From: Dictyostelium firmibasis
Taxonomy: Eukaryota; Evosea; Eumycetozoa; Dictyosteliales; Dictyosteliaceae
DNA: 64,000 nt
NCBI GenBank assembly: GCA_036169595.1
Contig: CM069770.1
Coordinates: forward strand, 1 to 64,000
Reading direction: 5' to 3'
The notes under the pieces are model-generated. The model did not search any database. It was not told the DNA's origin and saw only the letters and a program-made list of their open reading frames with translations. Positions 1-64,000 of the stretch are shown piece by piece. Both the position numbers and the translations under genes were made by a program. Numbering within the stretch: position 1 is the stretch's first letter; the number at the start of each line of letters is the position of its first letter.

Positions 1-3000
1 GTCCTTGTTTAATTTTATAATCCTTTTTAGTTATTGAATTTTTAATTTCTTTATAGTTGTCATTATCATTTTCAAACATTAAATAGCTGAACATGATAAC
101 ATAATAAGGAAATTTTTTACCATTATTTATAACATATGGAAGACTGGAACTTAATTTAAATAATTTACCATATTTTAAATTTGATCCTTGATTTTCATTT
201 GATGATGTTGATTTCGATTTTGATGTTAATGTTGATGTTAATGTTGATATTGATGTTGATGATAATGAATCTTCTTTTTCTTCATTTTCATCTTCAAATT
301 CATCTTCATCTTCATCTTCATCTTCATCTTCATCTTCATCTTCATCTTCATTTTCATCTTCATCTTCTTCTTCTTCTTCTTCATCTTCATCTTCATCATC
401 TTCATTTTCATTTTCATATTCACCATCATTATTTCTATTTATTGATTTAATAAATTGATTATTACTTGGTTTAAATAAAAATATAAAGTTTTCAACTGGA
501 ACACTTAAAAAACCATTAATATTTGATGTAAATTTAACATTTAATAACTCAAATATATCTCCATTAAGTTTTTCTTTATTTGGATAAATTGAACTAATTA
601 AACCTTGAAATAATTGTGTAATAAATTGTATACCAACTCTAATTGGTAATATCATTGGATGATATTGAAATGTTTCACCAGTTTTTGTTGATTTATATTC
701 TTGAATATATCTATGACCAATAAAATTTAAAGTGTTTGATAATTCTATCAATAAAAACTTATATGATTCTAACATTACATTTTGTAATCTATAAAATACT
801 GGTGTCTTAACTTGAATGAAATTTAATCTTGATAACATAAATGTTAAGAATATATTTGGTGATAATAAGAATGATTTAATTAATTTTGGACCAAAACGTA
901 ATTCAATTCTTGAAGTTATAATTTGATCTGATGAAGTTTTAAAATAATGTTTTAACATTAAATAACTCTTTAAAAAACCTTTTGGGATTTTAACAACTGA
1001 TTTACCAATGTTAATAACACCACCAATACTATCATTACCATTTTTATTAATAAATCCAAATTTAAGTGATGCTCTTTCAATTGTTTGACTTGAAAATCTT
1101 TTGAATGGACCACATTGGTCACTACCACTTAAACCTTTATATGATTTATCAACACCACCACCAGCTGTATTCATTTTTAATGGACCTTTTTTTGTTGAAT
1201 ATGCTTGACCTCTTGAAATATCAAATAATTCTTTTGAAATATCACTTTTAATTGAACGAATTGAACCAATTGATGTTAAATTACCTTCAGATTGTAAATA
1301 ACTTTCAACATTAATATTTGGAAATAATAATTTAAAAAATTGAAGTAATGATTCCTTTTCAAAGAATGTTGAAATTTTTACATCTGTAAAGTTATCAAGT
1401 TTTGTTAAGTTTTTATTTCCAATTTCAAATGCAAAATCCATATGACAATTACTTGGATTAATCGATATAATTCTACCTAATGATTCTATAGTTGAATTGA
1501 ATTTATTAGATTGATTACCAATCATACAATCATATCCTTCATCATTATAACAAGATATTAAATAATTTTTAACTTTTTCATCAATTATTTCGAATGGTGT
1601 AATAAATTCTTCATTATTATTATAATTATTATTATTTTCATTATCATTATTATAAATAATACCAGAAGATTTAAAGAATTTTGATTCAATAAAATCTCTA
1701 AACCTTGTTAAGTCATCTTTGTTATTATTGTTAACATCTTTTGAAATCATTTCTTTTACCAATTTAACTTGAGGTAATAATTTTCCAATATTATTATTTA
1801 AACAATCTTTACCAGTTATATTGAGTTTATCACCAAAACCATTAACAACAAACTTCATATTTAAAAATGATTGACCAGATATTCTTTGATATTCATTTTT
1901 AATTGGGTCAGATTTTTGAAATATAACATCTTTATATTTAAATATATGATATTTAATCAATTTACTAAATTTTTCAAGTTGATCACTGCCAATTGTAATA
2001 CTTGACATAATAATTTGATTATTTGAAACAGATTTTTTACAATCTTCATAATATAATAATTCTTTTGGAAGTGATGTTCCTCTATTGAAATTATTACTTG
2101 ATTGATAAACACATAAAAGTGATGGTGATAATATAAAGTTGAAAAATACTTCATTTATAAATTTTTCAATAAAACCAGTTTCTCTAATTAAACTTGATTT
2201 TAATTCAAACTTTGAATAATTAAACTTATTATTAATTTCTTCCCTTTTATTATCTTCTTCCTCCTCTTCTTCTTCTTCTTCTTCTTCTTCTTCTTCTCCT
2301 TCTTTGAAAAATTTCAAACCATAAATTGATTCAAGCTTTTCAATATGTTTTAAAGGTGATAATTCATTTGATTCATTTAAAATTTCAATTGATTTAAAAT
2401 AATCATCACTTGCATCTCCAACAAATTGATCGTATTCATCATTTAATTGTAATTTTAAAATATCTTTAATTGAAAGTTTATCATTACTATTGTAATATAT
2501 TAATTTTTTAATATGTTCTTTATCATTAAAAACTCCTTCTGAAACGTTATTTGAAATTAATATTGAAAACTTATTGGTTTTAACAATGGTTTCAATTCTT
2601 TCTTCTTCATCTTCTGCTTTTAAAAGGTATGGAAATAAAAAGAATAACTTTGATTTTGTATTACCAATTTCACCAATGTATAAGTATGCAGCTTCACCAT
2701 TTTTACTTTGAGTATGATTATGACAATCTTCATATTTCATATCAATATTTGGATTTTTTAATTGTTTTTGAACAATTGATGGTGCATAACTTAAACGGAT
2801 GTCAGAATTAATTTTTGATATATCTTGATCCTTAGAATAAACTGTTATTGAATCAATATCAATTGAAATTGATAAATTTTCAACATTAGACTCTTGAAGT
2901 TTTAATCTATAACGTTTTAAAGCTTTATTAGCATAACCACCATCACCATCACCATTTTCATTTGAAATACTATGACCAGTTAAAAGTAATCTTGCTTTTA

Positions 3001-4255
3001 CCAATGGATTATTATAGTGATAATATAATGCAAGAAATATTTCAGGTGATAATACTTGAGAATTATTATCAATTGGAGAACCACCCAAATTAATTATATC
3101 AACCTTTTTATTGAACATAACGTCTAAAATCTTATTTTTTATCAAGTCTCTTTTATCATCTTGAATAACTTTACCAATTATTCGATATTTACGAATATTA
3201 AAGTGTCTTCCAGCTTTTAATTGATTATTGACACTATTAACTCTTGGAAAATTACTTGGAATTTTTGAACTATGGCTTTGATTACCAATAATTACTTTTT
3301 CAGTGAAATTGAATTGTAGGTTTGAAGATTCTTCAATACTTTCGTCACTACTAAACTCTTCATTATCACTTAAATCACTATCAGTAAAATCATTATCACT
3401 GGAATCATTATCACCATCATCACCATAGCAAGAACCATTACCATTACCATTACCATCAATATCACTATCACCATTACCATTACCATTACCATCAATATCA
3501 CTATCAACATTACCATTATCAGGACCATTCCAACAACCATTAACATCACCGTCATCAGAACCATTATCATAACCATTACCATTACCATTACTATTACCAT
3601 TACCATTACCATTAATATTACCATTAACATTAACATTAACATTACCATTAACATTACCATTACCATTACCATTACCATTACCATTACCATTACCATTACC
3701 ATTACCATTACCATTACCATTACCATTACCATTACCATTACCATTACCATTACCATTACCATTACCATTAACATTACCATTACCATTACCAGAACCAGAA
3801 CCAGAACCATTACCATCACTAAAACAATCACCATCACCAAAACCATCACCAAAACCATCACCAAAACCATTACCAAAACCATTACCATCATCAGAACCAA
3901 TACCATCACCAGAACCATCAACATCACTTGAATTATTAACACTAACATTAACATTACCATAAACATTACCATCATAATTATCTTCATAATTATAATCTTC
4001 TGGACCATATTCCAAACCATAATCAACATTTTCAACTTTTGGAGGAGAAAGAGTAATTGGTTCAATTAAAACAATTGGGTTAATAAAATTTAATAATGGA
4101 TTTTTTTCTTCAAAATCACCATCATCAATAATTTCAGACTTAATCTTATTTGAATAATTTCCAGTTTTACCCTTAAATCTCTTTCTAATTGAATAGAAAT
4201 TAGCTGTTGTTCTTTCAACACTTGACTTTGTTCTTTTTGAAATAAATTTAGACAT
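1..4255 (-). CDS. Large low-complexity host protein, N-terminal part (runs off window)
   Basis: The minus-strand frame that starts at the ATG at 4255 stays open to base 1, giving at least 1,418 codons; the C-terminus lies beyond the window. The first ~35 residues are basic (MSKFISKRTKSS..., then RKRFKGK), which could be a nuclear signal. Residues ~100-280 are Gly/Asn/Asp repeats made from GGTAAT-type hexamers, there is a poly-Glu run near residue 655, and an Asp/Glu run at about 1280-1330. Between these lies ordinary-complexity sequence (for example GRHFNIRKYRIIGKVIQDD near residue 345), so most of it should fold. I do not recognise the family and assign no function. The start is favoured because the sequence upstream (4256 on) is pure AT-rich intergenic DNA. 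Homopolymer and acidic runs are normal for Dictyostelium proteins. No intron is needed to keep the frame open. Confidence 0.8.
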   Translation of the reverse strand, partial: MSKFISKRTKSSVERTTANFYSIRKRFKGKTGNYSNKIKSEIIDDGDFEEKNPLLNFINPIVLIEPITLSPPKVENVDYGLEYGPEDYNYEDNYDGNVYGNVNVSVNNSSDVDGSGDGIGSDDGNGFGNGFGDGFGDGFGDGDCFSDGNGSGSGSGNGNGNVNGNGNGNGNGNGNGNGNGNGNGNGNGNGNGNGNGNGNGNVNGNVNVNVNGNINGNGNGNSNGNGNGYDNGSDDGDVNGCWNGPDNGNVDSDIDGNGNGNGDSDIDGNGNGNGSCYGDDGDNDSSDNDFTDSDLSDNEEFSSDESIEESSNLQFNFTEKVIIGNQSHSSKIPSNFPRVNSVNNQLKAGRHFNIRKYRIIGKVIQDDKRDLIKNKILDVMFNKKVDIINLGGSPIDNNSQVLSPEIFLALYYHYNNPLVKARLLLTGHSISNENGDGDGGYANKALKRYRLKLQESNVENLSISIDIDSITVYSKDQDISKINSDIRLSYAPSIVQKQLKNPNIDMKYEDCHNHTQSKNGEAAYLYIGEIGNTKSKLFFLFPYLLKAEDEEERIETIVKTNKFSILISNNVSEGVFNDKEHIKKLIYYNSNDKLSIKDILKLQLNDEYDQFVGDASDDYFKSIEILNESNELSPLKHIEKLESIYGLKFFKEGEEEEEEEEEEEEEEDNKREEINNKFNYSKFELKSSLIRETGFIEKFINEVFFNFILSPSLLCVYQSSNNFNRGTSLPKELLYYEDCKKSVSNNQIIMSSITIGSDQLEKFSKLIKYHIFKYKDVIFQKSDPIKNEYQRISGQSFLNMKFVVNGFGDKLNITGKDCLNNNIGKLLPQVKLVKEMISKDVNNNNKDDLTRFRDFIESKFFKSSGIIYNNDNENNNNYNNNEEFITPFEIIDEKVKNYLISCYNDEGYDCMIGNQSNKFNSTIESLGRIISINPSNCHMDFAFEIGNKNLTKLDNFTDVKISTFFEKESLLQFFKLLFPNINVESYLQSEGNLTSIGSIRSIKSDISKELFDISRGQAYSTKKGPLKMNTAGGGVDKSYKGLSGSDQCGPFKRFSSQTIERASLKFGFINKNGNDSIGGVINIGKSVVKIPKGFLKSYLMLKHYFKTSSDQIITSRIELRFGPKLIKSFLLSPNIFLTFMLSRLNFIQVKTPVFYRLQNVMLESYKFLLIELSNTLNFIGHRYIQEYKSTKTGETFQYHPMILPIRVGIQFITQLFQGLISSIYPNKEKLNGDIFELLNVKFTSNINGFLSVPVENFIFLFKPSNNQFIKSINRNNDGEYENENEDDEDEDEEEEEEDEDENEDEDEDEDEDEDEDEDEFEDENEEKEDSLSSTSISTLTSTLTSKSKSTSSNENQGSNLKYGKLFKLSSSLPYVINNGKKFPYYVIMFSYLMFENDNDNYKEIKNSITKKDYKIKQG
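3420..3960. repeat. GGTAAT hexamer array inside the large gene
   Basis: On the + strand this reads as ACCATT/ATTACC units, most regular at 3,590-3,785, with CCATCA and CAGAAC variants on both sides. In the gene frame it encodes Gly-Asn dipeptides. Such an array is expected to vary in length between strains. Confidence 0.9.
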
Positions 4256-5290
4256 CTATAAATTTAAAATTATATGTTGTTAATATTTTTAATATTTTAA
4301 TATTTTAATAATATTTTAATAATATAAAATAATTACAGTTAATTTTTTAATAATAATTATAAAAAAATTATTAAATAATTATTAAAATTGATAAAATTAT
4401 AATTTTTAAAGATTATCTACAAATAATTTGTTTTGATGTTAATTATAAAAAGTTTTTATGAAAAATGAAAAAAAAAAAAAAAATTGAAATTTTTATAAAA
4501 AAAATTTGAAATTTTATCAAAAAAAAATTAAATTTAAAAAATTTAATTCGAAAAAAATAAAATTTTTTTTATATGGGCGCGCGAAATTTTTATATGTAAA
4601 AATTAATTATAATAATATCTTTATTATTTTAATAGCTAATTAAATTCTGTAAAATGCAATCTATTTGAAATTAAATTATCTATCTATTTATATTTTTAAA
4701 AAGTAAAATTTAATAACTTTCGGAAACTTAGCTAGTTCTCCCATAATAAAATTTCTCATATAAAATTTCTCATATAAAATTTGATTTTTTTTACCATTTT
4801 TTACCAAATATTATTTTATTTCTGTTTATTCTCCATTCATATAATTATTAATATATATTATAAAAATGTGGCCTATCTATTATATATTAATATATTTAGA
4901 ACTTAAATTGAACTATAAATATTAATTTTATTACTTATTTTTTTTGGAGGTTTGTATTATAAACCTAAAAAGTAAAATGATAATTAATTTTTTATTTAAA
5001 GTTCAATTATAATATATATATACTAATTAATTACAAAATAGGCCACATTTTTATTTAATATATTTGCTTTTATATTTAGATAATAAATAAAAAACTTATT
5101 GTCTTTTTTCTAACTTGCTATAAAATTTTCAAAATTTTCAAAATCTTCGTACTATTCCTAGAAATATATAATTTTTAAATTTAGTAATTTAAACTTTATA
5201 TTATATAACTTAAATCACTTTACACAAATCTAATATTAATTACTTTTTAAAGATAACATCATTATAAAACCTCTTGTCTCTCAGAAACTT
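4256..5290. repeat. AT-rich intergenic DNA with first copy of ~560-bp tandem repeat
   Basis: After a plain AT-rich stretch upstream of the large gene (4256-4720), a unit of about 560 bp begins near 4,725. It contains AAAATGTGGCC near 4,865 and the reverse complement of the same motif near 5,040, on two imperfect inverted arms of roughly 80 bp separated by ~100 bp. I see no gene. Confidence 0.65.
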
Positions 5291-6000
5291 GGCTGGTGCC
5301 ACCCATATTAAATTTTCTCATATAAATTTTCTCATATTAATTTTTTTTTTTTTACCATTTTCTACTAAATATTATTTTATTTCCATATATTCACCATTCA
5401 TAAAACTATGAATAAATATTATAAAAATGTGGCCTGTCTATTATATATTGATATATTTCAAACTTAAATTGATCTATAAATATTAATTTTATTACTTTTT
5501 TTTTTTGGAGGTTTGCAATATAAACCTAAAAAGTAAAATCATATTTAATTTTTTATTTAAAGTCCAATTATAATATAAATATACTAATTAATTACAAAAT
5601 AGGCCACATTTTTATTAAATATACTTGTTTTTACTTTTGGATAACAAATAAAATATTTATTTGATTTTTTCTAACTTGCTATAAAATTTTAAAATTTTTT
5701 GAAAATTTCCTAAAAAGGTATAATTTTTAATTTACTAAATTCTACTAAATATTATATAACTTATATAAATCATTATAAAATCACTTTATACACCTCTACT
5801 ATTGATTACTTCTTAAAAATAACATCATTATAAAACTTTGTATTTCCTTATATGATATTTACACTTTTGAAATAGAGGACCTCAACTTTTTAAAATTAAT
5901 TTCTACACAACTCTAATAACCTCATTTATTATTTATTTATTAATAACTAAACACGCTCTAGGACATATTTTGATTTATATGTAGAATAAAAGACACAGAG
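5281..6000. repeat. Second, diverged copy of the ~560-bp tandem repeat and AT-rich spacer
   Basis: The sequence from about 5,281 to 5,830 repeats 4,725-5,275 with many substitutions. It has the same order of parts: ACTTGGCTGGTGCC versus ACTTAGCTAGTTCTCC, the AAAATGTGGCC motif near 5,425, the TTTGGAGGTTTG box, then the inverted motif near 5,598. The divergence suggests an old duplication. 5,830-6,000 holds nothing I recognise. Confidence 0.65.
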
Positions 6001-6069
6001 ACCCTGTCTCTGTGCAAAAAGTCTCTTTGCCCACCTCTTATCCTGTCTCTGCCAGAACATCGAGTCACC

Positions 6070-6690
6070 CCTTCAAAAAAGGGACTCTCTCCTCAAAAAA
6101 TAAGGACTCTCTCCTCAAAAAATAGGGACTCTCTCCTCAAAAAATAGGGACTCTCTCCTCAAAAAAAAGAGACTCTCTCCTAAAAAAAAGGGACTCTCTC
6201 CTCAAAAAAAGAGACTCTCTCCTCAAAAAAAAGAGACTCTCTCCTCAAAAAAAGAGACTCTCTCCTCAAAAAAAGAGACCCTCTCCTCAAAAAAAGGGAC
6301 TCTCTCTTCAAAAAAAGAGACTCTCTCTTCAAAAAATAGGGACTCTCTCTTCAAAAAAAGGGACTCTCTCCTAAAAAAAAAAGAGACTCTCTCCTCAAAA
6401 AAAGGGACTCTCTCCTAAAAAAAAAAGAGAATCTCTCTTCAAAAAAAGGGACTCTCTCATCAAAAAAAAGAAACTCTCTCCTCAAAAAAAAATTACTCTC
6501 CACTCAAAAAAAAGGGACTCTCTCCTAAAAAATAGAGACCCTCTCCTCAAAAAAAAGAGACTCTCTCTTCAAAAAAAATATGATCCTCTCCTTAAAAAAA
6601 GGGACTCTCTCCTTAAAAAAATATGACTCTCTCCTTAAAAAAAAAGAGACTCTCTCCTTAAAAAAAAAAAAAAAAAAAAGAGACTTCAAA
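6070..6690. repeat. Minisatellite, ~20-bp unit GGGACTCTCTCCTCAAAAAA
   Basis: About thirty head-to-tail units of 19-24 bp run from 6,070 to 6,690. The GACTCTCTCC core is constant and the A-run varies between 5 and 9, with GGG/GAG and CTC/CTT/CTA variants. The last units degrade into a poly-A run near 6,660-6,680. The preceding 5,985-6,065 holds related CTGTCTCTG words, including a short palindrome AGAGACCCTGTCTCT. No coding frame is supported. Confidence 0.9.
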
Positions 6691-6734
6691 AAAAAAAATC
6701 ATTTTTAAAATAAACTAACATTTTATTTATTATT

Positions 6735-7157
6735 TTATTTTAAATGACCTATTGAAATTGCATTTAAATTTCCATCTTTTTTATAACATACTAAACTTGT
6801 TGATTTTGATGATATAAATATATAATTTGTATTAATTTTATATCTATAATAACAATTTGAAAAAAATTTATCAAAATTTATCGAAATTAAATTATTTCCT
6901 TTTAAAATTTCATTTGAAAAATGAAAAATATTTGAATAACCTTTTAAGAATAATCGTTGTTTTGAATACATATAATTACTTAAAATATTTTTAAATTTTT
7001 GATTATTAAACTCTTTGATTTCTGATATTTAAATTTCTTTAATTTTTTTAAAGAATTTTGAATCTAAACCATGATATTCATAAGTTTCTTTGTTAAAATT
7101 ATCATCAAATTTTGATCTATCTCTAATTTCATATCGACAAATATAATCATAATCCAT
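6735..7157 (-). pseudogene. Small host-type ORF interrupted by one stop
   Basis: Reading the minus strand from the ATG at 7157 gives MDYDYICRYEIRD..., and the frame runs 140 codons to the stop at 6735. It is interrupted by one in-frame TAA at 7031-7029, after codon 42; the downstream part has several aromatic- and Asn/Lys-rich stretches (for example YSNIFHFSNEILKGNN). I do not recognise the family. Either the stop marks a pseudogene, or this is the 3' part of a spliced gene whose exon structure I cannot see. A partial duplicate of the 3' end lies at 9,410-9,572. Confidence 0.5.
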
Positions 7158-7480
7158 TTAAGTAAGAATGATGATATTGAAATCATTGAATTTAAAATGA
7201 ATTTACCAATTTGTAATTTACTATTTTCATCATTACAACTATCATTATCATCATTATCATCATTATCATTACAATATTTTCTAACATTATAATCAATAAT
7301 TAAATTTATTAACTAAATAAGGTATGTCATAAATAGGTCAAATAAAGAAGTTACATTTTATCCAAAAAAGGAAATTTCTATAAAAGGAAGTTAAAATAAT
7401 TAATATATTTAAATCAAAGATCTAAGATCTAATTATTTGTCAATCTCAAAGGAGGGGTGTCATAAATCGGTCAAATAAAG
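7158..7480. other. AT-rich spacer, nothing recognised
   Basis: There is a short ATC-rich microsatellite at 7,240-7,275 (TCATTATCA units), and AT-rich sequence with the phrase GGTGTCATAAATCGGTCAAATAAAG near 7,456 partly repeating 7,325-7,345. No gene is supported. Confidence 0.5.
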
Positions 7481-7489
7481 AAATTAAAA

Positions 7490-8560
7490 TATTAAAAAAA
7501 TATTTTGGGATTACTGAATATTTAATATGGGAAAAAATTATTTTATATGGAAAAAAATTTAAAATTCCATTTTTTACTAAATCATTATATTTACTATATC
7601 AATTTCAATTTTACACTTTCAAACTTATAATATTGAAAATGTGGCCCGTTTTACATAATTTTTATTGACAAAATCATTTTTCAATATAGAGTAAATAAAA
7701 AAATAATCTTTTACCAACTTAATATTTAATATGGGAAAAAAAAAATTTTAATGTGCCAAAAAATTTAAATTCTATTTTTTACTAAATCATTATGTTAGCT
7801 ATACTAGTTTTAATTTTACATATTCAAACTTTTAATAATTAAAATGTGGCCTGTTTTACACTATTCTTATTTACAAAATCATTTTTTAATGTGAACTAAA
7901 TAAAAAAACAATCTTTTACAAACTAAATATTTAATATGGATTTTTTTTTTTTTACTATAGGAAAAAAAAAATGATTCCATTTTTTACTAAAGCATATTCT
8001 TTGCTCTATTAATTTATATTTAAACATCTAAAACTTATAAAAATAAAAATGTGGCCTATTTTGCACAATTCTTATTTACAAATTATATTTTGCATTTTGA
8101 ATAATAAAAAAAACTTAATTTTACAAACTAAAAATTAATATGGAAAAAATCTAAAATTCCAATTTTTACTAAATCATTATCTTTACTCAAATAATTTTAT
8201 TTTTACATATTCAAACTTAAAATAATAAAAATGTGGCCTATTTTACACTATTCTTATTTACAAAATCATTTTTCAATATGAACTCAATAAAAAAACAATC
8301 TTTTACAAACTAAATATTTAATATGGGTTTTTTTTTTTTTTAATATGGGGAAAAAAAAAATTCCATTTTTTAATTATTCATACTCTTTGCTCTATTAATT
8401 TGAATTTTAAATTCTAAATCTTATAAAAATAAAAATGTGGCCTATTTTACATAATCCTTATTAACAAATTATATTTTGCATTTTGAATAAAAAAAAAAAC
8501 TCAATTTTACAAACTAAAAATTAATATGGAAAAATATGAAAAAAATTGAAAAAGAATGAT
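7490..8560. repeat. ~200-bp tandem repeat family marked by AAAATGTGGCC
   Basis: Five diverged units of about 200 bp follow each other. Each has AAAATGTGGCC followed by a CGTTTTACA or CTATTTTAC word (near 7,638, 7,841, 8,047, 8,228 and 8,433), TTCATTTTTTACTAAATCATTAT-like spacers and a TTAATATGG word. The marker word is the one found in the 4.7-5.7 kb repeat, so the two arrays share an ancestor. No coding potential is seen. Confidence 0.75.
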
Positions 8561-8647
8561 AAAAAAAATTGTTGAAACTTCATTTTAAACAATACTTATA
8601 ATACTAAATATACCTTAATTCGTTATGAATTTGATGAATTTGATATT

Positions 8648-8686
<39 letters not shown>

Positions 8687-8934
8687 AGTAAGTAAAAAAA
8701 AAAGTTTTTAATTTGACCCTGGGAAAAAATTTTAAAAAATGAAACTCGTCCAATCTTAATAAAAATTTAGATTGTATGTAAAGAATTAACGTACGTCAAA
8801 ATTATAATACATAAAATCCAAAATACTCCTCCAATTTATACCCCCCGATGTCTCTTATCCTGTCTCTAAACCTGACCTAGAGCATCGTTTGTGTCTATTA
8901 AATTCATTTTGGAAATTCATGGGTCAAAAAAAAA
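8561..8934. other. AT-rich spacer with poly-A tract
   Basis: It contains a long poly-A tract (about 8,655-8,685) and a CTTATCCTGTCTCT word (8,855) that also occurs at 6,040, upstream of the minisatellite. I see no gene. Confidence 0.45.
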
Positions 8935-8969
8935 GGGCAGGTACTCGCCACGAAAGCGAATACCTGCCC
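8935..8969. repeat. GC-rich hairpin 1 (GGGCAGGTA ... TACCTGCCC)
   Basis: A near-perfect inverted repeat: GGGCAGGTA pairs with TACCTGCCC and the stem continues through TCGC/GCGA around a small CACGAAA loop. It is embedded in poly-A. Its GC content stands out against the neighbourhood. Confidence 0.7.
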
Positions 8970-9046
8970 TGAAAAAAAAAAAAAAAAAAAAAAATCCCTC
9001 CCAAAACGAGAATCGATGTCTGAACCTAAAAAAATGCAAAAAAAAA

Positions 9047-9082
9047 GGGCAGGTAATCGTCTATAAAAGCGAAAACCTGCCC
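9047..9082. repeat. GC-rich hairpin 2 (GGGCAGGT ... ACCTGCCC)
   Basis: A second copy of the same hairpin ~112 bp downstream. The outer GGGCAGGT/ACCTGCCC stem is kept but the loop side has changed, and it is again flanked by A-runs. Conservation of the stem with a changed loop argues for structure, or for copying by a mobile sequence. Confidence 0.7.
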
Positions 9083-9409
9083 TAATTTTTTGAAAAAAAG
9101 ACCCTCCCACATACACTGATTATGAAAAAAAAAAAAAAACCCTCCCCTTATGCATACTAATTTTGAAAAAAAAAAAAAAATCCCCTCCTCTACGTGCACT
9201 AATTTTGAAAAAAAAAAAAAAAATATCCCCTCCTATAGAAAATATGGGAAAAAAAAAAAAAAAAAGGAAGGTCTCCCCCCTCCATGTTGAAAAAAAAAAA
9301 AAGAGTATGGTTCCCCTAACAAAAGATTATCGTCATTTGACATCCTATTCATCAAAACACCTTACCAACAAGAAAGAACTAATGGAAAAGCCTCAACCCC
9401 TCGTAAAAA
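9083..9409. repeat. Poly-A-separated C-rich units
   Basis: Loose tandem units of ~50-60 bp: a run of A, then CCCTCCC/TCCCCTCC words, then TACACTGATTATG or TGCACTAATTTTG. They decay toward 9,300. The open frames across it are Lys-rich translations of the A-runs, so I call no gene. Confidence 0.6.
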
Positions 9410-9572
9410 AAAGAGACTTCAAAAAAAAAATCATTTTTAAAATAAAAAAACATTTTATTTATTATTTTATTTTAAATGACCTATTTAAATTGCATTTAAA
9501 TTTCCATCTTTTTTATAACATACTAAACTTGTTGATTTTGATGATATAAATATATAATTTGTATCAATTTTT
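9410..9572. repeat. Partial duplicate of 6,680-6,840
   Basis: The sequence from AGAGACTTCAAAAAAA through the end of the small pseudogene (TTTTAAATGACCTATT... to TATAATTTGTAT) repeats 6,680-6,840 with few changes. It stops abruptly where transposon-end sequence begins at 9,573. Confidence 0.8.
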
Positions 9573-9626
9573 ATGAGACCCCACTTAACACTGTGTAAAA
9601 ACCCACCGAGAAGATAATTTGCAGTG
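9573..9626 (-). mobile_element. Isolated end of CACTG-type DNA transposon
   Basis: The reverse complement begins CACTGCAAATTATCTTCTC and continues to the TAAGTGGGGTCTCATAAAAA words. It matches the left end of the element at 45,867 over about 60 bp with a few changes. Only this terminal piece is present. Confidence 0.75.
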
Positions 9627-9763
9627 TAAACACAATATTTTAGTATTGAATATCTTTATATTTCCAATTATTTCCCACAACCGATTCACTATAAAAATAC
9701 TTTTTGAAATAGTTTTATTTTGCGAAATATTATTTTCTTTATTTTTTGAGGCTTTTCCAGTAG
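9627..9763. mobile_element. Isolated end of a second CACTG-type transposon
   Basis: It ends GAGGCTTTTCCAGTA, close to the CAGGCTTTTCCAGTG right end of the element at 44,186-55,177, and is preceded by the same kind of TTTTGCGAAATATT sequence. The end abuts the stop codon of the deaminase-like ORF. Confidence 0.6.
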
Positions 9764-10468
9764 TTAATCATCATCACTATCCGTGTCATAATTATGAACA
9801 AGTGATGTATCTAAATCCTTATTTATATAAAAACAATCATCTATTTTTAAATTATTTTTATCTATAGCTGACACATGAGGTATTAGTGATAACAAAGCAT
9901 TTTTAGAATTCCAGTATGCACCATGATGATGGTTATATTTATTTGTTTGTATATTTTTAATTTTAAAATATATAGTACAACCTATACATGGTCTCATAGT
10001 TCCTCCTATATAATCAAAATTGTTACCTATCTTGTTTATTATTTCAGTTTCTGCATGCATACCTGATTTTATCCACAATATTTTCAATTTGTAACATCCA
10101 TATATTTGTTGTTCAATAACTAATTTATTTCTATGTCTATATTCTCTTTTAAAATCTGGAGAAATATCTGGTATAATAAGATCAGAGAAATTACATGCTA
10201 TTATGTTTTTCATAAATTTTTTGCAATAATTACTAGCAATATATAACTTTTGCTTCTTATGATTTACCGCTACTTGTACTTCTATCATATTCTTATTCTG
10301 ATATAATAATACAGTTGATAAATGTCTTACTAATAATCTATCTTTTTTCATATTCTTATTAGCAGATACAATTATAGTTTTGTTTCCTATTCTACGTTCA
10401 GAAGTATGTATTCTAGCATCTAGCTTATATTTCAATAATTTAGATATTTTTTCCTTTGCTAAATCCAT
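9764..10468 (-). CDS. Cytidine-deaminase-fold protein, bacterial-type
   Basis: A 234-residue ORF with no break. Near its end it has the zinc-site pair of the deaminase superfamily: H-A-E at residues 138-140 (SGMHAETEI) and P-C-I-G-C at 160-164, the usual HxE...PCxxC spacing. The GAYWNSKNAL motif at ~183-192 resembles the conserved region after the second motif in bacterial deaminase domains. The N-terminal 130 residues are Lys/Arg-rich and unrecognised, and the last residues are acidic. The deaminase call rests on motifs; the substrate is not predictable. Related deaminase families occur in bacterial interbacterial or effector proteins and sporadically in amoebae and fungi. The 3' end touches a transposon end, and a bacterial/organellar-type tRNA-Tyr fragment lies ~100 bp upstream on the other strand, so horizontal origin is plausible. 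The ATG at 10468 follows AT-rich DNA with no better start upstream. Confidence 0.6.
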   Translation of the reverse strand: MDLAKEKISKLLKYKLDARIHTSERRIGNKTIIVSANKNMKKDRLLVRHLSTVLLYQNKNMIEVQVAVNHKKQKLYIASNYCKKFMKNIIACNFSDLIIPDISPDFKREYRHRNKLVIEQQIYGCYKLKILWIKSGMHAETEIINKIGNNFDYIGGTMRPCIGCTIYFKIKNIQTNKYNHHHGAYWNSKNALLSLIPHVSAIDKNNLKIDDCFYINKDLDTSLVHNYDTDSDDD

Positions 10469-10564
10469 TTTTTATATATTATAAATATTAAAATAATAGA
10501 TAAATATAAAAATAAAAAATCTAGAGAAAATTAAATAGATAGATTTTAGAAATTATCTTATTCT

Positions 10565-10638
10565 TGGGGTATACCAGAGCGGTTAAATGGGGTGGACTGT
10601 AAATCCGTTGTCGCCAGACTGGAAGAAAATTGTTAAAA

Positions 10639-10640
<2 letters not shown>
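10565..10640 (+). tRNA. tRNA-Tyr (GUA) class II type, 3'-truncated
   Basis: From 10,565 the sequence GGGGTATACCAGAGCGGTT gives an acceptor 5' strand and a D-arm of bacterial style (CAGAGCGGTTAAA). The anticodon stem-loop GGA-CTGTAAA-TCC has GTA as anticodon. The start of a long variable arm (TTGTCGCCAGACTGGAAG) follows. No GGTTCGAATCC T-arm or acceptor 3' strand is present; poly-A/T begins near 10,632. Long-variable-arm tRNA-Tyr is bacterial or organellar, whereas eukaryotic nuclear tRNA-Tyr is class I and usually has an intron. It is therefore a fragment of bacterial or mitochondrial DNA and should not be functional. Confidence 0.6.
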
Positions 10641-10669
<29 letters not shown>

Positions 10670-10679
10670 ATCCTATTTT

Positions 10680-10949
10680 TTGTAACCTTGTTGATGGTTT
10701 CTAAAATTATTCTCTTTTGGTACTCCTGCTTTCGTTAAGTTTTCTTCGAATTCCTTAACCAGTAGCGGTTACTTCTTCGAGGAAGTGTAGAGTTACCCCA
10801 GACATCGTTATCTTCGCTTGAGTTCACATATCTGATTAAATATTCTTTTATTGATCCTTTCCAGTAGGTTCTGCATCTTTTCGCTACTATGTGATCAATT
10901 TCTTCTTCCAAAGGTATTTGAGAGTTCGTGTTTCTTTTGCTAAATAATA
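10680..10949 (-). mobile_element. Ty3/gypsy chromovirus remnant, chromodomain end
   Basis: The minus strand gives a chromodomain-like stretch (EEEIDHIVAKRC, then EYLIRYVN and a W) typical of the C-terminus of chromovirus integrases. It belongs with 15,713-16,205: the two pieces are continuous if the CCCTCCG-ended element between them is ignored. This is a broken, old fossil with several breaks. It is clearly diverged from the Skipper copy at 23-29.5 kb. Confidence 0.6.
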
Positions 10950-11099
10950 CCCTCCGATAATACTGGAAAATGGAACGCGCAGGTGGGGGTCAGCAAAACT
11001 GAAATTTTCAAAAAAGTAAAAACAATTTTATTTTTTTTGAATTAAATTTTATTTTTTTTGGGGGTCGTATAAATTTTTATATGGTAAAAATGTGTTAAA

Positions 11100-11850
11100 T
11101 ATTTAATAAAAAAAAAAAAAAAAAAAACTATGATATAATCAATATAAAAAATATTTAATGTTATTAATTTTTTTATATAAAAAAATATATAAATATAATC
11201 TCAATTAATTTTTCTTTAAAATAAAAAAAGAATTATAAAAATTAAATGACAAACAAGAAAATAAAAATTAAAACTTTTTTTTTAATAAAAAAAAAATCAC
11301 AACAAAAATAAAACTATAATAAATAATCAGAACCAAAAATATTTAATATTATTTGTTTTTTTATATGGAAAAAAATATTAATATAATCTCAATTATGTTA
11401 CCTTTAAAATAAAAAAAGATTTATAAAAATTGAATGACAAATAAGTAAAATAAAAATTAAATCCTTATTTTTATTAATTAAAAAAAACCACACAATCCCA
11501 AAAAAAAAAACTATGATATAATCAATATAAAAAATATTTAATATTATTTATTTTTTTTATAAAAAAAATACATAACTATAATCTCAATTAAGTTGCCTTT
11601 TAAATAAAAAAAGATTTATAAAAACTAAATAACAAATAAGTAAAATAAAAATTAAAACTTTTTTTTTTTAATAAAAAAAAAAAAATCACAACAAAAAAAA
11701 AAAACTATAATATAATCAGAGCCAATTAATTAGTAGTATTTGTTTTTTATAGAATAAATACATTACTATAATCTCAATTAAGTTACCTTTTAAATAAAAA
11801 AGATTTATAAAAATTGAATGATTAAAAATAATAATTAAAATTTTACTATA
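11100..11850. repeat. ~190-bp tandem repeat, four units
   Basis: Four units each run from CTATGATATAATCAATATAA or a variant, through AATATTTAATATTATT, to ATAATCTCAATTAAGTTACC and AAAATTGAATGACAAATAAG. They start near 11,128, 11,310, 11,513 and 11,705. A fifth partial copy in the same orientation lies at 15,235-15,390, on the far side of the nested element. Confidence 0.7.
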
Positions 11851-11909
11851 TATTTTTCTTAATTATTTTTTTTTTTTTAAAATATTTTACTTAATTTTAT
11901 TTGAATATT

Positions 11910-12190
11910 TTACATAAATTGAGAATTTATAATTTCATCTTCATCGTTATCATATTCATCATTATCATATTCATCATTATCATATTGATTCTCTTGGATA
12001 AAATAATCATCGTCGTCAGAACCAATTTCGGGATTTTGATGGTTTTCATCTTCAAAAAAATCAACGACTTGATCTTGATCTTGATCTTCATCTTCATCAA
12101 TTACATTGGAATGGTTATTTAAATTTAAAAAATCATCAGGTAAAAAATCTTGGATTGTTTTTCCTTGTGGAATATTGAATACCTGAATGA
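11910..12190 (-). pseudogene. Acidic C-terminal coding tail of the outer element
   Basis: The minus strand reads IQVFNIPQGKTIQDFLPDD followed by Asp/Glu/Asn-rich repeats (QYDNDEYDNDE) to a stop near 11,912. It is cut at its 5' side by the nested element at 12,193. The folded-looking start and the acidic tail suggest a protein C-terminus. The family is unrecognised. Confidence 0.45.
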
Positions 12191-12489
12191 TTCCCTCCGA
12201 AATAAAGTATTTTTATGGTGTCTTTGGTGCATTGGTTTGTTCAGCAAAAATAATCGATCTGCACGCGAAACGGCATAATTTAATTAAAAAATATAAAATT
12301 TAAATCGAAAAAATTAAAATTTGTGTTTTTTAAAAATAAAAATCTCATATTTTAATTAAAATTAATTTTTTTATTTTTTTTTATTTTTTTTTATTTTTTT
12401 TTATTTTTTATTTTTTTTATTTTTTTTTATTTTTTTATTTTTTTATTTTTTTTGACAAATGGTATTATATTTGAAATATTGATACAATA

Positions 12490-12580
12490 AAGACGATGAA
12501 ACAGAGATGGAAGATTGGGTTGAGGAACTATTTGATCAAATAGTTCCTCATTCCAATCTCTATCTCTGTTTCATCGTCTT
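12490..12580. repeat. Near-perfect palindrome, arms ~45 bp
   Basis: AAGACGATGAAACAGAGAT... on the left is mirrored by ATCTCTGTTTCATCGTCTT on the right around TTTGATCAAA. Only a few mismatches occur across the ~91 bp. The same palindrome is kept at 50,741-50,831. Confidence 0.9.
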
Positions 12581-13080
12581 CGTCTTCGTAGACATCCTGG
12601 TTATCATCTGGATTGTTTTTAGTTTTGATTATTATTATTTTGACTTTGATTTTGATATTGGTTTTGAGAAAATTGATGATCAATTTGTAAATGGTTAGTG
12701 AAGATCACAATTATTCATATGATAATGATGATGATGCATCACCCATTAATACGTTTTTGGATCGTCAAATATTGAATTCAGAAATCTATTTGATTTAAAT
12801 AATACCAATACACTTCTACTACTACTACCTCTTCATCCATCACCTTCCAATAATCCTGCTTCTTCATCAAGATCATCACTACTCCTGCTTCACCACCGCT
12901 ACTACCTCTTGATCCACCATCTAATACTCCTGCTTCTTCATCATGATCATCCAATACTCCTGCCTCTTCATCACAATAACAAACTCTCTTTAAATAATAC
13001 CAATACTACTTCTACTACCTCTTCATCATCACCACCATTGAATACACCTGCCTCTTTATCAAGATCATCCAATATCACCA

Positions 13081-13320
13081 CTACCCTACCACTGCTACTG
13101 CTACTGCTACTGCTACTGCTACTGCTACTGCTACTACCTCTTCTTCATCACCACAATCTAATACACCTGCTTCTTCATAACAATCATCTAATACACCTGC
13201 TTCTTCATAACAATCATCTAATACACCTACTTCTTCATAACAATCATCTAATACACCTACTTCTTCATCACAATCATCTAATACACCTGCTTCATCATCC
13301 AATACCACTACTACAACTGC
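13081..13320. repeat. CTACTG hexamer and CACCTGCTTCTTCATCACAATCATCTAATA-type repeats
   Basis: A run of CTGCTA hexamers (13,095-13,135) is followed by four or five ~30-bp units of ACACCTGCTTCTTCATAACA plus ATCATCTAAT. The copy at 51,340-51,560 differs in the number of both units, showing length instability. Confidence 0.85.
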
Positions 13321-13538
13321 CACTGCTACTAATACTACCTATTCTTCATCACCACGAAATACACCTTCTTCTTCATCTAACACTGGTACTACTTTAAGAA
13401 TGTCTTCATCTGTTTACCAAAAATTTTAGTAAGATTATATTGGCCTGCAACCATTATGGATACAGATGGTCATCTATATATGAAGAAATAGAATATATAT
13501 TAAAAATTAAGTAGGTATGAATTTTTTAAAAAAAAAGA

Positions 13539-13667
13539 AATACATTTATATTAATGTATATAACTTGTAGATTGACCTATTTTAAAATTTATATACAATA
13601 TTGTTTATTTTAAAATTTTAAAATAGGTCAATCTACAAGTTGTATGTACATTAATATAAATGTATTT
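13539..13667. repeat. Inverted repeat, arms ~50 bp
   Basis: ATACATTTATATTAATGTAT and ACTTGTAGATTGACCTATTT on the left are mirrored by AAATAGGTCAATCTACAAGT and ATTAATATAAATGTAT on the right, with a ~25-bp AT spacer. It is conserved in the second copy at about 51,790-51,917. Confidence 0.85.
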
Positions 13668-14499
13668 TAAAATGAACTAATGCACCTGTAAAATATAATC
13701 TTGTTATTATATATATTGTTATTATTTGTATAGTTTCAAAAAAAATGAAAAAAAAAATAAAAAAAAATAAAAAATAAAAAAAAATATTCCTGACGAGCAG
13801 CAAAAATTTATTTCAAAAAAATTTGAGAGTGTGGTAGGTGGGATGTATGAAATCTTGAAGTGGAGTGATGGAAATCAAAAAATTTACATATGTTCTCAGT
13901 TGCCAAATGAAAGAAGCCGTTTGTGAATATGCGAGTGAAATTTTTGTAAAAAAAAAAAATATTTACCATTTACAATTTCCTATTTATATTTATTTTTTTT
14001 ATATTTTATTATTTAATTTTTTTTTGAATAATTATTAATACATAATAAAAATTTACATATAAAAAAAAAAAAAAAAAAATTTTTACTCATAAAAAAAAAA
14101 AAAAAAAAAAAAAAATCACCATTTAAAATGACATTATTACTTTTTTTTCATAGTTATTGATTAAAAACATCTAAAACACTCATATAACCCAAGAAGATAC
14201 CTTATCATAATGAAAGGGCCTGTTGTTCTGTTATGACATGGTTATTTTGGAGTGTTGATAAGGCTTTTCAAAACTCCGCAAGATCTAAAAAAATAAAAAA
14301 ATAAAAAAAATATTTTTTTAATTTAAATTTTAATTATTTTTATTTTTATTTTTAAATTAATTTTTTCCCGGGTTATATAACAAATAAAATCGAATGCACC
14401 AGATTATTGGTCATTTTAATATGAACTTATCAATACTAAAAACCGGAGGGCATTGTTTAAAATGTCAACAACGAATCCATCATACCATGAACAATATCA

Positions 14500-14830
14500 T
14501 ATCATTGTTGTGATTCAACTTCAGTATCATCTTCAATTTCATTTTGTGGTTGGTTGTTATTGGAATTATAATAATTTGTTATGTCGATGATGTTGTTGTA
14601 TTGGAAGGTGGTGTTGAAATTGGTGTTGGTGTTGAAGTTGGTGTTGGTATTGGTGTTAGTGTTGGTGGTAGTGGTAGTGGTGGTGGTGGTGGTGGTGGTG
14701 TTGGTGTTGGTGTTGGTGTTGGTGTTGGTGTTGGTGTTGGTGTTGGTGTTGGTGTTGGTGTTGGTGTTGGTGTTGGTGTTGGTGTTGGTGTTGGTGTTGG
14801 TATTGGTGTTATCTTCTATCGACAATGAGC
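14500..14830 (-). pseudogene. Asn-Thr repeat coding stretch (outer element)
   Basis: The minus strand encodes a long Asn-Thr dipeptide run from an AACACC hexamer array (14,640-14,810). It is followed by a more complex stretch (YNNIIDITNYYNSNNNQPQ) and an acidic end, to a stop near 14,502. It sits in the right arm of the outer CCCTCCG element and is probably the exon upstream of the acidic tail at 11.9-12.2 kb. No known domain is seen. Confidence 0.4.
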
Positions 14831-15470
14831 TAGTTGGATCATATGTAAAGTGTTGTATTAATGGCTGACTATTCGTATGTTTTATTGATCTAAAATTTAT
14901 CTCTGTTACTGTGAATTTGTTTTCCTCTCTTATACATTAAAATCTTCTTCGAAATTTGATTCTCTTTTATTGAACATTTTTGTTTTTGTATGTCAATTTC
15001 TGTAAGATATTTTATACATTCAATAAATATTTAAAAAAAAAAATATTAAATAATAAAAAAATAAAAAACGAATGAAAATTTGTAAAATTGAGATTTTTTT
15101 AATTATTATTCAAATATTTAAATTATATAATTAAATGAGTTATTGTTCTGTGGTGATCAAAAAAAGAATTTAGAAAAAAAATTTAAAAAAAAAAATTTAA
15201 AAAAAAAAAATTTAAAAAAAAAATTTAAAAAAAATTAAAAAAATACATTACTATAATTGAGATTATGTTACCTTTTAAATAAAATTGAATGACAAATAAG
15301 TAAAATAAAAATTAAAACCTTTATTTTTTTAATTATAAAAAAAAAACCACACATTCCCAAAAAAAAAAAAACCATGATATAATTATAGTTTTTAATAAAC
15401 TTTTTTATATTTTAATATTATTAAAAAATATATAATATTTTTAATATATATATTAAAACACACTTACCCC
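14831..15470. other. AT-rich right arm of outer element, no gene seen
   Basis: It contains A-run spacers (15,175-15,240), the fifth ~190-bp repeat copy and AT-rich filler. The next 240 bp to 15,712 include a higher-GC word around CCCCGTACGGTTTTCAG whose nature I cannot tell. Confidence 0.4.
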
Positions 15471-15712
15471 GTACGGTTTTCAGAAGTTGTGTCAGGTAGT
15501 ATCTGTTAATTCCTGCTACTTGAACGTGGTGATTTTTGAATGTGGTGTGTGTTTAGGAAAATTCCAAAAAATAAAAATAATATTTTTTTATTTTTTATTT
15601 TTATTTTTACTTTTTTTACCACATATACAATTTTTTTCATTCATTAATTAAGTTTATAGTAATTTTAGATTTCAATTAAAATATGGTTCAATTTTAAGGA
15701 AATTTCGGAGGG

Positions 15713-16205
15713 ACTCTGTCTTCCTCTATAAATTATCGTCCACATGTACTTTCCTGTTTCCATCTTTCCTATTGATTATTCTAATTCCGTAATTTAAATC
15801 ATTATTTCTCTTTGTAACCTTGAATTGTCCCAGTACTTTAGTAATAACTTGTATTGGTCATCGATCTCCAATTTAATAGTGGGTTATCTTAATTAATACC
15901 CAATCTCCTTCTTCATATTCGATATCTTCACGTATCTTGTTGCACTGAATCGCTTGGTTAATTTGAGCATCGACCATGTTGTCTCTTGCGACCTGTGTGA
16001 AGTAATTCGTTGCTTCTGTGAACTGGATGTTGTACCGTGTGTTGATATTTATTGGCATCCTTGGTTCGAAGCCAAATACTATGTTCATCGGCGATCTTTG
16101 AGTTGAGGTATTTGTTGAACTGTTAATAGCAAATTCAATGTTCTTGATTTCTTCATCCCATTTTAATTTCTCTTCTTTCTTAATTACTAATCATTCCATT
16201 TTGTA
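15713..16205 (-). mobile_element. Ty3/gypsy chromovirus remnant, integrase C-terminal part
   Basis: The minus strand gives MNIVFGFEPRMP and YEEGDWVLIK, the conserved phrases that follow the integrase core in Ty3/gypsy elements (the SP..vvyG..P and vGd.Vlv words). It is continuous in order with the chromodomain piece at 10,680-10,949. It is a broken fossil with several breaks, interrupted by the CCCTCCG element on one side and a CACT-element tail on the other. Confidence 0.65.
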
Positions 16206-16700
16206 ATGTCTTTTCTCTGGTGAAAATTGAATCATTGTGTGGTGATAGAGGTCAAATGGTTAAACATAAACAAAAACATAATTTTTATTGGTATAGAGTA
16301 TGTTTTGATAAGATTGATCCACGTGATAATAAAAAAATAATTATAAAACTTACTGACTTTCCATTCAACAATGAAGGTAATAATGTTGAGCATTTTTTAG
16401 ATTGCGCCGAAACCATGCAATTTTCTTAGATTGACTATTTTAAATAACACCTCTAAAAAATCATAAATAAATATAAACAAGCACAATATATATATTATAA
16501 AGTAAAAAATAAAGTAAACAAATAAAATTAACAAATATATAATAAATAATGTAGTTTATTTGAGGTGAATGATATGAAAAATAAATTTTTTAAAAAAAAA
16601 AATTGAAATAACTTAAAAAAAAATAATTTGGGCAGCTACCCTCACCCACACTTTCAAAAATTACTTCAGAAAAACACACAGCAGGGGGTAGAAGAAATGT
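16206..16700 (+). mobile_element. 3' tail of CACT-ended transposon (truncated copy)
   Basis: From about 16,206 the sequence matches 50,107-50,443 and then 52,687-52,846 of the copy at 45.9-52.8 kb. It carries the last ~65 transposase codons (SLCGDRGQMVKHKQKHNFYW...), an AT-rich 3' region, and the terminal block ending GCAGGGGGTAGAAGAAATG TTGTAGT. It lacks the CCCTCCG insertion of the other copy, so it records the empty site near 16,545. Compared with that copy, the last codons before the stop have changed (VEHFLDCAET). The rest of the element is missing. Confidence 0.75.
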
Positions 16701-17172
16701 TGTAGTAATTTACTCTCGTCTCTGATAATTGGAGAAGAACAATTGGATTTTGATCTTGTAATGATACCTAGATCTAAAAATTTCTCAATCATTTCTTCTA
16801 CCACTTTTTTCTGATCATCTGATGTGTAATAAATCAAAATTTTCGCTGGTTTTATTTCCATACCTATTTTAATCAGAAATTATATAATTATTATTATTAT
16901 CTTTAATATATTATCAATTTCTTTATTTATTATTTTTATCGGTTTCTCTATCTTCACTTTTGAAGGAATTTCAATCTCTTCATTGTGTTTTAGTTTAACC
17001 TCATATACTTTTTGAAGGAACTTCTTTATTTTATTCTATTCTTTAATAGGATCATCATTCTCACTTTCATTGTTTGAATGTTTTAAATTAAAATAAATGT
17101 CCTCAAGTTTTTTTAATGAGTTATGATCATCTAATTGATCATGATCTTCTATGTGATGATAGTTTGAAAAAA
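16701..17172 (-). mobile_element. Skipper fragment (RT start and pol linker)
   Basis: The minus strand matches the start of the Skipper reverse-transcriptase region (MEIKPAKILIYYTSDDQ; compare 26,108 on) and, further right, the linker before the protease (compare 24,970-25,230), with the intervening part missing. It is a broken fossil, more diverged than the copy at 23-29.5 kb. Confidence 0.75.
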
Positions 17173-17179
17173 AAAATTT

Positions 17180-18720
17180 TTATTTATAGTTTCTAAAGAT
17201 AGTTTATAGATAGTATCTAAAGACAGTTTATAGATAGTGTCTATAGATAGTTTCTATAGATAGTTTCTAAATACAGTTTCTAAAGACAGTTTCTATAGAT
17301 GGTGTCTATAGATAGTTTCTAAATATAGTCTATTGATAGTGTCTATAGATAGTTTCTATAGATAGTTTCTATAGATAGTTTCTATAGATAGTTTCTATAG
17401 ATAGTTTCTATAGATAGTTTCTATAGATAGTTTCTATAGATAGTTTCTATAGATAGTTTCTAAAGACAGTTTCTTTAGATAGCTTCTATAGATAGTTTCT
17501 AAAGACAGTTTCTTTAGATAGCTTCTATAGATAGTTTGAAAAAAAAATTTTTTATTTATAGTTTCCAAAGATAGTTTCTATAGATAATTTATAAATACAG
17601 TTTCTAAAGACAGTTTCTATAGATGGTGTCTATAGATAGTTTCTAAATATAGTCTATTGTTAGTGTCTATAGATAGTTTCTATAGATAGTTTCTATAGAT
17701 AGTTTCTATAGATAGGTTCTAAAGACAGTTTCTTTAGATAGTTTCTAAAGACAGTTTCTTTAGATAGCTTCTATAGATATTTTCTATAGTTTCAAAAGAT
17801 AGTTTCTAGTTGGTGTCTAAAGATAGTTTATAGATAGTATCTGTAGATAGTTTCTATAGATAGTTTATAGATAGTTTCTAAAGACAGTTTCAATAGATAG
17901 TGTTAGAGTTTAACTAGTTACTATTTGGAGAACTAGTAACTCGTGACGCAAAATAATGTAAAAACGTGAACGAAACCAAATTCGTAAAAATTAAATTAAA
18001 TTTTTACAATTGTCGAAATTTTGTTATTTTTTTCTCTTAGAAAAAGTCGAAGATGTTTTTATAATTTTTTTTTAAATAAATCATTACGTTAGTTTTCCCA
18101 CACTGAAACTTAAAACTAGAAACTATCTATAGAAGCTATCTAAAGAAACTTTCTTTGGAAACTATCAGCTTCGATAGAAACTATCTATAAACTATCGAAG
18201 CCGATAGTTTATAGATAGTTTATATAAAAGCTATCTAAAGTTTATAGATAGTTACTAAAGACAGTTTTTTTAAATAGCTTCTATAGATAGCTTCCAAAGA
18301 CAGTTTCAAAAGACAGTTTCTAGATGGTTTCTAAAGATAGTTTATAAATAGTATCTGTAGATAGTTTCTATAGATAGTTTATAGATAGTTTCTAAAGACA
18401 GTTTCTATAGATAGTGTCTATAGATAGTTTTCTAAATATAGTTTATAGATAGTGTCTATAGATAGTTTCTATAGATAGTTTCTAAAGATAGTTTATAAAT
18501 AGTATATATCTATAGAAGCTATCTAAAAAAAACTGTCTTTAGAAACTAACTATAAACTATCAATAGCTTCTATAGATAGTTTCTATAGACAGTTTCTAAA
18601 GATAGTTTATAAATAGTATCTGTAGATAGTTTCTAGATGGTTTCTAAATATAGTTTATAAATAGTATCTGTGGATAGTTTACATATATAGTTTATAGACA
18701 GTTTCTAAAGACAAGGTTGA
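17180..18720. repeat. Minisatellite, ~12-14-bp unit ATAGTTTCTATAG
   Basis: About 1.5 kb of short units (GATAGTTTCTATA and the AAAGACAGTTTCT variant), with higher-order blocks repeated, for example 17,170-17,540 against 17,540-17,800. Most units run in one direction, but stretches near 18,115-18,200 and 18,505-18,560 are inverted (AGAAACTATCTATAGAAG), making local palindromes. A partial LTR interrupts it at 17,901. No coding frame is supported. Confidence 0.9.
17901..18114 (+). mobile_element. Partial Skipper-type LTR
   Basis: It begins TGTTAGAGTTTAACTAGTTA and follows the Skipper LTR at 23,023 and 29,167 through CACACTGAAACTT, with clear sequence divergence. It is a solo, truncated and old fossil inside the minisatellite. 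Confidence 0.8.
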
Positions 18721-19013
18721 TGGTTGCCAAGAGTTCATAAACAAATTCGAAGTACTCGATTTACTTGTTTTAATTATTGACTTAACATGAGATTGGAAAG
18801 TCGAATAATCTCCAGTTTCCATCGTTGCTGGATTTGAATTGGTATTGACTCTATCGATTCTTTTGTCAATACTTCTTGAAACGTACCCAGTACTTGAGGA
18901 AACAGATGGTGATGATGACGAGTAAATTGAGCTTGAATCATCGGATACCAAGTTGCTGATCTCCAAATCGGGAAGATCGGTATTATAGAAACCATCTTCG
19001 AACTCTTAGGTAG
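18721..19013 (-). mobile_element. DIRS-1 fragment (recombinase frame)
   Basis: The minus strand encodes the ISNLVSDDSSS... to STSNLFMNSWQPSTL stretch at the start of the tyrosine-recombinase region, matching 30,100-30,388 and 56,120-56,410. It is a short broken fossil. It joins minisatellite on the left and bacterial-looking DNA on the right. Confidence 0.85.
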
Positions 19014-19029
19014 ATTAAATAGATAAAAA

Positions 19030-19074
19030 AGGCTTATTAATCCTGTTGGGGATTAATAAGCCTTTTTTATATAG
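19030..19074. terminator. Intrinsic (rho-independent) bidirectional terminator
   Basis: A perfect 19-bp stem, AAAAAAGGCTTATTAATCC mirrored by GGATTAATAAGCCTTTTTT, with a 6-nt TGTTGG loop, an A-run before and a T-run after. This is the classical form between convergent bacterial genes and has no known role in amoebal nuclear genes. Confidence 0.75.
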
Positions 19075-19243
19075 TTTCATTATTACTTTTATGCTTGATA
19101 TATAACTTATTAGTTAGGCATACCCGATATCGAAATACTGCTTTATTTTCTTTAGAATCATTGAAAAAAAACAAGAGTCGAAGGAAAAAATGGATGGAAG
19201 CGGCTTTCTTAAATTTTTACTATGATCTAACCTTTTATTGCTA

Positions 19244-19405
19244 ATGAGTGTTTCATTGGTGTGTTATCAGTTGTATGTTAAGTTTTTGTATGCTTTGTGG
19301 CGTGAAGAGGCCCGCGCATTGGTGGGCCTTCATCCCGATCTTGTAGGGCTGGGTGTTGCGACACACTATATTAATGGCTTTATTCGCTATTCCTGTCTTT
19401 CATAG
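19244..19405 (+). pseudogene. Small bacterial-type ORF, interrupted
   Basis: The ATG at 19244 opens 53 codons (MSVSLVCYQLYVKFLYALWR...) ending in TAG at 19403-19405. The same frame continues AWTIYSWFDAWYRL to about 19,470, where DIRS sequence begins. Residues such as EEARALVGLHPDLVGLG use codons (GCG, CGC, GGG, CTG) that are rare in the surrounding amoebal DNA. The family is unrecognised. It is either a 53-residue gene or a longer one with one stop. Confidence 0.4.
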
Positions 19406-19470
19406 GCGTGGACGATTTATAGCTGGTTTGACGCCTGGTATCGCCTTTGTGCTCACGACCTAATTGATGT

Positions 19471-22457
19471 TATGTATCAATTTATATTATCATATATATA
19501 TTTATATTATGAATACATTTATTTATTTGATTATTCCCAAATATTTAAGATAATTTTTAAATTTTTAAAAATTTCGCGCAAAGTGTGGTGTGGGGTGTGT
19601 TAAAATTTCCCGCGCAAACAAGTGCGCCAAAAAGTGGGGGAAAAATTTTTTTTTTTTTTTTTTTTTGTTGAAATTTTTACAGACGAATGCATTTCATTAT
19701 AAATACCACACAGAAACTTTTACAATTTGATTTATTTTATTTGGGAATTCCTCCTATATGTTTAAGATACATTCACACAATTTTTATACAAATAATTAAT
19801 TTATAACAATATTTTTATATATTTTAATTTAATATTATACTAACTCATACAATATTTTAAATTAAATAAAATAATGAACACCACTGTTAATAATAACTCT
19901 AATGATCAAAGCTATGGCAGTTCATCTACAGATAATAACACAAATTCGATGGATATTAGAATGAAATCAATTGAAGATCAAATAAATAAATTAACATTAA
20001 CATTTAGTAGATACGTTAAAGAACCAATAACATCTAACAATAATATAAGTAAAAACCAAGAGAATAATAACAATTCAGATAAAGAGAATGAAGATAATGA
20101 TGATGATTCAAATAATGATGTCGATATACCAACTGAATATCAATTATCTGATTCATTGTTTAATGAATATAAACATTTATTAAACAATCAAGGTTCACTT
20201 GTTGAAGAACAATGTATCCTCAAAAAGAACGATATTTCTGATTTTAATAAAACTTTTTGCTTTCCATCAAATTTTCAAGTAAATGTTGCTCCATTCGGTA
20301 CTCCAGATGGTATTACTGCCTCATCTCATCTCAAGAATAATGATTCCGATCTATTCATTGTCGAAAAAAGAATCAATGATATATTGAAACCTATCCTCTT
20401 GATATCAAACATGTTATCATCTACTGAACTATTAAGTTATTTAGCTGATTCTACTATTCTTTTAACTATTAATGCACAAGCATCATTAAGTCGTGTTCGT
20501 CGTAACAACATATCAAAAGAAATATATGGTTCTGAAGTCGTTCAACCAATCAAGATAAAGGATACTCCAAAATTATTTGATGAAACTGAAACTGAAAGTA
20601 TAAGAAAGTTATCAAAGGTAATCAGAAAGAATAATGAAACAAAACAATCATTATCAAAAAGTAGTTATCAATCAAAATCAAGATTTAAGAAATCATTTAA
20701 TAATAACAACAATAATAACAATAATAACAACTCAAGTGGTAATAACACTAATGGAAACAGTAGTAATAGTAAATCCAATAGTGGGAGTAATGGCCGATCC
20801 AACAACTTCAATGGATCCCAAAGTACTGTTGCAGCAGGTAGCAACAATACCAAGTCTGGAAACGGTTCCAACAACAACTACCGTTTTCCGAAGAACAAGA
20901 AGTAAACTTACCGGTAGGTGGACGTCTCGTCCACTTCAAACAAGTTTGGAAAGAATTGGGTCTTCCAAACTTTTGTCAAGAAATAGTAAATGGTCTAAAG
21001 ATTCATCTACTTCCAAACTTCAAACCGATGCTGAACCCAATTCCGATCTCGATGTCAGATGGTCCGAAAACGGATTGCATCACAAACGAAGTACAAGAAT
21101 TGCTACTAGTCGATGCTATAGAGCAAGTACTTCCAAACCGTTATTCAAAACTCGTTTTTTACTCCAACGTGTTTACGGTTCCAAAAGCTGGAACGAATTT
21201 ATTTCGTCCAGTACTAGATTTAAAAAGATTAAACAAGTTCATCAGCAATCAATCATTCAAGATGGAAGGAATAAAAAATCTCTCATCAATGTTGAAACAA
21301 GGTTATTACATGGTAAAACTCGATATCAAGAAAGCTTATCTTCATATATTAGTGGAAGAAAGATTCAGAGACCTATTTCGGTTCGTTTGGAAAGGAATTC
21401 ATTATCGTTGGAAAACGATGCCATTCGGATTATCAACAGCTCCTCGAGTCTTCACAATGTTAATGAGACCAGTACTCCAAAGATTAAGAGAAATCAATGT
21501 ATCAGTAATCGCTTACTTGGACGATCTTCTAATTGTTGGTTCAACAAAAGAAGAATGTATTCTCAACCTCAACAAAACAATGGACCTTTTGTTAAAACTG
21601 GGATTCAAATTAAATCTAGAAAAGAGTGTTTTACGACCAACTCAAACAATAACATTTCTCGGCTTAGAAATCGACTCAATATCAATGAAATTGCTTGTCC
21701 CGGAGAAAAAGAAAAAGAGTGTCATCAAAGAAATAAAAAACTTTCTAAAACTGGATTCAAGTTCTCTAAGAAAGTTAGCTGGTTTAAAAGGAAAGCTTAT
21801 TGCATTGAAAGATGCAGTAATACCATTCCGTCTATACACTCGACAAACAAACAAGTTCCATTGTCAAAGTTTAATTATCGCAAATGGAAATTGGGATCAA
21901 TCATTTACAATCCCTCAAGAAGTAAAGATAGAAATATCAAATTGGTTAAAACTCTTAAACCAATGGAATGGAAAAGAAATAAGTCTTTTTCCAAGTTACG
22001 ATTATGTGTTAACAACAGATGCATCAGAATCAGGTGCAGGTGCAACTCTAAAGAAAGGAAACAAGCTCATACAAACTTGGTCTTTCCAATGGTCAACCGA
22101 CCAATCAAACATGTCATCGAATCGTCGAGAAATGCTTGCACTATTAATGGCATTTCAAAAACTTTGTCGAAAGTTAAAGAGCTGCAATCTAAAAGTTCAA
22201 ACCGACAACACAACAACTCTATCGTATATCAACCGTCAAGGTGGTTAAATCCAGAACCTATCGATTCTCTTCGAACAACTTTGGAAACAATGTCTCAAGA
22301 AGAAAATCAATCTGATCGGGGAACACATTCCAGGATTCTTCAATATCAAAGCCGATCACCTCAGTCGTCTATCAGAGATGAATCACAAATTATCCAAGCC
22401 GATCAAGAGTTACAACTGGCAACTCAAAAAAGAAGTATTCAATCGAATTCAACTCCA
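19471..22457 (+). mobile_element. DIRS-1, 3'-truncated copy
   Basis: It has a type A left terminal repeat (about 19,475-19,868, with CGCGCAAAGTGTGGTG), then the gag frame from 19,874, and the overlapping frames for reverse transcriptase/RNase H (from 20,956; YLDDLLIVG, TTDASESGAG) and the recombinase-side ORF. It ends abruptly near 22,457 against an inverted DIRS piece. It is broken, with the right third missing and few other breaks. Very close to the whole copy at 57.5 kb, so young. Confidence 0.9.
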
Positions 22458-23022
22458 ATTGATAACTACTTTTTGATAATGATTGTTTTGTTTCATTATT
22501 CTTTCTGATTACCTTTGATAACTTTCTTATACGTTCAGTTTCAGTTTCATCAAATAATTTTGGAGTATCCTTTATCTTGATTGGTTGAACGACTTCAGAT
22601 CCATATATTTCTTTTGATATGTTGTTACGACGAACACGACTTAATGATGCTTGTGCATTAATAGTTAAAAGAATAGTAGAATCAGCTAAATAACTTAATA
22701 GTTCAGTATCGACTTCAGAATTATCAGTAGATGATAACATGTTTGATATCAAGAGGATAGGTTTCAATATATCATTGATTCTTTTTTCGACAATGAATAG
22801 ATCAGAATCATTATTCTTGAGATGAGATGAGGCAGTAATACCATCTGGAGTACCAAATGGAGCAACATTAACTTGAAAATTTGATGGAAAGCAAAAAGTT
22901 TTATTAAAATCAGAAATATCGTTCTTTTTGAGGATACATTGTTCTTCAACAAGTAAACCTTGATTGTTTAATAAATGTTTATATTCATTAAACAATGAAT
23001 CAGATAATTGATATTCAGTTGG
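22458..23022 (-). mobile_element. DIRS-1 gag fragment, inverted
   Basis: The minus strand encodes part of the DIRS gag protein (for example FCFPSNFQVNVAPFGTPDG), matching 58,120-58,690. Its left end is fused head-on to the truncated DIRS copy and its right end is cut by the Skipper LTR. It is a broken fossil fragment. Confidence 0.9.
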
Positions 23023-23401
23023 TGTTAGAGTTTAACTAGTTTTATTAAAAGAAATAGTAACTCAAGACACAAAATAATGAAATAATATTCTCAAAACGAA
23101 GTTCGTAAAAATTAAATTAAATTTTTACAATTGTCGAAATTTTGTTATTTTTTTCTCTTCGAAAAAGTCGAAGATGTTTTTATAATTTTTTAAAATAAAT
23201 CATTACGCTAGTTTTTTCCCACACTGAAACTTTACCTTTATTGTAAGAATTTTTATATTTATTTGTTTTAATTATATAAATAATATTAGATAGAAATTAG
23301 GATGTAGATTGTATGATTATAATATAGAGTAGTTAGTGGACATACAGGTACAGCGTTAATAGTTATATAGTTAGAATAAGTAAACGAGGGAAACCCCAAC
23401 A
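23023..23401 (+). repeat. Skipper 5' LTR
   Basis: It begins TGTTAGAG. A TG...CA rule would place its end at CCCCAACA near 23,401, but the 3' copy is shortened, so that boundary is a guess. It includes the CTTCGAAAAAGTCGAAG palindrome near 23,157. Confidence 0.75.
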
Positions 23402-23782
23402 CTTTTTTTTTTTTTTTTTTTTTCTGACAAGAGAGATAAAAAGTTATAAAGAGGGAAAGATACATCAATATCTATATTCACAAAAGATGAATAATAGGTA
23501 GTTGGTGATATCAATAGTGCAGCATTAAGAAAAAATAAAAAGATTGATGCAAGAGACTATGTATTTATTTTTATTTTTTTGAAAAAAAGAAAATAAAAAT
23601 AAATATGTAAGGATATATCTGCTCAATGAATAAAAATTCTTTAAATGTGATAGCCTATTAATTGTTGTATAGTGTTGTTATAAAATGTTAATTCTTTTGA
23701 AAAAAAATAATAATAAAATAATTAAGATAAAATATTAATTAATAATTTTAGTCTTTAAATTAATTTTACTATTATAAAAAAT

Positions 23783-24904
23783 ATGTCAAAAAAAGCAAAC
23801 AATTCAAAGAACACAACAACAACAACAACATCACCCACAAAAATAGTTGATAACTCTCGAATAGTAGAGAATCCGGAGTTATTCCAAACTCATTCGGATA
23901 GTGAAGCATCAGATGCTATCACTGTTAGTCAACTAGCCAAGATGGTGAAAGACCTCGAGAGAAAATTGGCGGAGAAGGCTAATGAAATGGAGAAGTTTAA
24001 GGATAACTCCAGAAGAATAATGGATAGTAAGACGGTTGAAAGTGTTAAAACCGCAGCCAATGGAGAGATACAATATCAAAGATTTGTAGATTTCTGCCCA
24101 TTATTTAATATAAAGCCTAATCTTAGCGAATTTTTGAGAAATGGTTGTGCCAATGACAAAACCGCACCACACCTAGATTGCTACGACAAAGAGGTGGAGG
24201 GTGAAGAGTTAAAAAGTATATTAAGAAGAGTGCACAAGGCACACAAAGAGGCCGAGAGAGCGAGTGACCTCCCAGTCATTATCATGGATCTGGTTGAAGC
24301 CGTCACTAACTCCCAAAAGATTAACAGTTCATTTGAGACTGATAAGAACCTTGATAGAGTGTACAACTTTATTAATATCTACAGTCCACCTCACTACAAT
24401 GGTAAAACAGTAGAGGAGAAATTTAATAAGGACTGTGAGAACAAGGTCAAAATCTGCAAAGAGATGCTGATTGCTTCAGTTCATCCACAATTCGCCTCTG
24501 AAGTTAGAGCACTAATCTCCAATGAAAAGTGTATCGACGCTTCGCGTAGCAAAATATCTGACTTCATTTTCAATAATGAAATAAGATTAAAAAGCTTTAC
24601 TGGTAAGAGACAACGTGAAGAAAATATCACAAGTCCAGGTAATGCAAGGCTACAAAGCCCAAAACCAATCCAACCAGCCGAGAGAAAGGCGATGCTAGAA
24701 GGCATTAGAAAAAAGGGTAGTGGTTGTGGTCCAAATGTTAATCTTACAACAATCAATGACAACATTTTGTTATTTAGAAGTAATAATAATGTATGTCTCA
24801 ATTGTGGAAGAAATCATTTAGTTAAAGAATGTAGAGCTCAGTCGAGTAATGAAAAGGTTCAAATCGACAAGAGTCAAAGTCCATTCAAAAGAATGACCAA
24901 ATGA
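23783..24904 (+). CDS. Skipper gag
   Basis: A frame of 373 codons. The N-terminus is Ser/Thr/Asn-rich, followed by a coiled-coil-like stretch (~50-75) and a capsid-like middle. A zinc knuckle CLNCGRNHLVKEC (C-x2-C-x3-H-x4-C) lies at residues ~338-350. It is the structural protein of the element's particle, first in the element and followed by pol. Confidence 0.85.
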   Translation: MSKKANNSKNTTTTTTSPTKIVDNSRIVENPELFQTHSDSEASDAITVSQLAKMVKDLERKLAEKANEMEKFKDNSRRIMDSKTVESVKTAANGEIQYQRFVDFCPLFNIKPNLSEFLRNGCANDKTAPHLDCYDKEVEGEELKSILRRVHKAHKEAERASDLPVIIMDLVEAVTNSQKINSSFETDKNLDRVYNFINIYSPPHYNGKTVEEKFNKDCENKVKICKEMLIASVHPQFASEVRALISNEKCIDASRSKISDFIFNNEIRLKSFTGKRQREENITSPGNARLQSPKPIQPAERKAMLEGIRKKGSGCGPNVNLTTINDNILLFRSNNNVCLNCGRNHLVKECRAQSSNEKVQIDKSQSPFKRMTK

Positions 24905-24959
24905 TGCCATGCCGATGATGGTGTAGAAAATAATAATAATAAAATAAATAAAAAATATT

Positions 24960-27900
24960 TTTTTCCAAACTATCATCACATAGAGGATCATGATCAATTA
25001 GATGATCATGACTCATTAAAAAAACTTGAAGACATTTATTTTAATTTAAAACATTCAAACAATGAAAGTGAGAATGATGATCCTAATAAAGGACAGAATA
25101 AAATAAAGAAGTTCCTTCAAAAAGTATATGAGGTTAAACTAAAACACAATGAAGAGATTGAAATTCCTTCAAAGGTGAAGATAGAGAAACCCATAAAAAT
25201 AATAAATAAAGAAATTGATAATAAAATTAAAGATAATAATAAAAATTATATTGTTAATTTATTTAATCAATTAAAAGAAACTAATTTCAACTTTGATTCC
25301 ATAAAGAGAAAAGGGGAAGAAAAGGTTAAAGAAATTTATGAAATTAGATTTAACGAAAATAAAAAACCTTTAATTACAATGGTTGCTAATTCATCCATTG
25401 GTAATAAAGATATAATGATTCCTATTGTAAAAGGTATTATGATAGAGAACAAAAATAACATGAACAAACCACGTTTGATATTAGATCCAAAGAAGGTAAA
25501 TGAAACCATAAAAGTGATCTTGGATACAGGTAGTAATATCAGTTTAATTAATAGAAAATTATTAACTGAGGAGATGAAATCAATGATTCACAACAGTAAA
25601 GATATTGTTGAATTTCCACTACTTGGTATTAAAGAATCAAATGTGCAAGATGTTAATATACAGTTAGGAGATGACGTATATAAATTTATTGTAACTGATG
25701 TCGAAGTAGTTGATGTTTTAATTGGTAATGATATTTTAAAAGAATCAATCATTGATCAACAAAAACAATTACTCATCCTTAACAATAGAAGGTATAGAAT
25801 AACATACCAAAAATCAAAAGAGTATAAGTGTAATTTGAATACCGAAGAGGAAGAATACATTAACTCTAAATTCGAAGAAGATGAAGACATAAAAGATAAA
25901 GTAATAGAAATTGTCGAAAATCTTCCATCAACAATTTGTGATATATTAGTAAAAACAAATCCTTCTGAGGAAGAGATTGAAATAATAACTAATTTTATCA
26001 GCGAAGAGTTTGAAGATGTGATAGTTGAGAAACTTCCAGAAATTTCTGATCAATTAAAGAAATCTAGAAGGAATAAAATTATTCACAATATTCTGATTAA
26101 AACAGGTATGGAAATAAAACCAGCAAAAAAGTTGATTTATTACACATCAGATGATCAGAAAAAGGTAGTAGAAGAGATGATTGAGAAATTTTTAGATCTA
26201 GGTATTATAACAAGATCAAAATCCAATTATTCTTCTCCAATTATCCTCATCAGAGAGGAGAGTAAATGGCGAATAGTTCATGATTATCGTAATTTAAATG
26301 AAGTAACAGTAAGAGATGAACATCCATTTACACCAGCAGATAATTTAATCAGTCAATGTAAAGATTCTAAATTGTTTTCTAAATTTGACATGATTATGGG
26401 ATTCTTCCAAGTGATGTTAAATCCAAAACATCAACAATATACGGCGTTTACAACCCACATTGGAAAATTCGAGTATCTCAGAATGCCGATGGGATTGGTA
26501 AATTCGCCTTCAACATTTGCTAGGCTTATGGTTGAAACCTTTGGAAAAATTAAGAATCTACTACAATACTTTGATGATTTATTAATTCATACAAAGGAGA
26601 ATTATAAAAAACATTTTATTGAAATAATTAGAATGTTATTATATTGTAGAAAATACATGATTTATATTGCAAAATCAAAAAGTCATATGTTCAAAAAAGA
26701 AGTAGATTTTTTAGGATTTCAAATAAATCAAAAAGGTATTTCTCCAAGAGCTGCTAAGATTAGAGCCATCACTGAATTACCAAACCCAAGAACCGCAAAA
26801 GAGGCTGAATCTGCTTTAGGTTTGTTTGGATTCTTCAGAAGAGTTATTCCCAAGTATGCAGAGAAAACTGCATTCATATCAGCTGAATCAAAGGTCAAGG
26901 GGGGAAACTATCCGATAAAGCAATAGAAGAGTTCATTGCATTAAAGGAAGAGTTTAAAGGTGACAATATTGTTGCTATCCCAATCGAAAAGAACGATGAT
27001 CCTGTTGACATGGAATTACTTGAGGAACCACACGGATTACCAGTTAAAGATCCGGATAATATATTCAATGGTGGATACCATCTATATTGTGATGTTAGTG
27101 ACCTAGCTTTGTCAGGTGTACTATATCAAATCCAAGAAAGTAGACTCAGACCAATATGGTTTCATAGTAGAAAACTATCTGAAACTCAGAAAAGATACGG
27201 TATTGGTGATAGAGAATTCCTTTCGATAGTTGATTCACTCAAAAAATTCCAATATTTATTAATGGGGAAAAGAGTGACAATTTATACTGACCACCAAAAC
27301 CTACTATATGTTATTAATAAGACGAGCGAACAGCTATTGTCGAATAGACAAATAAACTATATAAAATATTTAGAAGAGTTTAATGCAAAATTAATACATA
27401 TTAGTGGTAATAAAAATGGTGTGGCTGATTTCTTATCTCGTAAATATGACTCATTCCAATGGGATGCCTCATTTTTAGAGAAGATTAAAGAAGAACAAGA
27501 AGGTTCGGAATGGCTAAAAGAGATGAAAAATAATCAAAATCTCTGCATCGAAGGAACCAATGATATATATTATCTTGTAGAAGATGGTATAAGAAAATTA
27601 ATAATTATAGAAAAAGAAACTATAGATAAAATAGTAAGAGAATATCATGACGCCAAATATAGTGGTCATAAGTCATTCGAAGTCGTGTATAATAACATTA
27701 GACATGATTATTATTTTAGAGATATGTATTCTATAATTAAAAGATATATCAAATCTTGTGCAGTATGCCAATTGAATATCAATAGAAAGGAAACTGGGTT
27801 ACTTCAAAGTTTAGAAATACCCTATGAGGTTTGGAGGGACATATCAATGGATTTCGTCTCCATGCCCAAATCTAAAATGGCAATGAATGGATTCCAAGTT

Positions 27901-29133
27901 GAAGTAGATCAATGCTGCATGATAGTATGTAGATTATCTAAAATGATTCATGCAATCCCATGTGCTAAAACCATCAATGCTGAACATACAGCACAACTCA
28001 TGTTGAATCATGTTTTCAGATTACATGGTTATCCAAGGACCATTGTATCAGACAGAGACCCAAAATTCATATCGGAAATTTGGAGACTTTGGGCTGAAAC
28101 TATGGATTCGAAATTAAAAATGACTGTTGCACATAGAGCGAAAGGGGATGGCCAAACTGAAAGAAAAATTCAAGAATTCGTTGCAATCCTAACAAAGATG
28201 TCGAGCACATACGGAGAAGGATGGGCAGATCTTACTGCGTTAGCAGAATTTGCAATGAATTCATCTATTAGTAAGGTAACGAAAATGTCACCTTTCCAAG
28301 CAGTTTATGGTTTCAATCCACCAACTCCAGTGAGTCATTTTAATACTTTAACAAGAACTAAGATTCCGTTGAGTAGTATCAAAAAAATCATACGTGATAA
28401 TATTCTTGATGCTCAAATAACCTCACAAAAATATTATAATAAAAATCGTGGTAAAGCACCCGACTACAAAATAGGTGACAAAGTGTTTGTAAAAAGAAAA
28501 TACTTTGAAACTGGTCTTTCAAAAGATATTATTTCTAAAAAACTAGAATCTAAAAATTGTGGTTCATTCAAAATCATTGAAGTAAATGGAAACAATGTAA
28601 CTCTAGATCTAATTAGTTATCCTAGAAAACACAATGTGTTCAACGTTGACCAATTAGTACAACTATTTGAAGATGATAATTGGATTAGAAATGAAATATC
28701 AATGCCTGACGCAGAAGAGACTGAAGAGTCCACCTATGAAGTAGAAAAAATTATTAACTACGATAGAAAACATAGACGTTATCTAGCCAAGTTTGTTGGT
28801 TATCCAGAACCTGAATGGGTCAAAGAGGAAGATGCCAACTGTGATGAGTTGATAAAAGAATATTGGGAAGTTCAAAATGAAAAATTGAACTCAAAACAAG
28901 GGAGGGAGAGCAGACAACAAGAAAATCTTGAGTCAATTGTTCATCCTGAAACCTCCAATATCTCTTTATCCGACAGATCAGAGAGCAACTTTCAAGATCC
29001 AGAGATTCCAGAGAATTTCAATAAATCCAAAGCTGGAAGGAAAAGAGTTAATAATAAAGGAGGAGAATCGGAAGTTGTTAAAAGTAAAGTCACAAAGAGT
29101 GGTAGAACCAGTAAACCACCAAGTAGATTCTAA
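24960..29133 (+). mobile_element. Skipper pol region
   Basis: Parts in order: aspartic protease (VILDTGSNISLINRK, near 25,518), reverse transcriptase (YFDDLLIHT near 26,568, with PMGLVNSPSTFARLM before it), RNase H (YCDVSDLALSGVL near 27,087), integrase with an HHCC-type zinc region (HDAKYSGHK to CAVC, ~27,650-27,770) and a DDE core (MDFVSMP, SDRDPKF), and a C-terminal chromodomain (YEVEKIINYDRKHRRYLAKF near 28,735). The chromodomain places it among chromoviruses. By my reading the region has about one break, so this copy is treated as a fossil. Confidence 0.88.
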
Positions 29134-29166
29134 AGCCCATAATCTCCTTCAGAGGGGAGGGGAAGG

Positions 29167-29523
29167 TGTTAGAGTTTAACTAGTTTTATTAAAAGAAATA
29201 GTAACTCAAGACACAAAATAATGAAATAATGTTCTCAAAACGAAGTTCGTAAAAATTAAATTAAATTTTTACAATTGTCGAAATTTTGTTATTTTTTTCT
29301 CTTCGAAAAAGTCGAAGATGTTTTTATAAATTTTTAAAATAAATCATTACGCTAGTTTTTTCCCACACTGAAACTTTACCTTTATTGTAAGATTTTTTAT
29401 ATTTATTTGTTTTAATTATATAAATAAAATTAGATAGAAATTAGGATGTAGATTGTATGATTATAATATAGAGTTAGTTAGTGGACATACAGGTACAGCG
29501 TTAATAGTTATATAGTTAGAATA
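29167..29523 (+). repeat. Skipper 3' LTR, shortened
   Basis: Matches the 5' LTR from TGTTAGAG to about ATATAGTTAGAATA, then gives way to TTTAATTTAA repeats. It marks a rearrangement rather than a clean insertion end. Confidence 0.85.
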
Positions 29524-29547
29524 ATTTAATTTAATTTATAAAAAAAT

Positions 29548-29660
29548 TTAATTTAATTTAATTTAATTTAATTTTTACGAACTTCGTTTTGAGAATATTA
29601 TTTCATTATTTTGTGTCTTGAGTTACTATTTCTTTTAATAAAACTAGTTAAACTCTAACA
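29548..29660 (-). mobile_element. Inverted piece of a Skipper LTR
   Basis: It reads as the reverse complement of the first ~105 bp of the LTR, ending AACTCTAACA at 29,660, where a DIRS recombinase fragment begins. The TTTAATTTAA spacer joins it to the 3' LTR of the whole element. It is therefore the start of a second, oppositely oriented Skipper insertion, otherwise lost. Confidence 0.85.
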
Positions 29661-30388
29661 AAATTCTTGTAAGACCATTTGACCAAGTCAGATGATCTTG
29701 CTAAACCAAACATTTTACAAAGAACAAAAGTCTTATGTAGAAGGACAGAGTATGTAAACTTTGGATAAACGTTGATTGTAGATAAGTATTTGAAAACTTG
29801 ATTTGCATTCCAGATTTCATTATACTTTGAGTTACTTGGACGTAACTTGTGAATACCAGTCATTATTCTTGATATGAATGGATCATTAACTATTTCAGAT
29901 TGATTCCTAAGAATGAGCAACTGATTGAGCATTGAACGATGACTGTTAATTGTTGAATAAGCCAACGGAGGTTGTAGCTTGAATAAATAGGTTAAATAGT
30001 CCATAAAAACTACCAGAGTAATCTTTGATGGATCCAAACGATTCAAAATACAAAAGAAATGGAACTTTGAGTAATTTGAATCATAGACCTTTAAGGTTGA
30101 TGGTTGCCAAGAGTTCATGAACAAATTCGAAGTACTCGATTTACTTGTTTTAAGTATTGAGTTTACATGAGATTGGAAAGTCGAATAATCCCCAGTTTCC
30201 ATCGTTGCTGAATTTGAATTGGTATTGACTCTATCGATTCTTTTGTCAATACTTCTTGGAACGTACCCAGTACTTGAGGAAACAGATGGCGATGATGACG
30301 AGGAACTTGAGCTTGAATCATCGGATACCAAGTTGCTGATCTCCAAATCGGGAAGATCAGTATTATAGAAACCATCTTCGAACTCAAT
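29661..30388 (-). mobile_element. DIRS-1 recombinase fragment
   Basis: The minus strand encodes the N-terminal and middle part of the recombinase region (ISNLVSDDSSS..., LKVYDSNYSKFHFFCILN, MTGIHKLRPSNSKYNEIW). It is cut on the left by the inverted LTR and on the right by Harbinger-type DNA. A broken fossil, close in sequence to 55.8-56.4 kb. Confidence 0.9.
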
Positions 30389-30714
30389 GAAGTACTTTCA
30401 CAGATTTAAATTTTGCACTTTTTAAAATCCAAGAATTGTAAATTATAATTTTATATAATCAATCATCTAAGTAATTCTTTAAATTCTCATTTAATAAAAT
30501 CTAATAGAAATAAGTTTTCATGTTAAATAACTATTTTTTTGTTATATCTAATAAAAAATAATAATATATTTTCTTATTTATTTTTTAAAATGGGTAAATA
30601 ATTTTTGTCAAAATATCATAATTTGTTGAATATGATATGTTTGTTTAAACATTTTCATTTTCAACGTTATTTAAAAATTTACAAAATTTAAATTTAAATC
30701 TGTGAAAGTACCTC
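30389..30714. mobile_element. MITE-like relative of the Harbinger-type element
   Basis: A ~326-bp unit with inverted ends, GAAGTACTTTCACAGATTTAAATTT at the left and AAATTTAAATCTGTGAAAGTACCTC at the right. It is related to the sub-terminal sequence of the full element next door (ACTTTCACAGATTTAAATT at 30,770 and 34,000). No coding capacity. Only ATT separates it from the full element. Confidence 0.65.
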
Positions 30715-30887
30715 ATTGAGGTGTTTACAGTAAATTGTAGAAATCAAATTCAAAAATTAAGTACGGTGTACTTTCACAGATTTAAATTTAATTTTTGTAA
30801 AACATATCAAATTTTCGACGAAAACTCTTTTAAATTAAAATAAACTTTAAAAGGAATAAAAAAATAATATAATTTAAAAAAATATAT

Positions 30888-32326
30888 TCATTTATTGTTT
30901 CTTAAATTAAAATTGATTTGTTCAATATGGAATATCATTATTAAACAGTACGAAAGGAAGTTTGGTTGATGAATTCCTCTTTGTTTTACTATTCCCCATC
31001 TATTCTTCATATCAGCAAACTTGTTCTCTACCAATGACCGTTTACCAGCTTGGAAATGATGGAATCTTGATTCCACAACTTTTCTTTCTTGATTGGAAAG
31101 TATTTCGTCACCTTTACCAAGAAGATTTTTGATTCTCTTTGGTGTATAAAACAAGGTACCGTTGTAAGCAGGGTCTGCAAGTACTGAAAACTCTTCTCCG
31201 TTTTTTATAAAAGAGTAAATTAGATCATTGAGACCAGTTAACATTGACATACCTGAATCATTATTATGACCTTTACCAATGATCGCAGAATCGATTGTAC
31301 CATTTTCATCGACAAGTATTTGAATTGTAAAAGAGTGATACTTTAAGTCGCCTCTGTACCATTCGAATTGATATGGATGCACTCGATTGATTCTAAAATC
31401 GGTACAATCGACATAATGTAAACAGTTTGAGTTCATTAACTCCAACGAGATGGTATAAAGACATGGTTACATAAGTGGAATAAGTGCACGTACAGCTCTT
31501 GAAATAGTAGCACTACAAATACCAAAGATTCTCTTTAACAATGAGGTCGAATTTGGTCCTTTCTAAATTATTTGACAAAAATATTTAATATTCTAATATA
31601 ATAGTAATCTAAAACTTATTTTTAATATGTACAGACCTTCAAAAAAAACAATACTAACAACACTTTCAATCTTGAATCTAACAAACATTTAAACTCTTTG
31701 ACTGAGTTTCTACACAATCTAACAATTTCATCAACGAGATCTATTGGGAAACCTAATTCATTGTAAACATCTACTTGATTGTAATGAGTTGGATATAAAT
31801 CTTTAAATATTCTAACAGTTTTACGAGATTGGTTTTTATTTAATGGAGTTGGAACAAATGTATCATTTCTATATCTCTTTTTAATTGTTCTTTCCAATCT
31901 ATTAATATTAATATAGTTATGTCTAATAATTTTCTTTTGTTGAACATCATTATTTTCATTCAGTTGATTCAAAATCCTGAATGGATCATTGTTGAATATG
32001 TTTGTATTCGAGTTAAGTTTTTTAATTATAATACTCTTTATTAAGTTGATTTTGGAAATTGTTGCTATAATCATCTTTATTACTACAATAGTTTCTACAT
32101 CATCGTTATCGAATTGATTTGTATTTATAAAATCTTTTACAATTGTTTCAAATCGATTTAGTTCAAATGTTTCTAACATGTTTTTATTAAAACCATCATC
32201 TAAAATTTCCCAAGTAGATTCATTAAAACTATATCCTTCCCATTTTATAAAGTATTCTATCGAACCATCTATAATTCTTTTATCTAAAATTTCTTCAACA
32301 TTATATCGATAATTGTTACTATCCAT
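30888..32326 (-). pseudogene. Chromodomain-HTH-DDE transposase, copy A (one stop)
   Basis: Exon 1 is 32326-31637 (230 codons) and starts with a chromodomain at residues ~8-40 (NVEEILDKRIIDGS, then FIKWEGYSFNESTWEI with the aromatic-cage positions). A 74-nt GT-AG intron follows at 31636-31563. Exon 2 is 31562-30888 and encodes an HTH-like stretch (CSATISRAVRAL) and a DDE_4/PIF-type nuclease: VDCTDFRI (first Asp), LADPAYNG (second Asp), LVENKFADMKNRWG (Glu). A TAA at 31469-31467 interrupts exon 2; copy B reads an Ile codon there. Exon 2 has no in-frame ATG before the catalytic region, and the intron is phase 0 with the same boundaries in copy B, so I infer one fused protein of ~454 residues. 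Without splicing, exon 1 would end four codons into the intron. Confidence 0.7.
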
Positions 32327-32880
32327 TTGAGTTAACTTGATATCAAATAAATAATTGTTATTTATAGGAATTATAGTTTATAAGTTTAAATAATATTAAT
32401 AGTTTATAGGTTTTTAATTATATTATTTAATGTGAATAGAAAATTAATGTGAAACAATTATTTTCACACAAGTGGTATAAAAAAATAATAAATTTAATTA
32501 AATTTAATTACTTTTTAACACTAACCCACACGTGGTAAAAATTATTGAAAATAAATTGAAAAAAATAAATAATTTAATTTAATTTAATTATTTACCCCTA
32601 GTGTGGTTAAATTATATCGATAATTTACAACAATTGACACGTGGCAATATTATTATTAAAATAAATTAATAAAAACACCCACATTTTTAATTTTATTTTT
32701 TACTTTTTATTATTTTTTATTTTTTATTTTTTAATATCTTTAATTTTTTAATTAGAAAACTACAATAAGTTACACAAAACAATTTAATTATTAAAAACAA
32801 AAACAAACATATATATTAAGTAATAACATTCTTTTATTAAACACCATGGGTATGCATTACTAAAATAAAAATAATATAGT
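32327..32880. promoter_or_regulatory. Divergent intergenic region of Harbinger copy A
   Basis: It separates the 5' ends of the two element genes. It has AT-rich DNA with three near-repeats of a CACACGTGG/ACACGTGGCAA-type word (near 32,530, 32,600 and 32,636, containing the CACGTG palindrome). The same words occur in copy B (~42,890-43,020). They could be binding sites for the element's own Myb/SANT-like protein; this is inference. Confidence 0.35.
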
Positions 32881-33921
32881 TTACAAATTGTTTTATTAAC
32901 AAAATGTGTTTTAATAGATTTTAGAAATCTAAAAAAATATAAATTAGATAAATCAAACAATAACAATATTAATAAAAATAATATTAGTAATAACTATGAA
33001 TCAACAGAATCAACAGAATCTAGTAGTGAAAATGAAGAATATAGTGATGATATTGCATTGTCAAACAATGAAAATGATGATTACAGTGATAATGATACTT
33101 TTAATGATAATGATAATAGGTTTGAAGATACTGATATCGAAAGTCAACAACAATCACTTGATTCTAGCGAGTCAGATGATGATCTAGATGACTCGGATTC
33201 CAGAGATATAGATTCAAACTCAAATGTTTGGAATTGGGAAACAACACATACATTCTTGACATTTTATTTAAAGAATTTAAGAAACCCGAATATCAATTCA
33301 TTATCAAACAAAAGTGTAATGCAATTAACAGTTTCCGACTATAATAAAAAGTATAAAACCAATCTCAGTGTCAAACAAGCTTTGTCGTACTTATCAAATC
33401 TCAGAGGCGTTAATTCAAAATTGAAAAAACCATTCACTCGTCCAAAGAGATTCACAAGTCATCACATCAATAAATATGGTTCCAAACATAATTTCAGTTT
33501 ATATCTTGATACTTGTGAAAACTATTTTAACAAATCTTCTAAATTATTGGAATTAATAGAGAAAGAATTAAGAAGTTCTCAAGTAATTGGTGATACCGAA
33601 TCAAGATTAAATTCTTCCCAAATCTCTGATGATATTGCTTCTCAACAACAGAATAGAACAAATGTAAGAAGAGATCGTTATTCAACTTTAACAAATATCT
33701 TTCAAGATGAAAAATCATTCAGAGGGAAGGTATGCTCCAGACTTGAAAAACAAGAACAGATCGAAAGAGAAAAGTTAGACCATCAAATTAAACAAGATAG
33801 TGTTAATAACTCTTTAAACTCTAGATTAATAACACAACTAGAAAGATCAAGTAACCAATTAGAAGTGTTGTCTGAAATATTGATTCAACTATTAAAAAAT
33901 AAAACCAATCCCAATAAATAA
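32877..33921 (+). CDS. Myb/SANT-like protein of Harbinger element, copy A
   Basis: The frame is open from about 32,877 to the stop at 33,921. No ATG lies in frame before the TTG at 33058, so the start is uncertain and an upstream exon is likely (an AG acceptor sits just before 32,877). The N-terminal part is Asn/Asp/Glu/Ser-rich and acidic. It is followed by a Myb/SANT-like helical region (WNWETTHTFLTFYLKNL, then VSDYNKKYKTN and KQALSYLSNLRG) and a C-terminal coiled-coil stretch (EKQEQIEREKLDHQIKQ). In Harbinger elements the Myb-like protein brings the nuclease to the ends. I judge the family from the Trp/Leu spacing only. Confidence 0.6.
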
Positions 33922-34077
33922 AAATTAAATCTTTTCATTTATAAATTATAAAAAAAGTATTCATTTTTTAAGGCTTATGTTTTTTACAAAAATTAAATTT
34001 AAATCTGTGAAAGTATACACATCTTAAGTTTTGAAATTGTAATTTAATATTTAAATTTAAGTAAGTGAAAACACCTC

Positions 34078-34937
34078 AATTAAAGCTCCTGTTATCAATG
34101 CAAAAGAACAAAGGAATACAAAGAATGCTGATATTTCCATTTTAGAATTAACTTCATTAGATGAATCCAATGCAAGTATTTGTCCAGTTCTCCATCTTTC
34201 AAGATACCTCAAACACTCTGAACAAAGAAGAACTGTTCATCTGGTGACTCAGTATTCATTCTCCGTGATGGTAGTCCAGTTTCAGTCGAATATATAAACT
34301 CTATAGTTTTATCAATACTCTCAAAATCAGGTATTGATATTACAAAGTTCAAATCTCACTCTACTCGTTCCGCTATGGCTTCTCTCTTGTTGTCCAGCAA
34401 TGTTCCATTCCATGTGGTCAAGAAACTCGGTCGTTGGAAATCAAATGATACAGTTGATAACTTTTATGACAAGAAAATCATTGGTGAAAAATCCGGTGGT
34501 TTCTTAAATAATGTAGTCCAACTTTCATAAATTTAAATATATATGATAATATAAATTAAAATTTAAATAATTAAATTATATTTTATATTAAATATATATA
34601 TTTAAATTGGTCCCAGCCCGCCCTCCCTTAGTCGGAATTACATATAAATCAAATTGTTTTCAATGTTTAGTGCCACTATTTATACTATTTTTACTTTCTT
34701 CAAAATTTCTCAAAACTCAAAAAAATAGGTGCGTGACACGTGGCAACTTTTTTCAAACTCGAAATTTTTCATTTTTTCAATAATTTTTTCGAGCTAAAAT
34801 ATCTCCAGAAAATCTCTTGAATTTCTCTGAAAATTATCTTAAATATTTGGGAATTTCAAATAAATAAATGTATTCATAAATTTAAATATATATATTTAAT
34901 ATAAAATATAATTTAATTATTTAAATTTTTAATTTAC
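34078..34937 (+). mobile_element. DIRS fragment: recombinase C-terminus and type B right terminal repeat
   Basis: It encodes the C-terminal recombinase motifs (HSTRSAMASLLLSSN and KKLGRWKSNDTVDNFYD, to about 34,530), then a terminal repeat of type B (CACGTGGCAACTTTTTTC, CTCCAGAAAATCTCTTG) ending AATTTACGA near 34,937. A broken fossil. Its end is the left border of the bacterial segment. Confidence 0.9.
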
Positions 34938-34940
34938 GAT

Positions 34941-35375
34941 CAAAATCAGTGGAAACACTCTTCGCTAAAACTTGTTCTTTCAAAGAATCAATTTCATCCA
35001 GATTTCGATCAGTCAGTGGGTGCCCTCTTTTTTGAAAAAGGTACAGTCTTGCTTCCAAAAACCGAAATGAAGTCTCATGATGGGTCAACGCTCTATGCTC
35101 AAGGCACACCCAACTTTGAAACTGTGCCGACAACTCTAAGCCGTATATCTTATGATATTATCTTCATCAAAGATGGTAAGATAGAACACACGGCTATTGA
35201 AGTTCCTTTCTATCTTGCTAGGCTCTATTTCAGCAAGAGCGCTCTGTTGGACGATCTGATCTTACAGAGTTTCAAGAGAAAACCATCTACTCTATTCTCG
35301 CTCAAGATCCCCTGTCTCTCCCCTGTCTCTTTAGGAGATTTCTTGGAAAATGGAGCTTCAGAAAGAGTTTTTTGA
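34941..35375 (+). pseudogene. Unrecognised bacterial gene remnant 1
   Basis: The plus frame from 35,016 gives a soluble-looking protein (GTPNFETVPTTLSRISYDII then DGKIEHTAIEVPF). It ends at 35,375, and another frame carries coding-like sequence over the last ~100 bp, so a frameshift is likely. The opposite strand also has an open frame of 70 codons (35,133-34,921), so the strand is not fully certain. The 5' part is lost at the DIRS border. Confidence 0.4.
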
Positions 35376-36180
35376 AATTCTGAAAGAGAGTTATCAGAAG
35401 ATGGGCTTATCGGAAATTACGCTTAATTAACAGCAAACACTACAGATCGCGCCGATTTTTAAAAAAAATATGGAAAATATTTTGAAGAATTGCCCTATAT
35501 TCGATCGGTTGTTCAGAGGCAACCAAACAAAGAGCTAAGCCAAATCGTTCCTATAATAGAAGATGTATATCAAGAAGCCCAAGCAAGAGATAAACAGTCT
35601 ATAATAGAGAGATCTATATCTTGGGCACAGAATCAAGGGCCTTTTCCGATTAGCAACAGATTCGGGCATGAAGAGTATACAACGAGTCGAAAGAGTAACT
35701 CGTTTCCCTTTGATCCACTCAACGCTCTCTATAACTCAAAAGACAAGATACGCGGTGTTGCAAAATATGAAAATTCTATTTTTCAAGAGTGTTTAGAAGA
35801 GCAAAAAAAGAGTGCCCCATCTCCTCGATTCATTCAAGCGCTCTACTATATGGCTTTTTTTTCTGAAGATTGGGAAGTTCAAAAGGTTGGAGTAAAAGCA
35901 CTGAATATAGTAAATAGAGGCTCTATTACTCCCATAAACAGGTAGAATCCTCTCTCATAAAGTTGTTAAAGTCACAATTGAAAGAGTATAATCATGTTAT
36001 GATACCCAATAGAGATCTTCATCCAACTTTTAAAAGCGGGAGAGATTCCAACTCATTCAGTCGCTCTATTTTATGGCCTTTTTTGCTGAAGAGACAAAAG
36101 TTCGAAAGGTTGGTAATAAAGCTCTTAGTCTCATCTATAGGGTAGGTAGAGGCCAATAGAGAGTGGCTTTCAGCAAAAGA
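35376..36180 (+). pseudogene. Unrecognised bacterial gene remnant 2, with repeated C-terminal motif
   Basis: The coding-like frame (GKYFEELPYIRSVVQRQPNK...) enters before 35,490 and runs to a stop at 35,943. A motif near its end, FIQALYYMAFFSEDWEVQKVG, recurs at about 36,040-36,140 in another frame as LIQSLYFMAFFAEE and VRKVGNKALSL. So the gene once had tandem ~35-residue repeats and has lost its frame between them. It may be the continuation of remnant 1. No family is recognised; helical repeats are likely. Confidence 0.45.
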
Positions 36181-36197
36181 GAAAACAGTGAATCCCT

Positions 36198-37934
36198 CTA
36201 TTCAATAGATATTTTCTCTATATTTGCCGATAGAGAGAGCTCTCCCTGCTTTGGAGCGTGAGGAAAGCTCTCTTCTGGGACGTAGATCGAAAAAAATGAG
36301 ACGTTTCTTGTCACTTTTTCTGCAGACCATGCCCGAACAAAATGGTCCATCTGATCTTCAATCGTCTTCTCAGTGCAAAAGAGGGCGATTGAAGTTCCCC
36401 TATCAAGCGCATGACGGATAAGTTCGCCACTCTCAGCATAAGGCAAAACCTCATTCATATCATGAATGACTAAAATTCGTATGAGCTTTCGAGCAATACG
36501 AGCCAATAGAGGGGGATTTTCTTGAGGCGCCTTCATCGTAAGAAGCCTCATTCGTCTCCTTTGAGAGGCTAAAAGAACTGGAGCCCATACCCAAAATGTT
36601 TGTGGAACGATAAAGATAGAGGGTTGATCTAGAGGAACAATCTCCTTTCCTTTCAATGAGGCAGGGAAGAGGATCTTCGTGAAGAGAAAAGAGAAGAATC
36701 GCGCAATATATCCAGATGTCGATATAGAGATTACAAAGACTACAGCTAGTGAGAGCATTCCAATAAAGGTGAATCCTTTATCTGGTTCAAGCTGTAGTAT
36801 CTCGCTAATAATATAGAGAGCTGTAGCAGAGCAGAGAACCCCTAAAAAGCCAAAAAAATTTGTCGTAGCGACTATTTGGCATCGATATGTCTTTGGACTT
36901 GCTACCTGAATATAGGAGTCGAGAGGAACTAAATAGATTCCACCAAAAAAGCCTATAAGATAGATAAAAATCATCACATGATTCAGAGTAGTAGTCTATG
37001 CAGAAGCAGCTTATGACTATCCCAAAGCCGCCGATAGGGACGAGTCCAAATTCCACCGCCTTTCCAGATAATTTTCCAGCAAGATAGGAGCCAGTGCCTA
37101 TTCCAAATGCAGTTAAAAGGAACATATAGCCACCTTGAACATCTGAAAGATGAAGCACTTTCATCGAGAAGGGAATCATATTTAATTGAACATAGGAGCC
37201 AATAAAGAGGAAAAAGCTTGAACCTACCACTGCTGAGAGAAGAGAGGGCTCTTTTCGGATAATTTTGAGATTCCGTAAGAGGCCAGAAAAGGGGTTCATT
37301 GACAATTTTTTTCTTGTCCCAGCTTGAGGGGTGCTTTGAATCTTCATGCTCGAATAGAGTGCCATGCAAGAGCCAACAAGACAAAATAGCGTTGAAAGAA
37401 CAAAGTTTTTTCCGGTGATATCGGTCAAAAATGAGGCCAAAAAAGTCCCTGCAATAATGGCAATGTAGGTGCATGAGGTCAAAATGCCATTGGCTTTTGA
37501 AATCTCCTCCTTTTGGATAATCTCAGGGAGAATTCCAAACTTTCAGGCGCGAAGATAGCACTATGAGTGGCTAGCAAGAAAAGAGCTGAAAAGGAGATTA
37601 AGAGGCTCTGAAAAAAGAAACCGCATAGGCCTAAAAGCATAATGCCAATCTCAATCATTCTGGTAATAACGATGATCTTCTGTTTGCTAAATCGATCTGC
37701 CAATGTTCCTGAAACTGATGCGAGTAGCAAAAATGGAATGACATAGATAATGCCTGTCAAGGAGAGAGTCAAACTATTTGCTCTATTCCCTTCAATCATA
37801 ATACAGAAATAGATAAACAAAAGTTTAAAGATATTATCATTCAAAGCGCCTATAAATTGGCAGATATTGAGAAAGCGAAAGGATTTCCAATTCGATAGCA
37901 TTTTTTTTTCTTCAATTGTATAGTTCGAACTCAT
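36198..37934 (-). pseudogene. ygeD-like: MFS transporter-acyltransferase fusion, LplT/YgeD type, frameshifted
   Basis: Three overlapping minus-strand frames form one gene. The first starts MSSNYTIEEKKMLSNWKSF (start ~37,934) and has the conserved LplT phrases FIGALNDNIFKLL, GTLADRFSKQK and HSAIFAPESL. The second carries further membrane helices (TYIAIIAGTFLASF...). The third (to 36,198) has the last helices and a PlsC-like domain. Frameshifts lie near 37,490-37,540 and 36,900-37,000. The family (lysophospholipid transporter fused to 2-acyl-glycerophosphoethanolamine acyltransferase) imports and re-acylates lysophospholipids in the inner membrane. The expected HxxxxD acyltransferase motif is not visible; the matching place reads VPQTFWVWAPVLL, so that domain may have been inactive even in the donor. 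Confidence 0.75.
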
Positions 37935-38097
37935 ATAACGTCTCAGGTATGATCTCTTGTATATTTTGCTATTATCAATAAAAACTCTTCTCAATCGGGA
38001 CTATATCATGGCCGAGAGGAGCAAAAAAACTGTATCATACTATTCATAAGAAATTCCCTGAAGAAAAATGCATGAATATTGAGTAGATTGAAGTTTG

Positions 38098-40380
38098 ATG
38101 AGAGAAATTCCGTTCCACCTTAGTAATTCTCTTTCCTCCCTATCTCAGATGCTTATAAAGACTATAGAAGATCTGAGGAGAATAGACTCTTTTCAATCGG
38201 GAGAAAAGCGCCATCTTATCGTTGTTGCCTCTCATGCAAAAAGAGCCTGGATTTTCCATCAACTGAGTAATCAAGGAGTCTCACTTTTAGATATCGATAT
38301 TCTGCTCATAGAGGAGTTTTTTGTCTTTCTTAGAGGAGGGCGCAATTTTCCCTCTTGGGATAGCTCGCTTCTTTCAGCTATCGTCTCATCAAAATGGGCG
38401 TATGAGAATGAAGAGGCTAAATCCTACTTCTATAAAATCGCTGTAAGTCTCTTTAAGGGATCTCCTATCTCTATCGAAAAGCCTTTTATAGCGATATGGG
38501 AATCTTTAAAAAAGCAGATTCCAGAGCTATTTTAGAATCATATCCAGGCTTTTAAAAATGGTTTTCTTGAAGAGTTCTATCTCAGTATTTCAGTATTTGG
38601 CATCTCTAGCCTATCTGAAGCGATTTTAAGCTCCTTTATAGAGACCCATTCTCTCAGTTCTATTCCCCTCTTTTTCTATACTCTCTCTCCCTGCCTCCAT
38701 TTTTGGAGCGATGTAAAGACGCAAAAAGAGATTCAAAAAATTATTGATGAAATTAAGAGAGGCGGGACTAATCGCCTATTGATTCAAGCTTCAGAGATGG
38801 CTCTCTCTCGAAAAAATGATCTTCTTGGAAATTGGGGGGTATTGGCTCGGGAGTTTTCCAAGCAGATTGAAGAGGGCCCATTTCATACTATTACAAGCTA
38901 TCTTATTCCATCCCATCTTCAACATAGAGCGCCTTATCAAGAGATGCTCATTCCTGAATATCTCAATACCTCTTTAATTACATTAGAGTCGCATGCCTCT
39001 CTTCTTCATGTAATTCAAGCTGATATCGTCTCTTTTGTCTCAAAAAGAGAGATAAAGGAAACTATTGAAAATGAAAATGAGGAGTCTCTCTATTTCGTTT
39101 TAGCTCCTACCATTATCCAAGAGGTTCAAGCATTTCGAAAGTACCTTCTTCAAAAGAGATCTAGCACGGTCAAAATTGCAGATATTTTTGTACTTGTTCC
39201 ATCGATTGATGAGTATAGAGATGCCTTTATGCAGGTCTTTCATAGCGATCAAAAGGCTATTCTTCAGTTTTGGCCAAAGTCAAAAATGGAGATGAGTGCC
39301 TATGAGTCTGAAAGTGAGCTTCTCTCTTGGATCTCTCTTCTTTTTGGTCTTCTTGGAATGAAGAGTAAGCAGACGAATCTGAGAAAGGGCAGCTATGCAT
39401 TGATGAACCTTGCTTTTCACCCGCTCACACTTCGAGCTCTCTTTGCTGAAGAGGCAGAGAGCTGTTAGGGTGAATTTCGGAGGTATTTAGAAAAATTGGG
39501 ACTCGATTGGTATATCTCTTCCGCACATCTCGCACGCGAAATGGAAGCCAAATGAATCAATCTCATCTATGAAAGCGAAATAGGCGATTTTTCTTCAATT
39601 AAAGAGAAAAAAATAGGGGAGCTGATCGGTCAGTCTGCCGATGGAGAGTCAGCAACTCTCTTGCATCGAGAGATGAGTAATGCCTTCATCTCACTTGCCC
39701 TATTTTTTGAATCTTGTGACGCTCTCTGGACTCTTCCGATTTCTCCAGATAGGGTACAAAAAATTGAGGAGTGGATTTCTCCTCTTCAACAAACAGTGAG
39801 CCTTTTTCCCCTATTGGAAGAGGCTATAGAGATGGATGATTTAGAGGCTTTTGAGGTTGTCATCTCTCGATTTGTAGATTTATGTCACCGTTTTCCAGAA
39901 GTGAAAATGAGCTTTGATTGGTTTACAGACTCCTTTCAGCGAGAGCTATTTGAGGATATTTCCAATAGGCAGCAGCTTCGTCGATTTACTGGACATATCT
40001 TCATCAGCGATAGAGAGAGCTTCGATTCGATTCCATGTGCGGGGGTTGCCATTTTAGGCGCAGGACACGATCAGTTCCCTCACGTAACTCGTGAGCATCT
40101 TCTCTCCCATTTAACGAAGATTGCACCAACTGTTCTTCATGATCCGTCTAGCATCGATAAGCAGCTCTTCTTAGAACAACTGCTCTCTAGCTCTTCTTGG
40201 TTCTACTGCAGTGCGCTCTCGGCAAGTAGAGAAAAAGAGGGGTTGCACCATTTCTCTCCCTGGTTCGAGACCTTATTCGCTATGTCGATCAAAACTTCAT
40301 CTATCGGGATGGAGCTGCTTTTTCACAAAAAAATGTCTCCTTTATTGGATATGAGAAGAGATTTCAAAAGGCCCAGTTAG
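38098..40380 (+). pseudogene. recC: Exodeoxyribonuclease V gamma subunit (RecC), broken and 3'-truncated
   Basis: One frame runs from the ATG near 38,098 to 40,380 (about 760 codons), with three in-frame stops (TAG ending 38,535, TAG ending 39,468, TGA ending 39,555). RecC proteins are ~1,000-1,120 residues, so the C-terminal quarter is missing or frame-lost. RecC-type features: a Walker-less helicase-like N-terminus (HLIVVASHAKRAWIFHQL), the FVLVPSIDEYRDAFMQVF segment, and late in the frame the IPCAGVAILGAGHDQFPH phrase and SSIDKQLFLEQLLSS (compare the iPfrvv.llGl.d..FPR and D..lFLeal words of the family). RecC recognises Chi and joins RecB in DNA break repair. It is divergent from the ygeD-like gene. 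Confidence 0.75.
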
Positions 40381-40436
40381 AGCCTATTTCCTCTTCTTCA
40401 AAGCTCCCTCAAAAAAATGGAGAGGCTAACTTTATA

Positions 40437-41447
40437 ATTAAAAATTTAAATTATTAAATTATATTTTATATTAAATATATATATTTAAATTTATGAATAC
40501 ATTTATTTATTTGATTATTCCCAAATATTTAAGATAATTTTCAGAGAAATTCAAATGAATTTTCTGGAGGTTTTTTAGCTCGAAAAAATTATTGAAAAAA
40601 TGAAAAATTTCGAGTTTGAAAAAAGTTGCCACGTGTCACGCACCTATTTTTTTTGAGTTTTGCGAAATTTTTCAGAAAGTAAAAACAGTATAAATAGTGG
40701 CACTAAACATTGAAAACAATTTGATTTATATGGAATTCCGACTAAGGGAGGGCGGGTTGGGACCAATTTAAATATATATATTTAATATAAAATATAATTT
40801 AATTATTTAAATTTTTAATTTATATTATCATATATATATTTAAATTTATGAAAGTTGGACTACATTATTTAAGAAACCACCAGATTTTTCACCAATGATT
40901 TTCTTGTCATAAAAGTTATCAACTGTATCATTTGATTTCCAACGACCGAGTTTCTTGACCACATGGAATGGAACATTGCTGGACAACAAGAGAGAAGCCA
41001 TAGCGGAACGAGTAGAGTGAGATTTGAACTTTGTAATATCAATACCTGATTTTGAAAGTATTGATAAAACTATAGAGTTTATATATTCGACTGAAACTGG
41101 ACTACCATCACGGAGAATGAAAACTGAATCACCAGATGAAACAGTTCTTCTTTGTTCAGAGTGTTTGAGGTATCTTGAAAGATGGAGAACTGGACAAATA
41201 CTTGCATTTGATTCATCTAGTGAAGTTAATTCTAAAATGGAAATATCAGCATTCTTTGTATTCCTTTGTTCTTTTGCATTGATAACAGGAGCTTTAATTG
41301 AGTGTTCAGTGATTATTAAATTCTTGTAAGACCATTTGATCAAGTCAGATGATCCTGCTAAACCAAACATTTTACAAAGAACAAAAGTCTTATGTAGAAG
41401 AACAGAGTATGTAAACTTTGGATAAACGTTGATTGTAGATAAGTATT
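40437..41447 (-). mobile_element. DIRS, left part of an interrupted copy: type B terminal repeat and recombinase C-terminus
   Basis: A type B terminal repeat (about 40,437-40,845) is followed on the minus strand by the recombinase C-terminal half (HSTRSAMASLL, GRWKSNDTVDNFYD). It is nearly identical, inverted, to 34,078-34,937. The element resumes at 55,810 after the Harbinger-type insertion. A fossil broken by that insertion and shortened at its far end. Confidence 0.9.
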
Positions 41448-41604
41448 GAGGTGTTTTCACTTACTTAAATTTAAATATTAAATTACAATTTCAAAACTTA
41501 AGATGTGTATACTTTCACAGATTTAAATTTAATTTTTGTAAAAAACATAAAGGCTTAAAAAATGAATACTTTTTTTATAATTTATAAATGAAAAGATTTA
41601 ATTT

Positions 41605-42520
41605 TTATTTATTGGGATTGGTTTTATTTTTTAATAGTTGAATCAATATTTCAGACAATACTTCTAATTGGTTACTTGATCTTTCTAGTTGTGTTATTAA
41701 TCTAGAGTTTAAAGAGTTATTAACACTATCTTGTTTAATTTGATGATCTAACTTTTCTCTTTCGATCTGTTCTTGTTTTTCAAGTCTGGAGCATACCTTC
41801 CCTCTGAATGATTTTTCATCTTGAAAGATATTTGTTAAAGTTGAATAACGATCTCTTCTTACATTTGTTCTATTCTGTTGTTGAGAAGCAATATCATCAG
41901 AGATTTGGGAAGAATTTAATCTTGATTCGGTATCACCAATTACTTGAGAACTTCTTAATTCTTTCTCTATTAATTCCAATAATTTAGAAGATTTGTTAAA
42001 ATAGTTTTCACAAGTATCAAGATATAAACTGAAATTATGTTTGGAACCATATTTATTGATGTGATGACTTGTGAATCTCTTTGGACGAGTGAATGGTTTT
42101 TTCAATTTTGAATTAACGCCTCTGAGATTTGATAAGTACGACAAAGCTTGTTTGACACTGGGATTGGTTTTATACTTTTTATTATAGTCGGAAACTGTTA
42201 ATTGCATTACACTTTTGTTTGATAATGAATTGATATTCGGGTTTCTTAAATTCTTTAAATAAAATGTCAAGAATGTATGTGTTGTTTCCCAATTCCAAAC
42301 ATTTGAGTTTGAATCTATATCTCTGGAATCCGAGTCATCTAAATCATTATCTGACTCGCTAGAATCAAGTGATTGTTCTTGACTTTCGATATCAGTATCT
42401 TCAAACCTATTATCATTATCATTAAAAGTATCATTATCACTGTAATCATCATTTTCATTGTTTGACAATGCAATATCATCACTATATTCTTCATTTTCAC
42501 TACTAGATTCTGTTGATTCT
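41605..42520 (-). CDS. Myb/SANT-like protein of Harbinger element, copy B
   Basis: The minus frame ends at 41,605 and is open past the TTG at 42,468, into the same STESTESSSENEEYSDD lead as copy A. It differs from copy A by only a few substitutions (for example TNPSVKQ for TNLSVKQ, IESQEQS for IESQQQS). Order of parts: acidic N-terminus, Myb/SANT-like helices, coiled coil. The true start is uncertain, as in copy A. The near identity to copy A means recent activity or gene conversion. Confidence 0.6.
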
Positions 42521-43206
42521 GTTGATTCATAGTTATTACTAATATTATTTTTATTAATATTGTTATTGTTTGATTTATCTAATTTATATTTTTTTAGATT
42601 TCTAAAATCTATTAAAACACATTTTGTTAATAAAACAATTTGTAAACTATATTATTTTTATTTTAGTAATGCATACCCATGGTGTTTAATAAAAGAATGT
42701 TATTACTTAATATATATGTTTGTTTTTGTTTTTAATAATTAAATTGTTTTGTTTAACTTATTGTAGTTTTCTAATTAAAAAATTAAAGATATTAAAAAAT
42801 AAAAAATAAAAAATAATAAAAAATAAAAAATAAAAATTAAAATTAAAAATGTGGGTGTTTTTATTAATTTATTTTATTAATAATATTACCACGTGTCAAT
42901 TGTTGTAAATTATCGATATAATTTAACCACATTAGGGGTAAATAATTAAATTAAATTAAATTATTTATTTTTTTCAATTTATTTTCAATAATTTTTACCA
43001 CGTGTGGGTTAGTGTTAAAAAGTAATTAAATTTAATTAAATTTATTATTTTTTTATACCACTTGTGTGAAAATAATTGTTTCACATTAATTTTCTATTCA
43101 CATTAAATAATATAATTAAAAACCTATAAACTATAAATATTATATAAACTTATAAACTATAATTCCTATAAATAACAATTATTTAATTGATATAAAGTTA
43201 ACACAA

Positions 43207-44185
43207 ATGGATAGTAACAATTATCGATATAATGTTGAAGAAATTTTAGATAAAAGAATTATAGATGGTTCGATAGAATACTTTATAAAATGGGAAGGAT
43301 ATAGTTTTAATGAATCTACTTGGGAAATTTTAGATGATGGTTTTAATAAAAACATGTTAGAAACATTCGAACGAAATCGATTTGAAACAATTGTAAAAGA
43401 TTTTATAAATACAAATCAATTCGATAACGATGATGTAGAAACTATTGTAGTAATAAAGATGATTATAGCAACAATTTCCAAAATCAACTTAATAAAGAGT
43501 ATTATAATTAAAAAACTTAACTCGAATACAAACATATTCAACAATGATCCATTCAGGATTTTGAATCAAGTGAATGAAAATAATGATGTTCAACAAAAGA
43601 AAATTATTAGACATAACTATATTAATATTAATAGATTGGAAAGAACAATTAAAAAGAGATATAGAAACGATACATTTGTTCCAACTCCATTAAATAAAAA
43701 CCAATCTCGTAAAACTGTTAGAATATTTAAAGATTTATATCCAACTCATTACAATCAAGTAGATGTTTACAATGAATTAGGTTTACCAATAGATCTCGTT
43801 GATGAAATTGTTAGATTGTGTAGAAACTCAGTCAAAGGGTTTAAATGTTTGTTAGATTCAAGATTGAAAGTGTTGTTAGTATTGTTTTTTTTGAAGGTCT
43901 GTACATATTAAAAATAAGTTTTAGATTACTATTATATTAGAATATTAAATATTTTTGTCAAATAATTTAGAAAGGACCAAATTCGACCTCATTGTTAAAG
44001 AGAATCTTTAGTATTAGTAGTGCTACTATTTCAAGAGCTGTACGTGCACTTATTCCACTTATGATACCATGTCTTTATACCATCTCGTTGGAGTTAATGA
44101 ACTCAAACTGTTTACATTATGTCGATTGTACCGATTTTAGAATCAATCGAGTGCATCCATATCAATTCGAATGGTACAGAGGCGA
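43207..44185 (+). pseudogene. Chromodomain-HTH-DDE transposase, copy B, 5' part
   Basis: Exon 1 is 43207-43896 (chromodomain NVEEILDKRIIDGS at residues ~8-21, FIKWEGYSFNESTWEI to ~42). The intron is 43897-43970 (GT...TAATTTAG, phase 0). Exon 2 begins at 43971 with KGPNSTSLLKRIF and the SSATISRAVRALIPLM helix-turn-helix, reads through the position that is a stop in copy A, and reaches the first catalytic Asp (VDCTDFRI). It is cut at 44,185 by the CACTG element; the remainder is at 55,180-55,639. The only break I see in this copy is that insertion. Confidence 0.75.
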
Positions 44186-44504
44186 CACTGGAAAAGCCTG
44201 TAAAAAATAAATGAAAATAAAATTTCGCGCATTTTCAATATTTCAAAAAAAAAAAAAATTGTGTTTTTGAAATAGCACGAAATAATTTATTTTCTTTATT
44301 TTGAAATTTATTTTGGAAATCAATATAAACGTGTTTTATAATAAAAATAATAATAACAATAATATACTTACATATAAAAAATGATTTAATTTATTAATTT
44401 TTATTTAAAAATAATTTTTCGGGATTTTTTTAATTTTTTTTTTTTTTTAATTTTTTTTTTTTTTTTTTCTAACACATTGTCATATAAAAACTTCACATAT
44501 TAAA

Positions 44505-45609
44505 ATGATTAAGAATGATAGAGATTTGAGTAAAGATGAGTTGTATAAGTATGCATTTATTTACAATTCAGAATATTATAAAAATTTATACACTAGGAAA
44601 TATGGTGAACCAGAGGTATGTACTTGAAAAAAAAATTAATAATATACACATTGATTTCTAACTAATTAAACTATAGGTTATCCATGTTGTACATCAAAAC
44701 AAACCAATTTCACCAAAAATTTATAAAAGAAAAATTGTTTTTAAAAAAATGGAACCAAATTCATCAAATGTGCCTCATATTTTAGGTGACCATGAAACTG
44801 CACAACATACCATATCAAATTCACCAAAAACTGTTGAAAAAATTCAAATACCTTGCTCACCAAGTTTTGATGTAGAACCAATTGTGGCAAATTCTCCAAA
44901 GTTTATACCTCTTACTATTAGTGACTTAGAAACTGTCCCTAAAATTAAATCAAAAACTGTTAAAAAAAAAGAAATTTTACAACCATCTAAAAAATTATCA
45001 ATTGATTTATTTCGTAAGAAAAATCCTACTGGTATTAAAATTAAAGATGAAATCAAGTACAAAAAACAAAAAACGGGAATCCCAAAGATTAAATATTTAA
45101 TTCCATATTGTGAATATGACAAGGTGTATACAATCAATGGATTCAATAGATTAAAATCTGTTGAGGTTAAACACGAATTTGAAACAATAGATATGTTGGA
45201 TTTTAGTAAAGGTCCAATAGATGTTTATGCCAGGTGTACAGAGCCAGTGAAGGGTGAAGAACATTTTTTTAATAGTTGGCATGATGCTAAATTACTAAAA
45301 CATGATCCAGTTGAAAAGAAGGTTCAATATTACTTTATAGATAATGAAAGTGTTAAAATTAATACAGACTATTCGAATATAATTTTCAACGAATTAATTT
45401 CAATTGATTCAAAACTATTTTCAGATATCAGAAGTTCAAACTTTTCTGAAAAAGTTTATATTGGTGAGTTAGGGAAACAACTATATGATATTAAAATTTT
45501 ACATCCTTTTACAAAAAATAATATAATTGTTTATATAATTGAACTTGATATGGTTACTTCATTAACATCTTGTGATATCTATTTTAGAAAATTATTAAAT
45601 TTAATGTAA
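44505..45609 (+). CDS. Two-exon gene of CACTG element, unknown (possible Tudor-like)
   Basis: Exon 1 is 44505-44615 (MIKNDRDLSKDELYKYAF...). The 61-nt intron is 44616-44676 (GTATGT...CTATAG, phase 0), and exon 2 is 44677-45609, for 347 residues in all. The first third is Lys/Pro/Ser-rich and probably disordered. The middle (KGPIDVYARCTEP, then FFNSWHDAKLLKH and VQYYFIDNESVKIN) has the size and aromatic pattern of a small beta-barrel of Tudor/agenet style; I hold this lightly. No transposase motif. It is open throughout and lies first in the element, so it may be an accessory chromatin-binding protein. Confidence 0.5.
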
Positions 45610-46241
45610 TTAATTAATAAAATTTTTGACGATATTATTTCTTTAAATAAAAAATAAAAATAAAAATAAAAATAAAAAATAAAAATATTATAGTACTATT
45701 CATTTAGACCATATTTTTGATGTTGGTGGTTTGGATGAAATAAAAAGGAAAAATATTAAAGATGCTTCTATTTTTATACAAAGTGGTTGTCAAAAATATT
45801 ATGGACTTAAAACAGTTACAGGTATATATTTTTTTTTATTATTTCGTGAAATATTTTTTTTTTTACCACTGCAAATTATCTTCTCCCCCTGCCGTGGGTT
45901 TTTACAAGTGTTAAGTGGGGTCTCATAAAAATTTAATATGTAAAAATTAACTTTGAAAAAAAAAAAAAGTTTCTCATATAAAAATTGTGGGAAGATTTCG
46001 ACATATACCACCTGAAATCTTCGCAACCTGCCGTCTCCTAAAAATTCAAATAAAAGTGTATTTTTCAACCGATTCAGTCCGTGTAAAGATTTATCACAAA
46101 CTGAATCGGTTAATAATTAATTTTTATTTATATTTTTTTTTAAAATTAAAATTTTTTTTTTTTTTTTTTGTTGGTTATTTTTTTTTTTTTTTTTTTTTTT
46201 GTGATTTTTTTTTTTTTTGTAATATTATTGTTATTATTTTA

Positions 46242-50320
<4,079 letters not shown>

Positions 50321-50443
50321 CTAATTTAATTAACACCTCTAAAAAATAATAAATAAATAAAACGGGCACAAAATATATATTATAAAGTAACAAATAAAGT
50401 AAACAAATAAAATTATCAAATAGGTAATAAATATATATTATAA

Positions 50444-52686
50444 CCCTCCGAAATAAAGTATTTTTATGGTGTCTTTGGTGCATTGGTTTGTTCAGCAAAA
50501 ATAATCGATCTGCACGCGAAACGGCATAATTTAATTAAAAAATATAAAATTTAAATCGAAAAAATTAAAATTTGTGTTTTTTAAAAATAAAAATCTCATA
50601 TTTTAATTAAAATTAATTTTTTTATTTTTTTTTATTTTTTTTTATTTTTTTTTATTTTTTATTTTTTTTATTTTTTTTTATTTTTTTATTTTTTTATTTT
50701 TTTTGACAAATGGTATTATATTTGAAATATTGATACAATAAAGACGATGAAACAGAGATGGAAGATTGGGTTGAGGAACTATTTGATCAAATAGTTCCTC
50801 ATTCCAATCTCTATCTCTGTTTCATCGTCTTCGTCTTCGTAGACATCCTGGTTATCATCTGGATTGTTTTTAGTTTTGATTATTATTATTTTGACTTTGA
50901 TTTTGATATTGGTTTTGAGAAAATTGATGATCAATTTGTAAATGGTTAGTGAAGATCACAATTATTCATATGATAATGATGATGATGCATCACCCATTAA
51001 TACGTTTTTGGATCGTCAAATATTGAATTCAGAAATCTATTTGATTTAAATAATACCAATACACTTCTACTACTACTACCTCTTCATCCATCACCTTCCA
51101 ATAATCCTGCTTCTTCATCAAGATCATCACTACTCCTGCTTCACCACCGCTACTACCTCTTGATCCACCATCTAATACTCCTGCTTCTTCATCATGATCA
51201 TCCAATACTCCTGCCTCTTCATCACAATAACAAACTCTCTTTAAATAATACCAATACTACTTCTACTACCTCTTCATCATCACCACCATTGAATACACCT
51301 GCCTCTTTATCAAGATCATCCAATATCACCACTACCCTACCACTGCTACTGCTACTGCTACTGCTACTGCTACTGCTACTGCTACTGCTACTGCTACTGC
51401 TACTGCTACTGCTACTACCACTTCTTCATCACCACAATCTAATACACCTGCTTCTTCATAACAATCATCTAATACACCTACTTCTTCATAACAATCATCT
51501 AATACACCTACTTCTTCATCACAATCATCTAATACACCTGCTTCATCATCCAATACCACTACTACAACTGCCACTGCTACTAATACTACCTATTCTTCAT
51601 CACCACGAAATACACCTTCTTCTTCATCTAACACTGGTACTACTTTAAGAATGTCTTCATCTGTTTACCAAAAATTTTAGTAAGATTATATTGGCCTGCA
51701 ACCATTATGGATACAGATGGTCATCTATATATGAAGAAATAGAATATATATTAAAAATTAAGTAGGTATGAATTTTTTTAAAAAAAAGAAATACATTTAT
51801 ATTAATGTATATAACTTGTAGATTGACCTATTTTAAAATTTATATACAATATTGTTTATTTTAAAATTTTAAAATAGGTCAATCTACAAGTTGTATGTAC
51901 ATTAATATAAATGTATTTTAAAATGAACTAATGCACCTGTAAAATATAATCTTGTTATTATATATATTGTTATTATTTGTATAGTTTCAAAAAAAATGAA
52001 AAAAAAAATAAAAAAAAATATTCCTGGCGAGCAGCAAAAATTTATTTCAAAAAAATTTGAGAGTGTGGTAGGTGGGATGTATGAAATCTTGAAGTGGAGT
52101 GATGGAAATCAAAAAATTTACATATGTTCTCAGTTGCCAAATGAAAGAAGCCGTTTGTGAATATGCGAGTGAAATTTTTGTAAAAAAAAAAAAAATATTT
52201 ACCATTTACAATTTCCTATTTATATTTATTTTTTTTATATTTTATTATTTAATTTTTTTTTGAATAATTATTAATACATAATAAAAATTTACATATAAAA
52301 AAAAAAAAAAAAAAATTTTTACTCATAAAAAAAAAAAAAAAAAAAAAAAAATCACCATTTAAAATGACATTATTACTTTTTTTTCATAGTTATTGATTAA
52401 AAACATCTAAAACACTCATATAACCCAAGAAGATACCTTATCATAATGAAAGGGCCTGTTGTTCTGTTATGACATGGTTATTTTGGAGTGTTGATAAGGC
52501 TTTTCAAAACTCCGCAAGATCTAAAAAAATAAAAAAATAAAAAAAATATTTTTTTAATTTAAATTTTAATTATTTTTATTTTTATTTTTAAATTAATTTT
52601 TTCCCGGGTTATATAACAAATAAAATCGAATGCACCAGATTATTGGTCATTTTAATATGAACTTATCAATACTAAAAACCGGAGGG
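50444..52686 (+). mobile_element. 2.24-kb CCCTCCG-ended element, copy 2
   Basis: Nearly identical to 12,193-14,450, including both palindromes (50,741-50,831 and about 51,790-51,917). It differs mainly in the length of the CTGCTA and ~30-bp repeat blocks and in A-runs. Inserted into the 3' untranslated part of the CACT element; the uninterrupted sequence is seen at 16,540-16,560. Near identity of the two copies implies recent movement or copying. Confidence 0.8.
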
Positions 52687-52854
52687 ATGTAGTTTATTTG
52701 AGGTGAATGATATGAAAAATAAAATTTTGAAAAAAAAAATTGAAATAATTTAAAAAAAAAAAAAAAATTTGCGCAGCTACCCCCACCCACACTTTCAAAA
52801 ATTACTTCAGAAAAACACACAGCAGGGGGTAGAAGAAATGTTGTAGTGCTTAGT

Positions 52855-53150
52855 GAAATATTTTTTTATTTCGCGAAATATTTTATTTTTTATTTCATGA
52901 AATATTTTTTTTTTATTTCGCGAAATATTTTATTTTTTATTTCATGAAATAATTTTTTTTTATTTCGCGAAATAATTTTTTTTTATTTCGTGAAATAATT
53001 TTTTTTTATTTCGTGAAATAATTTTTTTTTATTTCGTGAAATAATTTTTTTTTATTTCGTGAAATAATTTTTTTTTATTTCGTGAAATAATTTTTTTTTA
53101 TTTCGTGAAATAATTTTTTTTTATTTCGCAAAATATTTTTTATTATTAAT
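52855..53150. repeat. Array of TTATTTCGCGAAATAA palindromes, block 1
   Basis: About ten units of 22-25 bp, each TTTATTTCGTGAAATAATTTT or its CGCG variant, separated by T-runs. Each unit is a short palindrome centred on CG. It lies in the swollen intron of the CACTG element, just after the CACT-element end. Confidence 0.9.
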
Positions 53151-53385
53151 ATGTTTTTTTTTTTTTAATATGTTTTTTTTTTTTTTATTATTAACATGTT
53201 TTTTTATTTTTTATTATTAATGTGTTTTTTTATTTTTAGGTTTTCTTGATGGGTTGATTGGTTTTGATTATTTCAAACGTGCTCCATTGGATGTATTACA
53301 TTTAATTTATTGGGGTATATATCGTAGACAAGTAATTGCAATCATTGATCTTTTAAAAAATGATGAAAAAAAATCAACTATTTAA

Positions 53386-53860
53386 AATATTTAAACAAAT
53401 TCCATCCATGGGAGAACAAAAGTCACTTAAATCATTAGAAGATTATATTTCATTTTCCGCCTCTCACTACAAAATACTTTCGAAATGTTTCACTATGGTC
53501 TGATGAGGTTTCAAATGAATCAGTTCTATTTGTAAGATTCTTTTTTATTTCCTCATTTTATCCCATATAAATATATATATACTTATTTTTTAATTTTAGA
53601 GTTCTATTTTTATCAAATATATAAAAATCTAATATTTATTAACTATTTTTAGTTATTGATCCAGTATACCGTTATTTTGAAGATATGGAACCAAACGACC
53701 AAACAACCAAAATCAATGAATTAGAAAAACAAAGAGAAAAACATGAACACATTAGAAATAAGCAAACAGAACTATTAGCCCATTTACAAAAAAATGAGTT
53801 AACTTATAGAAAAAAAATATCTATGTGCAAAAAACATGAAAAAATTAACCCAAAATAAAT
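53386..53860 (+). pseudogene. Decayed 3' exons of CACTG element gene
   Basis: 53,386-53,530 reads FKQIPSMGEQKSLKSLEDYI then changes frame to NVSLWSDEVSNESVLF before a GTAAG. After a TTTTTAG acceptor at about 53,652 the frame gives VIDPVYRYFEDMEPND and a Lys/Glu-rich coiled coil to a stop near 53,858. One frameshift and a stop separate these from the upstream exon pair. Confidence 0.4.
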
Positions 53861-54590
53861 AATTTGCCAAATACGTTACGTTTTTAAAAAAAAACTGAAA
53901 ATTCAAAATTTAATTTTTTCGTTTTCATGTTTTTTTTTTTTTTTTTTTAAATTTTTATTTTATTTTTTTAGCATCTTTAGAGCAGCTGTGTAAGCTATAA
54001 ATTATTATATCTATAACCAATACCACCACAACAACTATCATCATATGTAGAATCTAAATCAATAGCTTAGTCTTTACATGATGTATATAAGAAGAGTAGA
54101 TTGTTATTGCAGTCCATCAGGATGGTCTAAGATGATACAGAGGTAAAAATTATTATCTAATTAAAAAAAAAAAAAAAAAAGCTAACCAAAACAAAATTAA
54201 AAAAAACAGATACAATTTGTTCTAATACCTAGCACTCCAACAGACTCCTAGAGTGAAAGTAAATCTTTAAACACCGAAACCATAATGCCTTCCCACACCT
54301 AACCAAACGATTACTCCGTGAAGAATCGATTGGAATGACGCTCGCACATAAAACAGCCTCCTTGATCCGTGTTTCAAGCGGACATTTATTGGACCTATTC
54401 TAACGATATGTAGACACTACTAACCAGCCCGCACGTTCAGAGAAGCTGCAGATCATCCGAAAATGACCTACAGACAAGACCAAGCCATACAAACAAAATC
54501 TATAACCGCTAATAGTAAATTGCCTCCACTTTGCAATCTTAATGAAACTCAATGCCCATTATTAGAAGCGAACCTCAAATACGTCAATAA
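53861..54590. other. Mixed-composition stretch of CACTG element, decayed
   Basis: 54,190-54,590 is less AT-rich than its surroundings and has fragmentary coding character on the plus strand (for example TYRQDQAIQTKSITANSKL near 54,463). No frame continues. It may be decayed coding sequence of the element or foreign DNA; I cannot tell. Confidence 0.35.
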
Positions 54591-55165
54591 AATTTATTTT
54601 ATTTCATCATTATTTTTCATTATTTTGTCAAATAAGTTATTTCATTTATTTCGGAAATAAAAATTTTATTTCATTTATTTCGTGAAATAAAATTTTTTTA
54701 TTTCGGAAATAAAAATTTTTTTATTTCATTTATTTCGTGAAATAAAATTTTTTTATTTCGGAAATAAAAATTTTATTTCATTTATTTCGTGAAATAAAAT
54801 TTTTTTATTTCGGAAATAAAAATTTTATTTCATTTATTTGTGAAATAAAATTTTTTTATTTCGCAATATTTTATGAAATAAATTATTTCGCAATATTTCA
54901 TGAAATAAATTATTTCACAATATTTTGTAAAATAATGAATTTTTTTTAATGTTTGTAATCAACCAATTTAATAAAAATTGAACTTAATTAAGTGTTTTTA
55001 ATCTATATACATAACTATTATGAACAAAATGGTAAAATAAAAAAAAAAATTAAGAATTACTTTTTATTTCGGAAATAATTGAAATAATTTATTTCGCGAA
55101 ATAAAAAATGGCATTTTTTCGAGTTTTTATTTCGAAATATTTCGGAAATAATTTATTTCTTTCAG
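54590..55165. repeat. Array of TTTCGTGAAA / TTTCGGAAATAA palindromes, block 2
   Basis: Alternating units (ATTTCATTTATTTCGTGAAA and TTTTTTATTTCGGAAATAA) run to about 54,930. A short AT-rich gap is followed by further units at 55,060-55,160, right up to the element end. Same family as block 1, so these palindromes are probably the sub-terminal repeats of this transposon; related TTTCGCGC and GCACGAAATAATT words occur at its left end (44,220-44,290). Confidence 0.85.
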
Positions 55166-55179
55166 GCTTTTCCAGTGGA

Positions 55180-55639
55180 CTTAAAGTATCACTCTTTTAC
55201 AATTCAAATACTTGTCGATGAAAATGGTACAATCGATTCTGCGATCATTGGTAAAGGTCATAATAATGATTCAGGTATGTCAATGTTAACTGGTCTTAAT
55301 GATCTAATATACTCTTTTATAAAAAACGGAGAAGAGTTTTCAGTACTTGCAGACCCTGCTTACAACGGTACCTTGTTTTATACACCAAAGAGAATCAAAA
55401 ATCTTCTTGGTAAAGGTGACGAAATACTTTCCAATCAAGAAAGAAAAGTTGTGGAATCAAGATTCCATCATTTCCAAGCTGGTAAACGGTCATTGGTAGA
55501 GAACAAGTTTGCTGATATGAAGAATAGATGGGGAATAGTAAAACAAAGAGGAATTCATCAACCAAACTTCCTTTCGTACTGTTTAATAATGATATTCCAT
55601 ATTGAACAAATCAATTTTAATTTAAGAAACAATAAATGA
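55180..55639 (+). pseudogene. Chromodomain-DDE transposase, copy B, 3' part
   Basis: Continuation of the nuclease exon cut at 44,185: KYHSFTIQILVDENGTIDSA, the second Asp in LADPAYNG, and the Glu in LVENKFADMKNRWG, to the stop at 55,639. In sequence it matches copy A residue for residue over most of its length. It cannot be expressed with its 5' part because of the 11-kb insertion. Confidence 0.8.
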
Positions 55640-55809
55640 ATATATTTTTTAAAATTATATTATTTTTTTATTCCTTTTAAAGTTTATTTTAATTTAAAAG
55701 AGTTTTCGTCGAAAATTTGATATGTATTACAAAAATTAAATTTAAATCTGTGAAAGTACACCGTACTTAATTTTTGAATTTGATTTCTACAATTTACTGT
55801 AAACACCTC

Positions 55810-57476
55810 ATTTGAATACTTGATTTGCATTCCAGATTTCATTATACTTTGAGTTACTCGGACGTAACTTGTGAATACCAGTCATTATTCTTGATATGAA
55901 CGGATCATTAACGATTTCAGATTGATTTCTAAGAATGAGCAACTGATTAAGCATTGAACGATGACTGTTAATTGTTGAATAAGCCAACAGAGGTTGTAGC
56001 TTGAATAAATAGGTCAAATAGTCCATAAAAACTACCAAAGTAATCTTTGATGGATCCAAACGATTTAAAATACAAAAGAAATGGAACTTTGAGTAGTTTG
56101 AATCATAGACCTTTAAGGTTGATGGCTGCCAAGAGTTCATAAACAAATTCGAAGTACTCGATTTACTTGTTTTAATTATTGACTTTACATGAGATTGGAA
56201 AGTCGAATAATCCCCAGTTTCCATCGTTGTTGAATTTGAATTGGTATTGACTCTATCGATTCCTTTGTCAATACTTCTTGGAACGTACCCAGTACTTGAG
56301 GAAACAGATGGCGATGATGACGAGGAACTTGAGCTTGAATCATCGGATACCAAGTTGCTGATCTCCTAATCGGGAAGATCAGTATTATAGAAACCATCTT
56401 CGAACTCAATAAGTTCATCTTCTCCATCACAGAAGGCAAAAGTATTGGAGGTGGGAACGCTAGACATTGATTCCACTGACTCCAATCGAGTTGTAGAGCA
56501 TTCATTTTCATGGTTGAGTAATTGATTGTTTGATGGTTGAAGTGTGAAGCAAACAGATCCATTTGAATTTGACCGAATTGAAGTTGAATTCGATTGAACA
56601 CTTCTTTCTTGAGTTGCCAGTTGTAACTCTTGATCGTCTTGGATGATTTGTGATTCATCTCTGATAGACGACTGAGGTGATCGGCTTTGACATTGAAGAA
56701 TCCTGGAATGTGTTCCCCGATCAGATTGATTTTCTTCTTGAGACATTGTTTCCAGAGCTGTTCGAAGAGAATCGATAGATCTTGAATCTGACCACCTTGG
56801 CGATTGACATACGAGAGGGTTGTTGTGTTGTCGGTTTGAATCTTTAGATTGCAGTTGTTCAACTTCCGACATAGAGTTTGAAATGCCATTAGTAGAGCGA
56901 GCATTTCTCGACGGTTCGATGACATGTTTGATTGGACTTCTGACCACTGGAACGACCAAGTTTTGATGAGTTTGTTGTCTTTCATTAAAGTTGCACCTGC
57001 ACCTGATTCTGATGCATCTGTTGTTAGAACATAATCGTAACTTGGAAAAAGACTTATTTCTTTTCCATTCCATTGGTTTAAGAGAGTTAACCAATTTGAA
57101 ATTTCTTTCTTGACATCTTGAGAAATTGGAAAAGATTGATCCCAATTTCCATTTGCTAGTTTCAGACTTTGACAATGAAACTTGTTTGTTTGACGAGTGT
57201 ACAAACGGAATGGTATTACTGCATCTTTCAATGCAATCAGTTTTCCTTTTAGACCAGCTAACTTTCTTAGAGTACAAGTTTCGAGTTTTAGAAAGTTCCT
57301 GATATCTTTGATGATACTCTTCTTCTTTTCTTTTGGAACAAGTAACTTCATTGATATTGAATCGATTTGTAATCCTAGAAACGTTATTGATTGAGTTGGC
57401 TCGAGAACACTCTTTTCTAAATTTAACTTGAATCCGAGTTTGACTAACAGATTCATTGTTTGGTTGAGGTTGTTTT
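55810..57476 (-). mobile_element. DIRS, right part of the interrupted copy
   Basis: The continuation of 40,437-41,447 on the minus strand: the start of the recombinase region, the RNase H domain (TTDASESGAGATL) and the end of the reverse transcriptase. It stops near 57,476, directly against the left terminal repeat of the next DIRS. Broken fossil, left third missing, with few other breaks. It is slightly more diverged from the whole copy than the 19.5-22.5 kb copy. Confidence 0.9.
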
Positions 57477-57868
57477 ATATTATCATATATATATTTATAT
57501 TATGAATACATTTATTTATTTGATTATTCCCAAATATTTAAGATAATTTTTAAATTTTTAAAAATTTCGCGCAAAGTGTGGTGTGGGGTGTGTTAAAATT
57601 TCCCGCGCAAATAAGTGCGCCAAAAAGTGGGGGAAAAATAAAATTTTTTTTTTTTTTTTTTTTTTGTTGAAATTTTTACAGACGAATGCATTTCATTATA
57701 AATACCACACAGAAACTTTTACAATTTGATTTATTTTATTTGGGAATTCCTCCTATATGTTTAAGATACATTCACACAATTTTTATACAAATAATTAATT
57801 TATAACAATATTTTTATATATTTTAATTTAATATTATACTAAATCATACAATATTTTAAATTAAATAA
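57477..57868 (+). repeat. DIRS-1 left inverted terminal repeat (type A)
   Basis: Runs from TATCATATATATATTTATATT to just before the gag start. It contains the CGCGCAAAGTGTGGTGTGGG and GCGCCAAAAAGTGGGGG words. Its inverted partner is at 61,855-62,257. Confidence 0.85.
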
Positions 57869-57872
57869 AATA

Positions 57873-58925
57873 ATGAACACCACTGTTAATAATAACTCTA
57901 ATGATCAAAGCTATGGCAGTTCCTCTACAGATAATAACACAAATTCAATGGATATTAGAATGAAATCAATTGAAGATCAAATAAATAAATTAACATTAAC
58001 ATTTAGTAGATACGTTAAAGAACCAATAACATCTAACAATAATATAAGTAAAAATCAAGAGAATAATAACAATTCAGATAAAGAGAATGAAGATAATGAT
58101 GATGATTCAAATAATGATGTCGATATACCAACTGAATATCAATTATCTGATTTATTGTTTAATGAATATAAACATTTATTAAACAATCAAGGTTTACTTG
58201 TTGAAGAACAATGTATCCTCAAAAAGAACGATATTTCTGATTTTAATAAAACTTTTTGCTTTCCATCAAATTTTCAAGTTAATGTTGCTCCATTCGGTAC
58301 TCCAGATGGTATTACTGCCTCATCTCATCTCAAGAATAATGATTCCGATCTATTCATTGTCGAAAAAAGAATCAATGATATATTGAAACCTATCCTCTTG
58401 ATATCAAACATGTTATCATCTACTGATAATTCTGAAGTCGATACAAAACTATTAAGTTATTTAGCTGATTCTACTATTCTTTTAACTATTAATGCACAAG
58501 CATCATTAAGTCGTGTTCGTCGTAACAACATATCAAAAGAAATATATGGTTCTGAAGTCGTTCAACCAATCAAGATAAAGGATACTCCAAAATTATTTGA
58601 TGAAACTGAAACTGAACGTATAAGAAAGTTATCAAAGGTAATCAGAAAGAATAATGAAACAAAACAATCATTATCAAAAAGTAGTTATCAATCAAAATCA
58701 AGATTTAAGAAATCGTTTAATAATAACAACAATAACAACAATAATAACAACTCAAGTGGTAATAACACTAATGGAAACAGTAGTAATAGTAAATCCAATA
58801 GTGGGAGTAATGGCCGATCCAACAACTTCAATGGATCCCAAAGTACTGTTGCAGCAGGTAGCAACAATACCAAGTCTGGAAACGGTTCCAACAACAACTA
58901 CCGTTTTCCGAAGAACAAGAAGTAA
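57873..58925 (+). CDS. DIRS-1 ORF1 (gag-like)
   Basis: 350 codons: an Asn/Ser-rich N-terminus, an acidic linker (~75-90), a conserved central region (FCFPSNFQVNVAPFGTPDG near residue 135) and an Asn/Ser/Gly-rich tail ending RFPKNKK. It is the putative structural protein of the element. Its end overlaps the start of the long recombinase frame. Confidence 0.85.
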   Translation: MNTTVNNNSNDQSYGSSSTDNNTNSMDIRMKSIEDQINKLTLTFSRYVKEPITSNNNISKNQENNNNSDKENEDNDDDSNNDVDIPTEYQLSDLLFNEYKHLLNNQGLLVEEQCILKKNDISDFNKTFCFPSNFQVNVAPFGTPDGITASSHLKNNDSDLFIVEKRINDILKPILLISNMLSSTDNSEVDTKLLSYLADSTILLTINAQASLSRVRRNNISKEIYGSEVVQPIKIKDTPKLFDETETERIRKLSKVIRKNNETKQSLSKSSYQSKSRFKKSFNNNNNNNNNNNSSGNNTNGNSSNSKSNSGSNGRSNNFNGSQSTVAAGSNNTKSGNGSNNNYRFPKNKK

Positions 58926-61851
58926 ACTTACCGGTAGGTGGACGTCTTGTCCACTTCAAACAAGTTTGGAAAGAATTGGGTCTTCCAAACTTTTGTCAAG
59001 AAGTAGTGAATGGTTTAAAGATTCATCTACTTCCAAACTTCAAACCGATGCTGAACCCAATTCCGATCTCGATGTCAGATGGTCCGAAAACGGATTGCAT
59101 CACAAACGAAGTACAAGAATTGCTACTAGACGATGCTATAGAGCAAGTACTTCCAAACCGTTATTCAAAACTCGTTTTTTACTCCAACGTGTTTACGGTT
59201 CCAAAAGCTGGAACGAATTTACTTCGTCCAGTACTAGATTTAAAAAGATTAAACAAGTTCATCAGCAATCAATCATTCAAGATGGAAGGAATAAAAAATC
59301 TCTCATCAATGTTGAAACAAGGTTATTACATGGTAAAACTCGATATCAAGAAAGCCTATCTTCATATCTTAGTGGACGAAAGATTCAGAGACCTATTTCG
59401 GTTCGTTTGGAAAGGAATTCATTATCGTTGGAAAACGATGCCATTCGGATTATCAACAGCTCCTCGAGTCTTCACAATGTTAATGAGACCAGTACTCCAA
59501 AGATTAAGAGAAATCAATGTATCAGTAATCGCTTACTTGGACGATCTTCTAATTGTTGGTTCAACAAAAGAAGAATGTACTCTCAACCTCAACAAAACAA
59601 TGGACCTTTTATTAAAACTGGGATTCAAATTAAATCTAGAAAAGAGTGTTTTACAACCAACTCAAACAATAACATTTCTCGGGTTAGAAATCGATTCAAT
59701 ATCAATGAAATTGCTTGTCCCGGAGAAAAAGAAAAAGAGTGTCATCAAAGAAATAAGAAACTTTCTAAAACTGGATTCATGTTCTCTAAGAAAGTTAGCT
59801 GGTTTAAAAGGAAAGCTTATTGCATTGAAAGATGCAGTAATACCATTCCGTCTATACACTCGACAAACAAACAAGTTCCATTGTCAAAGTTTAATTATCG
59901 CAAATGGAAATTGGGATCAATCATTTACAATCCCTCAAGAAGTAAAGATAGAAATATTAAATTGGTTAAAACTCTTAAACCAATGGAATGGAAAAGAAAT
60001 AAGTCTTTTTCCAAGTTACGATTATGTGTTAACAACAGATGCATCAGAATCAGGTGCAGGTGCAACTCTAAAGAAAGGAAACAAGCTCAAACAAACTTGG
60101 TCTTTCCAATGGTCAACCGATCAATCAAACATGTCATCGAATCGTCGAGAAATGCTTGCACTATTAATGGCATTTCAAAAACTTTGTCGAAAGTTAAAGA
60201 GCTGCAATCTAAAAGTTCAAACCGACAACACAACAACCCTATCGTATATCAACCGTCAAGGTGGTCAAATCCAGAACCTATCGATTCTCTTCGAACAACT
60301 TTGGAAACAATGTCTCAAGAAGAAAATCAATCTGATCGGGGAACACATTCCAGGATTCTTCAATGTCAAAGCCGATCACCTCAGTCGTCTATCAGAGATG
60401 AATCACAAATCATCCAAGCCGATCAAGAGTTACAACTGGTAACTCAAAAAAGAAGTGTTCAATCGAATTCAACTCCAATTCGGTCAAATTCAAATGGATC
60501 TGTTTGCATCTCATCTGAATCATCAAACAATCAACTACTCAACAATGAAAATGAATACCCTTCAACTCGATTGGAGTCAATGGAACCAATGTCTCGCCTT
60601 TCCACCTCCAATACTTTTGCCTTCTGTGATGGAGAAGATGAACTTATTGAGTTCGAAGATGGTTTCTATAATACTGATCTTTCCAATATGGAGGTCAGCA
60701 ACTTGGTATCCAATGATTCAAGCTCAAGTTCCTCGTCATCATCGCCATCTGTTTCCTCAAGTACTGGGCACATTCCAGGAAGTATTGACCAAAGAATCAA
60801 TTCAGTCAATACCAATTCAAATCCAACAACGTTGGAAGTTGGGGATTATTCAACTTTCCAATCTTATGTAAAATCTATAATTGGAACTCAAAAGTCAAGT
60901 ACATCTACCTTGTTTATGAACTCTTGGCAACCTTCTACACTCAAGGTTTATGATTCAAATTATTCAAAATTTTTCAATTTCTGTTCGAAAAACAATCTCA
61001 AACCTTCAAACATAACATTGGTAGTTTTCATGGATTATCTTACATATCTATTCAAGTTACAACCTCCATTAGCATATTCAACAATCAACAGCCATCGTTC
61101 AATGTTAAATCAATTATTAGTTCTAAAGAATCAATCTGAAATTGTTAATGACCCTTTCATTACAAGAATTATGACTGGTATCCATAAATTGCGTCCAACA
61201 AACACAAAATATAATGAAATTTGGGATGCAAATCAAGTGTTCAAATACTTATCAACAATTAAATTGTATCCAAAGTTTACATACATATCTCTTTTACACA
61301 AAACAATTGTATTATGTAAAATGTTTAGTTTAGCAAGATCATCAGATTTAATTAAATGGTCTTTCAACGATTTACACATTGATGAACACTATATCAAAGG
61401 ACCAGTTATCAATGCAAAAGAACAAAGAAATTTAAAGAATAATACTGCTAATATTTCAGTAATTGAATTAACGTCATTAGATGACTCTAATTCAAGTGTT
61501 TGTCCAGTACTTCATCTTAGAAGATATCTTAAAAGTGCTGAACCTAAAAGAACTACAAAATCTTGTAAATCTGTTTTTATTTTATCAAATGGTGATCCAA
61601 GATCAATAGATAATATTAATTCTATTGTCAAATCATACCTCTCTAAATCAGGTATTGACATTACAAAGTTCAAATCTCACTCTACTCGTTCCACTATGGC
61701 CTCTCTGTTATTGTCTAACAATGTACCATTTCATGTCGTCAAGAAGATGGGTCGTTGGAAATCAAATGAAACAATAGATACCTTCTATGATAAAAGAATT
61801 ATTGGTGAAAAATCTGGTGGTTTCTTAAATACTGTAGTCAAACTTTCGTAA
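58654..61851 (+). CDS. DIRS-1 ORF2 (tyrosine recombinase)
   Basis: 1,065 codons. The first ~600 codons overlap ORF1 and the reverse transcriptase in another frame. After ~residue 690 it becomes a phage-integrase-type recombinase: core-binding part (LFMNSWQPSTLKVYDSNYS) and catalytic motifs HSTRSTMASLLL and KKMGRWKSNETIDTFYD near the end. Overlapping frames are the known DIRS layout. Confidence 0.85.
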   Translation: MKQNNHYQKVVINQNQDLRNRLIITTITTIITTQVVITLMETVVIVNPIVGVMADPTTSMDPKVLLQQVATIPSLETVPTTTTVFRRTRSKLTGRWTSCPLQTSLERIGSSKLLSRSSEWFKDSSTSKLQTDAEPNSDLDVRWSENGLHHKRSTRIATRRCYRASTSKPLFKTRFLLQRVYGSKSWNEFTSSSTRFKKIKQVHQQSIIQDGRNKKSLINVETRLLHGKTRYQESLSSYLSGRKIQRPISVRLERNSLSLENDAIRIINSSSSLHNVNETSTPKIKRNQCISNRLLGRSSNCWFNKRRMYSQPQQNNGPFIKTGIQIKSRKECFTTNSNNNISRVRNRFNINEIACPGEKEKECHQRNKKLSKTGFMFSKKVSWFKRKAYCIERCSNTIPSIHSTNKQVPLSKFNYRKWKLGSIIYNPSRSKDRNIKLVKTLKPMEWKRNKSFSKLRLCVNNRCIRIRCRCNSKERKQAQTNLVFPMVNRSIKHVIESSRNACTINGISKTLSKVKELQSKSSNRQHNNPIVYQPSRWSNPEPIDSLRTTLETMSQEENQSDRGTHSRILQCQSRSPQSSIRDESQIIQADQELQLVTQKRSVQSNSTPIRSNSNGSVCISSESSNNQLLNNENEYPSTRLESMEPMSRLSTSNTFAFCDGEDELIEFEDGFYNTDLSNMEVSNLVSNDSSSSSSSSSPSVSSSTGHIPGSIDQRINSVNTNSNPTTLEVGDYSTFQSYVKSIIGTQKSSTSTLFMNSWQPSTLKVYDSNYSKFFNFCSKNNLKPSNITLVVFMDYLTYLFKLQPPLAYSTINSHRSMLNQLLVLKNQSEIVNDPFITRIMTGIHKLRPTNTKYNEIWDANQVFKYLSTIKLYPKFTYISLLHKTIVLCKMFSLARSSDLIKWSFNDLHIDEHYIKGPVINAKEQRNLKNNTANISVIELTSLDDSNSSVCPVLHLRRYLKSAEPKRTTKSCKSVFILSNGDPRSIDNINSIVKSYLSKSGIDITKFKSHSTRSTMASLLLSNNVPFHVVKKMGRWKSNETIDTFYDKRIIGEKSGGFLNTVVKLS
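58976..60442 (+). CDS. DIRS-1 ORF3 (reverse transcriptase/RNase H)
   Basis: 488 codons. Reverse transcriptase motifs include LDIKKAYLHILV, MPFGLSTAPRVF and YLDDLLIVG (YLDD at ~187-190). The RNase H domain begins at TTDASESGAGATL (~360). It lies entirely within the span of ORF2 in another frame, the family's usual arrangement. Confidence 0.9.
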   Translation: MGLPNFCQEVVNGLKIHLLPNFKPMLNPIPISMSDGPKTDCITNEVQELLLDDAIEQVLPNRYSKLVFYSNVFTVPKAGTNLLRPVLDLKRLNKFISNQSFKMEGIKNLSSMLKQGYYMVKLDIKKAYLHILVDERFRDLFRFVWKGIHYRWKTMPFGLSTAPRVFTMLMRPVLQRLREINVSVIAYLDDLLIVGSTKEECTLNLNKTMDLLLKLGFKLNLEKSVLQPTQTITFLGLEIDSISMKLLVPEKKKKSVIKEIRNFLKLDSCSLRKLAGLKGKLIALKDAVIPFRLYTRQTNKFHCQSLIIANGNWDQSFTIPQEVKIEILNWLKLLNQWNGKEISLFPSYDYVLTTDASESGAGATLKKGNKLKQTWSFQWSTDQSNMSSNRREMLALLMAFQKLCRKLKSCNLKVQTDNTTTLSYINRQGGQIQNLSILFEQLWKQCLKKKINLIGEHIPGFFNVKADHLSRLSEMNHKSSKPIKSYNW

Positions 61852-61854
61852 TAT

Positions 61855-62257
61855 AAATATATATATGATAATATAAATTAAAAATTTAATTCATTAAATT
61901 ATATTTTATATTAAATATATATATTTATATTAGCCCCAACCCACCCTCCCTAGTCGGAATTCAATAAATCAAATTGTAAAAGTTTCTGTGTGGTATTTAT
62001 AATGAAATGCATTCGTCTGTAAAAATTTCAACAAAAAAAAAAAAAAAAAAAAAAAATTTTATTTTTCCCCCACTTTTTGGCGCACTTATTTGCGCGGGAA
62101 ATTTTAACACACCCCACACCACACTTTGCGCGAAATTTTTAAAAATTTAAAAATTATCTTAAATATTTGGGAATAATCAAATAAATAAATGTATTCATAA
62201 TATAAATATATATATTTAATATAAAATATAATTTAATGAATTAAATTTTTAATTTAT
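61855..62257 (-). repeat. DIRS-1 right inverted terminal repeat (type A)
   Basis: The inverted counterpart of 57,477-57,868 with an extra right-end extension (ATATTTTATATTAAATATATA words on both sides of the repeat, about 61,865-61,930 and 62,200-62,257), the feature DIRS uses to pair its ends. Confidence 0.8.
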
Positions 62258-64000
62258 TTGAAATTCCCAAATATTTAAGATAATTTTCAGAGAAATTCAA
62301 GAGAATTTTCTGGAGATATTTTAGCTCGAAAAAATTATTGAAAAAATGAAAAATTTCGAGTTTGAAAAAAGTTGCCACGTGTCACGCACCTATTTTTTTG
62401 AGTTTTGAGAAATTTTTCAGAAAGTAAAAACAGTATAAATAGTGGCACTAAATATTGAAAACAATTTGATTTATTTTATTTGGGAATTCCTCCTATATAT
62501 ATTTAAGATACACACACATAATTTATACAAATAATTAAAAAAAAAAAAAAAAAAATTCTTTTATTAATTTAATACTTTTTCTCTATCTCTATAAAAATAA
62601 TTTTAGATATCAATAAAATAATGTCTACCACCGATAATAATAACCACGCTAGTAGCTCTACCGAAAATAATTCTAATTCTTATGAAACTAGAATGAAATC
62701 GCTTGAGGATCAATCTCCAATCTCTCATTAGCTTTTACAAGATATATGAAAGAGCCAATCAGAGAGTCGTACGGTAACTCTGATAATCAACGTTCTAATG
62801 ATGAATCTGAAACTGAGAATGAACAAGGTGATGATGAATCTATCGATCCAGTCGATGTTCCAACTGATTATCAACTATCAGAATCATTGCTTGCTAACTA
62901 CAAACATTTAATCAATAATCAAGGTTTGTTAGTTGAAGAAAAATGTATCCTTAAGAAGAACGAAATCGCTGATGTTAACAAAATCTTTTGCTTTCCATCT
63001 AACTTCCAAGTGAATGTAGCTCCATTCGGTACTCCAGAAGGTATATCTGCTTCATCGAATCTCAAGAATAATGATACTGACTTGTACATTGTCGAAAAGA
63101 GAATCAATGACATATTGAAACCAATACTTTTACTTTCAAGTATGATATCATCCGATAAAACTGATATCGATACCGAACTCTTAGGTTACTTAGCTGACTC
63201 GTCCATCCAATTAGTTGTTAGTGCTCAAGCAACATTAGCTCGTGTTCGTCGTAACAATATCTCAAAAGAAATCTACGGTTCCGAAGTGGTCCAACCAATT
63301 AAGATCAAAGACACTCCAAAGATGTTTGATGATACCGAATCTGAACGTGTAAGAAAGTTAGCAAAGTCAATCAGAAAGAACAATGAAGCCAAACAATCAT
63401 TGTTAAAAGTTAACAATCAATCAAAGACAAACTTTAAGAAATCAACCAACACAGGTGGTAATAACACTACTGGAAGTAGTAGTGGGAGTAATGGCCGATC
63501 CAACAACTTCAATGGATCCCAAAGTAACGCTGCATCAGGTAGCAGCAATACCAAGTCTGGAAACGGTACCAATTATCGTTTTCAGAAGAACAAGAAGTAA
63601 ACTTACCAGTAGGTGGACGTCTCGTCCACTTCAAACAAGTTTGGAAAGAATTGGGTCTTCCAAACTTTTGTCAAGAAGTAGTAAACGGATTAAAGGTTCC
63701 ACTACTTTCAAACTTCAAACCGATGCTGAACCCAATTCCGATTTCAATTCCAGAGGGTCCGAAATCGGATTGCATCACAAACGAAGTACAAGATTTATTA
63801 AAAGACAATGCAATAGAACAGGTACTTCCAAACCGTCACTCCCAACTCGTTTTTTACTCCAACGTGTTTACGGTTCCAAAAGCTGGAACGAATTTACATC
63901 GTCCAGTACTAGATCTAAAGAGGTTAAACCTTTTTATCAAAAACCAATCATTCAAGATGGAAGGTCTAAAGAGTCTGTCTTCAATGGTAAAACAAGGTTA
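62258..64000 (+). mobile_element. Second DIRS subtype, 5' part (runs off window)
   Basis: It starts inside a type B left terminal repeat (TTTTCTGGAGATATTTTAGC, CCACGTGTCACGCACC). A gag-like region follows from about 62,622 (clear frame 62,746-63,600), with the same core as DIRS-1 (FCFPSNFQVNVAPFGTPEG) but many substitutions. The start of the reverse transcriptase region then runs to the window edge. Its left end is shortened and its gag appears to have about one break, so it is treated as broken. It is clearly a separate subtype. Confidence 0.85.

What the first reader, a model, noticed from the sequence alone, without database searches (positions are those of the whole stretch)
34938..40436. 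Fossil chlamydia-type chromosome segment inside an amoebal centromere cluster
A 5.5-kb block of visibly higher GC, without the A/T runs seen everywhere else, carries recC divergently beside a ygeD/lplT-type MFS-acyltransferase gene plus two unrecognised gene remnants. Established: recC and ygeD are, as I recall, neighbours in Chlamydia (CT640/CT641), and wild D. discoideum harbour chlamydial endosymbionts. Inference: endosymbiont DNA was captured by a DIRS cluster and decayed there. Stops and frameshifts in all genes, and DIRS termini on both borders, argue against simple contamination, though a chimeric assembly is not excluded.
Basis: partly seen in the sequence, partly recalled or inferred. 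Interest (0 to 1): 0.93.

Follow-up and report, generated by a model that had tools for sequence, protein, structure and literature searches.

The report
Chlamydial DNA scattered through amoeba centromeres
A piece of chromosome from a chlamydia-like bacterium was built into a social amoeba's own nuclear DNA, spread to transposon-rich regions (taken to be centromeres) on four chromosomes, and is decaying there, leaving a tag both of a past symbiosis and of sequence exchange between chromosomes.

Summary
The window is the start of contig C6 of the Dictyostelium firmibasis TNS-C-14 assembly, not D. discoideum. Window 34938-40436 is decayed chlamydial DNA: recC, a divergent MFS-acyltransferase gene and unidentified remnants. 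RecC, the acyltransferase and a porin from sister copies have their best matches on contigs of one length, 1,543,817 bp, fitting the 1.5-Mbp circular genomes reported for chlamydial endosymbionts of Dictyostelium. Eight blocks (about 30 kb in all, covering about 13.5 kb of one chlamydial stretch) lie in transposon-rich regions of four large contigs (C1, C2, C5, C6). The five blocks that share the recC side differ by 0.5-1.6% (9 of 10 pairs), and no recC stop is shared by all, so the DNA multiplied before recC decayed. Ten of 16 block ends abut DIRS terminal repeats; at all ten another block runs on uninterrupted, so DIRS interrupted bacterial DNA already there. The two sides of one such insertion now lie on different contigs. 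Best explanation: one transfer, DIRS insertion, spread between clusters, independent decay. Contamination or chimeric assembly is very unlikely, but reads were not available. New variant of a known kind (nuclear-integrated endosymbiont DNA).

The parts
34938..40436 (.). Decayed chlamydial chromosome segment (this copy)
   Evidence: GC 39.9% vs 26.8%; genes with chlamydial best matches; other copies
38149..40436 (+). recC (exodeoxyribonuclease V gamma) remnant, 3' part missing; three in-frame stops and a frame change near 40230-40260
   Evidence: 86% to P0001 residues 1-703; stops; P0001 carries PF04257
36201..37901 (-). MFS-acyltransferase (LplT/Aas-like, 'ygeD') remnant in two frames
   Evidence: 94% and 95% to P0083 in its middle and C-terminal pieces; the N-terminal alignment runs out of frame and scores 61%; Pfam MFS_1; NCBIfam matches of P0083 all below cut-off
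34938..36200 (.). Unidentified gene remnants, continuous with the rest also in the C5 copy
   Evidence: DNA matches of 98.7% and 96.8% to C5; no Pfam family; no credible match in 20 chlamydial loci held
34553..34937 (+). DIRS inverted terminal repeat, outer end abutting bacterial DNA
   Evidence: Inverted repeats I4, I8, I11; junction against uninterrupted C5 sequence
40436..40820 (-). DIRS inverted terminal repeat, outer end abutting bacterial DNA
   Evidence: Inverted repeats I4, I8, I10; junction against uninterrupted C5 and C1 sequence
40846..41460 (-). DIRS tyrosine recombinase, C-terminal part; mirrored at about 34079-34530 on +
   Evidence: PF00589, 39.7 bits; arms
30889..34078 (+). Other repeat element with a 287-aa ORF (33058-33921); mirrored at 41447-44186. 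Its end abuts bacterial DNA directly on C5
   Evidence: 99% match to C5:4134468-4137657; ORF without Pfam match; junction
31347..44186 (.). Large imperfect inverted repeat with the bacterial block in its loop
   Evidence: pieces I1-I8, seven at 95-99% complementarity and I6 at 80%

Best explanation
This is nuclear-integrated DNA of a chlamydial endosymbiont in Dictyostelium firmibasis. Shown: gene content, gene order and best matches are chlamydial; one ~13.5-kb stretch occurs as eight blocks in transposon-rich regions of four large contigs; DIRS and other elements interrupt it; lineages of copies have their own stops and deletions. Inferred: one fragment of symbiont chromosome entered a DIRS cluster, DIRS elements inserted into it, and pieces spread between clusters by recombination or copying within the homologous arrays. 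It probably has no bacterial gene function now and persists as cluster DNA.
For: (1) Best matches of RecC (86%), porin (91%) and MFS-acyltransferase lie on contigs of one length, 1,543,817 bp, second-best bacterial ones on contigs of one length, 861,650 bp (one search lists 67% for the acyltransferase because its middle is out of frame there). In a 45-row tree the in-frame C-terminal piece is sister to P0083, 96% over 257 columns, SH-aLRT 100, path 0.045 against 0.51 to the next row. (2) Acyltransferase divergent to recC in 8 of 13 chlamydial genomes looked at, recB beside recC in 10 of 13, in short loci (the 13 are G001 and the 12 best of 43 with a match). (3) Eight blocks: C6 one, C5 three, C1 three, C2 one. 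(4) By my reading 10 of 16 block ends abut DIRS terminal-repeat ends, and at all 10 another block runs on uninterrupted. (5) The two sides of one DIRS insertion lie on C6 and C1, with the uninterrupted site on C5. (6) Five stop sites in the recC frame among five blocks: three only in C6, one in both C5 blocks, one only in a C1 block; some blocks are deleted at some sites. (7) Private substitutions: 22 GC>AT, 5 AT>GC, of 40. (8) A deposited D. firmibasis protein model, P0002, begins in recC sequence and ends in the ORF behind a DIRS left end.
Against: No reads were available. The donor chromosome was not seen, so contiguity of the 13.5 kb rests on overlapping copies and partial gene order. Only a small part of the genome could be read, so other chlamydial inserts are not excluded. 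Six of 16 block ends do not abut a DIRS terminal repeat. A 311-bp piece is inverted between a C1 and a C5 copy. Some recC pieces are still stop-free (e.g. C5:4139228-4140433).
Confidence: 0.85

Rival explanations
1. Several independent transfers of the same symbiont region, not one transfer followed by spread.
For: No recC stop is shared by all five blocks examined, as independent arrivals would also give; most internal deletions differ between copies.
Against: All eight blocks fall in the same ~13.5 kb, against about 1.5 Mb for the likely relative's chromosome. The two C5 places share a deletion of about 760 bp and a recC stop. One DIRS insertion appears split between C6 and C1.
Confidence: 0.1
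2. Bacterial cargo of a non-autonomous DIRS-type element: terminal repeat, cargo, terminal repeat moved as a unit.
For: In C6 and at C5:4266632-4268670 the block has terminal-repeat ends on both sides in opposite orientation.
Against: The outer ends of the repeats face the bacterial DNA, so it lies outside the elements. Limits differ between copies, both ends are of the same type in C6 and at that C5 place, and uninterrupted counterparts exist.
Confidence: 0.05
3. Chimeric assembly or contamination by a living endosymbiont.
For: The authors discarded contigs of bacterial origin, so bacteria were in the sample (passage); food was E. coli 281 (passage). Reads were not checked here.
Against: Copy-specific stops, deletions and junctions at seven places on four contigs, uninterrupted counterparts, and imperfect inverted arms. 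Best matches are chlamydial, not E. coli.
Confidence: 0.02
4. The bacterial genes were kept for use by the amoeba.
For: The porin frame in one C5 copy has no stop over residues 9-435 of P0012.
Against: Every recC and acyltransferase copy examined is broken or truncated; mRNA coverage is low in the chromosome 1 DIRS1 region (passage).
Confidence: 0.02

Closest known systems
Multi-copy Wolbachia inserts (nuwts) in Drosophila ananassae chromosome 4 (PMC4299567: abstract and outline seen)
   Same: Endosymbiont DNA in the host nucleus, in several copies, heterochromatic in one line
   Different: Chlamydiota in an amoeba; a small piece (~13.5 kb) rather than whole genomes; spread over four contigs; interruptions resolved to single DIRS insertions
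Chlamydia-like endosymbionts of Dictyostelium (PMC12324515: passages seen)
   Same: Likely close relatives of the donor: two circular 1.5-Mbp genomes reported; contigs of 1,543,817 bp hold the three best matches
   Different: Those are living bacteria in other isolates; here only decayed nuclear DNA was seen, in D. firmibasis
DIRS1 clusters of Dictyostelium (PMC11193728 and PMC12324515: passages seen)
   Same: DIRS-rich regions on the chromosomes; PMC12324515 states that DIRS1 acts as centromere
   Different: I found no report of bacterial DNA inside them (listings; open-licence library)
DIRS-1 knock-down cassette (PMC4482531: abstract and outline seen)
   Same: A foreign fragment next to DIRS terminal repeats of opposite orientation
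   Different: In the cassette opposing repeats transcribe the fragment from both sides; here the outer repeat ends face the bacterial DNA, so I expect those promoters to point away (inference)

Membership tests
Chlamydiota chromosomal segment | Best protein matches are chlamydial, on one genome | tested here: met
   P0001, P0012, P0083 on contigs of 1,543,817 bp, unnamed. Named lower matches are mostly Chlamydiales, Parachlamydia or Protochlamydia; MAGs labelled Verrucomicrobia (P0039, P0153) and one weak Thermodesulfobacteriota RecC (P0008) also appear
Chlamydiota chromosomal segment | Acyltransferase divergent to recC, recB downstream | tested here: met
   In the copies. In chlamydial genomes: 8 of 13 and 10 of 13, short loci
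Chlamydiota chromosomal segment | Nesting among chlamydial proteins in a tree | tested here: met
   Sister to P0083, SH-aLRT 100; 44 of the 120 listed matches used (339 matched), quick method, no outgroup chosen from outside Chlamydiota
Nuclear-integrated endosymbiont DNA | Continuous with host nuclear sequence on both sides | tested here: met
   Host repeats at the ends of the eight blocks in the assembly; reads not seen
Nuclear-integrated endosymbiont DNA | Decay that differs between copies | tested here: met
Nuclear-integrated endosymbiont DNA | Single reads spanning host-bacterium junctions | not testable with these tools
   No reads held
DIRS retrotransposon (flanking element) | Tyrosine recombinase and inverted terminal repeats | tested here: met
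   PF00589; terminal repeats
DIRS retrotransposon (flanking element) | Insertion without long target-site duplication | tested here: met
   Filled site on C5 against uninterrupted site on C1: only a few A/T bases are ambiguous
Non-autonomous DIRS element with bacterial cargo | Same outer limits in different copies | tested here: not met
   Limits differ among the eight blocks
Centromere DNA | Binding of centromeric histone | not testable with these tools
   Label taken from PMC12324515 passages

The most novel reading that the evidence does not exclude
Symbiont DNA has become a shared, silenced component of the centromere clusters of at least four chromosomes, and its spread records continuing sequence exchange between centromeres of different chromosomes; the fragments may be read into small RNAs together with the DIRS arrays.
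Probability: 0.35. Interest if true: 0.85.

Novelty: new variant of a known kind. Interest (0 to 1): 0.74.

Why it matters
It is molecular evidence that the D. firmibasis lineage once had close contact with a chlamydial symbiont. Because the DNA is foreign, it is an unambiguous tag: clusters that carry it share history, so exchange between the DIRS clusters of different chromosomes becomes directly traceable. It also shows that annotation has turned symbiont fossils into an amoeba gene model (P0002).

Tried and rejected
A named donor genome: two scans of genome contigs gave nothing for P0001 and one distant MAG for an alignment. 43 of 232 Chlamydiia genomes hold a RecC match at E <= 1e-10, all distant, 22-33%. 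Three taxonomy names gave nothing and a fourth only the generic 'Chlamydiales bacterium'.

siRNA memory against chlamydiae: attractive because opposing DIRS-1 repeats make siRNAs in D. discoideum (abstract of PMC4482531), but here the outer repeat ends face the bacterial DNA; kept only within the novel reading.

ATP/ADP translocase as a second chlamydial gene: PF03219 gave one weak hit on C11 with stops (21.8 bits, cut-off 21). The DNA beside it looks bacterial but is unidentified; 0 of 232 Chlamydiia genomes match its 289-aa ORF, and the tool warns that such an empty answer shows nothing. A P0083 hit on C3 (22%, 26.8 bits) is taken as a host transporter.

The remnants at 34938-36200 and two ORFs between them and the porin (from the C2 and C1 copies) had only two matches, at E 0.31 and 0.99, in 20 chlamydial loci held.

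Full report
WHERE THE WINDOW IS. The window is G000:C6:1-64000 of a 31,455,843-base, 12-contig assembly. A protein named 'RB653_007972 [Dictyostelium firmibasis]' lies on a contig of 4,277,925 bp, exactly the length of C5. The D. firmibasis TNS-C-14 paper reports 12 contigs, 31.5 Mbp, a largest contig of 9.4 Mbp and a DIRS1 region at 4.5-4.8 Mbp of chromosome 1 (passages of PMC11193728); C1 here is 9,412,997 bp. One figure disagrees: the paper gives 3.9 Mbp as the smallest main contig, C6 here is 2,984,280 bp. I take the host as D. firmibasis.

THE BLOCK. Window 34938-40436 has 39.9% GC against 26.8% for the rest; no other 5,499-bp stretch tested exceeds 33.0%. It holds recC on + from 38149 and the MFS-acyltransferase on - from 37901. 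recC is in one frame with three stops and changes frame near 40230-40260; the acyltransferase changes frame twice. Remnants at 34938-36200 have no Pfam family and no credible match in the 20 chlamydial loci held.

WHOSE DNA. RecC's best match is P0001, 86% identical over 93% of the query, on a 1,543,817-bp NCBI contig. The porin of a sister copy matches P0012 (91%) and the acyltransferase matches P0083 on contigs of the same length; one search lists 67% because the middle of the query is out of frame, while the in-frame pieces are 94-96%. The next matches of RecC (leaving aside the amoeba's own P0002), porin and acyltransferase are on contigs of 861,650 bp. In a 45-row tree the window's C-terminal acyltransferase piece is sister to P0083 with 96% identity over 257 columns and SH-aLRT 100, path 0.045 against 0.51 to the next row (44 of the 120 listed matches, 339 matched in all; quick method, no outgroup). 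The order, acyltransferase divergent to recC with recB downstream, is seen in 8 of 13 and 10 of 13 chlamydial genomes, whose loci are short and cut some genes off (G001 and the 12 best-scoring of 43). The 303-aa ORF at the far end of the C5 copy matches 174 of 232 Chlamydiia genomes at E <= 0.001.

IT IS MULTICOPY. Searches of the own genome found eight blocks at seven places: C6:34938-40436; C5:4137659-4145480 and, beyond one DIRS element, C5:4150193-4154652; C5:4266632-4268670; C1:4722461-4725596; C1:4589922-4593656; C1:4522574-4523037; C2:4953592-4956328. Together they make about 30 kb. By overlap they cover about 13.5 kb (my sum: the two neighbouring C5 blocks plus what that copy lacks in recC), in the order conserved chlamydial gene, porin, unidentified genes, acyltransferase, recC, recB. 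Counts are lower bounds, because the tool scores only the best candidates. Protein searches with P0001 and P0083 added no further place apart from a weak 22% hit on C3.

WHAT INTERRUPTS IT. From the printed junctions (with matches) I read DIRS terminal-repeat ends at 10 of 16 block ends: both ends of C6, the inner ends of the two neighbouring C5 blocks, both ends of C5:4266632-4268670, the left ends of C1:4722461 and C1:4589922, and the right ends of C1:4522574-4523037 and C2. The other six abut an LTR that I call Skipper-like from recall (two), the 287-aa-ORF element or a piece of it (two), sequence that also lies inside the C5 DIRS element (one, C1:4593656) and another repeat (one, C1:4725596). 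At all ten DIRS-abutting ends another block runs on uninterrupted. The clearest case has both sides in place: DIRS at C5:4145480-4150193 against the uninterrupted site on C1. So these DIRS elements entered existing bacterial DNA. At C6:34938 the recC-side half is next to one type of DIRS end; the other half is at C1:4589922 next to the other type; C5 is uninterrupted. A single insertion now split between two contigs explains this best; two insertions at the same spot are the alternative.

HISTORY. The five blocks that share the recC side differ by 0.5-1.6% in 9 of 10 pairs; the tenth pair shares 60 bases and differs at 2. The porin-side blocks are 97.8-99% identical in DNA matches. The two C5 places share a deletion of about 760 bp and one recC stop and are 99.5% identical. 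Of five recC stop sites, three are only in C6, one is in both C5 blocks, one is only in a C1 block, and none is in all; at four of the five sites one to three blocks are deleted. So the copies separated before recC broke. Of 40 private substitutions 22 are GC>AT and 5 AT>GC, as expected in an AT-rich nucleus, though not proof of it. With a mutation rate near 3e-11 per site and generation (recalled for D. discoideum), 1.3% would mean on the order of 2e8 generations; gene conversion could make it older.

MECHANISM. Shown: integration next to host elements, DIRS insertion into the bacterial DNA, several decayed copies on four large contigs. Inferred: one entry event, then exchange or copying between DIRS clusters. 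That DIRS1 acts as centromere comes from passages of PMC12324515; I did not test it. The large inverted repeat around the C6 block has the 287-aa-ORF element joined to the same DIRS position in both arms, so the arms may be an inverted duplication rather than two separate insertions.

ALTERNATIVES. Independent transfers would need the same 13.5 kb of about 1.5 Mb to arrive each time. A DIRS-type cargo unit is disfavoured because limits differ and outer repeat ends face the bacterial DNA. A chimeric assembly would have to invent consistent copy-specific lesions and matching uninterrupted sites at seven places; the inverted arms are not identical. Reads remain the missing test.

KNOWN OR NEW. 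Multi-copy endosymbiont DNA in a nucleus is known from Wolbachia in Drosophila ananassae (abstract of PMC4299567). I found no report of chlamydial DNA in Dictyostelium DIRS clusters in the listings, in a library of open-licence papers only. I file it as a new variant of a known kind.

Noticed in passing
window 19001-19475; L034 (C11:19640-22330); C7:111313-111562 and 117821-118457: A second foreign-looking fragment in DIRS surroundings: a terminator-like hairpin in the window, and on C11 an ORF of 289 aa behind a ribosome-binding-site-like sequence. No family found; no match in plasmids, phages, IMG/VR or 232 Chlamydiia genomes.
   Followed up: partly
C5:4266632-4269400, protein P0002: The deposited D. 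firmibasis gene model RB653_007972 begins in decayed chlamydial recC and ends in an ORF behind a DIRS left end (taken as DIRS ORF1); the place on C5 is my reading of the sequence.
   Followed up: yes
C5:4150573-4151850 (L033): The porin frame in this copy has no stop over residues 9-435 of its bacterial relative, unlike the C1 copy (one stop, two frames) and the C2 copy (two frames).
   Followed up: partly
window 30889-34078 and 41447-44186: An element with a 287-aa ORF and no Pfam match occurs in both arms of the inverted repeat at the same DIRS position and abuts bacterial DNA on C5.
   Followed up: partly
L031 (C1:4590283-4590593): A 311-bp piece of the bacterial DNA is inverted relative to the C5 copy.
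   Followed up: no
window 17150-18710: Array of short repeats matching the end of contig C11, where it reads like AACTATCTATAGAAACTATC.
   Followed up: no
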